Assembly: GCA_026705295.1 (NCBI GenBank)
Contig: JAPPBA010000183.1
Span: 1-55,400 of the forward strand
Direction: 5' to 3'
Length of the DNA: 55,400 nucleotides
From: Candidatus Palauibacter australiensis
Lineage (GTDB): Bacteria; Gemmatimonadota; Gemmatimonadetes; Palauibacterales; Palauibacteraceae
Position 1 is the first letter of the stretch, and each line of letters opens with the position of its first letter. Both the position numbers and the translations under genes were made by a program. Below the pieces are notes generated by a model that searched no databases, was not told the origin of the DNA, and saw only the letters and a list, made by a program, of their open reading frames with translations. This document shows, piece after piece, positions 1 to 55,400 of the stretch.

Positions 1-73
1 ACGATAAGGAGTATTACGTCGTGCACGATGCACCGTCAATTCCGACCGCGCGGTGGGGTGACGCTCGTGCGGG

Positions 74-1603
74 TTACCAGAAGACGATGTAGAGGACGGC
101 GGCTCCCGCGATCACGCCGCCGGCCCAGAGTCCCGCGCGGGGGGCGGGCGTCAGGTCCACGCCGTCCGCGGCGCGCGGAAGCCGGCGCGGGGCATCGAGC
201 GGGCGCGCGCGCGTCACGAGGACGATGTACGCGCTGATCGCCAGGAAGGTGATCGCCATGTGGTGGAGGAACGCGACCTCCGGCAGCAGCCACAGGAGGA
301 GGCCGTAGACGGGGATCCCGAGCACCATCCCGCCGAAGGCGGCGGCCGGTGGCGTGCGCGGCGCGAAGATGCCGAACAGGAACGCGGCCACGATCCCCGG
401 CGAGATGAACCCCCAGAACATCTGGATGTACTCGAACACGCTCGGCGCCCGGGCCACGACCGGCGCCCACAGGCACGCCACCACCACGAGCACACCCGTC
501 GTCACCCGTCCCACCACCATCAGCCGGCGCGAGGACGCTCCGGGTCGCAGGTGCCGCTTGTAGAGGTCGACGCTGAAGATCGTCGCCGCCGAGTTCAGCA
601 TCGAGTCGAGCGAACTCATCACCGCCCCGAACAGCGCCGCGAACATGATCCCCGTCAGCCCCGCCGGGAGGAGTTCCCGCATCATCACCGGGTAGGCCTG
701 GTCCGGGTTCGTCACCTGATCGGCGAACAGCTCCGCCGCCATGATCCCCGGAAAGATGATGATGAACGGGATGAACAGCTTGATGAAGCCGGCCAGGAAG
801 AGCCCCCGCTGCCCGTCCGCCAGACTGCGCGCCGCCAGCGTGCGCTGCGTGATGAACTGGTTCAGTCCCCAGTAGAAGATGTTGGGGATCCACAGTCCGC
901 CGATGAAGACGGCCAGCCACGGCATCTCCGGGTGGTTGAAGGGCAGGACCGTGTGGAGCTTGCCGTCCGCCGCCTCGAGGAAGGGACCGATGCCGCCCAT
1001 GGCCCGGAACCCCAGTACGGTGACGAGCACGCCGCCGAGGAGGAGCGCCACCCCCTGGAGGAGGTCGGACCACACGACCGCCTTGAGTCCGCCGTAGATG
1101 GTGTACCCGCCCGCGAGCACGCCGATGAGCCAGATACCCGTCCCCGTGTCGAGGCCGAAGATCGACTCCAGGGCGAGCGCGCCCGAGTACAGCACCGTCG
1201 CCAGCGCCACAAGTACGTACGCCGCGAGGATGAAGCCCGCCATCAGGGTGCGCGTGCGCACGTCGTAGCGGAATTCGAGGTACTCGGGGATGGTGTAGAT
1301 CCCCGCCGCGAGGAAGCGCGGGAGGAAGAAGAGTCCGACGAGGACGAGGGTGACGGCCGCCATCCACTCGTAGCTCGCGATCGCGAGGCCGATGTCGTAG
1401 CCCCGCCCGGCCATCCCCACGAAGTGCTCCGTCGAGATGTTCGACGCGATGAGCGAGAAGCCGATCAGCCACCACGGCAGATTGCGCCCGGCAAGAAAGT
1501 ACCCCGCCGCGTCGCGCCGCCCCCGCGAGGCATACAGCGACACGCCCACGACCAGCACCAAGAACCCCGCGAACGCCGCAACGTCCAGCGGCCGAAAGTT
1601 CAC
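74..1603 (-). CDS. Sodium:solute symporter (SSS/SLC5 family)
   Basis: This is a 509-residue inner-membrane protein of the sodium:solute symporter family, which couples Na+ entry to uptake of a small solute such as a sugar, amino acid or vitamin. The sequence shows a first hydrophobic helix near residues 8-24, then the segment AGRNLPWWLIGFSLIASNIS, which is typical of the start of the LeuT-fold core. More than ten further hydrophobic stretches follow, and the length fits the family (about 500-550). The start is GTG at 1603, only 7 nt after the stop of the DUF2007-like gene, so it is probably the last gene of an operon beginning at the OsmC-like gene (2296). The substrate cannot be read from the sequence. 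Family call is firm; specificity is open. Confidence 0.9.
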   Translation of the reverse strand: MNFRPLDVAAFAGFLVLVVGVSLYASRGRRDAAGYFLAGRNLPWWLIGFSLIASNISTEHFVGMAGRGYDIGLAIASYEWMAAVTLVLVGLFFLPRFLAAGIYTIPEYLEFRYDVRTRTLMAGFILAAYVLVALATVLYSGALALESIFGLDTGTGIWLIGVLAGGYTIYGGLKAVVWSDLLQGVALLLGGVLVTVLGFRAMGGIGPFLEAADGKLHTVLPFNHPEMPWLAVFIGGLWIPNIFYWGLNQFITQRTLAARSLADGQRGLFLAGFIKLFIPFIIIFPGIMAAELFADQVTNPDQAYPVMMRELLPAGLTGIMFAALFGAVMSSLDSMLNSAATIFSVDLYKRHLRPGASSRRLMVVGRVTTGVLVVVACLWAPVVARAPSVFEYIQMFWGFISPGIVAAFLFGIFAPRTPPAAAFGGMVLGIPVYGLLLWLLPEVAFLHHMAITFLAISAYIVLVTRARPLDAPRRLPRAADGVDLTPAPRAGLWAGGVIAGAAVLYIVFW

Positions 1604-1610
1604 ACTTGTC

Positions 1611-1829
1611 TCACGTCATCGCGTCGCGGAGGGTCTGCCTCGCTTCTTCGTGCCGACTCGCGGGCACGCGGAGGACTTTCGCGGCCGCCGTCGGGCCCCA
1701 GGAAACCGGCGCGAACTCCCCTTCGACCCGGAAGGGGATGTCGCCGGCTTCGAGGGCGAGCCTCGCCGCGAGGAACTCGCTCTCGTCCCATGCTTCGAAT
1801 ACGCGGACCATGTCGTCGCTCCGCGTCAT
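1611..1829 (-). CDS. DUF2007-like small signal-transducing-type protein
   Basis: This 72-residue protein has the look of the DUF2007 (putative signal transducing protein) family: VFEAWDESEFLAARLALEAGDIPF matches the usual 'access two sources of a single polypeptide, look for the shorter-lived copy' helix in which short proteins begin with a strand, then a helix containing E.A..A...LE..GIP. Its function is not known. Its ATG at 1829 overlaps the stop of the OsmC-like gene (ATGA), which points to translational coupling. An internal ATG at 1811 (MVRVFEAW) is an alternative start. It lies between the OsmC-like gene and the symporter in a three-gene leftward operon. No signal peptide or membrane helix is visible, so it is probably cytoplasmic. 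The family assignment is from pattern recognition only. Confidence 0.6.
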   Translation of the reverse strand: MTRSDDMVRVFEAWDESEFLAARLALEAGDIPFRVEGEFAPVSWGPTAAAKVLRVPASRHEEARQTLRDAMT

Positions 1830-2296
1830 GAAGCGGCCGGCGTCTCTTCGATGTCGGCGGTCCAGGTCACCTCGATCGCGCCCTCGAGCGAGCGGGCGGT
1901 GGGGCACTTCGCGCGGTGGCTGGCGAGGGCGCGCTCCACCGTCTCCCGGGCTTCGGCGGGGATGCGGAGCCGGTAGTGGACGATGATTTCCTCCAGCGTC
2001 GGCATGCGGTCGCGGAGGCGGTTGATCCCCTCCACTTCGGCGACGATGTCCTCGGGGGCCAGGCGGATGCCGCGCACTTCCAGTGCGCCGTTGAGCGTGC
2101 CCAGCATTCAGGCTCCCGTCGCGGCCACCTGGTAATCGACCGGAAGCGGCAGGTCCTTCGCGTCGATCCGGTAGTGGGACTTGATGGGACCGTGGACTCC
2201 GAAGTCGATCTCGGTCCCCTCTTCGAGGCGGGCCCGGCGATGCACGCCCTTGACCTTCTCGAGACGCGCGCGGGCGGTGTAGAACGGTTCGGACAT
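1826..2296 (-). CDS. OsmC-family protein with in-frame UGA: candidate selenoprotein (Sec63)
   Basis: OsmC/Ohr proteins are homodimeric thiol peroxidases that use two conserved cysteines against organic hydroperoxides. Translation from ATG 2296 (AAGGAGAG ribosome site 7-8 nt upstream) gives 62 residues ending VDYQVAATGA, then TGA at 2110-2108, then without frame change MLGTLNGALEVRGI and 79 more residues. Read through, the product is 156 residues, the normal family length. The TGA falls at the first conserved Cys (family pattern AA.GAC...). The second Cys is present as C131 in KCPTARSL. A hairpin follows the TGA (2072-2088). The simplest reading is selenocysteine at position 63; OsmC-like selenoproteins are known from marine metagenomes. 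A nonsense-mutated pseudogene or two split ORFs are the alternatives. It is first gene of an operon with the DUF2007-like gene and the symporter. Confidence 0.8.
2072..2088 (-). promoter_or_regulatory. Candidate bacterial SECIS hairpin
   Basis: On the coding (minus) strand the sequence GCGCAC-TGGAA-GTGCGC forms a perfect 6-bp stem with a 5-nt loop. The loop begins about 26 nt after the UGA of the OsmC-like gene and has G at its second and third positions. Bacterial SECIS elements are hairpins just downstream of UGA, with a small apical loop carrying a G near its 5' side and 16-37 nt between UGA and loop. This matches that description. In such G+C-rich DNA short hairpins are common, so the case depends on the combination with the UGA and the Cys alignment. 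Confidence 0.65.
2108..2110 (-). other. Recoded UGA codon (putative selenocysteine)
   Basis: In-frame TGA read on the minus strand between GGA GCC and ATG CTG of the OsmC-like gene. It sits where the family has its peroxidatic cysteine. The next codon is ATG, so re-initiation after termination is formally possible, but the downstream fragment alone would lack the N-terminal strands of the fold. Confidence 0.7.
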
Positions 2297-2392
2297 GACG
2301 TGCTCTCCTTTGCGGGACCTGCTTGCCTGCCGCATTTTCGGGCGGCGAGATTCGGGCGTGACGCGCAAACGAAACGATCGAGAGCGGCCACA

Positions 2393-4210
2393 ATGACGTC
2401 AACCCGCGACGGGAGACGGCTTACGGGCGGAGCGGCGGGCCGGATCGTGGCCGCGATCCTCATGGCGGGCGGGATCGCGGCCTGCGAGGGGGGATCGGCC
2501 GAAACGGCGGACACGGCCCCGCCCAGCGATCTGTCGGCGCTCAGCGACCGCTTCTGGGACGCCTACCTCTCCTGGAACCCGCTGCAGGCGACCTACCTGG
2601 GAGAACACCGCCTCAGCGACCGCGTTCGCGATATCTCGCCGTCGGGCCGCAACAATCGGCGCCGCGAGGTTCGTGCCCTCATGGATGCCCTCGCGGCCAT
2701 CGACCGTCCGTCGCTGCCGCCCGAGGATCGGCTGACATTCCTCGCGCTCGACCATCAGCTTTCGGCGGAAGTCGCCGAGCAGACGTGCGCCCTCGAGGTG
2801 TGGGTGGTGGACCACCGCGAGGGGTTCCAGCTCGACTTCCTCAACATCGTAGGCGCCCAGCCCCTCGAGACGCCGGTGGACGGCGAGCGCATGATCCGGC
2901 GCTGGAACGCGTTCGCCGACTATATCGACGACTACATCGCGAACCTGCGCACCGGCCTCGAAACGGGGCGGGTCGCGGCGCGCGCGTCGGTGAACCGGAC
3001 GATCGTGCAGCTCGACGCGCTCCTCGAACGTCCCGTGGAGGAATGGCCGATCTACGCCCCGGCGGGGACGCGGCTCGATGCGTGGCCCGAGGGGACGCGC
3101 CACGACTTCCGGGCCGGCATCCGCGAGGCCGCCTCCGAACGCATCCAGCCGGCCTACGCGAGACTGCGGGACTTTCTGCGCGACGAACTCTATCCGCACT
3201 CGCGCACGGGCGCGGCGGTCGGACTCTCCAGCCTGCCGGGCGGCAGCGCCTGCTACGAGGCGATGATCCGCACCTTCACGACCCTCGAACTGACCCCGGC
3301 CGAGATCCACGCCCAGGGTCTGGCGGAGCTGGAGAGGGTCCACGACGAGTTGCGGACGCTGGGGCAGGAAGTCCTCGGCGCCTCCGACCTGAAGGAGGTT
3401 CAGCAGCGGCTGCGGTCCGACCCCGAGATGTTCTTCCGCTGGCCGGGGGAGATCGTGCAGATGGCCGAGGAGGCGTACGCGCGGGCGGCCCTCGTCATGC
3501 CCGCCTGGTTCGGCACGACGCCGCGGACGGAGATGGTGATCCGTCCGATCCCGCTGTACGAGGCGCCGCAGAGTCAGCTCGCCTACTACCGCGAGCCGGC
3601 GCCGGACGGATCGCGCCCTGGGACGTACTACGTGAACACCTACCGGCCCGAGATCCGGCCCCGGTACCAGGCCGACGTCCTGAGCTTTCACGAGGCGATT
3701 CCGGGGCACCACCTCCAGACGACGATCGCCCAGGAGGTCGAGGGTCTGCCCGAGTTCCGCAAGCACCTCGGCTCGGTTGCCTTCATCGAGGGGTGGGCGC
3801 TGTACGCGGAGCGGCTGGCCGACGAAATGGGCCTTTACCTGGACGGTCTGAGCCGCATCGGCCTCGCCTCCTACGATGCCTGGCGGGCGAGCCGGCTCGT
3901 CGTCGACACCGGCATTCACGCCTTCGGCTGGACGCGGGAGGAGGCGATCGACTTCGTGCGCGAGAACACGCTGCTCGCCGAAGTGAACATCGAGAACGAG
4001 GTAGACCGCTACATCACCTCGCCCGCCCAGGCGCTCACCTACAAGCTGGGGCAGCTCGAGATCTCGCGGCTGCGCTCGAAGGCGGAGGCCAGGCTCGGGG
4101 AGGCGTTCTCCATCGCGGAGTTCCACGACCGGGTGCTGGAGAACGGCGCGCTGAGCCTTCCCGCACTCAGCGTCGCGATCGAGAGCTGGCTCGCGGAGAC
4201 CACCAGCTAG
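2393..4210 (+). CDS. DUF885 family lipoprotein, putative zinc-dependent hydrolase
   Basis: This 605-residue protein belongs to the DUF885 family, which resembles M2/M3-type metallopeptidases, although substrates are mostly unknown. The N-terminus is a lipoprotein signal: basic TRDGRR, a hydrophobic stretch, and a lipobox ending in GGIAAC, so it is probably anchored in the envelope facing the periplasm. The family signature FHEAIPGHHLQ carries H433, E434, H439 and H440, and is followed by FIEGWALYAERLADEMG, the second conserved block with a likely metal-binding Glu. The length matches the family (550-620). I chose ATG 2393 because it gives the lipoprotein signal; the frame is open further upstream but that part lies antisense to the OsmC-like gene. 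It is divergent from that operon, with about 96 bp between the starts. Confidence 0.88.
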   Translation: MTSTRDGRRLTGGAAGRIVAAILMAGGIAACEGGSAETADTAPPSDLSALSDRFWDAYLSWNPLQATYLGEHRLSDRVRDISPSGRNNRRREVRALMDALAAIDRPSLPPEDRLTFLALDHQLSAEVAEQTCALEVWVVDHREGFQLDFLNIVGAQPLETPVDGERMIRRWNAFADYIDDYIANLRTGLETGRVAARASVNRTIVQLDALLERPVEEWPIYAPAGTRLDAWPEGTRHDFRAGIREAASERIQPAYARLRDFLRDELYPHSRTGAAVGLSSLPGGSACYEAMIRTFTTLELTPAEIHAQGLAELERVHDELRTLGQEVLGASDLKEVQQRLRSDPEMFFRWPGEIVQMAEEAYARAALVMPAWFGTTPRTEMVIRPIPLYEAPQSQLAYYREPAPDGSRPGTYYVNTYRPEIRPRYQADVLSFHEAIPGHHLQTTIAQEVEGLPEFRKHLGSVAFIEGWALYAERLADEMGLYLDGLSRIGLASYDAWRASRLVVDTGIHAFGWTREEAIDFVRENTLLAEVNIENEVDRYITSPAQALTYKLGQLEISRLRSKAEARLGEAFSIAEFHDRVLENGALSLPALSVAIESWLAETTS

Positions 4211-4218
4211 CAGTCCGT

Positions 4219-4241
4219 GGCGGCGGGGGGGGGGTGCCGCC
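4219..4241 (+). terminator. Possible hairpin terminator with a 10-G loop
   Basis: Nine bases after the DUF885 stop, GGCGGC (4219-4224) and GCCGCC (4236-4241) flank a run of ten G and one T. It could stop transcription before the PilX-like gene, but there is no T tract, so this is weak. The homopolymer run is also a likely place for sequencing or replication slippage. Confidence 0.3.
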
Positions 4242-4284
4242 GGCGCGTTGAGGGGGCGTTGATCCGGCGAGGCACGTTCACGTC

Positions 4285-5349
4285 ATGCGCTCTCTTGGCA
4301 GGATTCCACCCGTTCGGGCCCTCGTGCCCCCGGAAGCGGAGCCTCGCGGCTTCGCCCTGCCATCGGCCATGCTCACCCTGCTGCTCGTTTCGCTCATGGC
4401 GGCCGGCGGCTTTTTCGTCACCTGGATCGACGGACAGTCCGCTCGGGCCTTCGCGCGTTCCACGGAGGCCTTCTATGTGGCCGAGAGCGGGCTCGCGACG
4501 GCGCTCGCGCTCGCCGAGATGCCGAACCCCTCCGTGCCTCCCGTCACGCTGGGCGCGGGAACCGCGACGGTCTCCTTCGAGCATCTCCTCGAACTGCGGC
4601 CCGGGGAGGCCGTGTACCGCGTCGAGTCGCTGGGACGCGTCGTCTACGGCGACGCAACCTTCGAGCGGTCGGTGGGGCAGCTCCTCTGGGTGGCCGGACC
4701 GCCGCGGGTGCCCGGGGCGCTCGTCCTCATGGGGAGCACGGGCGCCGTACCCCCGAAGGGGACGATCACGGGGCTCGACGCGTTCGGGAGCGCCTGTCCG
4801 CAACAGCCCTCGCCGGTGGCGGGCGTCGCGTACTGGGGCGGACCGCCGCCGGCGCCCGATTCGTTGCTCACGATTTCGGGATCCCCCGCGGATCGCCGGA
4901 TGTCGGCGGATGTGTCCGTTACAGCGGAAACGGGGATCCGATGGACGGAGCTGCTCGCTTCCTGGAGCCCGCGTCCCGACGCGGTCGTGCCGTCCGATCC
5001 GTGGCCGTCTCCGGGAGCCGATTCGTCCTATACGCGGATTTCGGGATCGGGGACGCTCGGTGCGGGCTCCAGCGGGCGTGGCGCCCTCGTGGTGGAAGGC
5101 GACCTGACGCTCGACGACGGCTTCGCCTGGCGGGGGCTCATCCTCGTGGGCGGCGCCCTGCTCCTGAACGGGGACATTTCGGTCCACGGGAGCGTGGCCA
5201 GCGGGCTCGCGGGTGGCGCGGGGGTGGCGGCCGACTTCGGCGGCCACCGCATCGATCTGCGCTTCAGCGCCTGCGCCGTCGCGACCGCCGCGGAGCGACT
5301 CACCGCCCCGGCGGCGGCAATCCCCGGCACATGGTACGAAGTCTGGTAG
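4285..5349 (+). CDS. PilX-like minor pseudopilin
   Basis: This 354-residue protein starts like a type IV pilus or type II secretion minor pilin of the PilX type. After a 22-residue leader ending RG comes FALPSAMLTLLLVSLMAAGG, a hydrophobic helix, then FARSTEAFYVAESGLATALA, the typical 'AESGL' segment of PilX_N. Prepilin peptidase would cut between G22 and F23. The usual Glu at +5 is not there (Ser27), as in several minor pilins of this class. The rest looks like a beta-rich extracellular region with repeated G.S/G.L.V strands (for example GALVVEGDLTLDDGFAWRGL). No other pilus genes lie nearby. The helix call is good; the exact role is unknown. Confidence 0.7.
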   Translation: MRSLGRIPPVRALVPPEAEPRGFALPSAMLTLLLVSLMAAGGFFVTWIDGQSARAFARSTEAFYVAESGLATALALAEMPNPSVPPVTLGAGTATVSFEHLLELRPGEAVYRVESLGRVVYGDATFERSVGQLLWVAGPPRVPGALVLMGSTGAVPPKGTITGLDAFGSACPQQPSPVAGVAYWGGPPPAPDSLLTISGSPADRRMSADVSVTAETGIRWTELLASWSPRPDAVVPSDPWPSPGADSSYTRISGSGTLGAGSSGRGALVVEGDLTLDDGFAWRGLILVGGALLLNGDISVHGSVASGLAGGAGVAADFGGHRIDLRFSACAVATAAERLTAPAAAIPGTWYEVW

Positions 5350-5369
5350 TCCCGGCAGGCGGCGGCTCG

Positions 5370-6167
5370 TCAGAGGTTTTCGGCGACGAGGTCCGGGAGT
5401 CCGTCGGGATTGTCCACGTGCAGCCAGTGGCCGCCGGCGAGTTCGTGGAGATGTACGCGGCCGTTCAGCGTCGCCTCTCGGAATCGCGCGCGATCGTCCG
5501 CCGAGAGGATGTCCGACTGCGCGGCCCGTACGGCATGGATTTCCGATGGCGGGACGGGCGTCTCGATGACGTCCCAGAGGTCGCGCCTGAAGTAGTCGGC
5601 CAGCAGTTCTTCGGCCGCGTCCGGGTCGAGGCGCCACCGGTAGCCGGCGTCAACGAAGACGAGGTTTGTCGCCAGCCAGTGCGCGACGGATGGGGCGAAC
5701 CCCTCGGCCTCCACCGCGGATACCGCGTCACGTCTCTTCGAGAAGGGCCCCGAGTGCCGCCGAATCACGTCCAGCAGCCGGGCGGCTCCGCCCCCTGGCG
5801 AGCGGCGGGAGGGCGAGGCGTCGATCACCCATGCCTGGCTCGGCGTCGCGGCCGCCGCCACCATCAGCGCTACCTTGCCGCCGAAGGAGTGCCCCAGGAT
5901 CGCGTCCACGGGCCGCTCGAGCGACTCCGAGAGTTCGAGTACGTCGTGCGCGCACGCGGCAAGCGTGTGCGGCGGCTCGAAGCGCGGGGAGTGCCCGTGC
6001 AGCCGCAGGTCCACGAGCACGGCTCCCCACTCGGGACGCCGGGCGACGAGCCGGCGGGCGAATGAAGCCCAGTTGCGGCCGGTGCCGTAGATGCCGTGCA
6101 GCACGTAGAGCCAGCGCCGGGAACCCGCCTCCGAGACGGTGTACTGATGCAGGAATGGTCGAGACAC
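5370..6167 (-). CDS. Alpha/beta hydrolase (YbfF/ABHD11-like)
   Basis: This 265-residue protein has an alpha/beta hydrolase fold. It shows the oxyanion motif LHGIYGTGRNW, the LRLHGHS segment after strand 4, and the nucleophile elbow GHSFGG with the catalytic serine. A His near the C-terminus in ELAGGHWLH is the probable catalytic base, and a short W-rich cap lies between. This arrangement resembles esterases such as YbfF, not dedicated MenH enzymes. No signal peptide is present, so it should be cytoplasmic. The assigned start is GTG at 6167. It is divergent from the YheT-like hydrolase with only about 20 bp between starts, so one of the two starts may be placed too far upstream. The substrate is unknown. 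Confidence 0.8.
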   Translation of the reverse strand: MSRPFLHQYTVSEAGSRRWLYVLHGIYGTGRNWASFARRLVARRPEWGAVLVDLRLHGHSPRFEPPHTLAACAHDVLELSESLERPVDAILGHSFGGKVALMVAAAATPSQAWVIDASPSRRSPGGGAARLLDVIRRHSGPFSKRRDAVSAVEAEGFAPSVAHWLATNLVFVDAGYRWRLDPDAAEELLADYFRRDLWDVIETPVPPSEIHAVRAAQSDILSADDRARFREATLNGRVHLHELAGGHWLHVDNPDGLPDLVAENL

Positions 6168-6187
6168 GGAACGAAAGGTAACGGATC

Positions 6188-7198
6188 TTGAACGATCTGT
6201 CGGCGTTCGAGCCGGCGCGGGGGCTGGGAAATCCTCACGTGCAAACCGTGGTGGGACGGGTCGTGCGCCGGCGCTTCGAGCCGCAGTACGAACGGGTTCG
6301 GCTCGACACGGACGATGGAGACTTCATCGACCTCGACGTATGGAGGGGACCGGAAACCCCCTCGGGTCTGACCCTCCTCCTCCACGGGCTCGAGGGCAGC
6401 GCGCGCTCGGGCTACATGGTGACGACGAGCGAGGCGTTGGCGGCGGCCGGCATCCAGGCCGTCGCGCTCAACTTCCGTTCGTGCAGCGGAGAGCCGAACC
6501 GTCTGCCGGACGCCTACCACTCGGGTCGGACGGACGACATTGAGCGCGCGCTGGACTGGATGGCGGCGCGTTACCCGGGTCTCCCGCGGACCGCAGTGGG
6601 GTTCTCCCTGGGCGGGAACGCGCTCCTCAACCTGCTCGGACGGGAGGGTGGCGGCCGGAGTCTCGTCGCCGCCGCCGCCGTATCGGTCCCGTACGACCTC
6701 TCATCCAGCGCCGATGCCCTGCAGCGCGGCATGGGACGCGTGTACGGCAGGCGTTTTCTCCGCAGCCTGCGCGAAAAAGCCCGTGAAAAGGCCCTGAGAT
6801 TCCCGGGCGTGGTGGCCCCCGAGGCGGCGAGGGCGCGCACGATTCGCGAGTTCGATGACCGGCTCACGGCGCCGATCCACGGCTTCCGCGACGCCGCCGA
6901 CTACTACTGGCGCTGCAGCGCGAAGCGCTTCGTGGACCCCGTGAACCTTCCCATGCTCCTCATCCACGCGCGCGACGACCCGCTCGCCCCGGGGAGTTCG
7001 GTGCCCGTCGAGACGATCCGGCAACGTCCGAATCTCTCCCTGGCGCTGACGGAGCGGGGAGGACATCTCGGGTTCGTCGGCCGGGGACGCGGCATGGGGC
7101 GGGCCGACGCGCGAACGGGCTGGCTGGAAGAGACCGTTGCCCGCTACATCTCGCGGGCCATGCATCGGACAACGCATCCGGATTCCGGCGTGTTTTAG
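6188..7198 (+). CDS. YheT-like alpha/beta hydrolase
   Basis: This 336-residue protein matches the YheT/ABHD1-3 group of alpha/beta hydrolases. It begins with the family's characteristic GLGNPHVQT segment, then has LLLHGLEGSARSGY (oxyanion region), NFRSCSGEPN, and the nucleophile elbow VGFSLGGN. A late Asp in HARDDPLAP and a His in ERGGHLGF complete a plausible triad. Members act on small esters or lipids, but most are uncharacterised. The start is TTG at 6188 with AAAGG about 10 nt upstream. No export signal is visible. Its neighbour on the other strand is a second, unrelated alpha/beta hydrolase; no shared pathway can be read. Confidence 0.85.
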   Translation: MNDLSAFEPARGLGNPHVQTVVGRVVRRRFEPQYERVRLDTDDGDFIDLDVWRGPETPSGLTLLLHGLEGSARSGYMVTTSEALAAAGIQAVALNFRSCSGEPNRLPDAYHSGRTDDIERALDWMAARYPGLPRTAVGFSLGGNALLNLLGREGGGRSLVAAAAVSVPYDLSSSADALQRGMGRVYGRRFLRSLREKAREKALRFPGVVAPEAARARTIREFDDRLTAPIHGFRDAADYYWRCSAKRFVDPVNLPMLLIHARDDPLAPGSSVPVETIRQRPNLSLALTERGGHLGFVGRGRGMGRADARTGWLEETVARYISRAMHRTTHPDSGVF

Positions 7199-7246
7199 AT
7201 GGTTTGTACGACTATTGTCCGCAGCCTTCAGGATGGGAGTTATTTC

Positions 7247-9646
7247 ATGCGCGGATTTTCACGAGTCGCGGCCCTGGCGGCCGCCTTCGCCTGCCTGGCC
7301 ACGCCGGTCGCGGGACAGGGTTTCGGCCGCAGCCTCCCGGTCGCGGTCTCCTCCGGCCAGGTTCTCATCGCCGAGAGCGGCGGCCCGACTTCCACGGGAG
7401 CCGTCTACGTCTACGAACGGGGACCGGATGGATGGGCCGTCTCCGCGGAAGTCGCGCCCTATGCGGCGGCGGAGGGCGGCCGGTTCGGGATTTCGCTCGC
7501 CGTCGACGGCGACCGCATGCTCGTCGGATCGCCCGGCGCGGCCCACGTGTTCGAGCGGAGCGACGGAGTTTGGGAGGAGGTCGCGACGCTGAGGCCGGCC
7601 GACCTGCCGGAGGGCAACGCGTTCGGCGCCGGCGGAACGATCGCGGGCGACATCGCGCTGGTGTCGGCGCCGGGTCGGGCGAGCCGCCAGGGGGCCGGTG
7701 CCGCCGGCCGCGTCTACTTCTTCGAGTGGGACGGCTCCGCCTGGAATGAAGCCGGGTCCGTCGAATCCCCCGAGGCGGCCCCGGGAGACGGCTTCGGCGC
7801 GGCCATCATCACGGATGGCCGGGTGGCGGCGATCGGCGCTCCGGGGACCGCAGTGGGTAACGTGAACCGCGCCGGCGCGGTCTTTTTCTTCACGCGCGCC
7901 GACGACGGCTTGTGGACGGCGGCGCCGGAACCGCTCACGGCCGCGGAAGCCGGCGAAAACGGAGCCTTTGGGAGCGTCCTGTACGGCGAGGACACCGACG
8001 ACGGTTTCCGGCTCGTGGTCGGAGCTCCGGGGGCCGGGGGCGTGGGCGTCGCCTACACCTTCACGCCCGAGGGCGATGCCTGGAGGCCCGAAGGCCGGCT
8101 CTATCCGCCGGTCGTAGCCGGGGGCGGCCGATTCTTCGGCGGGAACTTCGCCAACGCCTTTGCGGCCGTGGACGGAGAGATCTGGATCGGCGGATCCGGC
8201 TCCGGCGCGGGGCGCGAGGGACGCGTGCTTCGCTACTCGACCGATCCCGAAGGCGGGGTCGAGCTCGCGGGCGCCGTTTCCGCCTCGAACCGGACCGCGG
8301 GCGACGGCTTCGGCGGCAGCATTGCCGCGCAGGGTGACATCGCGGTCGTCGCCGCGGGCCGCAAGGACTACGGGATGGGGACCGCCTACATCTTCGAGCG
8401 GCGCGGCGACGAGTGGGTCGAAACCGCCGAGGTGTGGAGCGACGCGACGAACTACGCGGCGATCAACGGCCACGAGGTGGGCTGCGAGGAAGGGGTGTCG
8501 GCCGACTTCGACTGCAGCGAGGTGAACATCCTCTCCTTCATGCCGGTGCAGTCGCTCGGGGCGAGCCGCGGCGTCCGCGTCAACGACGTGTGGGGCTGGA
8601 CCGATCCGCAGACCGGGCGCGAGTACGCCCTCGTGGGGCTCACCGACCAGGCTTCCTTCGTCGACATCACCGACTCGCAGAACCCGCGCTACGTCGGGCG
8701 CCTTCCCATGACGGAGGGCGCGCGCGGCAGCGTGTGGCGCGACATCAAGGTCTTCAGGGATCACGCCTTCATCGTTTCCGATGGGGCGGGAGATCACGGG
8801 ATGCAGGTGTTCGACCTCACCCGGCTGCGCGATGTGGGGAGCGAGCCGGTCACATTCGAGGTGGATGCCCACTACGACGGGATCGCCTCCGCGCACAACA
8901 TCGTGATCAACGAGGCGACGGGGTTCGCCTACAGCGTGGGATCGAGCGGAGGGGGCGAGACGTGCGGCGGCGGCCTCCACATGATCGACATCAACGAGCC
9001 CACGGAGCCGAGTTTCGTCGGCTGCTTCGGTCACGAAGGCACCGGGCGTCGCGGCACGGGGTACTCGCACGACGCGCTCTGCCTGATCTATGACGGCCCG
9101 GACCGCGAGCACGCCGGCAAGGAGATCTGCTTCGGCTCCAACGAGACCGACGTCTCGATCGCGGACGTCACCGACAAGGAGAACCCGATCCCGCTGTCGA
9201 CCGCCACGTACGCCAACGTCGCCTACGCGCACCAGGGCTGGGTGACGGAGGATCACCGTTTCTTCTACCTGGGAGACGAACTCGACGAACTGAGAACGCA
9301 GTTCTCGGGTACGCGCACGATGATCTTCGACATCACGGACCTCGACGACCCCGTCCTCGTCAAGGAGCACTTCGGGGAGTCCACGGCGAGCGACCACAAC
9401 ATGTACGTGCTCGGCGACCTGCTCTATCAGTCGAACTACAACAGCGGACTGCGGATCCTCAACGTGAGCGACCCCCAGAATCCGACCGAGGTCGGCTTCC
9501 TCGACACCGTGCCGTACGCCGAGGGGCCGTCGATGGGCGGCTCGTGGAGCAACTATCCGTACTTCGCGAGCGGGACGATCATCGTCACGAGCGGGAACGA
9601 GGGCCTGTTCATGGTGAAGTACCAGAAGCCGGAACTCGTGCCGTAA
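7247..9646 (+). CDS. Secreted FG-GAP / choice-of-anchor B beta-propeller protein (copy 1)
   Basis: This 799-residue exported protein has two parts. After a Sec signal (MRGFSRVAALAAAFACLATPVAGQ) come about six to seven FG-GAP-like blades with repeated 'GDGFG', 'DGDRMLVGSPG' and 'VYVYERG' patterns (to about residue 390). The C-terminal half is the choice-of-anchor B domain, with NDVWGWTDPQTGREYALVG, WRDIKVFRDHAFIVSDGAG, GSSGGGETCGGGLHMIDI and YSHDALC. No LPXTG motif, PEP-CTERM sequence or other C-terminal anchor is seen; it ends KPELVP. ATG 7247 is preferred over an upstream ATG at 7199 because it starts the signal peptide and has GGGAG upstream. It is the first gene of a five-gene set of secreted propellers. 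Its function is unknown; surface binding or adhesion is a guess. Confidence 0.85.
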   Translation: MRGFSRVAALAAAFACLATPVAGQGFGRSLPVAVSSGQVLIAESGGPTSTGAVYVYERGPDGWAVSAEVAPYAAAEGGRFGISLAVDGDRMLVGSPGAAHVFERSDGVWEEVATLRPADLPEGNAFGAGGTIAGDIALVSAPGRASRQGAGAAGRVYFFEWDGSAWNEAGSVESPEAAPGDGFGAAIITDGRVAAIGAPGTAVGNVNRAGAVFFFTRADDGLWTAAPEPLTAAEAGENGAFGSVLYGEDTDDGFRLVVGAPGAGGVGVAYTFTPEGDAWRPEGRLYPPVVAGGGRFFGGNFANAFAAVDGEIWIGGSGSGAGREGRVLRYSTDPEGGVELAGAVSASNRTAGDGFGGSIAAQGDIAVVAAGRKDYGMGTAYIFERRGDEWVETAEVWSDATNYAAINGHEVGCEEGVSADFDCSEVNILSFMPVQSLGASRGVRVNDVWGWTDPQTGREYALVGLTDQASFVDITDSQNPRYVGRLPMTEGARGSVWRDIKVFRDHAFIVSDGAGDHGMQVFDLTRLRDVGSEPVTFEVDAHYDGIASAHNIVINEATGFAYSVGSSGGGETCGGGLHMIDINEPTEPSFVGCFGHEGTGRRGTGYSHDALCLIYDGPDREHAGKEICFGSNETDVSIADVTDKENPIPLSTATYANVAYAHQGWVTEDHRFFYLGDELDELRTQFSGTRTMIFDITDLDDPVLVKEHFGESTASDHNMYVLGDLLYQSNYNSGLRILNVSDPQNPTEVGFLDTVPYAEGPSMGGSWSNYPYFASGTIIVTSGNEGLFMVKYQKPELVP

Positions 9647-10755
9647 TGGAGAGAATCGCGAGCGTCGTGCGGTCCGGCCTCCTCGCCCTGGGGATAGCCG
9701 GGTTCGTGGCGGTTCGGGCCGCTTCGGCGGGGGGCGTGTCCGCTCCCTCCGCCGAGGGTCCGTTCCTCTACGTGGCGAACCAGGAGGCGGCGGCGGTGAC
9801 CGTCATCGACCTCGAGACCCACGAAGTCGTCGAGGTGATCGACCTCGAGGCCATGGGGTACGGGGCGAACGCGAAGCCGCACCACGTCGCGGTCGAGCCG
9901 GACGGGTCGTTTTGGTACGTGTCGCTCATCGCGGCCAACCGGGTGCTCAAGTTCGACCGTGACAATGAACTCGTCGCGTCCGTCGACTTCGAGCGGCCCG
10001 GCCTCCTCGCGCTCCACCCCTCGGAGCCCTGGCTCTTCGTCGGGCGGTCGATGGCCGCGGTGAACCCGCCCCAGCGCATCGGCCGCATCGACCGGATGTC
10101 GATGGAGGTCGAGGAGTACGACGTCTTCATCCCGCGGCCGCACGCGCTGCTGGCGAGCCCTGACGGCGGGTGGGTCTACGCGGGCAGCCTGGGAGAGAAC
10201 TCCGTCGTCACGGTCGAAGCGGAGAGCGGCCAGGCCGAGTTGCTCAGACTTCCCGGCTCCGGGGCGATGCCCCATGTCCTCGTGCAATACGCGATCTCCC
10301 CGGATGGCGAGACGCTCGTTGCGACGGCGGAGATGACGGCCAAGCTCCTCGTCTTCGATGTCACGGAGCCGGTGGCGCCGAAGCTCGTGGGGGAGCTGGA
10401 CGTGGGCGCGCGGCCGTGGCACCCGAGCTGGTCGGCGGACGGGCGATGGATCTGGTTCGGCAACCTGGGCGCGAACGAGGTCACTCTCGTCGACACCTCC
10501 GACTGGTCCGTTGCCGCCGTGATCCGGGGCGAGGGCCTCGCCGAACCGCACGGCAGCGTGCTCTCGCCGGACGGCTCCCGACTCTACGTGGCGAACCGGA
10601 ACGAGACCGGCTCCTACGCGTCGTCGGACCGGATGGGATACGACGCACCCGGCGGTACGGTCGTCGTCATCGACACGTCGACTCGCGAGATCATCGACGT
10701 CATCGAGACACCGCCCTACGCGTCGGGCATCGGTCTCGCCTCCAGCCCGCGCTGA
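9646..10755 (+). CDS. Secreted YVTN-type beta-propeller protein
   Basis: This 369-residue protein has an N-terminal signal (hydrophobic residues about 9-26 ending AASAGG) and a seven-bladed propeller of the YVTN/lactonase-like type. Blades repeat the pattern 'LYVANQEAAAVTVIDLETHEVVEVIDL', seen again as VYAGSLGENSVVTVEAESG, IWFGNLGANEVTLVDTSDW and LYVANRNETG. Its ATG at 9646 overlaps the TAA of the preceding gene by one base (TAATG), so the two are translationally coupled. No catalytic residues can be assigned. It may be a scaffold or a binding protein that works with the neighbouring propellers; enzymes of the 6-phosphogluconolactonase type share the fold, but I see nothing specific to them. 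Confidence 0.82.
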   Translation: MERIASVVRSGLLALGIAGFVAVRAASAGGVSAPSAEGPFLYVANQEAAAVTVIDLETHEVVEVIDLEAMGYGANAKPHHVAVEPDGSFWYVSLIAANRVLKFDRDNELVASVDFERPGLLALHPSEPWLFVGRSMAAVNPPQRIGRIDRMSMEVEEYDVFIPRPHALLASPDGGWVYAGSLGENSVVTVEAESGQAELLRLPGSGAMPHVLVQYAISPDGETLVATAEMTAKLLVFDVTEPVAPKLVGELDVGARPWHPSWSADGRWIWFGNLGANEVTLVDTSDWSVAAVIRGEGLAEPHGSVLSPDGSRLYVANRNETGSYASSDRMGYDAPGGTVVVIDTSTREIIDVIETPPYASGIGLASSPR

Positions 10756-10768
10756 GGGCCTCGCAGAC

Positions 10769-12685
10769 GTGAGCCGAATGGCCGGACCCCGGAGCCTGCG
10801 GGCCGCGCCGCGAGCGCTGGCCGCGGCGCTCCTCGCGGCGGGATGCGCGTCGGGCAGCGCCGGTCCGGGGGAGTTGGCGCCAGAGCGCGCGGCCGGCGGC
10901 GAACCCGGATTCGTCCGCGCCGTCACCCCCTTTCCGGTGTTCGACGAATCCGGCAACGCGTACGAAATCCCCTTCCTCGGCGGCTTCAACGTGCCCCGTC
11001 CGCAGTGGGTGGACATCGACGGCGACGGCGACCTCGACCTCTTCGTGCAGGAGACGACGAACCGGCTGCTGTTCTTCGAGCGCGAGGATACGCCGGACGG
11101 ACGGCGCCACACCTGGCGGCCGGAGGCGTACTCGGACCTCGAGGTCGGAGAGTGGTTCCGGTTCGTGGATGTCGACGCGGACGGAGACCGGGACCTCCTC
11201 GCGGAATCTCCCTTCAGCTACATGAAGCTCTACCGGAACACCGGTACGGCGGGGGGAGCCGTATTCGAACTCATCGCGGACACGCTCCGCGACACGCGCG
11301 GGGAGGCGATCTTCTCGGATCGCCAGAACATCCCCAACGCGGCGGACATCGACTGCGACGGCCGCCTCGACCTCTTCATCGGCCGCCTCGTGGGGACGGT
11401 GACGCGCTACGAGGCGACGGGTGCGATCGGCGCCAACGCTTCACCCTTCCGGCACATCACGGACCGCTTCGAGGACATCGAGATCGTCGCCGACCCGGCC
11501 GCGGCCGGGGGCGTGCCGCCCTTCGACGGCCCGGACGCGGGCGGCCCCACCCTGCACGGGGCGAACACGATGGCGCTCGCCGACTATGACGCGGATGGCG
11601 ATACGGACATGTTCTGGGGCGATTTCTTCGAGGCCGGACTTCTCCTGATCGAGAACGCCGGATCGTGCGAGGCTCCGAACCTCCGCGTGGAGCCGCGTCC
11701 CTTCCCCCTCGACGACCCGATCCGGACGAGCGGCTACAACGCTCCGACCTTCGGCGACTACGACGGCGACGGCGACCTCGACCTGCTCATGGGCGTGCTC
11801 GGCGGCGCGTACAACGCGAACACGACGACCGCCGACAACCTCATGCTCTTCTCGCAGGAGTCCGACGGCGGCTTCGAGCTGCGGACGCGGCGCTTCATCT
11901 CGCAGATCGATGTGGGCAGCGAGAGCGTGGCCTCCCTCGTGGATCTCGACGGCGACGGCGACCTCGACCTCCTGCTCGGCAACAAGATCGACCCCGGGGA
12001 CCTGTCGAACTCGCGCGTCTTCCTGTTCGAGAACGAGGGGAGCGCGACGGAGCCGGTCTTCCGCCGGACGGGTGAGTTCGACCTGCCGGGCGCCTACCAC
12101 AACGCGCCGGCCTTCGGCGACCTGGACGCGGACGGCGACCTCGATCTGCTGCTCGGCACCTGGCGCGACGAGATCCGCTACGTGCGGAACGAGGGGTCGG
12201 CCATGGAACCGCGCCTCACACTGGTGGACTCGGCGTTCGTCGAGATCACGCGCGGGAGCAACGCGACGCCCGCGCTCGGCGACCTCGACGGGGATGGAGA
12301 CCTCGATCTCATGATCGGGGAGTCCTCGGGGGCGCTGAACTACTACGCGAACGTCGGCTCCGCTTCGGAACCGCGCTTCGAATTCGTGAGCGATGAGTAC
12401 GGGGAGATCGACATCGGCCGGCGGAGCTTCCCCAAGCTCCTCGACCACGACGGCGACGGCGACCTCGACCTCATCGTCGGCACCGAGTCGGACGGAATCC
12501 GCTACTTCCGAAACGATGGGAGTCCCGCGGCCCCGAACTTCGTCGAGGCCGACGGCGGGTTCCCCTCCGCCGAGGACCTGCCGCTGTTCACGACGCCGGA
12601 GTTCGGGGATCTGGACGGTGACGGCGATCTCGACCTCGTCGTCGGCGCCGCCGGAGGGGGCCTCTACTACTTCGAACGACGTTGA
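10769..12685 (+). CDS. VCBS/FG-GAP repeat lipoprotein
   Basis: This 638-residue protein starts with a lipoprotein signal (ALAAALLAAGC, cysteine near residue 29) and then consists of FG-GAP/VCBS blades. Ten Asp-rich motifs of the form D.DGDGDLDL are visible, for example VDIDGDGDLDLFV, GDYDGDGDLDLLM, VDLDGDGDLDLLL and GDLDGDGDLDLVV. Such loops bind Ca2+ in integrin-like and VCBS propellers. The protein is therefore probably a calcium-stabilised surface or periplasmic propeller. The start is GTG at 10769; ATG at 10778 is an alternative. It follows the YVTN gene by 13 nt and precedes the second choice-of-anchor B gene by 22 nt. The DNA coding the loops is itself repetitive (GACGGCGACGGCGACCTCGA). 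Confidence 0.85.
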   Translation: MSRMAGPRSLRAAPRALAAALLAAGCASGSAGPGELAPERAAGGEPGFVRAVTPFPVFDESGNAYEIPFLGGFNVPRPQWVDIDGDGDLDLFVQETTNRLLFFEREDTPDGRRHTWRPEAYSDLEVGEWFRFVDVDADGDRDLLAESPFSYMKLYRNTGTAGGAVFELIADTLRDTRGEAIFSDRQNIPNAADIDCDGRLDLFIGRLVGTVTRYEATGAIGANASPFRHITDRFEDIEIVADPAAAGGVPPFDGPDAGGPTLHGANTMALADYDADGDTDMFWGDFFEAGLLLIENAGSCEAPNLRVEPRPFPLDDPIRTSGYNAPTFGDYDGDGDLDLLMGVLGGAYNANTTTADNLMLFSQESDGGFELRTRRFISQIDVGSESVASLVDLDGDGDLDLLLGNKIDPGDLSNSRVFLFENEGSATEPVFRRTGEFDLPGAYHNAPAFGDLDADGDLDLLLGTWRDEIRYVRNEGSAMEPRLTLVDSAFVEITRGSNATPALGDLDGDGDLDLMIGESSGALNYYANVGSASEPRFEFVSDEYGEIDIGRRSFPKLLDHDGDGDLDLIVGTESDGIRYFRNDGSPAAPNFVEADGGFPSAEDLPLFTTPEFGDLDGDGDLDLVVGAAGGGLYYFERR

Positions 12686-12707
12686 ATCCCGTGAAAGGAT
12701 GTACCTG

Positions 12708-15176
12708 ATGAATAGAACGCGCACGTTTTGCGCCGCGGCCGTCTGCAGCCTGCTCCTGCCGGGGGCGGCGGAAGCCCAGGAATTCGGCGGCACAGTGGTG
12801 CTCCACGAGGGAACGATTATCGTCAGCGAAGCGATCGACCCGGCTGCGAATCCGCAGGACCCATCGTCGGCCGCGCCCCGCACCCTCTACGTGTACGAGC
12901 GGGCGGGCGGGGGCTGGGAGCGCACGGGCACGCTGCACGCGCCGGAACACGGCGGCGCGGACTACTTCGGCCGCTTCGTGCTCGCGGACGGCGACCGGCT
13001 GCTGGTCGGCGCCACGGCACTCGACCCCGACGGGGACGGCCAGAGCGACGGCAGCGTCCTGATCTTCCGGCGCGACGGCGACGGGTGGGAATTCGAGCGC
13101 TACCTGCGGCCGGAGAGTGTCCCCCCCGGCGTGTCCTTCGGCCGTTTCGCCTCGATCGGTGGCAACCTACTTGTCGTCACCGCGCTGGGTTATCAGGAGA
13201 CCGGCGGGGCCTGGGTCTTCACGCGCGGCGAGGATGGCGAGTGGATCGAGGACGGGATCCTGACCTCCGCCGACCCGGATCCGCAGCAGGAGTTCTTCGG
13301 TTGGGGCGCCCACACCGATGGCGAGCGCGTGATCGTGGGTGCCTTTGCCGGGCCGCAGCTGCCCGGGGCGGCGTACGTGTTCGGCCGGAGTTCCGAGGGT
13401 GACTGGGTGCAGGAGGGACGGCTCGGCCACGAGGGCGACGAGAGGCAGCCGGGAGCGGCGCTCGTGGCGAATCGCGCCGCGGTCCTCTCGGTCGGCATCA
13501 ACGGCTCCCATGCCCTTCTCGGACTGCCGGGCGCCTACGACGGGGCGGGGACGGTCCTCAACTACGTGCGCCGCCCGTCCGGCGATTGGGTGCGGCAGGG
13601 ATCGCTGTCGGCCTTCCACCGCCAGCCCGGCGACTACTTCGGGGCAACCATCGCGGCGCATGATGACGAACTCTGGATCGCGGCTCCGGGCGCGGGACGC
13701 TTCGGCGCGATCTACGCCTTCTCCCCGGATGCCGCGGCCGCGGATTTCGGCTCGTCGACCCGCATCGGCGCGGGCCCCGGAACGGATGCGGGCGACGGCT
13801 TCGGCCTCTCGATCTCCGCCTCCGGCGACATGGCGGTCATGGGGCAACCGTGGGACGATGCGTCGCTCGGTTCCGCCGTCGTGTTCGAGAACCGGGATGG
13901 CACGTGGGCCGAGACGGCGAAGCTCTTCATCCCGGAGGAACGGCGCCCCTTGACGGCGCTCTCCGAGGTCGACTGCAGCGACGACGGCGTGGCGGACCAG
14001 TTCACCTGCGATCAGGTGGACGTGGTCTCGTTCCTGCCACTCGACGCGATCGGGGGCACCGACCGCGGCATCGAGACGAACGACGTGTGGGGGTGGACGG
14101 ATCCGCAGACAGGCCGCGAGTACGCGGTCGTCGGCCGCACGGACGGCACCGCGTTCATCGACATCTCCGACCCCGCGGCGCCCGTCTACCTCGGCAACCT
14201 GCCGAAGACGCCCGGCTCGCTGACCCAATCGTGGCGCGACATCAAGGTCTACGCGGATCACGCGTTCGTCGTGGCGGACAACGCGGGCGAGCACGGGATG
14301 CAGGTGTTCGACCTCACGCGGCTCCGGGATGCCGGCGGGAGCCCGGTCGAGTTCGATCCCGACACGGTGTACGAGGGAATCGCGAGCGCCCACAACGTGG
14401 TCATCAACGAGGAGACCGCGACCGCGTACGCCGTGGGTTCGAGCGGCGGCGGCGAGACGTGCGGCGGTGGGCTCCACATGATCGACATCAGCGATCCGAA
14501 GGCGCCGAGTTTTCTGGGGTGCCACGCCGAAGCCGGCACGGGCCGCGGAGGGACGGGGTACACGCACGACGCGCAGTGTGTGAACTACCGCGGCCCGGAC
14601 GCCGAGCACGCGGGGAAGGAAATCTGTTTCAAGGCCAACGAGACGCACGTCGTGATCGCGGACGTCACGGACCGGGACAACCCCGTCACGCTCTCGACCG
14701 CCGATTACCCGGCCGCCACCTACACGCACCAGGGTTGGCTCACGGAGGACCACCGCTATTTCTACCAGAACGACGAACTCGACGAGATGTCTTCGGTGGG
14801 CCAGGCGCAGCAGACCGGCACGGAGCCCGACATGGAGGCGAGCCGCACGCTCATCTGGGACGTCTCGGATCTGGACGATCCGATCCTCGTCAAGGAACAC
14901 TTCGGGGAGACGTTCACGATCGACCACAACCTGTACATCGTGGGCGACCTCATGTACCAATCGAACTACGTGAGCGGGCTGCGCGTGCTCGACATCAGCG
15001 ACCGCGAGAACCCGCGCGAGGTCGGCTTCTTCGATACGGTGCCGTGGGACGAGTCCGTCACCTTCGACGGCTCGTGGTCCAACTACCCGTTCTTCGCCAG
15101 CGGAACGATCGTCGTGTCGAGCGGCAAGGAGGGCGTGTTCTTCCTCCGGTACCGTCGCCCGGAACTGGTGCCCTGA
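12708..15176 (+). CDS. Secreted FG-GAP / choice-of-anchor B beta-propeller protein (copy 2)
   Basis: This 822-residue protein is a paralogue of the 7247-9646 product. A Sec signal (TFCAAAVCSLLLPGAAEAQ) is followed by FG-GAP-like blades and then the choice-of-anchor B domain with NDVWGWTDPQTGREYAVVG, WRDIKVYADHAFVVADNAG, GSSGGGETCGGGLHMIDI and YTHDAQC. The two C-terminal halves align almost without gaps and both end in PELVP, so the pair arose by duplication. The shared CGGGLHMIDI, GCHAEAGTG and KEICFKANET segments place conserved cysteines that could form disulfides after export. ATG 12708 is chosen because AAAGGA lies at a suitable distance; ATG 12699 overlaps that site. It has no visible C-terminal anchor. 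The function is unknown. Confidence 0.85.
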   Translation: MNRTRTFCAAAVCSLLLPGAAEAQEFGGTVVLHEGTIIVSEAIDPAANPQDPSSAAPRTLYVYERAGGGWERTGTLHAPEHGGADYFGRFVLADGDRLLVGATALDPDGDGQSDGSVLIFRRDGDGWEFERYLRPESVPPGVSFGRFASIGGNLLVVTALGYQETGGAWVFTRGEDGEWIEDGILTSADPDPQQEFFGWGAHTDGERVIVGAFAGPQLPGAAYVFGRSSEGDWVQEGRLGHEGDERQPGAALVANRAAVLSVGINGSHALLGLPGAYDGAGTVLNYVRRPSGDWVRQGSLSAFHRQPGDYFGATIAAHDDELWIAAPGAGRFGAIYAFSPDAAAADFGSSTRIGAGPGTDAGDGFGLSISASGDMAVMGQPWDDASLGSAVVFENRDGTWAETAKLFIPEERRPLTALSEVDCSDDGVADQFTCDQVDVVSFLPLDAIGGTDRGIETNDVWGWTDPQTGREYAVVGRTDGTAFIDISDPAAPVYLGNLPKTPGSLTQSWRDIKVYADHAFVVADNAGEHGMQVFDLTRLRDAGGSPVEFDPDTVYEGIASAHNVVINEETATAYAVGSSGGGETCGGGLHMIDISDPKAPSFLGCHAEAGTGRGGTGYTHDAQCVNYRGPDAEHAGKEICFKANETHVVIADVTDRDNPVTLSTADYPAATYTHQGWLTEDHRYFYQNDELDEMSSVGQAQQTGTEPDMEASRTLIWDVSDLDDPILVKEHFGETFTIDHNLYIVGDLMYQSNYVSGLRVLDISDRENPREVGFFDTVPWDESVTFDGSWSNYPFFASGTIVVSSGKEGVFFLRYRRPELVP

Positions 15177-16393
15177 GACGCTCGGGACACCCGTCCGCGG
15201 CGGCCGGCGGGCCGCTGGCGGCGCGGGCGCTCGCGCTCCTGGCAGGGGTGGCGAGCTGGGGATGCTCGGATGGCACGGGCCCTTCCCCGGCTCCGCCCCC
15301 GCCGCCCGCGCCGCCGGAGCCCGTCGCCTTCGAGCTGGCGGCGAACGAGGTGTTGACCGGGCTCTCCCAGCCGGTTTTCCTCGCCGCTCCACCGGGCGAC
15401 GCGAGGCTCTTCGTCGTGGAGCAGACGGGCCGCATCCGCATCGCGAGCGCGGACGGACAACTCCTCGGCGACCCCTTCCTCGACCTCTCTGGCCGCGTGG
15501 GAACGGCGCCCGAGGGCGGCCTCCTGACGATGGCCTTCCACCCGCGGTACGCGGACAACGGACAGGTCTTCGTCTACTACACCGACCCGGGGGACGACAC
15601 GGTGGTCGAGCGTTACACCATCTCGGGGGACCCCGACCGCCTCGACCCGGGTTCGGCGAAGCGGATCCTCGCGCTCACGCAGCGCCGCCAGAACCACAAC
15701 GGCGGAATGCTGCAGTTCGGGCCCGACGGGATGCTGTACATCTTCCTCGGCGACGAGGGCGGGGCCGGCGATCCGTTCGGCAACGGGCAGAATCCGGAGA
15801 CGCTGCACGGTTCGATCCTCCGCCTCGACGTGGACGGAGGCGACCCGTACGCGATCCCGGACGACAACCCCTTCGCTGGAGAGGAGGGCGGGCGGGGCGA
15901 GATCTGGGCCATCGGCGTCCGGAACCCGTGGCGCTCGACCTTCGACTTCACGGGGGACGTCCTCTACGTGGCGGACGTGGGCCAGAACGAACGCGAGGAG
16001 ATCAACGCCGTGCCGGCCGGAGAGGCGGGCGTGAACTACGGCTGGAGCACGATGGAAGGGTCCGCCTGCTACCAGAGTTCCGGGTGCGACATGTCGGGTC
16101 TCACGCTGCCCGTCGTCGAGTACATCCACGACGGCAACGTCTGCTCGGTGACCGGAGGATACGTCTACCGCGGCTCACAGCTCCCCGAGATCGCGGGGCA
16201 CTACTTCTACTCGGATTTCTGCACCGGCTTCCTGCGAAGCTTCCGGTTCGACGGCGGACAGGCGACGGACGAGCGACGCTGGAACGTGGGAAGTCTCGGG
16301 GCGGTGTCGTCCTTCGGCGTCGACGGCGCCGGGGAACTCTACGTCGTGAACCTCACCGGCTCCGTCTCCCGCCTGGAGCGCCGCCAGCCGTAG
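15173..16393 (+). CDS. Glucose/sorbosone dehydrogenase-like (PQQ-type propeller) lipoprotein
   Basis: This is a 406-residue exported protein of the glucose/sorbosone dehydrogenase (soluble PQQ sugar dehydrogenase-like) family. Family blocks seen are LSQPVFLAAPPGDARLFVVEQTGRI, EGGLLTMAFHPRYADNGQVFVYYT, HNGGMLQFGPDGMLYIFLGDEGGAGDP, GEIWAIGVRNPWRSTFD, VADVGQNEREEIN and GVNYGWSTMEG. A lipoprotein signal is complete only if translation starts at CTG 15173: RRSGHPSAAAGG, then a hydrophobic run ending GVASWGC. That CTG overlaps the upstream stop as CTGA. No ATG, GTG or TTG in frame gives the signal. Whether it oxidises sugars with PQQ or only shares the fold is not decided by the sequence. It closes the secreted-propeller operon. 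Confidence 0.85.
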   Translation: MRRSGHPSAAAGGPLAARALALLAGVASWGCSDGTGPSPAPPPPPAPPEPVAFELAANEVLTGLSQPVFLAAPPGDARLFVVEQTGRIRIASADGQLLGDPFLDLSGRVGTAPEGGLLTMAFHPRYADNGQVFVYYTDPGDDTVVERYTISGDPDRLDPGSAKRILALTQRRQNHNGGMLQFGPDGMLYIFLGDEGGAGDPFGNGQNPETLHGSILRLDVDGGDPYAIPDDNPFAGEEGGRGEIWAIGVRNPWRSTFDFTGDVLYVADVGQNEREEINAVPAGEAGVNYGWSTMEGSACYQSSGCDMSGLTLPVVEYIHDGNVCSVTGGYVYRGSQLPEIAGHYFYSDFCTGFLRSFRFDGGQATDERRWNVGSLGAVSSFGVDGAGELYVVNLTGSVSRLERRQP

Positions 16394-16416
16394 CGGCCCG
16401 AGGCCGGGCCGAAGTG

Positions 16417-16438
16417 GCCGCCGTCGGCCGACGGCGGC
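16417..16438. terminator. 22-bp perfect palindrome between convergent genes
   Basis: The sequence from 16417 to 16438 is its own reverse complement (arms GCCGCCGTCGG and CCGACGGCGGC). It lies between the sugar-dehydrogenase-like gene and the convergent barrel gene. It could be a bidirectional terminator, although neither side has a T run, or a protein-binding site. Confidence 0.45.
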
Positions 16439-16457
16439 GGCCGACGGCTCGGCACGC

Positions 16458-17258
16458 TCACACTCTGAACGTCACCCCCACCTGGAAGAGCAGGAAGTCG
16501 ACGTCGGAGGCAATGGGGGAGAACGAACTCCCGCCGAAGCCGTCCTCGACGATGCTCCCGGGCACGAGATACTCCGTGCGGCCGTGCCTCCGGTACTGGG
16601 CTTCGAGCTTCAACACGATCGGCTTGGCGGACCGGCGGACCGGGATCGCGAGCCCGCCGCCGACGCCGTACGCCGCCCGCACGTCGTCGAAGTTCACCGT
16701 CGTTCCCTGATAGGGCGAGTCGCGATAGAGCGTGTGGTAGAGATCCCAACCGGGCTCGACCGAGCTGACCGTGAAGAAGTAGCCGAGCCCCACGAAGCCG
16801 TTCACGAAGGGCTGGACGGGGCCGTACGGAAGCCGGATCTCGGGGCCGAATCCCAGGTAGCCGATGTTGTTCTGCGTAACGATGTCGGTCAGGACCCGGT
16901 CGGTCGCAGCGAATACGGGGACGCCAAGCGTCTCCGACCCGTATTCGACGAAGCCGGCTTCGAACCGGACCCGGAAGGCGGGGGAGTCCTGGAAGCCGAG
17001 CAGGGCCGTGAGCGCTCCCCCGAAACCGTCGTTGACGAACGAACGGAACTGCCCCCGCGGCGCCATCAGGGACAAGGTACCGCCCAGATCCCACTGCGTG
17101 CCGCTTCCGCCCGAAGCGGGTGCCCGGGGGGGTTGGCCGGGGATCTGTCCGCCAGGCACCTGCGCCGCGACGTCCGCGGGCGCCAGCGTCACCAGCGTCA
17201 CCAGCACGGCGAGTCCGGCCCCGAGCATGCCGGGGCTCCGCATCCGCGTACGCATCAT
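16458..17258 (-). CDS. Outer-membrane beta-barrel protein
   Basis: This 266-residue protein has a Sec signal (MLGAGLAVLVTLVTLAPADVAAQ), a short Pro/Gly-rich linker, and then alternating amphipathic strands with Gly/aromatic turns such as VRFEAGFVEYGSETLG, IGYLGFGPEIRLPYGPVQPFVNGFVGLGYFF and PIVLKLEAQYRRHG. It ends in FLLFQVGVTFRV, an outer-membrane barrel type terminus with a penultimate-region aromatic. It looks like an 8-stranded OmpA/OmpW-type barrel of unknown role. The start ATG at 17258 (or the adjacent ATG at 17255) has GGAG about 10 nt upstream. It is convergent with the propeller operon and lies downstream of the PhzF-like gene on the same strand with a 101-bp gap. Confidence 0.75.
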   Translation of the reverse strand: MMRTRMRSPGMLGAGLAVLVTLVTLAPADVAAQVPGGQIPGQPPRAPASGGSGTQWDLGGTLSLMAPRGQFRSFVNDGFGGALTALLGFQDSPAFRVRFEAGFVEYGSETLGVPVFAATDRVLTDIVTQNNIGYLGFGPEIRLPYGPVQPFVNGFVGLGYFFTVSSVEPGWDLYHTLYRDSPYQGTTVNFDDVRAAYGVGGGLAIPVRRSAKPIVLKLEAQYRRHGRTEYLVPGSIVEDGFGGSSFSPIASDVDFLLFQVGVTFRV

Positions 17259-17359
17259 CTGTCCCGCTCCTTCCCGCGTCTCCAGGGCGTCCGGTCGGTC
17301 GCCCGGCCCCGCGCTCGGTGTCTCTCGTCGTCCCGTAGACGGCCGCACTCCGCAAACCG

Positions 17360-18163
17360 TCACAGCGCAATCTCGCCCGTCAGGTAAAGCGCCGCTCGGC
17401 CGGCGATCGTCACGCGGTCCCCGAGGTGGCGACAGATGAGGGTACCGCCGCGGGCGCTGATCTGGCGCGCCTCGAGCGGCGCCTCGCCGCGACCGAGCCG
17501 CTCGGCCCAGTAGGGCGCCAGCGTGCAGTGCGCGGAGCCGGTGACCGGATCCTCCGGCACGCCGACGCTCGGCGCAAAGAAGCGGGACACGAAATCCGCG
17601 CTCACTCCGGGCGCGCTCACGATGATCCCGAGCCGATCCAGCCCGCGCAGCCGGGTGAAATCCGGCTTCAGCTTCCGGACGTCGTCCTCGGCCTCGAGGA
17701 GGACGAGATAGTCCCGCTCCGAGGCCAGAACCTCCGCGGGCTCCGCGCCCAGCCCCTCCACCAGGGCGCGAGGGGCCTCGCGCGACACCGCCGGACGCGC
17801 CGGGAAATCCATCACGAACAGGTCCCCGTCGCCCCGCTCCACGACGAGCTCGCCGCTTCTCGTCTCGAAGCGTACGCTCTCGCGGCCCGGCGCCAACCTC
17901 TCGAGAATGACCCAGGCGGAGGCCAGCGTCGCGTGTCCGCACAGGTCGACCTCCGAAACGGGCGTGAACCAGCGGAGCCTGAACCCTCCCTCGTCTCTCT
18001 CGTCGTCGCGAACGAAGAACGCGGTCTCGGAGAGGTTGTTCTCCGCCGCGATCTTCTGCAGGACGTCGTCTTCGAGCCACGCATCGAGCGGACAAACAGC
18101 CGCCGGATTGCCCTCGAAGGGCCGGTCCGAGAAGGCGTCGAGCTGATACAGCGGGATCTTCAT
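17360..18163 (-). CDS. PhzF-family isomerase-like protein
   Basis: This 267-residue protein is a full-length member of the PhzF/YddE family, which includes the phenazine isomerase PhzF and many isomerases or epimerases of unknown substrate. Signature blocks are DAFSDRPFEGNPAAVCPL at the N-terminus, NNLSETAFF with the catalytic Glu, VDLCGHATLASAW, and PEDPVTGSAHCTLAPYW. The two-lobed diaminopimelate-epimerase-like fold and the length (about 260-300) fit. The ATG at 18163 starts exactly at the family N-terminus. No phenazine genes are nearby, so a phenazine role is unlikely. It is transcribed divergently from the EVE gene across a 211-bp gap. Confidence 0.9.
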   Translation of the reverse strand: MKIPLYQLDAFSDRPFEGNPAAVCPLDAWLEDDVLQKIAAENNLSETAFFVRDDERDEGGFRLRWFTPVSEVDLCGHATLASAWVILERLAPGRESVRFETRSGELVVERGDGDLFVMDFPARPAVSREAPRALVEGLGAEPAEVLASERDYLVLLEAEDDVRKLKPDFTRLRGLDRLGIIVSAPGVSADFVSRFFAPSVGVPEDPVTGSAHCTLAPYWAERLGRGEAPLEARQISARGGTLICRHLGDRVTIAGRAALYLTGEIAL

Positions 18164-18374
18164 GCTTTCTCCGTGCGACGTGAAGCTCTCTGGGCGGCTG
18201 CGCGCCCGTTCCGGTTCAGGCAAACTAGCGTCGTGTCCCGGAATGACGCGAGCGACCGAGAGTGCCGCGGGCACGGGGTTCACCGTGCGCGGCCGCGCCG
18301 GTAGATTCGCCCATCCGCGCGGAACGCCCGCGCGCCAGCGGGATGCGGGGAAACACGAGCAAGGAAGGCGTGAA
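18164..18374. promoter_or_regulatory. Divergent intergenic region between phzF-like and EVE genes
   Basis: This 211-bp gap separates two divergent start codons and must hold both promoters. I could not identify a convincing -35/-10 pair, operator or riboswitch. AAGGAAGG at 18361-18368 is the ribosome site of the EVE gene. Confidence 0.4.
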
Positions 18375-18851
18375 ATGCCGGTCGAAATCACCGGATACTG
18401 GCTGGCCAAGACCGAGCCTCACGTGTATTCGATCGACGACCTCGCCCGGGATGGCGAGACGGAATGGGACGGCGTGCGCAACTACCAGGTCCGGAACTTC
18501 ATGCGCGACCGGATGAATCCGGGCGAGAAGATCCTCATCTATCATTCCAACACCAAGGTACTTGGCGTCTACGGCGTGGCGGAAGTCGCGGGTCCGGCGC
18601 ACCCGGACTCCTCGCAGTTCGACCCCGACAGCGGCTACTTCGACCCGAAATCGAGCCGGGAGAATCCCCGCTGGTGGTGTCCCGATTTCCGCTACGTGGA
18701 GACCTTCGGAACGCCGGTGACGCGGCAGATGATGAAAGAAACGGCCGGCCTCGAGGCTATCAATGTCATGAAACGCGGCATGCGACTCTCGGTCATGCCG
18801 GTGACGGAGGAGGAGTTCGAGATCATCCTCCGCCTTGGACGTGGAGAATAG
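18375..18851 (+). CDS. EVE domain protein
   Basis: This 158-residue protein is a single EVE domain (PUA-like superfamily), a fold that binds modified bases in DNA or RNA. Characteristic features are YWLAKTEPHVYSIDDL at the N-terminus, EWDGVRNYQVRNFMRDRM, GEKILIYHSN, VYGVAEVAGPAHPD and WWCPDFRYVETF; the aromatic cage residues and the conserved 'W.GVRN.QARN' block are present. The length is normal for stand-alone EVE proteins, which occur in many bacteria and may act in RNA or DNA modification biology. The start is ATG 18375 with AAGGAAGG just upstream. LemA follows 18 nt downstream, but no functional link is obvious. Confidence 0.93.
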   Translation: MPVEITGYWLAKTEPHVYSIDDLARDGETEWDGVRNYQVRNFMRDRMNPGEKILIYHSNTKVLGVYGVAEVAGPAHPDSSQFDPDSGYFDPKSSRENPRWWCPDFRYVETFGTPVTRQMMKETAGLEAINVMKRGMRLSVMPVTEEEFEIILRLGRGE

Positions 18852-18869
18852 GGGGAGGAGAGGCAGCTC

Positions 18870-19418
18870 ATGCTGTGGTTTCTGGTCAGCTTCGCGGCGG
18901 TCGCCTTCATCATGATCGGGATGTACAACAGTCTCGTGCGGCTGCGCGTGCGCGTGAACGGCGCCTGGGCCGACATCGACGTCCAGCTCAAGCGCCGCTG
19001 GGACCTCATCCCCAACCTCATGGAGACGGTGGAGGCATCCGCGGGCCACGAACGCGAGACGCTCGAGGCCGTGGTCGCGGCGAGGAACCGGGCCATGGGC
19101 GCCCGGGGGCCCGCCGAGGCGGGTACAGCGGAGGGTGCGCTCGCAGGGGCGCTCGGGAGGCTTTTCGCGCTCTCGGAGGCCTACCCCCAACTGCGGGGAG
19201 TCGAGGCGTTCACGGACTTTCAACGCTCCCTCGATGAGATCGAGGAGGCGGTGCAGAACGCGCGACGCTACTACAACGCCGTCGTCCGGGACTACAACAC
19301 GAAGGTGCAGGTCTTCCCGACGAACCTGCTCGCCGGGCCGTTCGGCCACACCCGCCGGGAGTTCTTCTCGCTGGACGACGAGCGGCAGCGCGAGGGGCCG
19401 CGGGTGGCGTTCTCGTGA
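18870..19418 (+). CDS. lemA: LemA family protein
   Basis: This 182-residue protein is a LemA family member: one N-terminal membrane helix (residues about 2-22), then a helical bundle on the extracytoplasmic or cytoplasmic side. The segment YNSLVRLRVRVNGAWADIDVQLKRRWDLIPNL is the family hallmark, and FQRSLDEIEEAVQNARRYYNAVVRDYNTKVQVFP is the second conserved helix pair. The C-terminal extension ending REFFSLDDERQREGPRVAF is a little longer than in most homologues. Its stop overlaps the start of the DUF2207 gene (GTGA), and the two form a well-known gene pair. The function of the pair is not established. Confidence 0.92.
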   Translation: MLWFLVSFAAVAFIMIGMYNSLVRLRVRVNGAWADIDVQLKRRWDLIPNLMETVEASAGHERETLEAVVAARNRAMGARGPAEAGTAEGALAGALGRLFALSEAYPQLRGVEAFTDFQRSLDEIEEAVQNARRYYNAVVRDYNTKVQVFPTNLLAGPFGHTRREFFSLDDERQREGPRVAFS

Positions 19419-21187
19419 AGCTCCGGCGTCCGCGACGCGCCGCGGAGGCGGCGGCCCGAGCCGCCATGCTGGCAGGCGCCACGGCCGGCGTCCTCTGTCT
19501 CTTCCTCTCCCCGGCGGCCGCGCAGGAGCGCTCCTGGCGCATCGAGGAGTTCCACGCCGACATCCGGGTGCTGGACAGCGGGGCCATCGAGGTGACCGAG
19601 ACGATCCGCCCCCGGTTCGATGGGAGCTACAACGGAATCTACCGGACGATTCGCGTCGAGGACCGGATCAACGGGTTCCGCTACAAGCTGCGCCTTTCGG
19701 TGGAGGCGGTGACGGACGCGGACGGGAATCCGCTGCGCTACGAGTCCAAGCGCGATGGCGACTACGTGAACACGAAGATCTGGGTACCCGGCGCGGTCGA
19801 CACCGTGCGCACGGTCCGACTCTCCTACGGCGTGACGAACGGGCTCCGCTTCTTCGAGTCCGATGAAGGCGAAGACGGCATCGTCGAGGCGTACGACGAG
19901 CTGTACTGGAACGTGACGGGGACCGCATGGCCGGTCCCGATCGAGACGGCGAGCGCGACCGTTAGCCTTCCGCCGGCGGTCGCGGGTGTGCGCGCCCACG
20001 CCTTCACGGGAGGGTACGGCGCGACGGGCCGGGACGCGACGGTCGAGGTCACCGGTACGCGGGTCGCCGTGCGCACCGACCGGCCGCTCGGCTTCCGCGA
20101 GGGCCTGACGATCGGGGTCGGATGGAATGCCGGCGTCGTGTTGCGGCCCACGGCGATCGACCGCGCCGGCATGTACCTGTCCGACAACTGGCCGCTCTTC
20201 CTGCCCTTCTTCGTCCTCGCCTTCATGTACCGGCGCTGGAACGAGCGGGGGCGCGATCCCGAAATCGGGTCGATCGAGCCGCGCTACGAGCCGCCCGGCA
20301 ATCTGTCGCCCGCCGAGGTCGGCGTCATCGTCGACAACCGGGCGGACCTGCGCGACATCACGGCGACGCTGATCGACCTCGCGGTGCGGGGGCACCTGAC
20401 GATCGAGGAAGGCGAGGAGAAGGACTACAACTTCGAGCGGCGCGACAACCCTGGCGACCGCCTCGCCCCGCACGAAAGCGCGCTCCTGCAGGCGGTGTTC
20501 GGGGGGCGGAGGACCCGCCGGCTCTCGGACCTCAAGGACCGCTTCTACAAGGACCTCCCGGAACTGAAGTCGAAGTTGCTGGCGACGCTCATCGAGCACG
20601 GCGTGTACACGGAGTCTCCGACTATCGTCGCCGGCAAGTACGTGGGGCTGGGGTTCCTGGTCGGCATCGTGATCTTCTTCGGCGGGCTGCTCGCCCAGGC
20701 CGTGCTCCCGCTGGCGATGGGGGCCGTGCTGGGGGCGGCCATCGCCTCAGCATTCGTCATCATGGTTTTCGGACTCTTCATGCCGGCGCGCACGAAGAGG
20801 GGGACGGAGCTGCTGCGGCAGGTGAAGGGGTTCGAGGAATTCCTCACGCGGGTCGAATCCGACCGCTACAGGCGGAAGATCTCGGGTCCCGAGATGTTCG
20901 AGAAGTGTCTTCCGTACGCCATGGCGCTGGGCGTCACGGCGCAGTGGGCGCGGGCCTTCCGGGACCTGTATCGCGAACCCCCGGACTGGTATCATGGGCA
21001 CGCTCTTTCGACGTTCAACGCTCACATCCTGGTCTCGAACCTGAACAGCATGTCCGCGGAGACGCACAGCGTGATGCAGTCCGCGCCGCGCAGCGCCCAG
21101 GGATCGAGCTTCTCGGGCGGCGGGATCCCGGGGGGCGGCGGCTTCTCGGGCGGCGGCTTCGGCGGAGGTGGAGGAGGCGCATTCTGA
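19415..21187 (+). CDS. DUF2207 domain membrane protein
   Basis: This 590-residue membrane protein has a signal peptide (hydrophobic residues about 17-35, ending SPAAAQ), an extracytoplasmic DUF2207 domain (SWRIEEFHADIRVLDSGAIEVTETI... to about residue 240), one membrane helix near residues 258-275, a charged cytoplasmic part, two more helices near residues 410-460, and a Ser/Gly-rich tail (GGGFSGGGFGGGGGGAF). This layout is normal for the family. The assigned start is GTG 19415, overlapping the lemA stop, so the two genes are translationally coupled. A role with LemA in the envelope is likely but unproven. The poly-Gly tail is typical of the family. Confidence 0.9.
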   Translation: MKLRRPRRAAEAAARAAMLAGATAGVLCLFLSPAAAQERSWRIEEFHADIRVLDSGAIEVTETIRPRFDGSYNGIYRTIRVEDRINGFRYKLRLSVEAVTDADGNPLRYESKRDGDYVNTKIWVPGAVDTVRTVRLSYGVTNGLRFFESDEGEDGIVEAYDELYWNVTGTAWPVPIETASATVSLPPAVAGVRAHAFTGGYGATGRDATVEVTGTRVAVRTDRPLGFREGLTIGVGWNAGVVLRPTAIDRAGMYLSDNWPLFLPFFVLAFMYRRWNERGRDPEIGSIEPRYEPPGNLSPAEVGVIVDNRADLRDITATLIDLAVRGHLTIEEGEEKDYNFERRDNPGDRLAPHESALLQAVFGGRRTRRLSDLKDRFYKDLPELKSKLLATLIEHGVYTESPTIVAGKYVGLGFLVGIVIFFGGLLAQAVLPLAMGAVLGAAIASAFVIMVFGLFMPARTKRGTELLRQVKGFEEFLTRVESDRYRRKISGPEMFEKCLPYAMALGVTAQWARAFRDLYREPPDWYHGHALSTFNAHILVSNLNSMSAETHSVMQSAPRSAQGSSFSGGGIPGGGGFSGGGFGGGGGGAF

Positions 21188-21188
21188 C

Positions 21189-21671
21189 ATGACTTCCAGC
21201 ACGAAGATATCCGTCGGCGACCGCGTGGAGCCGTTCACGCTGCCCTACGAAGCCGGAGGAACGATCGATCTCGGGGACCACATCGGCCGCGACCGGATCG
21301 TACTCCTCTTCTTCCCCCTCGCCTTCACCTCGGTCTGCACGGCGGAGATGTGCCGGCTCCGCGACGAGTGGAACGCCTACGCGTCGCTCGACGCCGCCGT
21401 GTTCGCAATCTCCGTCGACAGCCCGTTCGTCACCTCCCGTTTTCGGGCCGAGGAGAAGATCCCCTTCCCCATCCTCTCCGATTTCAACCGCACGGTTTCG
21501 CGTGACTGGGGCGTGCTGTACGAGGAGTTTCACGGGTTCCGGGGCGTCGCCAAGCGGTCGGCGTTCGTGATCGGAACGGACGGCCGGGTGGCGTACAGGT
21601 GGGTGTCGGAGGACGCGGGCGTAGAGCCGGACTATGAGGAACTCCTGCAGGCGGTTGCCGACGCGCCCTGA
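21189..21671 (+). CDS. Peroxiredoxin (AhpE/TSA-like)
   Basis: This 160-residue thioredoxin-fold peroxidase reduces hydroperoxides. The motif FPLAFTSVCTAEMC carries the peroxidatic cysteine C50 in the expected P...T..C setting and a second cysteine C55 five residues on, as in atypical two-cysteine or PrxQ/AhpE-type enzymes. Further family blocks are VFAISVDSPF, FPILSDFNRTVSRDWGV and KRSAFVIGTDGRVAYRWV. Both active-site residues are ordinary cysteine codons, unlike the OsmC-like protein near the left end. ATG 21189 follows the DUF2207 stop by one base; an upstream ATG at 21168 lies inside that gene. It is probably cytoplasmic. Confidence 0.92.
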   Translation: MTSSTKISVGDRVEPFTLPYEAGGTIDLGDHIGRDRIVLLFFPLAFTSVCTAEMCRLRDEWNAYASLDAAVFAISVDSPFVTSRFRAEEKIPFPILSDFNRTVSRDWGVLYEEFHGFRGVAKRSAFVIGTDGRVAYRWVSEDAGVEPDYEELLQAVADAP

Positions 21672-21706
21672 GGACAGAGACGAACCGCAGCCACGGAGAT
21701 GATCCG

Positions 21707-22051
21707 ATGTCGATACCGCTCGCGCAGCAGCAGTGCATCCCCTGTCGAGGCGGCGTTCCACCGCTGGAGGGAGCGGCCCTGGACGCGCTCGCGGAGGAAC
21801 TCGGGGCCGAGTGGCGGGTGGTGGACGGCCACCACCTCGAGAAGGAGTACCGCTTCCCCGACTTCGTGACGGCGCTCGACTTCGTGAATCGCGTGGGCGG
21901 GATGGCGGAGGAGCAGAACCATCACCCGGACCTGTTCCTCGCCTGGGGACGGGTCGTCGTTCGGATCTGGACGCACAAGATCGACGGGCTCACGGAGAGT
22001 GACTTCGTGTTCGCGGCGAAGGCGGAAACGCTGCACCGACCGCGGGCGTGA
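21707..22051 (+). CDS. phhB: 4a-hydroxytetrahydrobiopterin dehydratase (pterin carbinolamine dehydratase)
   Basis: This 114-residue protein dehydrates 4a-hydroxytetrahydropterin, recycling the cofactor of aromatic amino acid hydroxylases; related PCD-like proteins also serve in molybdopterin metabolism. Family features are the N-terminal CIPCRGGVPPL, the EYRFPDFVTALDFVNRVGGMAEEQNHHPD segment with paired histidines, then VVVRIWTHKIDGLTESDF with the third histidine. The length matches. It starts at ATG 21707, 35 nt after the peroxiredoxin, and its stop overlaps the GTG start of the aspartoacylase-family gene (GTGA). No aromatic amino acid hydroxylase is in the window. Confidence 0.92.
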   Translation: MSIPLAQQQCIPCRGGVPPLEGAALDALAEELGAEWRVVDGHHLEKEYRFPDFVTALDFVNRVGGMAEEQNHHPDLFLAWGRVVVRIWTHKIDGLTESDFVFAAKAETLHRPRA

Positions 22052-23286
22052 ACCACAGTATGTCCTCGAGGGCCATCGAGGAGCCCGGAGACCACGGACG
22101 ACGGATCGGCGCGTACCGGGGGGCCGAGCCCGGTCCGCTCGTCATCTGTATCGCCTCGCTGCACGGCAACGAGCCGGCGGGTATCGCGGCGCTGGAACGA
22201 GTATTGGACGTGCTCTCGTCGAACCGGTTTCGGATGCGCGGGGACCTGGTCGGCCTCCGTGGCAACCTTCAGGCGAGCAGAGCGGGTACGCGGTTCATCG
22301 ACGAGGATCTCAATCGCGTGTGGCAACGCGAGCGTGTGGACGCGGTACTGGAGTCGCTGCGCTCCGGGGAACCGGCGCGGGAGGGGGACAGGGGGCCGAT
22401 CGTGGGGAGCGCCGAGTTGGCGGAACAGCGGGATCTTCTTGCCGCCTTCCAGGCGGAAGACCGGCGCGCCCGCGGGCCCATCCACGTCCTCGACCTTCAT
22501 ACCACATCAGCGGAGAGCGTGCCTTTCACGACGCTTGGGGACACGCTTCAGAACCGGGCACTCGCACTCCGCCTTCCCGTCCCGGTGGTCCTGGGACTGG
22601 AAGAGCAGATCGATGGCGCCATGCTCCACTACTTCGACCGCCTGGGCTGGGCGAACATCGGCATCGAAGCGGGGCAGCACGCGGCCGCGTCGTCCATCGA
22701 CGTGCACGAGGAGGCCGTGTGGATCCTGCTTGAGACCCTGGGATTGATGGAGGAAGGAAGCGCGCCGGGTCCGGGTGACCTGAAGGCGCGTCTCGCTCGC
22801 CGCGCAGCAGGCCTGCCGAGTGTGCTGGATGTCCGCTATCGCCACGTCGTCTCGGAGCAGGATGAATTCCGGATGCACCCGGGGTTCAAGAACTTCGACG
22901 TGGTCAAGGCGGGGCAGGAACTCGGCGCGGACCGGACCGGACCGGTGCGGACGGAGTTTGCGGGCCGCGTCTTCCTCCCGCTCTACCAGCGACAGGGCGA
23001 CGACGGTTTCTTCATCGTCCGGCAGCGGGCTCCCGTGTGGTTGACGGTGTCTCGGGTTCTTCGGACGGCCGGTGCGGATCGCACGGCCACCTGGCTTCCG
23101 GGGGTACGGCCGCATCCCGCGCGGAGCGACGCCGTCGTCCTGGCGCGTTGGGCCCGCAACCGATGCGTGATCGGGCTCCTCCACCTCATGGGGTTCACCG
23201 TCCGGGGCGAGAGCGGCGGGGCGGTGATGGTGCGACGCCTGGAAGGGCCCGCCCGCCAGCCGGAGTCTGCGCCCACCGGCGGTTAG
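22048..23286 (+). CDS. Succinylglutamate desuccinylase/aspartoacylase family protein
   Basis: This 412-residue protein belongs to the AstE/AspA zinc deacylase family (M14-like fold). The zinc motif SLHGNEPAG supplies H39 and E42, NLQASRAGTRFIDEDLNRVW is the substrate-binding segment, and VLDLHTTSA supplies the third zinc histidine. The catalytic Glu is probably in NIGIEAGQH. These enzymes remove acyl groups from amino acids such as N-acetylaspartate or succinylglutamate. The protein is about 80-90 residues longer than typical members; the tail after residue 330 (LWLTVSRVLRTAG-like region to the end) has no clear match. The start is GTG at 22048 (ATG 22060 possible). The physiological substrate is unknown. 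Confidence 0.85.
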   Translation: MNHSMSSRAIEEPGDHGRRIGAYRGAEPGPLVICIASLHGNEPAGIAALERVLDVLSSNRFRMRGDLVGLRGNLQASRAGTRFIDEDLNRVWQRERVDAVLESLRSGEPAREGDRGPIVGSAELAEQRDLLAAFQAEDRRARGPIHVLDLHTTSAESVPFTTLGDTLQNRALALRLPVPVVLGLEEQIDGAMLHYFDRLGWANIGIEAGQHAAASSIDVHEEAVWILLETLGLMEEGSAPGPGDLKARLARRAAGLPSVLDVRYRHVVSEQDEFRMHPGFKNFDVVKAGQELGADRTGPVRTEFAGRVFLPLYQRQGDDGFFIVRQRAPVWLTVSRVLRTAGADRTATWLPGVRPHPARSDAVVLARWARNRCVIGLLHLMGFTVRGESGGAVMVRRLEGPARQPESAPTGG

Positions 23287-23292
23287 CTAGCC

Positions 23293-26200
23293 TTGGCTCG
23301 TCGCCGGCCCCGGTTGGGAACCCGCGCCGCCGCGGTCGCGCTCGCGGGCGCCGCCGTGTGGGTGGGCGCGTGCGGAACGGAAGTCACGCCGCCGGAGCCC
23401 CGGGAAAACCGGAGTCCGGTGGCGGTGGACGCCCTCCCCGACATCGACGTACGGCTCGGGCATCCGGCGGTCATCGACGCCGCCGCCTGGTTCCGGGATC
23501 CGGACGGCGACGAACTGACGTTCGCCGCGAGGTCGCTCGACGCCCGGGTGGCCCGCGTCACGGTTGCCGGAGATCGGGTGACCGTGGAAGGGGTCGCGCC
23601 GGGGTCGGCGACCCTGGAAGTCACGGCCCGCGACGGCGGCGGGCTTGCGGTCGCGCAGCGCTTCGAGGCGACGGTCGGGGCCGGGGTCGCCTTCTCCCTC
23701 GGCGTGGCGCAGACGCGGGAGGGCGGCATCGCGCGCGTCGAAGTCGTGCTCGACGAGGCCGCGGCATCGCCGTTGGCTCTGCGCTATTCACTGGGCGTGG
23801 ATGACACGCGGCTGACGCATGACGCGGATTCGGCGGATGTGCTCGACGCGGGCGAGGGCGAGGTCGAAGTCCCGGCGGGAGCGAGCGGCGCCGTCATCGA
23901 GATCCGCATCGCCGACGACGATGAGATCGAGCCGCCCCGGGAGGTCCTCACCCTGGCTCTCGGTCGGCCCGCGAGCGGGAGCGGTTTCGTGCTCGCCCCT
24001 CCGTCGAGCGCCACGGTGGTCATCCGGGAGGGGGTATGCGACCGGACGGCCGCCGTGCGCGACGCGATCGTGCGGGGGCTCCGGGCCGACGACTGTACCG
24101 CCCCCGATGGCCAGGCGCTGGCGGAACTCCGCTCCCTGAGGATCAGGCCGCGCGAGCCCGGCCTCGAGGCGCGAACCGGAGCCGTCCGCGGCGGACTGCG
24201 CCCGGCCGACCTGAGCGCCCTTTCCGGCCTGGAATGGCTCTCGCTCCAGGACTACCGGTTGGGAACCCTTCCCCCCGGGGCGTTCTCCGATCTCTCCAGT
24301 CTGGAAGTGCTCAATCTCGCGGGAAACCTGATCGCCGACCTGCCTCCGGGTGTGTTCGCCGGCCTCCGCAGGCTCGAATGGCTCTCCCTGGTCGACAATC
24401 GGCTGCAGGCGCTTCCGGCGGGCGTGTTCGGCGATCTCGCCGGCCTGCGAGAACTGTTTCTGCAGGATAACGAACTGCGCGCCCTGCCCTCCGGCGCGTT
24501 GAAAGGCCTCCGGAGCCTGGAACGGCTGAGCCTGGGGGGGAACGAGACCGCCTTCGCCTTCCCCGTGCGGCTGGCCCGAACAGACCACGAGGACCCGACG
24601 GCTCCGGGACCCGCCACGCTCGAGGCCCGGATACTGGAGGGCGCACCCTTCGATGTCCGGCTCCCGCTGCTTGCGCATGGGGGTATGCTCTCGGTCGACT
24701 CGGTCCTGGTGCGGGCAGGCACCACGGCGAGCGCCGCCGTGACGCTCACTCCCGGCGACGCCGCCGATTCCCCGGTCTCCGTGACGGTCGGCACGGAAGA
24801 GGCGTTGGCCGAGGCCTGTGCGGATCGTTGCGACGGGTTCGATCTCGTCGCGGGCGACCCGCTCGTCGTGTCCAACCCCGCTTCGCTCACGCTGTCCGTG
24901 CCCCATGCCTATCTCACGCAAGCGGCGCAGGACCTGGAGGGCGGCGTACCGCTGATCGCGAACCGGCGCGCCTTCCTTCGCGTCTTCGCGACCGCGGACG
25001 AAGTCAACGGGTTCCGGCCGAGAGCCACCGCGACCTTCTTCCGCGACGGAGTCGAGACGTACCGGACGGAGCTCGATCCCCCCGGCGGAGGTATTCCGCT
25101 CGCGGTCGACGAGAGTCGGCTCGAAAGGTCCTTCAACGCCGTCGTGCCGGGCCACGTACTGCAGCCGGGCGTGAGCATGACCGTGGCACTCGATCCCGAC
25201 GGCGCGCTCCCCCTGACCTCCTCGAGCCGATCCCGGTTCCCAACGGAGGGCCGGTACGACCTCGCCGTTCGGCGGATGCCCCCGCTGCGCGTGACGCTCG
25301 TGCCCGTGCAGTACCATTCGGACGAAAACCGGGACGTGAATCCGCTCGTGGCGGCGTTCGCGAGCGACCTCGCCGCGGCGGCCACGGGGGCGGGGTCGGC
25401 CGTCTCGGGGAGCGTACTGCGCTACGCCCGCACGGTCCTGCCCATCGGCGACCTGCACGTGGCGCTTCGCGAACCATACCACACGTGGGCGGACACCTCG
25501 CGGGCCGGAGTCGTCGGCCTCATCCGTGAGATCGAACTGCTCCGGATGATGGAAGCGGAGGACCATCGGGAGCACTACGCCGGGATTTTCGGAGTTCCGA
25601 AGCCCCTTGCGCGGCACCCGGACGCGTACTGGATCGACGGCCTCGGGATGCTGGCCGGGCGAAGCTCCCTGACGGCCTCACACGGTCCGGACGGCCTGCT
25701 GCAGAGGACGGGCCGTCTCCGCCTCGTGTTCGCGCACGAGCTGGGGCACAACCTCGGGCGCCCGCACACGCCCTGCGACGAGCCCGTCACCAACCCCGGG
25801 GCGGTGGACGCCGACTATCCGTGGCCGGATGGCCGCATCGGCGTGTGGGGATACGATTTCGGGGATGGGGGCGGCGCCGGGACGGGCCCGGGGCACCTGT
25901 TCAACCCGGAGGGATACCGGGATCTGATGTCCTACTGCTATCCCCAGTGGATCAGCGACTACAGCTTCACCAGGATGCTGGAATTCCGCCTCGCGCGGGA
26001 CGGAAGCGCCGGGAGCTCGGCTTTCGCACACGCGGCGGATCGCCGAAGCGGGAGCGGCGACATGCTCCTTCTCTGGGGCGGGGTCGACGATGGCCAACTT
26101 CGGCTGGAACCCGCCTTCGCCTATCCGACGGCCGCGCGCCTTCCCTCGTCGGGCGGCCCGTACCGCCTGACGGGCCAAGACACAGCGGGACGAACCCTGT

Positions 26201-26505
26201 TCTCGCTCAGCTTCACGCCGACGTCGATCGCCCACGGGATCGGTGAAGAGAACCGCGCATTCGCCTTCGCGATCCCCTTCGACCCCGTCTGGGCGAAGAC
26301 GCTGGACCGTCTCACGCTCCGCGGCCCGTCAGGGTCCGTCTCGGTGGACCGGACTCGCGGGGGCCGCGCCGCGCTGCTCATCGACCGCGCCACCGGACGC
26401 GTCCGCAGCATCGTCCGCGACGGGGCCGGCACGGAGGTGCCGAGCGGGGCCGGGGACGAGACCGGGCTCCGAATCCTGCGCGGCCTCCCCCGCCCACCGG
26501 ACTGA
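23293..26505 (+). CDS. Multidomain lipoprotein: Ig/cadherin-like, Calx-beta, leucine-rich repeats, metzincin-type protease
   Basis: This 1070-residue surface protein starts at TTG 23293 with a lipoprotein signal (AAAVALAGAAVWVGAC). Next come a cadherin/Ig-like domain (about residues 40-130, with DPDGDELTF), a Calx-beta-like domain (about 133-246, with IADDDEIEPPREVLTLAL), a Cys-containing N-cap (VCDRTAAVRDAIV, then DDCTA), and four to five leucine-rich repeats (about 300-425, for example LEWLSLVDNRLQALPAGVF). The C-terminal half has HELGHNLGRPH at residues 815-825, which fits the metzincin zinc motif HExxHxxGxxH, followed by the Met-turn-like DLMSYCYP. It is probably a secreted or anchored protease with a recognition module. 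It follows the aspartoacylase gene by 6 nt. Its targets are unknown. Confidence 0.83.
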   Translation: MARRRPRLGTRAAAVALAGAAVWVGACGTEVTPPEPRENRSPVAVDALPDIDVRLGHPAVIDAAAWFRDPDGDELTFAARSLDARVARVTVAGDRVTVEGVAPGSATLEVTARDGGGLAVAQRFEATVGAGVAFSLGVAQTREGGIARVEVVLDEAAASPLALRYSLGVDDTRLTHDADSADVLDAGEGEVEVPAGASGAVIEIRIADDDEIEPPREVLTLALGRPASGSGFVLAPPSSATVVIREGVCDRTAAVRDAIVRGLRADDCTAPDGQALAELRSLRIRPREPGLEARTGAVRGGLRPADLSALSGLEWLSLQDYRLGTLPPGAFSDLSSLEVLNLAGNLIADLPPGVFAGLRRLEWLSLVDNRLQALPAGVFGDLAGLRELFLQDNELRALPSGALKGLRSLERLSLGGNETAFAFPVRLARTDHEDPTAPGPATLEARILEGAPFDVRLPLLAHGGMLSVDSVLVRAGTTASAAVTLTPGDAADSPVSVTVGTEEALAEACADRCDGFDLVAGDPLVVSNPASLTLSVPHAYLTQAAQDLEGGVPLIANRRAFLRVFATADEVNGFRPRATATFFRDGVETYRTELDPPGGGIPLAVDESRLERSFNAVVPGHVLQPGVSMTVALDPDGALPLTSSSRSRFPTEGRYDLAVRRMPPLRVTLVPVQYHSDENRDVNPLVAAFASDLAAAATGAGSAVSGSVLRYARTVLPIGDLHVALREPYHTWADTSRAGVVGLIREIELLRMMEAEDHREHYAGIFGVPKPLARHPDAYWIDGLGMLAGRSSLTASHGPDGLLQRTGRLRLVFAHELGHNLGRPHTPCDEPVTNPGAVDADYPWPDGRIGVWGYDFGDGGGAGTGPGHLFNPEGYRDLMSYCYPQWISDYSFTRMLEFRLARDGSAGSSAFAHAADRRSGSGDMLLLWGGVDDGQLRLEPAFAYPTAARLPSSGGPYRLTGQDTAGRTLFSLSFTPTSIAHGIGEENRAFAFAIPFDPVWAKTLDRLTLRGPSGSVSVDRTRGGRAALLIDRATGRVRSIVRDGAGTEVPSGAGDETGLRILRGLPRPPD

Positions 26506-26931
26506 GAGGCCGGCGCGCCCCGGACACTCAACGTAGCGCACCTGTGCGCGTGGACGGCTTCGCCACGGCCATACCCCGAGTCTCCAGCGAACTCGCCAGA
26601 CGCGCCGGCGGTTCATGGCAAAATCGAAGTTGCCGACGCGGGACGTCGATGTCACGTGGATGACGCCGTCAGCCGGGGACCACCGGAACTCCAGATCGTC
26701 CCGGTACCCGAGCCGGGTTCGGCAGACGGCATGCATGTATCCATCGATCGCCGTGACGATCTCGGTGCGGGGCATGGAGGCTACGATGTTCCCAAGCCGA
26801 CGAAGGAGCACGACCGGGTCGCCATCGGTGCGGAACGGCGCAGTCCGGTGGAGCCACCAGACCTCGGGCTCGCTGCTTACGTGATTCAGGGCCCTGGTCC
26901 CGACGGTGTTCCGTTTGGGCAGCGGGTTCAT
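26329..26931 (-). CDS. DUF1499 family protein
   Basis: Residues 1-117 of this 200-residue ORF match DUF1499: PKRNTVGTRALNH at the N-terminus, IVTAIDGYMHAVCRTRLGYRDDLEFRW, then VIHVTSTSRVGNFDFAMNRRRV, which corresponds to the family block 'I.vRSaSRvG.sDlgvNR.R'. The function of DUF1499 is unknown. The last 80 or so residues are low-complexity and lie partly antisense to the 3' end of the metzincin gene (overlap 26329-26505), so the natural stop may have been lost or the tail is unstructured. The start is ATG 26931, chosen because it begins the domain; the frame stays open upstream. There is no clear ribosome site. Possibly a decaying gene. Confidence 0.6.
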   Translation of the reverse strand: MNPLPKRNTVGTRALNHVSSEPEVWWLHRTAPFRTDGDPVVLLRRLGNIVASMPRTEIVTAIDGYMHAVCRTRLGYRDDLEFRWSPADGVIHVTSTSRVGNFDFAMNRRRVWRVRWRLGVWPWRSRPRAQVRYVECPGRAGLSVRWAGEAAQDSEPGLVPGPARHLRAGPVADDAADASGGAVDEQRGAAPASPVHRDGP

Positions 26932-27218
26932 TCGGCAAGCCACGTGGGAAGAAGGGAGTTGTCGTGTTGGTCCACGCCGTCGTGACGCGGCTGCTTCCGC
27001 ATTCCGGACGCGGGTACTTTTTATGCGTGCGGCACTCGTTCCACAAGCTCCTTTTTTTGGTGGGTATGCCCCCCTGTTTCCGGGAGGCATCGAAGCGCAA
27101 CTTCTTTCGTACAAGGCGTTTAGAAATATCCGTGGCAGGATGGCAGGTTCGGGGGTGGGGGCCACGACTTCAGGGATGGCGATGAAGACGATGGCGGCGA
27201 CGGGTGAGGGTCCGTCAG
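26932..27218. other. Intergenic stretch with unusual composition
   Basis: This 287-bp gap between the class V aminotransferase gene and the DUF1499 gene is less G+C-rich than its surroundings and contains T runs (CTTTTTTT near 27051 and a TTTTTA near 27019). I find no recognisable gene or RNA in it. The T runs read on the + strand; a short + ORF there has no family features. It may be a decayed gene or an insertion scar. Confidence 0.35.
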
Positions 27219-28388
27219 CTAGTTGTAGGTCGCCAGCACCTGTCGGAGGGCGTCGATGTCGCGCGGTTCGTTGTAGACGTTCGGCGAGACGCGCAGGGCA
27301 TCGCCGCGCAGGGAGGCGTAGACGCGGGCCTCGGCGAGGCGGGCGTCCACCTCCGCGAGGTCGCAGCCCGCGGGCAGGCGCACGCCGAGGATGTTTCCGG
27401 TCCGCCACTCGTCGTCCTCGATCGCCCAGCCGCGGCGACGCAGTTCATCGGCGAGGCCGGACAGGAGGGCGCGGCAATAGTCGAGGATGCGGGCGGGGTC
27501 CCAGTCGAGAATCAGGTCGAGCGCCTCGACGAGCATAGGAACGAGGATGAAATTGGATGTCTGTCCCACGTCATAGCGCGCCGCCCCTTCCCTGTATTCG
27601 TCCGTATAGTCGACGAGACCCTGGAAATCCTCCGAACCGCTGCGCGAGATCCACGTTTCCTCGAGCGGCGTGCCGTCGTCGAAGCGGGGACCGTAGTACC
27701 CGAAGGCGGTGGAGTAGGGCCCCAGGAGCCACTTGTACCCGACGGTGATCAACGCGTCGGGCTGAAAGCGCTCTACGTCGAACGGTACGGCGCCGATGGA
27801 CTGCGAGCCGTCGATGACGAGCGCGGCGCCCACTTCCCGCGCCCGCTCCCCCGCCGCCTCGAGGTCGATCCGGGTTCCGTCCGTCCAGTGGCAGTGCGGG
27901 AGGGAGACGACGGCGGTCTCCGGTCCGATCGCTTCGAGCAACCGCTCGTTCCAGAGCGCGGCGGACGGGGGCGGGCTGGGGCGGTCCACCGTTCGGATCC
28001 TGCAGCCGCGGGCCGCCGCGCGGCGCCGCCACGCGTAGACGTTGCTCGGGAACTGCTCGCCGAGGACGACGATGTTCTGTCCCCGTTCGAGCGGGAGATT
28101 CCGGGCCGCGACCTCGATGCCGTAAGACGCGGAAGGTGCGAGCGCGATCCGCTCCGGCGGCGCGTTGACGAGGCGCCCGAAGCGGTCCCGGGCGCGGTCG
28201 CAGTCCGTGAAGAACCGCTCGCTCGGAAAGGGGGTCGGCGAGCACTTGCCGCGAATCCCTTCCACCCCCGCCGCCGCGACCGCGCGCGGGAGGGGCCCGA
28301 GATAGGCGCAGTTGAGGAAATGCGCACCCTCTTCGAGCGCGAACCGACTCTTCTGGCAGCCGAGTGCCGTCTTCGGTCGTTGCATCAT
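27219..28388 (-). CDS. Class V aminotransferase-fold PLP enzyme
   Basis: This 389-residue enzyme has the fold type I PLP architecture of the class V group (isopenicillin N epimerase, cysteine desulfurase and kynureninase relatives). The likely PLP lysine lies in TVGYKWLLGPYSTAFGYYG, the Asp that binds the pyridine nitrogen in VIDGSQSIGAVPFDV, and ALAPSASYGIEVAARN carries the phosphate-binding Ser/Tyr. FLNCAYLGPLPRAV matches the N-terminal 'hLn.a..gp.P..v' segment. Its ATG overlaps the menE stop (ATGA), so it ends the men transcription run. No menaquinone step requires such an enzyme, so its role is unresolved; a sulfur or amino acid reaction is possible. Confidence 0.85.
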   Translation of the reverse strand: MMQRPKTALGCQKSRFALEEGAHFLNCAYLGPLPRAVAAAGVEGIRGKCSPTPFPSERFFTDCDRARDRFGRLVNAPPERIALAPSASYGIEVAARNLPLERGQNIVVLGEQFPSNVYAWRRRAAARGCRIRTVDRPSPPPSAALWNERLLEAIGPETAVVSLPHCHWTDGTRIDLEAAGERAREVGAALVIDGSQSIGAVPFDVERFQPDALITVGYKWLLGPYSTAFGYYGPRFDDGTPLEETWISRSGSEDFQGLVDYTDEYREGAARYDVGQTSNFILVPMLVEALDLILDWDPARILDYCRALLSGLADELRRRGWAIEDDEWRTGNILGVRLPAGCDLAEVDARLAEARVYASLRGDALRVSPNVYNEPRDIDALRQVLATYN

Positions 28389-29869
28389 CCGCCTCTCAGG
28401 TCAATCCGCAGTTTTGCGCGGTCCACCTTGCCGGTCGCCGTCCGGGGGAGACGGTCCAGCACCTTCCAGCGGCGGGGCACGCGCGGACCCGACAGCCGTT
28501 CGCGGCACCACGGGTCGAGACGGGCGGGGAGGTCGGGATCCTCCCCGGCGACGACAGCCACCACGACCTGCCCCCATCGGCGGTCCGGCATGCCGATGAC
28601 GGCGGCTTCGCCGACCTCCGGGTGGGCGGCGACCACGGCCTCCACCTGGGCCGGGTCGACGTTCGTGCCTCCGCTCACGATCCGGTCGCGCAGGCGCCCC
28701 GTCACTTCCAGGCGACCCCGCGCGTCGAGGCGACCGAGGTCGCCCGTCGCGAACCAGGCGCCGGGGGGCCGCGCGGGCTCTCCGACGTATCCGCGGAACA
28801 GCGTGTCGCCGCGCACCTCGATGTGGCCCGGGGCCGGCGCGCCGGCCGGCCCCGCGGCCGCATCGCCGGGCGGGCGGATCCGCACTTCGACGCCGGTCAG
28901 CGGGACGCCGGCCGACCGGTCGCCGGCGCGCACCTCCGCGGGCGTGGCCATGGTGACCTGCGACCCCGCCTCGGTCAATCCGTACGTCAGCGCGATCGGC
29001 CACCCGGCGGACAGGGCCCGCTCCGCCAGATCCGGCGGGGTCGCCGCGCCGCCCAGCACGACGGCGCGCAGAGAGCCCGGCGGCCGGGCGCCGACGGCCA
29101 GCAGCCCGTGCAGCATGGCCGGCACGAGCGAGACGTGCGTCACGGCGAGTTCGCCGAGCGCCCGGGCGACGGAGGCGGCGTCGAAGCGCGGCCCCGCCAG
29201 CACGACCGTGGCGCCCGCGGCCGCGGCCCTCAGCGGCACGGCGAGCCCCCCCACGTGCGCCCAGGCCAGCGTCGCGAGCCACCGGTCGCCCGCGCGGAAC
29301 CCGAGACGCTCGTTCGAAGCGATGGCGTTCGCGCGCGGCGAGCGCCATTCGTGGACGACGAAGCGGGGCAGACCTTCGGTTCCGGATGTGGGGAGGATGA
29401 CGCCGGTCCCGGAGAGATCCGCCCGCCCCGGAGGCGCTGCCGGCGGGGCGGGATGGGGCGGGGCGGAATCCCGAAGATGCAGGACGATCTCTCCGATCCC
29501 GGGGACCGCGAGCGTCCGTGATCTCCACCCGGAAGTCGGCCACGCCGCAGCCCTCCCCGTGAGCGCAGCGGCCGGCTGAAGCGCCGCGACGAATGCGTCC
29601 CGCTCATGCGGCGTCCATTCCGCGTGCGCGAGCGCGAGCACCCGGCCGCCCCCCGAGGCGGTTTCCGGCGCGATCGCGGCAAGGGCGGCCACGCCGGCCG
29701 GATCCAGCGGGAACTGGTGAGCGACGACGGCCCCCGCCGTAACCCCCTCTTCCTCCAGGATCGCGGCCACTGTCTCGCCCGCGGCACGGATCTCCGCGGC
29801 GGACCACCCCCGGTCGCGCGACACGAGCGAGAAGGACGACGAGGGGGCGGGAGTCGCCGGCTCGTTCAC
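28385..29869 (-). CDS. menE: o-Succinylbenzoate-CoA ligase
   Basis: This 494-residue protein is an adenylate-forming acyl-CoA synthetase. It would activate o-succinylbenzoate with ATP and CoA in menaquinone synthesis. Signature blocks are the phosphate loop LPTSGTEGLPRFV, the TYGLTEAGSQV motif, TGDLGRLDARGRLEVTGRLRD with the hinge Asp, and the C-terminal catalytic Lys in PRTATGKVDRAKL. The short, compact form and the position between menA and the aminotransferase support MenE over a generic acyl-CoA ligase. It starts at GTG 29869, overlapping the menA stop. No dedicated menC (o-succinylbenzoate synthase) is in the cluster, so its substrate must come from elsewhere in the genome. Confidence 0.85.
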   Translation of the reverse strand: MNEPATPAPSSSFSLVSRDRGWSAAEIRAAGETVAAILEEEGVTAGAVVAHQFPLDPAGVAALAAIAPETASGGGRVLALAHAEWTPHERDAFVAALQPAAALTGRAAAWPTSGWRSRTLAVPGIGEIVLHLRDSAPPHPAPPAAPPGRADLSGTGVILPTSGTEGLPRFVVHEWRSPRANAIASNERLGFRAGDRWLATLAWAHVGGLAVPLRAAAAGATVVLAGPRFDAASVARALGELAVTHVSLVPAMLHGLLAVGARPPGSLRAVVLGGAATPPDLAERALSAGWPIALTYGLTEAGSQVTMATPAEVRAGDRSAGVPLTGVEVRIRPPGDAAAGPAGAPAPGHIEVRGDTLFRGYVGEPARPPGAWFATGDLGRLDARGRLEVTGRLRDRIVSGGTNVDPAQVEAVVAAHPEVGEAAVIGMPDRRWGQVVVAVVAGEDPDLPARLDPWCRERLSGPRVPRRWKVLDRLPRTATGKVDRAKLRIDLRGG

Positions 29870-30759
29870 CACAGGCAGCCGACCGCGAACAGGAGGCCGT
29901 AGGCCCCGGTCGTCCTCGCCGTAGCGGCGAGGGCGGGATTCAGCGTCCGTGGGTCCTCGTACGTCCACACGACGCGCAGCGGAGCGACGGCGAGCAGCAC
30001 CGCGCCCGACGCGAGCAACGCCCCCGGCGGCCACCACCCCGCCATGACGCCGACGGGCGGCACGGCGATGGCGACGGCGACGAGCAGCGAATACTGGACC
30101 CGCGTCGCGAACGGACCGATCCGCACGGCCAGCGTGCGCTTCCCCGCCGCGGCATCCGTCGCCATGTCGCGCAGGTTGTTCACCACCAGGATCGCCGTGG
30201 CGAGCGCCCCGGCGCCGAGCCCCGCGAGCAGCGCCTCGGGCGCCCAGCGGGAGAGCTGCACGTAATGCGTGCCGGCCACCGCGACCGGGCCGAACAGGAT
30301 GAACACGGCGAGATCGCCCAGCCCGTGGTAGCCGTACGGCCACGGCCCGCCCGTGTAGCAGACCGCCAGCAGGATCGAGCCCACGCCGATCCACACGACC
30401 GGCCATCCGCCCACGAGCGCGAGATAGACGCCGATCGCGACGGCGAGCGCGAACGAGACCGCCGCCCCGAGCCGGACGGCGGCCGCGGTCAGGAGACCGG
30501 CCTGCGTCACCCGCGGCGTGCCGAGCCGGTCGGCCGTGTCGGCACCGCGCGCGAAATCGGAATAGTCGTTCGCGAAGTTCGTGCCGACCTGAATCAGGAG
30601 CGCGGCCACGAGCGCCGCCAGAAAGGGCGCAACGGCGAAACCACCGTCCTTCCATGCCAACCCGCCGCCCGCGAGCACGGGCCCTACCGCGGCCGGCAGC
30701 GTGCGCAGGCGCGCGCCGGCGATCCACGCGCCCGCGCTCCCGGGCGTTATGGACGCCAA
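29866..30759 (-). CDS. menA: 1,4-dihydroxy-2-naphthoate polyprenyltransferase
   Basis: This 297-residue integral membrane enzyme of the UbiA superfamily attaches a polyprenyl chain to 1,4-dihydroxy-2-naphthoate. It has about nine hydrophobic helices. The first Asp-rich motif is [15 protein letters not shown] and the second is [22 protein letters not shown], both standard for MenA and needed for Mg2+ and prenyl diphosphate. The start is uncertain. TTG at 30759 gives the family N-terminus ([24 protein letters not shown]) and overlaps the menB stop by 13 nt. No better start lies in frame. The polyprenyl substrate could be made by the synthase at 53298-54284. Confidence 0.9.
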
Positions 30760-31607
30760 GGGTACTGTCTGAAGTTCGGCGCGCGTTTCTCGAGAAAGGC
30801 GTTCTTCCCCTCCTGGCCCTCCTCGGTCATGTAGAAGAGCATCGTCGCGTGACCGGCCAGTTCCTGGAGCCCGGCCTGGCCGTCGCAGTCCGCGTTCATC
30901 GCCGCCTTCAGGCACCGGATCGCCAGCGGGCTCTTCCCGAGGATTTCGCGCGCCCAGTCGACCCCCTCCGCCTCCATCTGCGCCAGCGGTACGACCTTGT
31001 TCACGAGCCCCATCCGCTCGGCTTCCTCCGCTCCGTACTGCCGGCACAGATACCAGATCTCGCGCGCCTTCTTCTGGCCCACCGACCGCGCCAGGTACGA
31101 GGAACCGAACCCTCCGTCGAAGCTCCCCACCTTCGGCCCCGTCTGCCCGAACACGGCGTTGTCCGCCGCGATCGTGAGGTCGCACACGACGTGCAGCACG
31201 TGCCCGCCCCCGATCGCGTACCCGGCGACGAGCGCGATGACGGGCTTCGGCATCGAGCGGATGAGACGCTGGAGCTCGAGGACGTTGAGGCGCGCGACGC
31301 CGTCCTTCCCCACGTATCCGGCCGTCCCGCGCACCCGCTGGTCGCCGCCGGAGCAGAAGGCCCACTTCCCGTCCTTCGAAGGTCCGTTGCCCGTGAGGAG
31401 GACGACGCCGATCCCCTCGTCGTCGCGCGCGTCCTGAAACGCCTCGTACATCTCGAACAGCGTGTCGGGACGGAACGCGTTGCGCACCTCGGGCCGGTTG
31501 AAGGCGATGCGGGCGATCCCATCGCTCTTGTGGTAGGTGATGTCCCGGTATTCGCCGGCCGGCTCCCAGTCGACGCCGCTTTCCGGGGGGGAAAAGGTCT
31601 CTGCCAT
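30747..31607 (-). CDS. menB: 1,4-dihydroxy-2-naphthoyl-CoA synthase
   Basis: This 286-residue crotonase-fold enzyme closes the ring of o-succinylbenzoyl-CoA to 1,4-dihydroxy-2-naphthoyl-CoA. It shows the crotonase oxyanion blocks [11 protein letters not shown] and [39 protein letters not shown], which are nearly invariant in MenB, and the C-terminal [24 protein letters not shown] 31607 has GGGAG 8 nt upstream. It is followed by menA and preceded by menD in the leftward run. The assignment is strong because the '[10 protein letters not shown]' segment separates MenB from other enoyl-CoA hydratases. Confidence 0.96.
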
Positions 31608-31620
31608 CGCGGGTTCTCCC

Positions 31621-33384
31621 TCAGATCGCGCGGCGCGCCGCCTCCTTCGCGTTTTCGATCGCGGCGGTGCGCTGCTGCCAGTTGTGTTCACGCTCGATGC
31701 ACGCCTCGGTGAGGCGGAGGCCCCGGCCCTCCGATTCCGGGCCCGGCACCTTCACGGCCTCCCGTAATTCGGCGGCCGACGAGACGAGACGGTGCGGGAT
31801 TCCGGCGGCGGCGGCAACCGCGCCCAGATCGACGGACTGGGGCATGACCACGTAGGGGGTGAAGGGCGGGTCGTGTTCGCGGATCGGCAGCATGTGGAAG
31901 ATGCCGCCGCCGCGGTTCTGGATGACGACGAGGTGGAGCGAGATGCGGGGCGGACGATCGGCGAGCAGCGCCCCTGCATCGTGAAGCAGCGTGAGGTCGC
32001 CCACGAGCGCCGCCGCGGGCCGTCCCGCAGCGGCCGCCGCACCGAGTGCCGCGCTCACGTTGCCGTCGATCCCGCTCGCGCCCCGAAGGCCGAGGGGACG
32101 AAGCGGTCGATCTGTTGCGCGCGTGAAGGCGTCAACGTCGCGAATCGGCATCGAATTGCCGATGAGCCAGGGCGTCCCTTCCGGGAGGCCCTCCGCCATG
32201 GCGTCGGCGACGGCGCCCTCGAACCACGTCTCCGCCAGCGACGGTTCGACCGCGAGGCGCGCCGCTCGGTCGACCGCCCGCCACCACCCGACCCAAGCCT
32301 CTTCCGCCTCTTCGGAGACGGCTGCGGCGGCGGCCTCAAGGGTCGCTACGGGATCGCCGGCCAGCGGTCGCGCGCTCGTGGCGAGATGGTCCCGCCAGCG
32401 GTGCGTCGCGTCTAGGACGAACTGGGGCGCGTCCGCGTGCCGCTCCAGGTAGCGACAGACCGCGGCGGAGGTCGGCGCGCGTCCGACGCGAACGACCAGA
32501 TCCGGACGCAATGCCGCGACGACTTCATCGGCACGCAGCGAGAGGTCGGCGCTGCCCATCGTCCAGCGCTCGGCACCGCGGCCGAAGCGGGCGCCGGAGA
32601 GCGGATCGGCCACGAGCGGAGCGCGGGCCCGGGCGGCCAGCGTCAGGGTGGCGCGGCCGATCTCGGGCTGCTGGTTGGGACCGCAGACGATGAGCGGTCG
32701 CCGCGCACGCCGCAGCAGGGCCGCGAGTTCGCCTCCGGCGTCCGGCGGCACGGCCCCGGGCTCGTGGCCGGGCGTCGGGGAGCCGGGGAGGCGCGGTTCA
32801 AGACCGGCGGGCACGTCGCCCGGCACGTGAACCGGCTCGAGCGGCTTCGCGAACTGAACGTTCAGGTGCGCTGGTCCCGCGGGAGCCCCCACGGCCGCGC
32901 GCCACGTCGCCTCCACCGCGGCTCCGAGCCGGGCGAGCCCCGCGGCGGTCGGCTCCGGAAGCCCGAGGTCGATGGATCGCCGGGCGTAGCGGCCGAAGAG
33001 ATCCCGCTGGTCGATCGTCTGGTTCGCATCCGTGCCCCTCAGCGCCGCCGGCCGGTCCGCCGTCAGCGCGAGGAAAGGGATCTCGCTCTGGCTCGCCTCC
33101 ACCACCGCCGGAAAGAGATTGGCCGCGGCGGTGCCGGACGTCGTGACGACCGCCGCCGGCCGTCCGCTCGCCGCGCCCACGCCCAGGGCGAAGAAGGCGG
33201 CGCCCCGTTCATCCACGTGCGGGTGAAGCGTGAACCGGTCGTCCGCGGCCAGCGCTTCCACGAGCGGGGCCGAGCGGGATCCGGAACCGATGCAGGCGTG
33301 CGATATTCCGCGGCGGGCGAGCCCGTCGACCAGCGCCCGGGCCCACAGCGCGTTCCGATTGGGCGCGGCCGCCGCCCGGCTCAC
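31621..33384 (-). CDS. menD: 2-succinyl-5-enolpyruvyl-6-hydroxy-3-cyclohexene-1-carboxylate synthase
   Basis: This 587-residue ThDP-dependent enzyme joins isochorismate and 2-oxoglutarate. It has the three ThDP-enzyme regions: PYR domain with [15 protein letters not shown] and the catalytic Glu, [17 protein letters not shown]; a central domain; and the PP domain with [19 protein letters not shown] and the metal site [14 protein letters not shown]...[11 protein letters not shown]. The length fits MenD. The start is GTG 33384, overlapping the menF stop (GTGA); the frame is open further upstream, inside menF. The C-terminus contains [20 protein letters not shown]. Confidence 0.94.
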
Positions 33385-34814
33385 CGCATCCGCGCCACGC
33401 CGAGCGCCGCGAGCATCGTCTGCAGCTTGACCCGGGTTTCGTCCCATTCCGCCGGAGCCCGCGAATTGCTCACGAGGCCCGCCGCAGCGTAGAGCCGGAG
33501 CAGCGGACCCCTGGCTACGCCGCCGCGCAGCGCGGGGGCGAATTCCCCGTTGCCGTCTTCGTCGAACCAGCCGACCGGACCCGCGTACCAGCCGCGACTC
33601 TCCGTCTCGTGCGCACGGATGATGTCGAGCGCCCCGGCGCGGGGATCGCCACAGACGGCTGCGGTGGGATGGAGTGTCTCCACCAGCGACAGGATGTGCG
33701 TCCCGGGCCGGATCTCCGCCTCGAGGTCCGTGCGCAGGTGCTGGATCCGCGGCAGGCGCAGGAGGGCGGGCTTCGGGATCGCTCCGATCCGGACACCGAC
33801 CTCACGCAGCCGGTCGACGATGTCCTCGACCACGACGAGGTGTTCCTCCCGGTTCTTGCGGCTGTCGATCAACTGGCGGCCAAGCCAGGCGTCCGATGCC
33901 GGATCTGCGCCGCGCGGCGTCGACCCGCCGACCGCCATCGTGCGAAAGCGCCGGCCGCGCAGCGAACCGATCAACTCGGGGGCGGCGCCGACGAAGAAGC
34001 GGTCGCGCGCGAACTGCATCAGGTAGAGGTGGGCGAGCGGGTTCGCCGTGCGCAGAGCGGTGAGAACGGCGGCAGAGTCGGGCAGCCTCCCGAGCGTGAT
34101 GTCCATGGAACGCGCGAGCACGACCTTTCGGACCCGGCCGGAGCGGATCTCGTCGAGGATCTCGTTGACGGCGCGCTGCCATTGCCGGCGATCCACGAGT
34201 TCCTCGATGGCGGTCGCGGACGGGACGGGCCCCGGCGCCGCCCCGTGGCGCTCGAGCCGGGCCAGTTGTTCGCGGGTACGCATCGCGCGCCGACGGAGTC
34301 GATCGATGGCCTGATCGCCGGAGGTGCCGGGCGCGAAGCGGCGCGTCACCGTCAGCCACGCACCACGTTCGTCCGCCTCGACTTCGTACGCCGGCAGCAC
34401 GAAGCGCGCACTCGGGAACGCCTCCCAGAAGCCCGGCTCCCGATCCGCGCGGCACACGGGGTCGAAGGCGAAACCGCCGTGCAAACGCGGCCGCCTCGCC
34501 TCGCCGTCCAGGTCGAGGACCCACGGTTCCGAGAACAGTCTCGCCGCGCGCCCCCGCAGCCAAGAGATGAGATCCGCAGGCGGGGGTCCCTGCGCCCCCT
34601 CGCGGCTGTCGATCTCGGCGGCGGCGCCCGCATGCGCGATCCAGTGCGGGCCGCTCTGCCAGAAGCCGCGCACGCCGACCGGCGGCGAGGCGAGTACCGC
34701 TTCGGGCTCGATGCTCGGCAAACGCAACGTCACGCTGGCGAAATAACCCGTACCGCGCGCGGCTTCGAGCGCCTCCTCCGCCCGCTTCCCGCGGGAGTGG
34801 CGCGCCGCCTTCAT
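33381..34814 (-). CDS. menF: Isochorismate synthase
   Basis: This 477-residue chorismate-binding enzyme converts chorismate to isochorismate for menaquinone synthesis. The C-terminal chorismate domain shows RKVVLARSMDITLG, LYLMQFARDRFFVGAAPELIG, GSTPRGADPASDAWLGRQLIDSRKNREEHLVVVEDI, and a terminal block with HPTAAVCGDPRAGALDIIRAHE and GRNGE-like DEDGNGEFAPALR. These hold the Mg2+-binding glutamates. An isochorismate synthase is favoured over anthranilate or salicylate synthases by the men context. Its ATG overlaps the stop of the deacetylase gene. The DNA before 34814 encodes the next gene with no gap. Confidence 0.9.
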   Translation of the reverse strand: MKAARHSRGKRAEEALEAARGTGYFASVTLRLPSIEPEAVLASPPVGVRGFWQSGPHWIAHAGAAAEIDSREGAQGPPPADLISWLRGRAARLFSEPWVLDLDGEARRPRLHGGFAFDPVCRADREPGFWEAFPSARFVLPAYEVEADERGAWLTVTRRFAPGTSGDQAIDRLRRRAMRTREQLARLERHGAAPGPVPSATAIEELVDRRQWQRAVNEILDEIRSGRVRKVVLARSMDITLGRLPDSAAVLTALRTANPLAHLYLMQFARDRFFVGAAPELIGSLRGRRFRTMAVGGSTPRGADPASDAWLGRQLIDSRKNREEHLVVVEDIVDRLREVGVRIGAIPKPALLRLPRIQHLRTDLEAEIRPGTHILSLVETLHPTAAVCGDPRAGALDIIRAHETESRGWYAGPVGWFDEDGNGEFAPALRGGVARGPLLRLYAAAGLVSNSRAPAEWDETRVKLQTMLAALGVARMR

Positions 34815-35785
34815 GCTGTCGCCCTCACGCCATCACTCCTCACTCCGCCGTCCTCACGCCGCACTTCGACCTCGAGCGCCGTCCGGTGCGCGATCGCGTG
34901 AAGTTCCGCCGTCCGTCGGGGCGTGGCCGCATATCCGCCCGACAGCAGGAGCGTGAGCGGGAACCCCTCCCCGCGCAACGTCCCGATGACCCACCGCTCC
35001 CTTCGCTCCAGCCCGGCGCGAGAGAGCGCGAGGCGCCCGAAGCGGTCGCCGGCGACGACATCCACGCCCCCGAGGTAGAACACGAGGTCGGGACGCGATC
35101 GAGTCACGGCTTCGGGAAGGAACCGCCGCAGCGCCTCCTCGTACTCGTCGTCTCCTGCCCCATCGGGCAGGGCGACGTCGAGATCCGACGGGGTGGGCCG
35201 GAACGGGTAGTTCCCCGCCCCGTGCATGGAGAAGGTGAACGTGTCGGGGTCATCGGCGAACACGGCTGCGGTGCCATTGCCCTGATGTACATCGAGGTCC
35301 ACGACGAGCGCACGACGAATCCACCCGCCGCGACGCAGCACCCTGACGGCGACGCCCACGTCGTTCAGGACGCAGAACCCTTCTCCGTGATCCGGAAATG
35401 CATGGTGCGTGCCTCCGGCCAGGTTCGCCGCCACTCCATCTTCCAGCGCCATCCACGCCGCATTGACCGTGCCCCGGACCGCGAGCCGCGACCGCCGCAC
35501 GAGCGCGGGCGACCACGGGAGCCCCAGGCGTCGTTCCTCCGCGCGCCCGAGAGTCCCATGCCGAAGCTTGTAGAGGTACGCCCGCGTATGCACGAGCGCC
35601 AAGTCCTCCCAGGCGGCCTCTTCCGGCTCGACGACGTCCTCCGGCCCGATGATCCCGTCACGTTCGAGGATCTGCCTGAGCGCGAGGAACTTCCCCATCG
35701 GGAATCGATGACCCTCGGGCAGCGGCACGGTATACCCGGCGCTGTATGCGACGCGCAATCTCGACCTCGCGACTGGCGTCGACAC
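34811..35785 (-). CDS. Histone deacetylase-family (AcuC/HDAC-like) hydrolase
   Basis: This 324-residue protein is a bacterial member of the HDAC superfamily, zinc enzymes that remove acyl groups from lysine, polyamines or small amides. Key blocks are GGTHHAFPDHGEGFCVLNDVGVAV (catalytic His pair), LVVDLDVHQGNGTAAVF (Asp-x-His zinc ligands) and YLGGVDVVAGDRFGRLALSRAG with the second Asp. The GHRFPMGKF start is typical of AcuC-type proteins. It begins at GTG 35785, one base into the TonB receptor stop, and ends overlapping menF. Its placement inside a run of cofactor and envelope genes does not identify a substrate. Confidence 0.88.
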   Translation of the reverse strand: MSTPVARSRLRVAYSAGYTVPLPEGHRFPMGKFLALRQILERDGIIGPEDVVEPEEAAWEDLALVHTRAYLYKLRHGTLGRAEERRLGLPWSPALVRRSRLAVRGTVNAAWMALEDGVAANLAGGTHHAFPDHGEGFCVLNDVGVAVRVLRRGGWIRRALVVDLDVHQGNGTAAVFADDPDTFTFSMHGAGNYPFRPTPSDLDVALPDGAGDDEYEEALRRFLPEAVTRSRPDLVFYLGGVDVVAGDRFGRLALSRAGLERRERWVIGTLRGEGFPLTLLLSGGYAATPRRTAELHAIAHRTALEVEVRREDGGVRSDGVRATA

Positions 35786-37866
35786 TAGAAGAGCCGGAAC
35801 TGCAGCCGCAGCAGACGGCCGGGCTGCGGCAGTCCGCACTGATCGAAGACCGTCGCGTCCGCGAGATTGTCCAGCGACAGCGAGGTCTGCAGCGTCCGGA
35901 AGGGTCCGCTGACCGTAAACTCCCGGCTCACGACGAGGTCAACGCGGGCCGTCGGGTCGAGGTCGATGTCGGCGTCGAAATCCGGATCGACGCAGTACTG
36001 GCGTCCGATCGCCTCCAACGCGACCCGCGCCCGGAAACCGGCGGGGAGCGGGCCCTCCACGTGCGCTCCCACGGCGATCCCGGGCTGGTACTCCGCGCGA
36101 AGCCTGCGGCCCTCGAACCGCCGGTCCGTGACGTTCACGTTCTGCCACGTCAGGTCGCCGCCCAGCGAGACATCGCCCCACCGCGCGTCGCCGAGAAGCT
36201 CGATCCCGGCCGCGGCCACGCGACGCCGATTCTCCCGCCGGAACCTCCCGTCCCCGAGCCCCGTGCGCACGATCGCATTCGAGAAACTCTGGACGAAGAG
36301 CACGGCCTGCGCCTCGACCTCCGCCCCGAACGCCTGCACCGTCCCGGTGACGCCGCCCTCCGCCGCGCGGAGGACCTCCGGCGCAAGTTCGTGGTTGGGG
36401 ACGAAGCGGCCGAGCGCGCCGGAATACAGTTCCCGCAGCGACGGGAAGCGGACGCGGCGGCTCGCCCCCATGTGGAAGCGAACGCGCGGTGCGATCTGCG
36501 CGGACCCCCCGAGGCGCGCCCCCCAGTCGTCGATCGTCTCGCGCGCCTCGCGCCCTCCCGTCTCCGGCGTGCTGCCGCGGTCCCAGCTCGCCCCCAGGCT
36601 GATGCGGGCGCCCGACCAGAACCCCGCGCCGGGGCCCGCAAGGGGCAACTCGACCTCGCCGCCGAGGCTGAACAGGCGCTGGCGAAAGGTGGACTCTCCG
36701 CCGGGCACGAGACGCTCGACGTGGCGAGTCTCGGCCACCGTGAAGGCCGTCCGCACGACCCCTTCGCCGAGTTCGTGGTCGGACAGGCCGCGGAAGGTGA
36801 GGGTGCGGTCGTCCGCGAACTCCTGCCCCGTAACGTCCTCGTAGGCCAGCGTCTCGAACTCGTCGATCTGCGCGTCGCCGACGTCGACCCCGATGCTGAC
36901 CTCGAAATCCCCCGTGCCGAAGGGGGTGCGACCCCACCCGGTGCCGGCCGAGACCGTGCCTACGGCCCGCTTCGTCTCCGGCATCCTCCAGCGTCGCGGA
37001 TCCATCACATGGAGCTCCGGCGGGACCCCCCTCTCGGCCCGATACCCGAAGGTGGACATGGAGACCCAGGCGCCCCCTTCCGATTCGGCCCGGCCGGTGA
37101 AGAAGGCGCTCACATGGTCGAGGTCGCTGTTCAGACGCCGGTCCGGGTCGGGCGCGGCCGGCTGAACGACCCCGCCGGGAAGGGGTACGCCGTCGCGCGT
37201 CCGGTAAGCGCCGCCCGCCTGCACGGACACGCCGCCGTCCCCCGAACTCCACGTGCGTCCGAGGCGCACGCCGCCGAACGCCGCGCCGGTGGCGTCCATG
37301 CCGCCCTGCATCCCGTTGAGCCGCCGGTCCGGGTCCACGCTCCCGTGTCCGATCTCGATCGAGACCACGCCGCCGAGGACGTTGGGACCGTGGAGGACCG
37401 AGGAGATGCCCCGGAAGAGCTGGATCTCGCGCGCCGCGTCGACCGGAATAAGCGAAAGGTCCGTGCGCGCGTCCCAGCCGAGCGTCAGTGGCACCCCGTC
37501 GACGAGCACGGAAAGCTGGCGCGATTCGGTCCCCCGCAGCGTCGGCTGGGCCTCGCCGCGCGAGTTCTCCCGCACCTGCAGGAATGGGATTTCGCGCAAC
37601 GCCTCCTCGAGCAGGGGGACGGCAGCCACGCGCGGGGACTGCAGGCTGAGGCGCACCGCGCTTGCGCCCGAGACGCTGGCGACCGGCCGCAGCGCCTCGA
37701 TGCGGAGTTCGCGAAGCCGGAAGGAGACCGTATCCCGGGACACGGTGTCCGGGACCTGCGCTGCCACGCCCTCCGCCCCCGGGAGACACGCCAATGCGGC
37801 GAGCAGCCGCCAAGCGCCACGCCCGGCGAACCGTCGCCCGCCCTTCCCTTCCATCCTCCGTGTCAT
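35785..37866 (-). CDS. TonB-dependent outer-membrane receptor
   Basis: This 693-residue protein is a TonB-dependent receptor: a signal peptide (AWRLLAALACLPGAEGVAAQ), a TonB-box-like N-terminal region, a plug domain (about residues 70-190, with LSVLVDGVPLTLGWD and IQLFRGISSVLHGPNVLGGVVSIE), and a 22-strand barrel with many aromatic-rich strands ending LLRLQFRLF. Plug residues are standard for uptake of metal chelates, vitamin B12 or other bulky ligands; the ligand cannot be read. It starts at ATG 37866, overlapping the lnt stop (ATGA). No regulator or ABC importer is adjacent. There is no N-terminal signalling domain. Confidence 0.9.
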   Translation of the reverse strand: MTRRMEGKGGRRFAGRGAWRLLAALACLPGAEGVAAQVPDTVSRDTVSFRLRELRIEALRPVASVSGASAVRLSLQSPRVAAVPLLEEALREIPFLQVRENSRGEAQPTLRGTESRQLSVLVDGVPLTLGWDARTDLSLIPVDAAREIQLFRGISSVLHGPNVLGGVVSIEIGHGSVDPDRRLNGMQGGMDATGAAFGGVRLGRTWSSGDGGVSVQAGGAYRTRDGVPLPGGVVQPAAPDPDRRLNSDLDHVSAFFTGRAESEGGAWVSMSTFGYRAERGVPPELHVMDPRRWRMPETKRAVGTVSAGTGWGRTPFGTGDFEVSIGVDVGDAQIDEFETLAYEDVTGQEFADDRTLTFRGLSDHELGEGVVRTAFTVAETRHVERLVPGGESTFRQRLFSLGGEVELPLAGPGAGFWSGARISLGASWDRGSTPETGGREARETIDDWGARLGGSAQIAPRVRFHMGASRRVRFPSLRELYSGALGRFVPNHELAPEVLRAAEGGVTGTVQAFGAEVEAQAVLFVQSFSNAIVRTGLGDGRFRRENRRRVAAAGIELLGDARWGDVSLGGDLTWQNVNVTDRRFEGRRLRAEYQPGIAVGAHVEGPLPAGFRARVALEAIGRQYCVDPDFDADIDLDPTARVDLVVSREFTVSGPFRTLQTSLSLDNLADATVFDQCGLPQPGRLLRLQFRLF

Positions 37867-39530
37867 GCGCTCCCGCTTACCGAATCCGCCGTCTCTCTCG
37901 AACTTCCGCGCCGCACCCGGCCGCGCAGGTTGCGATCCTTCAGGATAGACGTGCCGAGGGCAAGAAGGGCCACCAGAGCCGATAGAGTCCCCACGACATC
38001 GCCGAAGCGCACGTACACGGTCCACTCATCCGTCGTCGACACGTCCGCCACGAAGGACGCGGGCTCGAAGAGTTCGGTGCGGTGCGACACGCGCCCCAAC
38101 GGATCGACGATCTTGGAGATCCCGGTGTTTCCGGAGCGCGCCGCGCCCATCCGCGTCTCGATGGAACGCATGACGAGGTGCGCGGGGTGCTGCCACAGGG
38201 CGCTCGAACGGCTCCACCACGCGTCGCGGCCGAACCAGGAGTCGTTCGTGATGTTGACGAGGAAGTCCGCGCCGGTTCGCCGGTAGTGCCGCGCCAGCGG
38301 GGAGAAGATCGACTCGTAGCAGATCATCGTCCCGTACGCCGCGCTTCCGCCCTCCGTGGCGATCTCGATCGGGGCCTGCCACTCGCCGATGCCGAAGTTC
38401 CCCCCCGCATAGGGGATGGCCTGGAACCATTCGGGAGGCATGAACGGCACCCGCTCCACAAACGGCACGAGAAAGCGCTTGTCATAGCGGTTGACGACGC
38501 CTGCGCCGGGGCGGAGGTGGAAGGCGGAGTTGAACGGCTGGTACTCTCCGTCTCCGAGATCGTCCGCCCCGCGCCCCCCGACCGCCACCTCGGCGTCGAG
38601 CGCCTCGGCAATCCCCTCCGCCCAGGCGCGCGCCTCCGGCCACCCGTCATAGGGGTAGGAGGGGAGCGGATCGAAGATGCCCGACCCGAGCATCGTCTCG
38701 GGAAAGATCACGAGATCCATGCGCTCCCGACCCGCCCACCCGGAGATCAGCGTCGCCGTGGAACGGAAGGCGCTGTCGGTCGAGGCGGCGCGATCCGTGT
38801 TGCGCAGGTGCTGCGGGACACTGGGCTGAACGACCCCGACCCGGGCCACGGGACGCACGTCCAGCGTCTGCCAGCGGGCCACCGAATAGGCGATGGGGAG
38901 GGCGAGCACGAGCAGGAATCCGGTCGCCGGCCGCCGCAGCGCAGGCCAACCCCCGGCCCGGTACGCCAGGAACCCCGACGCGACGAGCGCGTTCGCGAGC
39001 GCGAGCCAGAAGGAAAGCCCGCGGGAGCCCACGAGGTCGGCCGCGCCCACGAGGATGGGATAGGCCGAGAGCGTGTCGCCGAACTGCATCCAGGGGAAGG
39101 AGACGTCCAGGAGGTGGGCTCGCAGCACCTCCCCGGCGGTCCAGAAGACGGGGAAGACGACGTAGACCGGCCACCGGAAGCGGGTCCGCACCAGGTGGAT
39201 CCCACCCGCCACCCACGACATGAAGGTCGCGAGGATGAGGATCGGGGCGAGGAAGGCGAAGAACGCCCACCACGTGTAGAAGACGAGCGCCACGAGGAGC
39301 CAGTAGAGGACGAGTGTGTAGTAGACGAGGCCGAAGAAGAAGCCCCCCTTGCGGGCCTGCCTTCGGGCTTCCGCCGTCGCCGGCAGTCCCTCGAGCCAGA
39401 CGATGAAGGGGACGAGCGCGACGAAGGACGTCACAAGGAGATGAAAGGGAGGATGGGCCAGCCCCATCAACACCCCGCCGACGAGGAGCGGAGTGGCCCG
39501 TTCGGGGACGATCCGCGCGCGCCAGTTCAA
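37863..39530 (-). CDS. lnt: Apolipoprotein N-acyltransferase
   Basis: This 555-residue inner-membrane enzyme adds the third acyl chain to lipoproteins. It has about six to seven N-terminal transmembrane helices (residues about 15-220) and a C-terminal nitrilase-like domain. The catalytic triad is visible: Glu in VIFPETMLG, Lys in RYDKRFLVPF and Cys in MICYESIF. The start is TTG 39530 overlapping the hemL stop (TTGA); the following N-W-R-A-R is plausible, but GTG or ATG further in cannot be excluded. Several lipoproteins in this window (DUF885, propellers, metzincin protein, LolA-like) would be substrates. Confidence 0.9.
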   Translation of the reverse strand: MNWRARIVPERATPLLVGGVLMGLAHPPFHLLVTSFVALVPFIVWLEGLPATAEARRQARKGGFFFGLVYYTLVLYWLLVALVFYTWWAFFAFLAPILILATFMSWVAGGIHLVRTRFRWPVYVVFPVFWTAGEVLRAHLLDVSFPWMQFGDTLSAYPILVGAADLVGSRGLSFWLALANALVASGFLAYRAGGWPALRRPATGFLLVLALPIAYSVARWQTLDVRPVARVGVVQPSVPQHLRNTDRAASTDSAFRSTATLISGWAGRERMDLVIFPETMLGSGIFDPLPSYPYDGWPEARAWAEGIAEALDAEVAVGGRGADDLGDGEYQPFNSAFHLRPGAGVVNRYDKRFLVPFVERVPFMPPEWFQAIPYAGGNFGIGEWQAPIEIATEGGSAAYGTMICYESIFSPLARHYRRTGADFLVNITNDSWFGRDAWWSRSSALWQHPAHLVMRSIETRMGAARSGNTGISKIVDPLGRVSHRTELFEPASFVADVSTTDEWTVYVRFGDVVGTLSALVALLALGTSILKDRNLRGRVRRGSSRETADSVSGSA

Positions 39531-40852
39531 CTCGCGGCCTCCGGCTCCGCGTCCAGCGCCGCGTCCAGCGCTTCGCCGACGACCCCGAGCGTTTCCGCCA
39601 CGTCCGCGTCGGTGTGCGCGGTAGAGAGAAACCCCGCCTCGAAGGCGGAGGGGGCGAAGAAGACGCCGCGCTCGAAGCACGCCCGGTAGTAGCGGGCGAA
39701 GAAGTCCGCGTCCGCGCGCCGGGCGCCATTGAAGTCGAACACCGGACCCTCCGTGAAGAAGACGCCCCACATCGAGCCCAGCGCGCTCCCGCAGGCCGGG
39801 ATGTCCCGGGCGCCAGCGGCGGTCAGGATGCCCTCCACGAGCGTCGCGGCGCGCCACTCCAGATCCGCGAACGGGTCCGTGCGCTCGAGTTCGTCGAGCT
39901 GGGCGATGCCTGCGGCCATGCCGAGCGGGTTCCCCGACAGCGTCCCGGCCTGGTACACGTCGCCTTCCGGCGCCATCCGCCGCATCAGCTCGCGCGGGCC
40001 CGCGTAGGCCGCGACCGGCATCCCGGCGCCGAGAACCTTCCCAAGCGCGACGAGGTCCGCGGCGACCCCGTAGCGCTCCTGCGCGCCGCCCCGCGCGACT
40101 CGGAACCCGGTCATGACCTCGTCGAAGATGAGGAGCGTCCCCGCACGGTCGCAGTGATCGCGGAGGCCCTCCAGGAAGCCCTCGCGGGGCGGGATGAGGC
40201 CCGCGTTGCCCGCCACCGGCTCGACGATGACGGCTGCGAGCCGGGCGCCGTGCTCAGCGAACACCGCGGCCACCGCCTCGAAGTCGTTATAGGGCGCCGT
40301 CAGCGTCAGGCCGGAGGTGGCGGCCGGCACGCCCGGCGAATCGGGGAGCGACAGCGTGGCGACGCCCGATCCGGCCACGACGAGGAAAGCGTCCGCGTGG
40401 CCGTGATAGCAGCCCGCGAACTTCAGGATCAGGTCACGGCCCGTCGCGGCGCGGGCGAGCCGCACGGCGGACATCGTGGCCTCGGTGCCGCTGTTCACGA
40501 AGCGCACCATCTCGACGCCGGGCACCCAGGCGGCGACGCGCTCGGCGAGTTCGACCTCGCGCGCCTGGCAGGCCCCGAAGCTCATCCCGTCGCGAGCCGC
40601 GCGCGTCACGGCCTCGACGACGGGCGGGGCGGCGTGGCCGAGGATGAGCGGACCCCAGGAGAGGACGTAGTCGAGATAGCCGCGCCCCGCCGCGTCGAAG
40701 ATCCTCGCGCCCGCGCCGCGGGCGGCGAACAGCGGCTCCATCCCGACGGCGCCGAAGGCCCGCACGGGCGAGCTCACGCCGCCCGGCATCACGTCGCGCG
40801 CCCTCCGAATCCAGTCGGAGGCAGCGGATGGCTGGCGATGTCCGCGGCTCAT
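39527..40852 (-). CDS. hemL: Glutamate-1-semialdehyde 2,1-aminomutase
   Basis: This 441-residue PLP enzyme converts glutamate-1-semialdehyde to 5-aminolevulinate in the C5 haem pathway. It begins with the family N-terminus (MPGGVSSPVRAFGAVG), contains VRFVNSGTEATMSAVRLARAATGRD, LLIFDEVMTGFRVARGGAQERYGV and the PLP lysine in LVALGKVLGAGMPVAAYAG. The length and motifs are normal. Its ATG overlaps the rimO stop (ATGA) and its own stop overlaps the lnt start. Confidence 0.95.
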   Translation of the reverse strand: MSRGHRQPSAASDWIRRARDVMPGGVSSPVRAFGAVGMEPLFAARGAGARIFDAAGRGYLDYVLSWGPLILGHAAPPVVEAVTRAARDGMSFGACQAREVELAERVAAWVPGVEMVRFVNSGTEATMSAVRLARAATGRDLILKFAGCYHGHADAFLVVAGSGVATLSLPDSPGVPAATSGLTLTAPYNDFEAVAAVFAEHGARLAAVIVEPVAGNAGLIPPREGFLEGLRDHCDRAGTLLIFDEVMTGFRVARGGAQERYGVAADLVALGKVLGAGMPVAAYAGPRELMRRMAPEGDVYQAGTLSGNPLGMAAGIAQLDELERTDPFADLEWRAATLVEGILTAAGARDIPACGSALGSMWGVFFTEGPVFDFNGARRADADFFARYYRACFERGVFFAPSAFEAGFLSTAHTDADVAETLGVVGEALDAALDAEPEAAS

Positions 40853-42300
40853 CGGCCCCAGGCGCTGTCGAGTCCCAGCACGGGGAGCCCTCGCCCCGAT
40901 GGGATGGCCGGGGGTGGCACGGCCTCACCGCGCCCGGACGCCCGGCGCACGACTCCCCGGACGCGCCCCGCGAGGTCGAAGTCGGCCGCCCGCTCGATCT
41001 CGACCCGCACCAGCGAGCCGGCGACGAGGCCGTTTCCGCCCACGAGCACCGTCACGCCGTCCACGTCGTCCGCCTGGCTCTCGATCCGGCCGAGGTGCGC
41101 TGCGGCCGGAGGATCCTCGTAGAGGAGTTCGAGCGTCGGATCGTCCGAGGCCGCGGGCACATCCACGACGGCGATGCGTTCGCGGCCGATCTCCGCGGCG
41201 AGCCGCTCGCGGCTCACGGCTCGTTGGACCTCGAGCACCTCCTCGAGACGGTCCCGCGCCAGATCCGCGGGCACGAAGCTCTCCTCCATGGCGGCCGCGC
41301 GCGTCCCCTCCTGCGGGGAGAAGGCGAAGGCTCCGAGCCGGTCGAACGGCACCTCATCGAGGAAATCCACGAGTTCGCGGAACTCCGCGTCCGTCTCGCC
41401 CGGGAACCCCACGAGCACCGTCGTCCTCAGCGTGAGGCCGGGGACCGTATCACGCAGCCACGCGACCTTCGACCGCAGCTTCGCGGCCCGCTCCGGCCGG
41501 CGCATGCGGTAGAGCACCGTGTCGCTCGCGTGCTGGATCGGCATGTCGATGTACGACAGGAGCCGCGTCTCGGACGCCATCAGTTCGACGAGCGGCTCGC
41601 GCAGGCCCGCGGAGTAGATATACAGGAGACGGAACCAGGGGATCGACGTCTCGCGCAGCAGCGCCTCGACGAGCGTCGCGATGTCCGTCCCGTCCCGCCC
41701 CTCCCGGCCCCAGTGCGCCAGGTCCTGCGCCACCAGGTTCACCTCCACGGCGCCCTGTGCCTCGAGGCGCTGCGCCTCGGCGACGACACGCTCCAGGTCG
41801 AAGGAACGGTGCTTTCCCCGCCAGAGCGGGATCGCGCAGAAGGCGCACGCGTGACTGCATCCCTCGCTGACCTTCAGGTAGCGGACGTGGCGCGCCCCGA
41901 CGGGGATCCGCTCCCCCGGGTGCGCACCCCCGTCCGGCGCCGGTCCCCGGAGAAGTCCGCGCTCGCGCAACTCCGGCACGAGGCGATCGAGGTCCCGCAG
42001 CCCGAGCAGGAGGTCGACCTCCGGCAGCGCCTCCGCCATCTCCTCCCGATAGCGCTCCACCATGCACCCGACCGCCACGACGCCGCGGCACGCCCCTGCG
42101 CGTTTCAGCCGCTCCGCCTCGAGGATCGTCTCGATCGACTCTTCCTTCGCGGCGTCGATGAACCCGCACGTGTTGACGAGGATGACCTCCGCTTCATCCA
42201 CGTCGGTGCGCTCGGCTCCGTGGCCGACGAGTTCGGCGAGCATGCGCTCGGAGTCGACGGTGTTCTTGTCGCAACCGAGGCTGATGAGTCCTAGCCGCAT
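40849..42300 (-). CDS. rimO: Ribosomal protein S12 methylthiotransferase
   Basis: This 483-residue radical SAM enzyme adds a methylthio group to an aspartate of ribosomal protein S12. It has the N-terminal UPF0004 domain with LGCDKNTVDSERML, NTCGFIDAAKEESIE and GCMVERY (three cysteines for the auxiliary cluster), the radical SAM motif EGCSHACAFCAIPLWRGKHRS (CxxxCxxC), and a TRAM domain at the C-terminus. 'SLGCDKN', 'FIDAAKEESI' and the sequence 'CAIPL.RGKHRS' separate RimO from MiaB. The ATG at 42300 overlaps the end of the LolA-like gene by 10 nt. Confidence 0.95.
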   Translation of the reverse strand: MRLGLISLGCDKNTVDSERMLAELVGHGAERTDVDEAEVILVNTCGFIDAAKEESIETILEAERLKRAGACRGVVAVGCMVERYREEMAEALPEVDLLLGLRDLDRLVPELRERGLLRGPAPDGGAHPGERIPVGARHVRYLKVSEGCSHACAFCAIPLWRGKHRSFDLERVVAEAQRLEAQGAVEVNLVAQDLAHWGREGRDGTDIATLVEALLRETSIPWFRLLYIYSAGLREPLVELMASETRLLSYIDMPIQHASDTVLYRMRRPERAAKLRSKVAWLRDTVPGLTLRTTVLVGFPGETDAEFRELVDFLDEVPFDRLGAFAFSPQEGTRAAAMEESFVPADLARDRLEEVLEVQRAVSRERLAAEIGRERIAVVDVPAASDDPTLELLYEDPPAAAHLGRIESQADDVDGVTVLVGGNGLVAGSLVRVEIERAADFDLAGRVRGVVRRASGRGEAVPPPAIPSGRGLPVLGLDSAWGR

Positions 42301-43337
42301 CGCACATCGTCGGGAAAGACCGGCACCCCCTCCGGGGGCGCGTACGCGAAGAGGGCGGGGTCGAGCCGGGGCTCGGGTTCGAGCGGGGTCAGGGTCACGG
42401 TGCGGAGGGTCTGGTTCTCCTCGCGAATGCGGAAGCGACGCACATGGCGGTCGGACACGCCGACCCACAGGCGGACCTCCACGTATCTCGCCGGGAGTTC
42501 CCGCGGCGTGAGCGACACGATGCGCGTCTCCACGCCACCGATCTCCCCGGTCCCTTCATCCACCGCGTCGTAGGTCGTCCGCGCCTGCGAAAGCAGACGT
42601 CCGAGGATATCGACCGAACCAATTTCCGCGCCCTGCTCAAGGCGGGACACCACGACCTGGTCGTGAAGCGAGGGTTCGTAGAGCCAGAGACAGGAACCGT
42701 CCGCCACGTAGATGTCACCGGCCGGTTCGTCGAATTCCATGCGGAACCGGTCCCGTCCCTCCTGATACCAGGTTCCGCGGCCCTCGCGGGTGCGGCCGAG
42801 GAGCGGGTTCTCGATGCGCTGGGCGAAGGCCGCCTTGAGACGTTCGAGCGAAGCATGCGCCGAATGCGCCAAGGCGAGGAGCGAGTCCACATCCACGCGT
42901 CCGGGTTCGTCGTCGACACGTCCAGGTTCGTCGTCCACGCGTCCAGGTTCGTCGTCGACACTTCCAGGTTCGTCGTCCACGCGTCCAGGCTTCTCGTCTA
43001 CCGGCCGCGACCCGTCCGGATCGGGGGCCTCCGGATCCGGAGTCCGGACGGGAGCCTGGCCTTCACTCGGCGCCGCGCCCACCGCGTCGTCCGCCTCTTC
43101 GACCGGCGGCTCGCCCTGCCCCGCGGGGGGATCCTCCGCGGCGGCCGAGTTCCCGGCGGCCGCGGCTCGTGGCGGGGCGTCGCGCGGGCCGAACTCGGCT
43201 TCGATCCGGGCTCGGGCCTCCGCCACCTCCGCGGACTCCGGGGCGGAGCACGCCAGCATGAGGGCGCACGCGGCGGCTCCGGCCGCGAGAGGACCGAGCC
43301 CCCCCGAACGAGGCGGCCGCGGGCGGACGGGCCTCAT
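42291..43337 (-). CDS. LolA-like lipoprotein with repeat linker
   Basis: This 348-residue protein has a LolA/LolB-type domain in its C-terminal 210 residues (LERLKAAFAQRIENPLLG..GTWYQEGRDRFRMEFDEPAGDIYVADGSCLWLYEPSLHDQVVV). That domain carries lipoproteins from the inner to the outer membrane. Unlike standard LolA it has a lipobox (LMLAC, Cys near residue 30), so it may stay membrane-bound, and a 100-residue Pro/Glu/Asp-rich linker with five heptads of the type DEPGRVD. The LolA domain itself looks complete. It overlaps rimO (10 nt) and ftsK (ATGA). Whether it is the organism's lipoprotein carrier or a membrane-tethered relative is unresolved. Confidence 0.75.
   Translation of the reverse strand: MRPVRPRPPRSGGLGPLAAGAAACALMLACSAPESAEVAEARARIEAEFGPRDAPPRAAAAGNSAAAEDPPAGQGEPPVEEADDAVGAAPSEGQAPVRTPDPEAPDPDGSRPVDEKPGRVDDEPGSVDDEPGRVDDEPGRVDDEPGRVDVDSLLALAHSAHASLERLKAAFAQRIENPLLGRTREGRGTWYQEGRDRFRMEFDEPAGDIYVADGSCLWLYEPSLHDQVVVSRLEQGAEIGSVDILGRLLSQARTTYDAVDEGTGEIGGVETRIVSLTPRELPARYVEVRLWVGVSDRHVRRFRIREENQTLRTVTLTPLEPEPRLDPALFAYAPPEGVPVFPDDVRCG
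42894..42998 (-). repeat. Five 21-bp tandem repeats in the LolA-like linker
   Basis: Five 21-bp units start at 42894, 42915, 42936, 42957 and 42978. Units 1, 3 and 5 begin CACGCG and units 2 and 4 begin GACAC, giving a 42-bp higher-order period. Each unit encodes seven residues of the acidic DEPGRVD type. The copy number may vary between strains. Confidence 0.85.
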
Positions 43338-45625
43338 GGTTCGTCGCCGTCGCCGCCGTCCAGATCGGCAAGGGTCGCGAGCACCTCCCGCGGCTTGGAT
43401 CCGTCCGCGGGTCCCACGATCCCGGCCGCGTGCAACTGGTCGACGATACGCGCCGCGCGTCCGTACCCGATCTTGAGCCGGCGCTGGAGCAGGCTCGTCG
43501 AACCCGCGGCGTGGGAGATCACGATCTCGGCAGCCTGCCGGAACAGCGGGTCGCGATCCTCGGCACCTTCGTCCGAGACGCCCGATCCTCCCTCTTCCTC
43601 TTCCAGTTCCTTCAACAGGTCGAGGATGTCGCGCTCCGAAGCGGCCTCCTCCTCGGCCCTCTCGGCCTCGGCACGCGCCTCCGCCTGCTCCCGATACCAG
43701 TCGAGAAGGCGTTCCGTCTCCTCGGACGAGATGTAGGCGCCCTGGATGCGGACAGGATCGGACTCGCCGGGCGGCAGGAAGAGCATGTCCCCGTTCCCGA
43801 GCAGGCTCTCCGCGCCGTTCTGGTCGAGGATCGTGCGGCTGTCGATCTTCGACGCGACCCGGAACGCGATTCGGCTCGGGATGTTCGCCTTGATGAGGCC
43901 GGTGAGGACGTTGACCGAGGGGCGTTGCGTGGCCAGCACGAGGTGGATTCCTACCGCCCGCGCCTTCTGGGACAGCATGGCGAGCGGCGTCTCCACCTCC
44001 GACTGTACCGTCATCATGAGGTCCGCCAGTTCGTCGATGATGAGGACGATGTAGGGCAACGGACCCTCATCGTAGAGCGCCGGCTCATCCATGACGCCGC
44101 GCTTCGGGAGGAAGACCTCGCGACCGCGCGCGATCCGGCCGTTGAACTCCCCGACGTTCCGGCATCCGTTCGCCGAGAGCAGTCCGAAACGGCGCTTCAT
44201 CTCGTACACCGCCCACTTGAGGACGGAGGCGGCCTCTTCGTTGTCCGTGATGACGGGATGGCGGAGGTGCGGGAGATCTCCGTAGACGGACAACTCCACC
44301 ATCTTGGGATCCACCATCAGGAGGCGGAGTTCGGCCGGCGTGTAGCGGCACACCAGGCTCGTGATGAGGGCGTTGATGCACACCGATTTCCCGGACCCGG
44401 TCTGGCCCGCGATGAGGAGGTGCGGCATCCGGGTCAGGTCCGCGCACGTCGGCTTGCCGGAGAGGTCGCGGCCGAGCGCGAGCGGGAGCGTCTGGCGTCC
44501 CCGGCGATACGACGGGCTCTCAAGGATCTCGCGCACGAGCACCATCTCCGAAGCGGGGTTGGGCACCTCGACGCCGACGGCGCCCTTGCCGGGGATCGGC
44601 GCCACGATCCGGACCGACGGCGCCTTGAGGGCGAGCGCGATGTCGTCCGCGCGCGCGGAGATCTGTCCCACCTTCACGCCCGGCGCCGGGACGACCTCGA
44701 ACTGCGTCACGACGGGGCCGGTGGTCCAGCCGCCGATCTCGCCGGCCACGCGGAAGGTCGCGAGCTTCTCGATGAGGATCTCGCCGAGGCGGTCGAGATC
44801 GCGCACGCCGAGGCCGCTGCCCTGCCCTACCGGCGCGTCGAAGAGTCGAAGGGGCGGAACCACCGAGGAACCGGGGTCGCCGGCTTCCTCGAGTTCCGGG
44901 ATGGGCGGTGTCTCGTCCTCCGGCGCCGGGTCCGGCTCGGGTGGCGCGCTCGCCGGTTTCGCGGGTGTCCGCTTCTTCGTGGCCCGGCCCCGTCCGGCCG
45001 ACGCCTTTGCCTTCACTTCGCTCGGCGGATCGGGCTTTGCCGGAGACCGCGGAAGACGCGAGGGCCGCGCGGCGCCGGCGAAGGAGCGGCCGAGTCCGAG
45101 GACGGCGCCGCCGGCGGCCGCGACTCCGCGGACGAGCGAGCGCCCCCCCGCCGTCACGGCGCCGGTCAGGGACCACCTCATGGTGACGAACAGCGTGAGC
45201 AGGAGGACGCCCGCGGCGAGGAGGACGCCGCCCAGGCGGCCGAACACCTGTGCGAGGCCGTCCCCCGCGGTCGCGCCCAGCCAGCCGATATCGCCCCCGG
45301 CCCCGGGTCCCGGTCCCGCGATGAGCCGGTAAAGCGACGGGAGGACCGCGAGCAGCACCACTGTGAGGATGGACCAGCGGAGGGCCCGGGTCGGATCGCC
45401 CCATCCGAGGAAATGCAGGCCCCACATGAACGCCGGAATCGCAAGGAGGGGCGAAAGGACGCCAACGGCCCGCTCGAGGTTGTCGTGAAGCAGTTCCCCG
45501 GCCGGGCCGATCCAGTTGGACCCGCCGGCGAATGCGGGAGAGAGCAGCGCGAACGCCACCAGGAGGCCGAGCACGATCAGCGCGACGCCCAGCACCTCGC
45601 GCCGTTGCCGTTCATCCACCATCAC
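43334..45625 (-). CDS. ftsK: DNA translocase FtsK/SpoIIIE
   Basis: This 763-residue septal DNA pump moves chromosome ends during division. The N-terminal region has four hydrophobic helices (residues about 10-165), then a Pro/Ala-rich linker, the alpha and beta motor domains with Walker A AGQTGSGKSV (about residue 405) and Walker B YIVLIIDELADLMM, and the gamma winged-helix domain LFRQAAEIVISHAAGSTSLLQRRLKIGYGRAARIVDQL that reads KOPS-type sequences. The length is typical for a short-linker FtsK. It begins at GTG 45625 or ATG 45622, overlapping the stop of a small ORF. It is followed by the LolA-like gene, overlapping by 4 nt. Confidence 0.96.
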   Translation of the reverse strand: MMVDERQRREVLGVALIVLGLLVAFALLSPAFAGGSNWIGPAGELLHDNLERAVGVLSPLLAIPAFMWGLHFLGWGDPTRALRWSILTVVLLAVLPSLYRLIAGPGPGAGGDIGWLGATAGDGLAQVFGRLGGVLLAAGVLLLTLFVTMRWSLTGAVTAGGRSLVRGVAAAGGAVLGLGRSFAGAARPSRLPRSPAKPDPPSEVKAKASAGRGRATKKRTPAKPASAPPEPDPAPEDETPPIPELEEAGDPGSSVVPPLRLFDAPVGQGSGLGVRDLDRLGEILIEKLATFRVAGEIGGWTTGPVVTQFEVVPAPGVKVGQISARADDIALALKAPSVRIVAPIPGKGAVGVEVPNPASEMVLVREILESPSYRRGRQTLPLALGRDLSGKPTCADLTRMPHLLIAGQTGSGKSVCINALITSLVCRYTPAELRLLMVDPKMVELSVYGDLPHLRHPVITDNEEAASVLKWAVYEMKRRFGLLSANGCRNVGEFNGRIARGREVFLPKRGVMDEPALYDEGPLPYIVLIIDELADLMMTVQSEVETPLAMLSQKARAVGIHLVLATQRPSVNVLTGLIKANIPSRIAFRVASKIDSRTILDQNGAESLLGNGDMLFLPPGESDPVRIQGAYISSEETERLLDWYREQAEARAEAERAEEEAASERDILDLLKELEEEEGGSGVSDEGAEDRDPLFRQAAEIVISHAAGSTSLLQRRLKIGYGRAARIVDQLHAAGIVGPADGSKPREVLATLADLDGGDGDEP

Positions 45626-45789
45626 GCATCCTCCCCGCCCCGACAGCCAACGAGGGCGCCGTCCCGCCAGACCGGCACGACCTCGAGATCATCCAGCCCC
45701 GCGCAGACCGCCAGATCCGCGCTCCGGCCGCCCTTCAAGATGGCCCGCGCACCACGCGTCGTCCATGCTGACGCGTCCTCGCCGTTCAC
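45622..45789 (-). CDS. 55-residue ORF resembling the C-terminus of 2-phosphosulfolactate phosphatase (ComB)
   Basis: Between accC and ftsK a 55-codon ORF begins at GTG 45789, overlapping the accC stop (GTGA), and ends at TGA 45622, overlapping the ftsK start. The central part, [20 protein letters not shown] followed by [12 protein letters not shown], resembles the tail of ComB-type phosphatases (a D-A-F/V-C-...-D...VVPV pattern). A complete ComB is about 230 residues, so this would be a remnant or a small protein retained for coupling. The double overlap and the use of the whole gap suggest it is translated. Resemblance is by eye and weak; it may be a novel small gene. Confidence 0.4.
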
Positions 45790-47129
45790 GGGCGGGTCAG
45801 GAACCGCTCGACGAACCCCGTGTCGATGTTCCCCGAGACGAAATCGGGATGGGCAAGCACCTTGCGGAGGAAGGGAACCGTCGTATGAACGCCTTCGAGG
45901 ATGAACTCCTCGAGGGCATGGTAGGCGCGGATCCGGGCTTCATCCCGCGTCCGGCCCCAGACGATGAGCTTGGCCAGCAGCGAGTCGTAGAACGGAGGGA
46001 CGACGTAGCCGCCGTAGATGTGCGTGTCCACGCGCACGCCGGGACCCCCCGGCGCGTGGAACGCCGTGACGGTGCCGGGCGACGGACGGAAGCCCTGCTC
46101 GGGATCCTCCGCGTTGATCCGGCACTCGATCGCGTGCCCCTGGAATTCGATGGGGTGGGGGATGGCCAACTTCTCGCCCGCCGCGATCCGGATCTGTTCC
46201 TTGATGAGGTCGACCGAAGTCACGAGTTCGGTCACGGGGTGCTCGACCTGGATCCGCGTGTTCATCTCCATGAAATAGAACTCGCCGTCCGGCGCGAGGA
46301 GGAACTCCACCGTCCCCGTGCTCTGATATCCGATCGCCTTCGCCCCCAGGATGGCCGCGGCCCCCATCGCCTCGCGAAGCTCCGGCGTGACGGCCGGACT
46401 CGGCGCTTCCTCGACGAGCTTCTGGTGCCGCCGCTGGCTCGAGCAGTCGCGTTCCCCGAGGTGCAGCACGCGCCCGTGGCGGTCGCCGACGATCTGGATC
46501 TCCACGTGACGGGGCCGCTCGATGAGTTTCTCAAGATACACGGTCGGGTCGCCGAAGTTGGCCTCGGCCTCGTTCCTCGCCATGGCGAAGAGGCTCCTGA
46601 ACTCCGCTTCCTCGGTGGCGGCCCGCATGCCCTTCCCTCCGCCGCCGGCGGCCGCCTTGATCATGACGGGGAACCCGATGCGGCGGGCTTCCTCCAACGC
46701 CTCCGCCTCGTCATCGAGCGGCTCCGGCGAGCCCGGGACGACGGGGACGCCCGCGGCGGTCATCGTCTTTCGCGCCTCCGCCTTGTCTCCCATGCGGCGG
46801 ATCTGTTCGGGGGTGGGCCCGATGAACACGAGACCGCTCCGTTCGCAGATCTCGGCGAACTCGGCGTTCTCCGCCAGGAAGCCGTAGCCTGGGTGGATGG
46901 CGTCGGCGCCGGTGATCTCGGCCGCCGCGAGGATCTGCGGGATATTCAGATAGCTCTCGCGGCCCACCGGCGGCCCGATACAGATGTCCTCGTCGGAAAA
47001 GCGGACGTGGAGCGAGTCGTGGTCGGCCTCCGAGTACACGGCTACCGTCCGGATATCGAGTTCACGGCACGCGCGCAGGATGCGGAGCGCGATCTCGCCA
47101 CGGTTGGCGATCAGGATCTTGCGGAACAT
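45786..47129 (-). CDS. accC: Biotin carboxylase subunit of acetyl-CoA carboxylase
   Basis: This 447-residue ATP-grasp enzyme carboxylates biotin on AccB, the first half-step of malonyl-CoA synthesis. It starts [20 protein letters not shown], has the glycine-rich ATP loop [12 protein letters not shown], the [21 protein letters not shown] segment and the catalytic [18 protein letters not shown] block. The length is standard. It follows accB after 16 nt in the leftward run. No accA or accD is in the window. Confidence 0.97.
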
Positions 47130-47145
47130 GCGCCCGTCCGCGGCT

Positions 47146-47625
47146 TCAGTCGGGCTCGATACGGAAGAGCAGCGCGCCGTACTCCACCGGCTCGGCGTTC
47201 TCGACCGCGATCTCCTGCACGACGCCCGCGACGTCCGATTGAAGCTCGTTCATGAGCTTCATCGCCTCGAGGATGCAGAGCGTCTGGCCGGCCTCCACCC
47301 GGTCCCCCACGGACACGAAGGGGTCGGCGTCTGCCGCCGGCGCCCGGTAGAAGGTGCCGACCATGGGCGAGAGCACCTCGAACAGCCCCGCCGCGGGCGC
47401 CGTCTCCGCCAGCGGGGAGGCGGGCGCGGGAGCCGGAGCCTGCGCGACCTCCACGCCGCCGACAGGGGCTGCGGGCACGGTCGCCGCGGCCGCGATGCGC
47501 GGGGATTTCCGGATCCTGACCCGGGTCGGGTCTCCCGTGTCCGAGCCCACAAGCTCGACGTCGAGGCCGTCCACGCCGGAGTCCTCGACCAACTCGATGA
47601 GTCCCTTCAGCCAGTCCAAATCCAT
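47146..47625 (-). CDS. accB: Biotin carboxyl carrier protein
   Basis: This 159-residue protein carries biotin on the lysine of [11 protein letters not shown] (K123), within a C-terminal biotinyl domain that starts near [34 protein letters not shown] and includes the 'thumb' segment. The N-terminal half ([23 protein letters not shown]) is followed by an Ala/Pro-rich linker. It is the substrate of AccC and the carboxyltransferase. It lies 2 nt downstream of efp and 16 nt upstream of accC, the arrangement known from many bacteria. Confidence 0.96.
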
Positions 47626-47627
47626 GG

Positions 47628-48191
47628 TCAGGTTACCCGCGTGATGTACTTGTTTTCCGTCCTGTCGACGCGCACCACATCGCCGTTCTCTACAAAGAGC
47701 GGCACCTGGATCACGGCGCCGGCCGCCAGCCGGGCCGGCTTCGTCCCGCCCTGGGCGGTGTCCCCCCGCACTCCGGGGTCCGTCTCGACGATTTCCAGCT
47801 CGACGAACTGCGGCAGTTCGATCGCGAGCACGACGCCGTCACGGGTGAGGCTCTGACACTCCATGTTCTCCTCCAGATACTGGAGCTGGTCCTCTCCGAT
47901 CTGATCTTCAGACATCGGAATCTGCTCGAAGGTTTCCATGTTCATGAAGTAGTGCAGGTGGCCGTCCGTATACGTGTACTGCACGGGCCGCCGTTCCAGG
48001 CGCACCTCCCTGACTTTCTCGCCGGCGCGGAAGGTCTTGTCGACCACGCCTCCCTCCATCACGTCCTTCAACTTCGTACGGACGAAGGCCCCACCCTTCC
48101 CCGGCTTGACGTGCTGAAAGTAGGTGATCGAGTAGAGGGTGCCGTTGAGCTCGATCACCATCCCTCGACGAAAATCCGAAGTATCTGCCAT
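47628..48191 (-). CDS. efp: Elongation factor P
   Basis: This 187-residue factor relieves ribosome stalling at polyproline stretches. It has the KOW-like N-domain ([31 protein letters not shown]), the OB domain and a C-terminal domain ending with [19 protein letters not shown]32 in PGKGG occupies the position of the modified lysine of E. coli EF-P, so a beta-lysylation or related pathway may be present. It starts at ATG 48191. Proline-rich proteins in the window (for example LolA-like linker and sugar-dehydrogenase lipoprotein) would need it. Confidence 0.96.
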
Positions 48192-48204
48192 GGTACCCGT
48201 GCTG

Positions 48205-49290
48205 CTAGAGCTGGACGAGGGCGCGAGGAAGGCGGGTCAGCGTGCGGGCACCTGCCTCCCCTATCCGCACATCGTCCTCGATGCGCACGCCGCCGCGTCC
48301 GGGAAGATACAAGCCCGGTTCCACTGTCACCACGTTTCCCGGCTCGAGGATATCTTCGGAGCGGGACGAAAGGCTGGGGCCCTCGTGCACGTCGAGTCCG
48401 ATCCCGTGCCCGGTGCCGTGGCCGAAGAAGCCGTCCATGTCGTGGCTGGCGAACGTCGCCCGCACGGCCCGGTCCACGTCCCGGCACGCGACCCCGCTGC
48501 CGATCGTCCCGCGCGCCTTCGTTTGCGCCCCGAGCACCTGCTCGTGAAGGGTCGCCTGCCAGGGCTCCGGCGTCCCCCGCACGAAAGTGCGCGTGATGTC
48601 GCTGCAGTAGCCGTCCACGCGGGCGCCGAAGTCGATGAGGAGCAGATCGCCCGGCTCGACGCGCCGGTCCGTGGGCGTCGCGTGGGGAAGCGCGGAGCGT
48701 TCTCCCGCCGCGACGATGGGATCGAAGGGGAGCGGATCCGAGCCTCCGCGGCGGAGTTCCATCTCGAGCGCGGTCGCGATCTCGCGCTCGCTCGGGGCGG
48801 CGGACCACTCCACGCTCGACAGCAACCGATCGAACGCCCGCTCAGCGACGGCGACCGCCCGTTCGATGGCGTCCACTTCGTCGCGGGTCTTCACCCGCCG
48901 CAATGTCCCGATGAGATCGCGGAGTGGGACGAAGACGACATCGGGGAGCATGCCCCGAAGAGATTCGTGGTCGGCGACCGTGAGGCTCTCGGCTTCGAAC
49001 GCGATGGGGCCCGCGGCGTCCGCCGCCACCTCGGCGACGCCGCGGATCCACCCGTCGCGGCCGATATGGGTGCGGATGGGACCCGCCACCTCCAGGCGCA
49101 CCTGTTCCTCGTACCGGAAGTCGGTGACGAGCACGGGCGGACCTTCGAGAGGGATCCAGAGAACCCCGGCGGAACCCGTGAACCCGCTCAGGTAGCGGAC
49201 GCTGGATGGGGCGGTAACGAGGACCGACCGGCGCCCGGCGGCCTTCATCGCCGCTTCGAGCCGACCGCGCCGCGTTTCCCGCGACGTCAC
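48205..49290 (-). CDS. pepP: Xaa-Pro aminopeptidase (M24B)
   Basis: This 361-residue enzyme removes N-terminal residues before proline. The C-terminal pita-bread domain carries the dinuclear metal site: Asp pair in LIDFGARVDGYCSDITRTFVRG, His in GHGTGHGIGLDVHEGP, and the two Glu in VVTVEPGLYLPGRGGVRIEDDV. The N-terminal creatinase-like domain (residues 10-130) is the usual regulatory part. The length fits M24B proteins of the shorter, prolidase-like type. Its ATG overlaps the aroQ stop by 4 nt and it lies 13 nt upstream of efp, a known conserved pair. Confidence 0.9.
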   Translation of the reverse strand: MTSRETRRGRLEAAMKAAGRRSVLVTAPSSVRYLSGFTGSAGVLWIPLEGPPVLVTDFRYEEQVRLEVAGPIRTHIGRDGWIRGVAEVAADAAGPIAFEAESLTVADHESLRGMLPDVVFVPLRDLIGTLRRVKTRDEVDAIERAVAVAERAFDRLLSSVEWSAAPSEREIATALEMELRRGGSDPLPFDPIVAAGERSALPHATPTDRRVEPGDLLLIDFGARVDGYCSDITRTFVRGTPEPWQATLHEQVLGAQTKARGTIGSGVACRDVDRAVRATFASHDMDGFFGHGTGHGIGLDVHEGPSLSSRSEDILEPGNVVTVEPGLYLPGRGGVRIEDDVRIGEAGARTLTRLPRALVQL

Positions 49291-49754
49291 TCCGTTCCCG
49301 CCTCGGCGCTCCGGCGAAGATGCTGGACGAGCGCCTCAAGACCGAACAGGTAGCTGGAGGCCCGAAATCCGGCGATGACGCCGATCGCGAGGTCGGAGAG
49401 AACCGACGTATGCCGGAACGACTCGCGAGCGAACACGTTGGAGAGGTGGACCTCGACGAAGGGGCGGCCGGAGCCCGCGAGGGCGTCGCGGAGCGCCACG
49501 CTCGTGTGGGTCAGGGCGGCCGCGTTTACGAGCCACGCATGCACCTCGCCGGTGTTCGCCTGCACCCAGTCCACGATCTCACCTTCGTCATTGGACTGGA
49601 AGAACAGCAGCGAGATGTTGTCCGCGCCCGCCCGCTCGCCAAGGAGCGACTCGATCTCGGCCAGCGTCTGCGTGCCGTAATGGTGGGGCTCGCGGCGCCC
49701 GAGGAGATTGAGGTTCGGTCCGTTCAGGACGCCGATGCGGATGGGCTCGCGCAC
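49287..49754 (-). CDS. aroQ: 3-dehydroquinate dehydratase, type II
   Basis: This 155-residue dodecameric dehydratase acts in the shikimate pathway (3-dehydroquinate to 3-dehydroshikimate). Characteristic motifs are IGVLNGPNLNLLGRREPHHYG with the catalytic Tyr, FFQSNDEGEIVDWVQ, VNAAALTHTSVALRDAL and VEVHLSNVFARESFRHTS. The family usually has NPGAYTHTS; here it is NAAALTHTS. I took GTG 49754, just after the TPR stop; ATG 49787 inside the TPR gene would add eleven residues. Chorismate, the product pathway, also feeds menF in this window. Confidence 0.93.
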   Translation of the reverse strand: MREPIRIGVLNGPNLNLLGRREPHHYGTQTLAEIESLLGERAGADNISLLFFQSNDEGEIVDWVQANTGEVHAWLVNAAALTHTSVALRDALAGSGRPFVEVHLSNVFARESFRHTSVLSDLAIGVIAGFRASSYLFGLEALVQHLRRSAEAGTE

Positions 49755-49758
49755 CCGT

Positions 49759-50583
49759 TCAGCTCGATTCCGGGGGAGCTTCGCCATCGAGGATCCGGCG
49801 AAGCTGCTCGCCGATCGACTCCTCGACGGCCGCCCGGTCCGCCGACTCCGCCCCGTCCGCCGCCGGCGGGACATCGCGCGGAGACAGCGTCGAGTCGGCC
49901 CCGCCGCCACCGGAGTGTGGTCCGCCCCCCTCCTCCGCGCGGCGCCGCAGCTCCGCGAGCGCGCCGGTGAGATCTGCATTGTCCGGGTCGCGGGAAAGCA
50001 TCTGTTCGTACACGCCGATCGCGCGGTCGAAGAGGCCCTGGCTCGCATACAGCCCGGCCAGCGTCGAGGTCTCGATGCCCTTCGGCGGGACCGCTGGCGC
50101 GCTCGCCGTGCCGCCCGCCGGAGCGGACGGCGCATCGGCTCCATCGTTCCGCCACGCGTCCTCGAGCGTTTCCAGCCAGTCGTCCGCCGAAGCGGCGCCG
50201 TCGGAACCGTCCGTCGCGACCCGCTTGACGCCCAGCGCCATGCAGGCGAGCGGGTTCGCCGGATCGAGCGCCAGGATGTGTTCGAATTCGACCCGCGCCA
50301 CCTCGTCGCGACCCAGTTCGAGCAGCACGCGGGCGTGGAGCAGGCGGGCGTCCAGATAGTACGGGTGTTCGCTCAGGCCATCCCGGATCACGCCCAGGGC
50401 GCGTTCGTGCTCTCCCGCCTGCCGGTAGAGGTCGGCGAGGCGCGCGAACGTGTGGGTCCGAGGCTCCAGTTCGGCGCGGCGCAGGAGTTGTTCGATCTCC
50501 ACGGTCTGGTCGTCGGCGGCCACAGGCTTCGCAGGGAGAAATAGCGGCGGGTTCGGGCCTTCCGACCCGGTCTCCGGCAACAT
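49759..50583 (-). CDS. TPR repeat protein
   Basis: This 274-residue protein has three or more tetratricopeptide-type helical repeats in its first two thirds: THTFARLADLYRQAGEHERALGVIRDGLSEHP, YLDARLLHARVLLELGRDEVARVEFEHILALDPAN and STLAGLYASQGLFDRAIGVYEQMLSRDPDN. The linkers are low complexity, Ala/Gly/Pro-rich, with a GGGPHSGGGG stretch near residue 222. TPR proteins scaffold other proteins; the partner is unknown. No signal peptide is present. It is the first gene of the leftward superoperon, so the promoter should lie between 50584 and 50753. Confidence 0.75.
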   Translation of the reverse strand: MLPETGSEGPNPPLFLPAKPVAADDQTVEIEQLLRRAELEPRTHTFARLADLYRQAGEHERALGVIRDGLSEHPYYLDARLLHARVLLELGRDEVARVEFEHILALDPANPLACMALGVKRVATDGSDGAASADDWLETLEDAWRNDGADAPSAPAGGTASAPAVPPKGIETSTLAGLYASQGLFDRAIGVYEQMLSRDPDNADLTGALAELRRRAEEGGGPHSGGGGADSTLSPRDVPPAADGAESADRAAVEESIGEQLRRILDGEAPPESS

Positions 50584-50753
50584 ACCGACCGGTTTTTTCG
50601 GTTGTCAACGAACGTCGCGGGAGTGCGGCGGGGCTCCCGCCTTTCGTTGCCCGCAACGCTGGGCCGGCGTACGTTTTCGACCTGCGTTTCCGGCCCCGGC
50701 GCGGCCGCGTTCGGGCGACTCGATTCAAGACGACAAGGTGGGTTCGGCGTCTC
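50584..50753. promoter_or_regulatory. Divergent promoter region (TPR run / ppiD-like)
   Basis: This 170-bp gap lies between two divergent starts and should drive both the long leftward run and the ppiD-like gene. A hairpin GCGGGAG (50617-50623) / CTCCCGC (50634-50640) with a 10-nt loop lies inside it; it could affect a leader RNA on either strand. I see a T run (TTTTTT at 50593-50598) but no clear -35/-10 pair. Confidence 0.45.
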
Positions 50754-52595
50754 ATGTTCATGCGGAAGATGCGCGGCAGCGCGAGCCTCGTGATGGGCAT
50801 CATGGCCGCGGCCTTCGTGGGCTGGCTGGTGTTCGACGGGATCAACGCGATGCAGGGAGGGAACCTCGGCGGGCAGATCAACCCCGTCGTGGGGCAGGTC
50901 GGGGGACAGGACATCCGCTACAACGAGTGGAATATCTTCCTCCAGAACCAGCTTGCGGTGAGCCGCACGGCCGACCGCGGTATGACGGACGAGGACGTTC
51001 GCGTCGTGACCGAACGGGCGTGGGAGAGCCTGATCAGCGCAACGCTGATCCAGGCGGAACTGGATCGGCTCGGCGTCAGCGTGACCGATGCGGAGGTTCG
51101 GCAGGCGTTCTTCACGCAGCCACCGCAGGAGATGTTGAGCTACCCCGGGTTCCAGACGGACGGGCAGTTCGACATCGACAAGTACCGCCGGTTCTTCACG
51201 GACCCGGCGACGGATGAGACGCAACTGCTGCAGATCGAGGGCTACTACCGCTCGATCCTGCCGCGCGCGAAGCTGCAGACGCTCGTCCAGAGCGGGATTT
51301 ACGTATCCGAGGAAGAAGCCTGGCGGTTCTATCGGGACACGAACGAGCAGGCCCGCGTCCGCTTCGTGCGGATCGACCCGGCGCTGACCGTGGAGGACTC
51401 GGAGGTCTCGGTGTCGGACGACGAAATCCGGCGGGTCTATGACGAACGCGTGGACGAACTCATCCGGCCCGCGAGCGCCCGCGTGAACATGGTCAGCATC
51501 TCGCTCCGACCCTCCATCGCCGATTCGCTCGCCGCCCGCGAACGGGCCGCCGCCCTCGCGGACCGCGTACGGGGGGGCGAGGATTTCGCCGAGGTGGCGA
51601 TGGCGGAGTCCGCGGACTCCATCTCCGGCGCGGAGGGGGGCTTCATGGGCAAGCGTCCGATGAGCGCCTTCGACCCGCGCCTCACCGAGGTCGCCGCGGA
51701 CGCCCCCCTCGGACAGGTCACGGATCCGGTCGAGACGCCGTTCGGACTACATGTCCTGCAGGTCGATGAGCGGAGCGCCGACTCGCTGGCGCTGCGCCAG
51801 ATCTACGTCCCGTTCCAGATTTCCGGCGCGACCGAGGATTCGGTGTTCACGCTCCTCGACGACCTTGAGGATCTTGCGCTGCGCACGGATATCACGACGG
51901 CCGCCGACTCGCTCGGCGTGACGGTTCGCACCGATGTGCAGTTGCTGGACGGCGTGGACTTCGTTCCGGGCGCCGGCCAACTGGGCGTGGCGAGGGAGTG
52001 GGCCCTGGGCCCGGAGAGCGAGATCGGGGACCTGTCCGATTCGTTCGAGAACCCGGCGGGCTTTCACCTGGTCGAACTCCTGGGACGGCGTGACGAGAGC
52101 ACGATTCCGTTCGAGGAGGCAGGGATCGGGATTCGTGCGGAGCTGCTCGAGGAGAAGAAGAAGGAACGAGCCGCGGAACTGGCCGGCGGGCTGCTCGGTG
52201 CGGTCGCGGCCGGAAGTTCTCTCGACCAGGCGGCGGAGGAACTTGGTTGGTCGGTCGAAGAGACCGGGTCATTCCGCCGGGGCGACTTCGTCCCGGGACT
52301 CGGTCAGGGCACGGAGGCGGTCGGCTTCGGATTTGGGGCCGATGTCGGTGAACTCAGCGGCGCCCTCGATGCCGGGGATGCGGTGGTCGTCGTGGAGGTC
52401 CTGGAGCGTGAAGAGGCCACGCGGGAGGAGTTCGAAGAGGTCAGAGACGCCGTGGTGGGGCAGCTGGGCTTCGAGCGTTCCCAGCAGTACGTGCAGAAGT
52501 GGCTGGCTGCGCTTCGCGAAGACACAGCGGTGGAGGATCACCGCTCGAGGCTCCTCCTCCAGCAGGAGGCCCAGCCCATGATCCCGGGCTTCTGA
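50754..52595 (+). CDS. PpiD/SurA-like peptidyl-prolyl isomerase foldase
   Basis: This 613-residue periplasmic chaperone is anchored by an N-terminal membrane helix (residues about 11-31, SLVMGIMAAAFVGWLVFDGI). Then comes a SurA_N-like domain (about 45-190, with RYNEWNIFLQNQLAVSRTADRG), a parvulin domain (about 240-335, with RVRGGEDFAEVAMAESADSISGAEGGFMGKRP and FGLHVLQVDERS), and a second parvulin-like region, partly degenerate, reaching the C-terminus. This layout is that of PpiD. It assists folding of outer-membrane proteins such as the TonB receptor and LptD-like protein. It starts at ATG 50754 (a second ATG lies at 50760). It is convergent with tatA. Confidence 0.85.
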   Translation: MFMRKMRGSASLVMGIMAAAFVGWLVFDGINAMQGGNLGGQINPVVGQVGGQDIRYNEWNIFLQNQLAVSRTADRGMTDEDVRVVTERAWESLISATLIQAELDRLGVSVTDAEVRQAFFTQPPQEMLSYPGFQTDGQFDIDKYRRFFTDPATDETQLLQIEGYYRSILPRAKLQTLVQSGIYVSEEEAWRFYRDTNEQARVRFVRIDPALTVEDSEVSVSDDEIRRVYDERVDELIRPASARVNMVSISLRPSIADSLAARERAAALADRVRGGEDFAEVAMAESADSISGAEGGFMGKRPMSAFDPRLTEVAADAPLGQVTDPVETPFGLHVLQVDERSADSLALRQIYVPFQISGATEDSVFTLLDDLEDLALRTDITTAADSLGVTVRTDVQLLDGVDFVPGAGQLGVAREWALGPESEIGDLSDSFENPAGFHLVELLGRRDESTIPFEEAGIGIRAELLEEKKKERAAELAGGLLGAVAAGSSLDQAAEELGWSVEETGSFRRGDFVPGLGQGTEAVGFGFGADVGELSGALDAGDAVVVVEVLEREEATREEFEEVRDAVVGQLGFERSQQYVQKWLAALREDTAVEDHRSRLLLQQEAQPMIPGF

Positions 52596-52629
52596 CCCCG
52601 GACCTCCGGTCCCGAGCCGCTGACGACCT

Positions 52630-52648
52630 GCCGGGCCGACCGCCCGGC
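52630..52648 (+). terminator. Hairpin downstream of the ppiD-like gene
   Basis: GCCGGGC (52630-52636) and GCCCGGC (52642-52648) form a 7-bp stem with a 5-nt loop, 35 bases after the stop of the ppiD-like gene. There is no T run, but it lies between convergent genes and may work as a terminator for one or both. Confidence 0.4.
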
Positions 52649-52702
52649 GCGGAACCCGCGGCCCTTCCGGCTGGGATCCCGCGGCCCCGCCGGGTCCCCG
52701 CC

Positions 52703-52729
52703 GCTATCGGGCTATCGGGCTGCTATCGG
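52703..52729. repeat. Three copies of GCTATCGG next to the tatA stop
   Basis: GCTATCGG occurs at 52703, 52711 and 52722, directly before the tatA stop codon. Two copies are adjacent and the third follows after 3 nt. It may be slippage or a small binding site. No function is known. Confidence 0.5.
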
Positions 52730-52972
52730 CTAGTTTTCCGAATTGGCGGGGCGGGCCTGCGCGGTCTCCTGTGTGGCGGAGGTGGCCGATGGAGGCGCGG
52801 TGTCCCCCGTGATCTCGGCCCGCACGTCGCCCTCGACCTCCTTGATCGAGCCCTTGAACTCCCGGATCCCGCGGCCCAGGGAACTCCCGATCTCGGGAAG
52901 CCGCTTCGCGCCGAAGAGGAGCAGGATAGCGAGGAATACGAGCAACAACTCCCATGGGCTCAGACCGAACAT
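52730..52972 (-). CDS. tatA: Twin-arginine translocase subunit TatA
   Basis: This 80-residue TatA/TatE-type protein has one short N-terminal membrane helix (LSPWELLLVFLAILLLF), then the hinge GAKRLPEIGSSLGRGIREFKGS, which is the family signature, and a charged C-terminal tail (EVEGDVRAEITGDTA...). TatA multimers form the channel for folded proteins. No tatB or tatC is adjacent, so those lie elsewhere. The start is ATG 52972. The tail is low-complexity and Ala/Thr-rich. Confidence 0.95.
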   Translation of the reverse strand: MFGLSPWELLLVFLAILLLFGAKRLPEIGSSLGRGIREFKGSIKEVEGDVRAEITGDTAPPSATSATQETAQARPANSEN

Positions 52973-53012
52973 CTCAGACTCCTTGGTTGTGGCTCATCGC
53001 CGCGGCCCCCGG

Positions 53013-53294
53013 TCAGAGAAGCGACCGGGCGAACCAGGCGACGAGCACGACCCCGACGACGCTCAACACGTTCAAGCGCAGGACGATCGGCCCCAGCGTG
53101 AATGCGAGCACCTTGAGATCGAATGCAAGCGGCTGCAGTGAGGCCGCGACCGTTGTGATGAAGAACTGACGCGCCGCTGACGGGGGCAACGTAACCGTCG
53201 CGAGTTCGGTGAGCAGCCCCCCTATTACGAATCCTCCCGCGATGATGAGGACCAGGCGTATCGGGGAACGATGGCGTCTGCTTCCGAAGTTCAC
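53013..53294 (-). CDS. DUF4321 family membrane protein
   Basis: This 93-residue protein has a short basic N-terminus and two membrane helices (residues about 14-30 and 72-90, with LVLIIAGGFVIGGLLTELATV and LNVLSVVGVVLVAWFA). The segment LKVLAFTLGPIVLRLNVLSVVG is the DUF4321 motif. Its function is not known. It sits 3 nt after the prenyl synthase gene and 40 nt before tatA, on the same strand; in related genomes DUF4321 genes commonly occur near tatA or prenyl synthase genes. Confidence 0.85.
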   Translation of the reverse strand: MNFGSRRHRSPIRLVLIIAGGFVIGGLLTELATVTLPPSAARQFFITTVAASLQPLAFDLKVLAFTLGPIVLRLNVLSVVGVVLVAWFARSLL

Positions 53295-53297
53295 TCG

Positions 53298-54284
53298 CTA
53301 CCGTACTCTCTCGACGACGTAATCCACCGCGAGGCGCAACGCCTCGAGGCACGGACTCGCCGGTAAACGCCGGAGCTGGTCCCGTGCCCGGTCCACCCGC
53401 GACCGCGCCTCCTCGCGAGCCGTCTCCACACCTCCATGCGCTTCGACGAGATCCACGATCTCCTGCACGGCTTCGGGAGAGGGTTCCGGGTCCGCGAAGA
53501 GCCCTTCGACGGCGCGCCGCTCCCCCCACTCCATCTTGGGCAGAGCGGCGATCAGGGGCAACGTCACCTTGTGTTCCTGCAGGTCCTGCCCACGCGGCTT
53601 GCCCATCACGCGCGTCGATGATGAATAGTCGAGCAGATCGTCAACGATCTGGAACGCCATCCCCAGATGGTGGCCGTACGCGCGCAGGGCGTCCCGGTAT
53701 TGCGGCGCTCCCGACAGGGTCCCGAGCTCGCACGCCGCGGACATCAGAGACGCCGTCTTGTGTTCGCACAGCCTCTCGTAGTCCTCCCTCGTGAAGTCGA
53801 GGCCATCGTGGAGGACGAGTTGCCGCATTTCCCCGATCGTCATGCGGTTCGCCGTATCGGCGAGAAGGGCGACCTGTTCGAGCTTGCCGAGCGCGACGAC
53901 CTCGATGACCGCGCGCGAATAGAGGTAGTCTCCCGCGATGATCGCGACCTGGTGCGTCCAGCGGTGGTTGACGGTGGGCCGGCCTCTTCGCCTCGCGGAG
54001 TGATCGACCGCATCATCGTGTACGAGCGTCGCGACATGCAGCAGTTCCACGATGGCCCCCAGCTTCACGGCATCCGGGGAGGGGCGCCCTCCTACCCCGT
54101 CGGCGAGAAGGAGCAGGGTGGGCCGAAGGAGCTTCCCCGAGCGCGCGAACAGGTAGTCGCCCACCTCGTCGAGCGCCTCGAATCCCGATGGCGCCATCCC
54201 GCGGAGCTCGCGCTCGACGGCGAGGAGCCGGTCCGCGACGGGCAGGCGGACTTGTTCCAGATCGATGGCGGTGGTCGGGAGCAT
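53298..54284 (-). CDS. Polyprenyl diphosphate synthase (trans-type)
   Basis: This 328-residue trans-isoprenyl diphosphate synthase elongates allylic diphosphates and probably makes the side chain for MenA or for lipid carriers. Both aspartate motifs are present: DDAVD in ATLVHDDAVDHSARRRGRP and DDLLD in FQIVDDLLDYSSSTRVMGKPRGQDLQEHKVTLP. The residues before the first motif suggest a medium or long chain. ATG 54284 has AGGAGG close upstream; ATG 54311 and GTG 54320 are other candidates. It lies 64 nt downstream of the LptD-like gene. Confidence 0.9.
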   Translation of the reverse strand: MLPTTAIDLEQVRLPVADRLLAVERELRGMAPSGFEALDEVGDYLFARSGKLLRPTLLLLADGVGGRPSPDAVKLGAIVELLHVATLVHDDAVDHSARRRGRPTVNHRWTHQVAIIAGDYLYSRAVIEVVALGKLEQVALLADTANRMTIGEMRQLVLHDGLDFTREDYERLCEHKTASLMSAACELGTLSGAPQYRDALRAYGHHLGMAFQIVDDLLDYSSSTRVMGKPRGQDLQEHKVTLPLIAALPKMEWGERRAVEGLFADPEPSPEAVQEIVDLVEAHGGVETAREEARSRVDRARDQLRRLPASPCLEALRLAVDYVVERVR

Positions 54285-54348
54285 ACCCTCCTCGGCGCGC
54301 GAGCCGCGCATGAAGTGCACGGGAATGTCGGGAGCCCCGCGAAGAATG

Positions 54349-55400
54349 TCAAAAACGCCTGGAGCCCAGGCCGCCGGAACCGAAACCGCCCTGGCCGTCC
54401 TGCGACTGCTGGTCGTAGTCGAACTTGAGATCGGGCGCGTCCATGAGACTGACGCTCATCTGGAAGATGAAGTTCCCGTTCGGCGAGCGGGCGAACATGA
54501 AGGTCGCGATCCAACGGTGCAGGGCGCGGTCGAGCGTGATCAGGTGCTCGCCGAATTCCTTGTTAGTGAGGTTGTACGTCGTGCGCCAGGCGAGCCGCCA
54601 GTTCGGGCTCGGATTGAGCGAAAGGACCGCGTTGAGCGACTGCCGATCCTGCGAACTCTGATCCTCCCGGCCGCGCTGCAGCGAATAGGTCAACGCAAGC
54701 GTCCATGGTCCGCCGGTCCGCAGACCGGGGTCGCCCGGATCCGGATTCTCGTCGAAACTCTGCAGCCGGTATCGGGAATCGGCCGCATTCCGCAGGCGAC
54801 TCTGGGGATCGGCCCCGCCCCCTCCGCCACCGCCGCCCAGTCCGAGCAACCCTCCGAGACCGCTGGCCGAGCTGAACGTGAAGCTGCCGGTCAGGCTCGA
54901 CAGGATGGGGGCGAAGGCCCGGTCCTCCCCGGTACCCTCGAACAGGTCGAGCGACATGTTCAGGGACAGTCCCCTCAACAGGTCCGAGTTGATGCGGTGC
55001 GACCAGCGGTCCGTCGTCAGGGGCGACTCGTTCTCGCGGGACCAGTCGAAGGTGAGAGGACTCGAGTTGATCCCCAGGAGGACGACGTTCCGACGCGGCT
55101 GAGCACGGCGCGGCGCATCCGGGTCCTCCGGGTCCGGTCCGGTGCCGGGCTCCCCCTGCTGGCCGACGTCCGTCAGCCCGCGGACCGCTTCGGCCGGAGC
55201 CCCTTCGGCCCGGTCGATCTCCAACGCCTGGGCCTCCTCCGAAGCTCCGGCTGCCGCGAGCGAATCCGCCTCGAGCATGGGCGCCGCGGCCTCCTGGCCA
55301 GTCGAATCCGCTTCGAGCGAGCGACCCTCCAGCAGTGCCTCTGCTTCCGGATCGAGTTCGACCTCCTCGCGCAGCTTGGCTTCGAAGGTCTGGTTCAGGG
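54349..55400 (-). CDS. LptD-like LPS-assembly/organic solvent tolerance protein, 3' part
   Basis: This is the C-terminal 350 residues of a protein that continues beyond the right edge. After LNQTFEAKLREEVELDPEAE come an acidic Ala/Glu-rich stretch, then strands of an outer-membrane barrel: NVVLLGINSSPLTFDWSRE, SDLLRGLSLNMSLDLF, WTLALTYSLQRGRED and WRLAWRTTYNLTNKEFGEHLI, with a terminal SVSLMDAPDLKFDYD. These match the C-terminal barrel of LptD-like proteins (Bacteroidota/Gemmatimonadota-type 'putative LPS assembly protein LptD'), which place lipopolysaccharide in the outer leaflet. A poly-Gly insertion (LGLGGGGGGGGADP) lies in a loop. Its N-terminus cannot be judged here. Confidence 0.8.
   Translation of the reverse strand, partial: LNQTFEAKLREEVELDPEAEALLEGRSLEADSTGQEAAAPMLEADSLAAAGASEEAQALEIDRAEGAPAEAVRGLTDVGQQGEPGTGPDPEDPDAPRRAQPRRNVVLLGINSSPLTFDWSRENESPLTTDRWSHRINSDLLRGLSLNMSLDLFEGTGEDRAFAPILSSLTGSFTFSSASGLGGLLGLGGGGGGGGADPQSRLRNAADSRYRLQSFDENPDPGDPGLRTGGPWTLALTYSLQRGREDQSSQDRQSLNAVLSLNPSPNWRLAWRTTYNLTNKEFGEHLITLDRALHRWIATFMFARSPNGNFIFQMSVSLMDAPDLKFDYDQQSQDGQGGFGSGGLGSRRF

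Follow-up and report, generated by a model that had tools for sequence, protein, structure and literature searches.

Candidate selenocysteine-containing OsmC-superfamily proteins with a UxxGT motif in Candidatus Palauibacter and related bacteria

Introduction

A gene of the OsmC superfamily in the genome of Candidatus Palauibacter australiensis carries a TGA codon within an otherwise continuous reading frame, and the question raised by this locus is whether the TGA is a lesion, a stop, or a codon read as selenocysteine (Sec), and, if the last, whether the protein belongs to an OsmC selenoprotein family that is already in print. The window analyzed here is the whole stretch of 55,400 nucleotides from contig JAPPBA010000183.1. 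An OsmC-like selenoprotein has been published, with three sequences from the Sargasso Sea in the available text of one report (PMC1088965), five Sec forms against 161 cysteine (Cys) forms and the motif UxxT in the available text of the GOS survey (PMC2398784), and one OsmC-like entry each, with UxxT, in the available text of reviews from 2022 and 2026 (PMC9312934, PMC13188914). From the comparative evidence given below, the window gene almost certainly encodes an OsmC-superfamily selenoprotein in which UGA codon 63 is recoded as Sec, a reading that rests on the conservation of the UGA, the compensatory changes in the SECIS hairpin, the complete selenocysteine machinery, the membership in OsmC, and the predicted fold. 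A bacterial selenoprotein with a SECIS element is a known kind of gene, and what is added is the UxxGT family itself.

Organization of the gene and its neighbors

An earlier reading made from the letters of the window (the sequence-only reading) had joined the two parts on either side of the TGA into one full-length OsmC protein, and this is borne out by translation and by the Pfam match, which at 48.5 bits against a gathering cut-off of 27.5 places the protein in the superfamily (Table 1). The TGA at residue 63 is the single internal stop of the frame, and plain gene calling splits the gene into two ORFs. The ribosome site that had been proposed for the upstream part is present as a Shine-Dalgarno-like AGGAGA, and the second conserved Cys that had been described as intact is read as Cys131.

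Table 1. Coordinates of the selenoprotein gene, its signals, and its neighbors in the window
Feature	Coordinates	Strand	Evidence
OsmC-family selenoprotein gene, predicted 156 residues with Sec63	1826..2296	(-)	translation; Pfam OsmC PF02566 1.2e-12
Own stop codon TGA of the OsmC-family selenoprotein gene	1828-1826	(-)	
In-frame TGA, residue 63, probably read as selenocysteine	2108..2110	(-)	TGA conservation; aligns with first Cys of 1ukk
Codon of Cys131, presumed resolving cysteine	1904..1906	(-)	invariant, 49-row protein alignment
AGGAGA, Shine-Dalgarno-like site, 7 nt before ATG	2304..2309	(-)	read from sequence
Small ORF, 72 aa; ATG overlaps selenoprotein stop	1611..1829	(-)	
Sodium:solute symporter, downstream neighbor	74..1603	(-)	Pfam SSF PF00474 5.3e-74
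Candidate SECIS hairpin: 7-bp stem, loop GGA (2081-2079)	2072..2088	(-)	

The tight coupling to two further genes that the sequence-only reading described holds in the window, where the stop TGA of the selenoprotein gene shares bases with the ATG of the small ORF (ATGA at 1829-1826) and the symporter gene lies adjacent, but does not extend beyond close relatives. Among 80 related loci, 8 have a homologue of the small ORF beside the OsmC gene and 9 have the symporter, and in all of these the OsmC protein is at least 88% identical to that of the window, so the coupling, being kept in close relatives only, says little about function. The small ORF gave no Pfam match at E ≤ 0.001. Clustering of the neighbors in the 80 related loci yielded no usable signal, the largest cluster comprising 21 loci and the clusters apparently consisting mostly of GC-rich DNA read in the wrong frame, and no conserved neighbor pointing to a peroxide function was found in these loci. 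A plasmid search gave no match, and an Rfam scan of positions 1500-2500 at E ≤ 10 returned a single match to an unrelated family (E 9.1). When a crude codon score was used to rank TGA read-through candidates in the window, the list had 213 places and the TGA at residue 63 came third; eight other candidates, once translated, resemble Arg-rich translations of a wrong frame or the normal ends of genes.

Conservation of the TGA and spread of the family

Codon 63 is TGA in 176 of the 176 family loci among 179 loci inspected, the window gene included, and these 176 loci represent 136 distinct genes. The loci come from three sets that overlap in genomes, with TGA in 66/66 family loci (69 inspected), 80/80, and 30/30, and the reduction to distinct genes took the 176 TGA loci only. 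The second set consists of the best 80 of 431 relatives found by a scan of genome contigs; the pattern used for the contig scan, GT[LF][NG]GALE[VA], overlaps the hairpin at the protein level and demands neither a TGA nor particular codons. Three of the 69 loci were set aside, namely L087 and L088, which are distant OsmC genes with TGC and alignment scores of 96 and 80 against at least 194 for the family, and L091, which is a chance match. One isolated TGA in a draft assembly could, taken alone, be put down to a pseudogene or a sequencing error, a Cys codon having turned into a stop by chance, but the same TGA recurs in every one of the family loci across many assemblies, and the 19 columns that are invariant over 49 family proteins flank it on both sides, which leaves this explanation with hardly any probability. 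The preference of the sequence-only reading for recoding over error or mutation is therefore upheld, and relatives with a plain Cys codon at this position, which that reading would have taken as telling against recoding, were not seen in the family loci.

The family comprises two paralogue groups, both of which occur in the host genome. The window gene belongs to group I, and the host group II gene (L052, G000:C21:6708-7163), whose protein is 35% identical to that of the window, likewise has TGA where the Cys codon would stand, together with a similar 7-bp hairpin. The relatives are found in Candidatus Palauibacter, in other Gemmatimonadota, and in Acidobacteriota and Eisenbacteria MAGs, with a few under other phylum names, and relatives in three bacterial phyla have the TGA at the same codon. 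Where it occurs the family is common: in a sample of 100 genomes, host included, 57 matched the protein, and after exclusion of two with weak matches outside the family (G056 and G094), 55 carry it. In a quick tree, the group I genes L107, L114, and L115 (Acidobacteriota) and L154 and L159 (Eisenbacteria) stand among Gemmatimonadota genes, a placement suggestive of horizontal transfer or misassigned bins.

Among 396 genomes of the Acidobacteriota, all 31 matches of at least 131 bits carry one TGA; after these come a 75-bit fragment that does not include residue 63 and, at 56 bits, a TGA-containing partial match, and none of the matches at or below 39 bits has a TGA. Similarly, 129 of 395 genomes of the Gemmatimonadota, the phylum of the window, match the protein, and among the matches listed each shows at least one TGA, counted anywhere in the match. 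A Cys orthologue was not seen among the genomes examined (the best 80 of 431 relatives and the samples of two phyla). The codon counts lean slightly toward a family that is Sec-only throughout, and the leaning is kept slight because it is these 80 relatives and two samples that were covered.

Evidence for a SECIS hairpin

The sequence-only reading had described a hairpin with SECIS-like geometry after the TGA, within positions 2040-2110, and the hairpin located here lies inside that region, its stem beginning 19 nt and its loop 26 nt from the TGA. With the TGA numbered 1-3, positions 23-29 pair with 33-39 and the loop GGA lies between them. An alignment of 52 distinct hairpin sequences from 66 loci was compared with 500 shuffles, and paired cells amounted to 94.8% against 90.3% in the shuffles, cells changed on both sides to 23 against 8.7, and the covariation score to 0.228 against 0.147, with none of the 500 shuffles as high in any of the three measures. 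Two other measures were not raised in these 52 hairpins: doubly changed pairs numbered 2, a value that 119/500 shuffles reached, and further pair types numbered 4, which 500/500 shuffles reached (shuffle mean 5.3). When the partners were slid by 1-3 columns, double changes disappeared and the score did not exceed 0.097.

The compensatory changes are clearest in two pairs. Over the 136 genes, the 27/35 pair is A-T in 90 and G-C in 37, A27 being matched by T35 in 90/90 cases and G27 by C35 in 37/41 (the others T in 2 and G in 2), and the 26/36 pair is C-G in 122 and T-A in 8. Position 27 falls third in its codon, which usually specifies Ala, and position 35, eight bases on, is the second position of a Val or Ala codon, so protein selection alone would not easily explain the link between them. 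In addition, GCA makes up 90 of the 128 Ala codons at positions 25-27 and 6% of 2243 elsewhere in the family genes.

The bSECIS rule, as printed in the available text of PMC13188914, specifies a loop of 3-9 nt, a stem of 4-16 bp, a distance of 16-37 nt from the UGA, a G in the first two loop positions, and an energy of -7.5 kcal/mol or lower. The window gene, for which the sequence-only reading had suggested a bSECISearch run, agrees with it (-9.7 kcal/mol, loop GGA, 26 nt), and the compensatory changes come in addition to this geometry. Altogether 131 of the 136 genes conform, compared with 312 of 2720 synonymously recoded controls (11%); at -9 kcal/mol the counts are 127/136 genes and 57/680 controls, and at -12 kcal/mol the rates are close (5/136 and 17/680). 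Two of the conforming genes, L201 and L202, do so through a different hairpin. Five genes of group II (L053, L054, L055, L057, and L058) fail the rule as coded, their usual hairpin being broken. By eye, a shorter stem, GGGC-GGA-GCCC, lies nearer the TGA in these five genes, an arrangement that would fit a register shift of the SECIS. The fold of the 46 nt after the TGA in the window is no better than that of shuffles (z 0.06), and the 23-nt hairpin piece alone, a segment chosen after the fact, folds at -12.2 kcal/mol with z -3.25. On the comparative evidence the hairpin is real, and it shows clear compensatory changes inside a coding sequence.

Selenocysteine machinery and decoding of the UGA

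The host genome (Candidatus Palauibacter, Gemmatimonadota; 3.58 Mb, 188 contigs, 95.5% complete) contains all four genes, selA, selB, selC, and selD, for which the sequence-only reading had suggested a search, and the absence of selB and tRNA-Sec, which it would have counted against recoding, was thus not observed. The tRNA-Sec scores 79.7 bits against a cut-off of 47 and has the anticodon TCA, and SelB (376.9 bits), SelA (488.1), and SelD (370.3) each lie above their own cut-off, with tRNA-Sec, SelA, and SelB together on one contig (C39). The host SelD (L019, G000:C123:5588-6514) contains a TGA of its own, at the GAGUACK motif, and is likely a selenoprotein; the 51 nt after that TGA have a predicted fold of -23.9 kcal/mol, calculated with no shuffle control.

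Only above-cut-off matches of the tRNA-Sec and SelB models were counted, because both models match weakly in all 14 control genomes, where matches above the cut-off number 5 for tRNA-Sec and 2 for SelB. Counted in this way, tRNA-Sec is present in 17 of 18 family-carrying genomes, some of them Acidobacteriota and Eisenbacteria, the other being a MAG (G409) that has a family gene and no tRNA-Sec above the cut-off. In the sample of 100 genomes, SelB is found in 53 of the 55 genomes with the family and in 32 of the 45 without it (Fisher p 0.0005, shared descent ignored). The two family-carrying genomes with no SelB above the cut-off, G033 and G036, are 81% and 91% complete and lie in 510 and 180 contigs. 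The model RF00031 (SECIS_1) gave no match in the host or in the 14 control genomes and is therefore uninformative.

These observations also bear on the possibility that the TGA is read otherwise, by a reassigned UGA or near-cognate suppression, or marks a programmed stop after a 62-residue product. Any selenoprotein gene may be expected to give some truncated protein as well, and to that extent a short product would fit, but reassignment of UGA is opposed by the TGA with which the same gene terminates, and the half downstream of the TGA, with Cys131, is conserved at the protein level. The complete Sec machinery of the host, the hairpin with its compensatory changes and bSECIS geometry, and the position of the TGA on the catalytic Cys column all argue against either form of this explanation, which is very improbable. 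From the same sequence evidence we infer that selenium is inserted into the window protein.

Fold, active site, and proposed reaction

An alignment of 49 of the 66 family proteins has invariant columns that include Tyr6, Gly17, Arg20, Gly33-Val34-His35, Asp54, position 63, Gly66-Thr67, Arg75, His127, and Cys131-Pro132. The AlphaFold model, built with Cys at position 63, has a pLDDT of 96.2 and adopts the OsmC/Ohr fold. The entry 2onf matches in Foldseek with E 2.9e-9 and is the best match in VIA-align 2 (Z 15.7, rmsd 2.0 over 138 residues), and the 50 Foldseek matches listed are OsmC, Ohr, and OsmC-like proteins, a few of them titled structural genomics, redox, or hypothetical protein. The second-best fold match is the OsmC-like 1ml8, which we take to be E. 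coli YhfA (Z 14.2, rmsd 2.0, 129 residues); unlike the window protein, to which it is 19% identical, it has Cys at the aligned position. In alignment with Thermus OsmC (1ukk), position 63 and Cys131 fall on its two Cys, which agrees with the earlier proposals that the TGA replaces the first conserved Cys and that OsmC homologues have Cys at this residue. The family shares with the Cys-based organic hydroperoxide reductases Ohr and OsmC the fold and the two conserved redox positions, but the first of these, which is Cys in Ohr and OsmC, would be Sec in every family member inspected.

The catalytic Glu of Ohr stands 10 residues before its Cys, and Asp54 sits 9 residues before position 63, one off by that numbering; the Glu is not clearly matched. 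The Ohr active site is described with Arg19 and Glu51 in the available text of PMC5962072, and the invariant Arg20, which is spaced much like Arg19, is a plausible counterpart of the former. With Asp54 one position off the Glu and Arg20 a plausible match, we infer the peroxidase mechanism by analogy with Ohr, and the Sec63 protein is probably an organic hydroperoxide peroxidase, its activity, substrate, and reductant being those that the analogy would predict.

The proposed sequence of events would begin with Sec-tRNA(UCA) made by SelA and SelD, followed by binding of SelB to the hairpin downstream of the UGA and delivery of the Sec-tRNA to codon 63, so that the ribosome would pass the UGA and complete the protein. 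Sec63 would then stand at the place of the peroxide-reacting first Cys of OsmC/Ohr, with Cys131 at the second, and would most likely reduce an organic hydroperoxide while being converted to a selenenic acid. The selenenic acid would form an Se-S bond with Cys131, and a dithiol, which as in Ohr may be dihydrolipoamide, would return Sec63 to its starting state.

A selenoprotein with another role, such as a reductase for a different oxidant, a protein of persulfide or selenium transfer, or a redox sensor, is a less probable but serious alternative. It would be consistent with the identity of 11-22% to solved OsmC/Ohr proteins, with the Ohr Glu that has no clear match, with the scores of the window protein and its paralogue L052 below the cut-offs of the NCBIfam families that they match, and with the lack of conserved neighbors in the related loci. 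Against it stand the invariance of both redox positions and an invariant Arg20 whose match to the Ohr Arg19 is suggested by its distance, and the peroxidase reading is the one favored here.

Relation to published OsmC selenoproteins

The statement in the sequence-only reading that OsmC-like selenoproteins had been reported is correct as far as such a family is in print, but the window gene would not belong to it. The NCBIfam model NF041052, OsmC-related (seleno)protein, is taken here as the model of the Sargasso Sea and GOS family (PF02566, UxxT). Both families lie in the OsmC superfamily and share a putative Sec at the first catalytic Cys and a bacterial SECIS, but the published one has UxxT and many Cys homologues, whereas the window gene has UMLGT and its relatives UxxGT, with no Cys homologue found in the genomes examined. 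Plain membership in the published family would be in line with NF041052 being the NCBIfam model matched by most members (38/49 at E ≤ 0.01, best 7.5e-10), but almost as good a match is given by TIGR03562, a Cys family (29/49, best 8.2e-10), and the window protein reaches 21.4 bits and L052 13.7 bits against the curated NF041052 cut-off of 95.

The published kind is itself represented in the sample, since the NF041052 cut-off is exceeded by a protein in two of the 396 Acidobacteriota genomes, one of them with a TGA (L203, G792:C43). This gene scores 169.6 bits, has one TGA, and reads FULLTQ, that is, UxxT, which makes it a true NF041052 selenoprotein, and the same genome encodes a UxxGT family gene as well. 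In a tree of 73 Sec representatives and 23 others, made by a quick method and with long branches flagged, all 73 UxxGT Sec rows fall on one side of a branch with SH-aLRT 96, and L203 falls among Cys proteins. The score of 21.4 against 95 bits, the motif UxxGT in place of UxxT, and this separation in the tree together indicate that the family is very probably distinct from the NF041052/UxxT family and forms a second OsmC selenoprotein family, and membership in the published one is correspondingly improbable. A description of a UxxGT OsmC family was not found in the open-licence literature, outside which most subscription journals lie.

Somewhat favored is a Sec-only branch of OsmC that arose separately from the UxxT selenoproteins, was split by duplication into two paralogue groups, occurs in at least three phyla, and has no surviving Cys orthologue. 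If so, a peroxidase-like scaffold would have become selenium-dependent, unlike the usual pattern given in the available text of PMC1088965, where Sec forms turn up sporadically beside widespread Cys forms, and if Cys forms are truly absent, the branch would offer a natural test of selenium versus sulfur in the OsmC active site. A fold is also predicted after the TGA of L203, calculated without a shuffle control.
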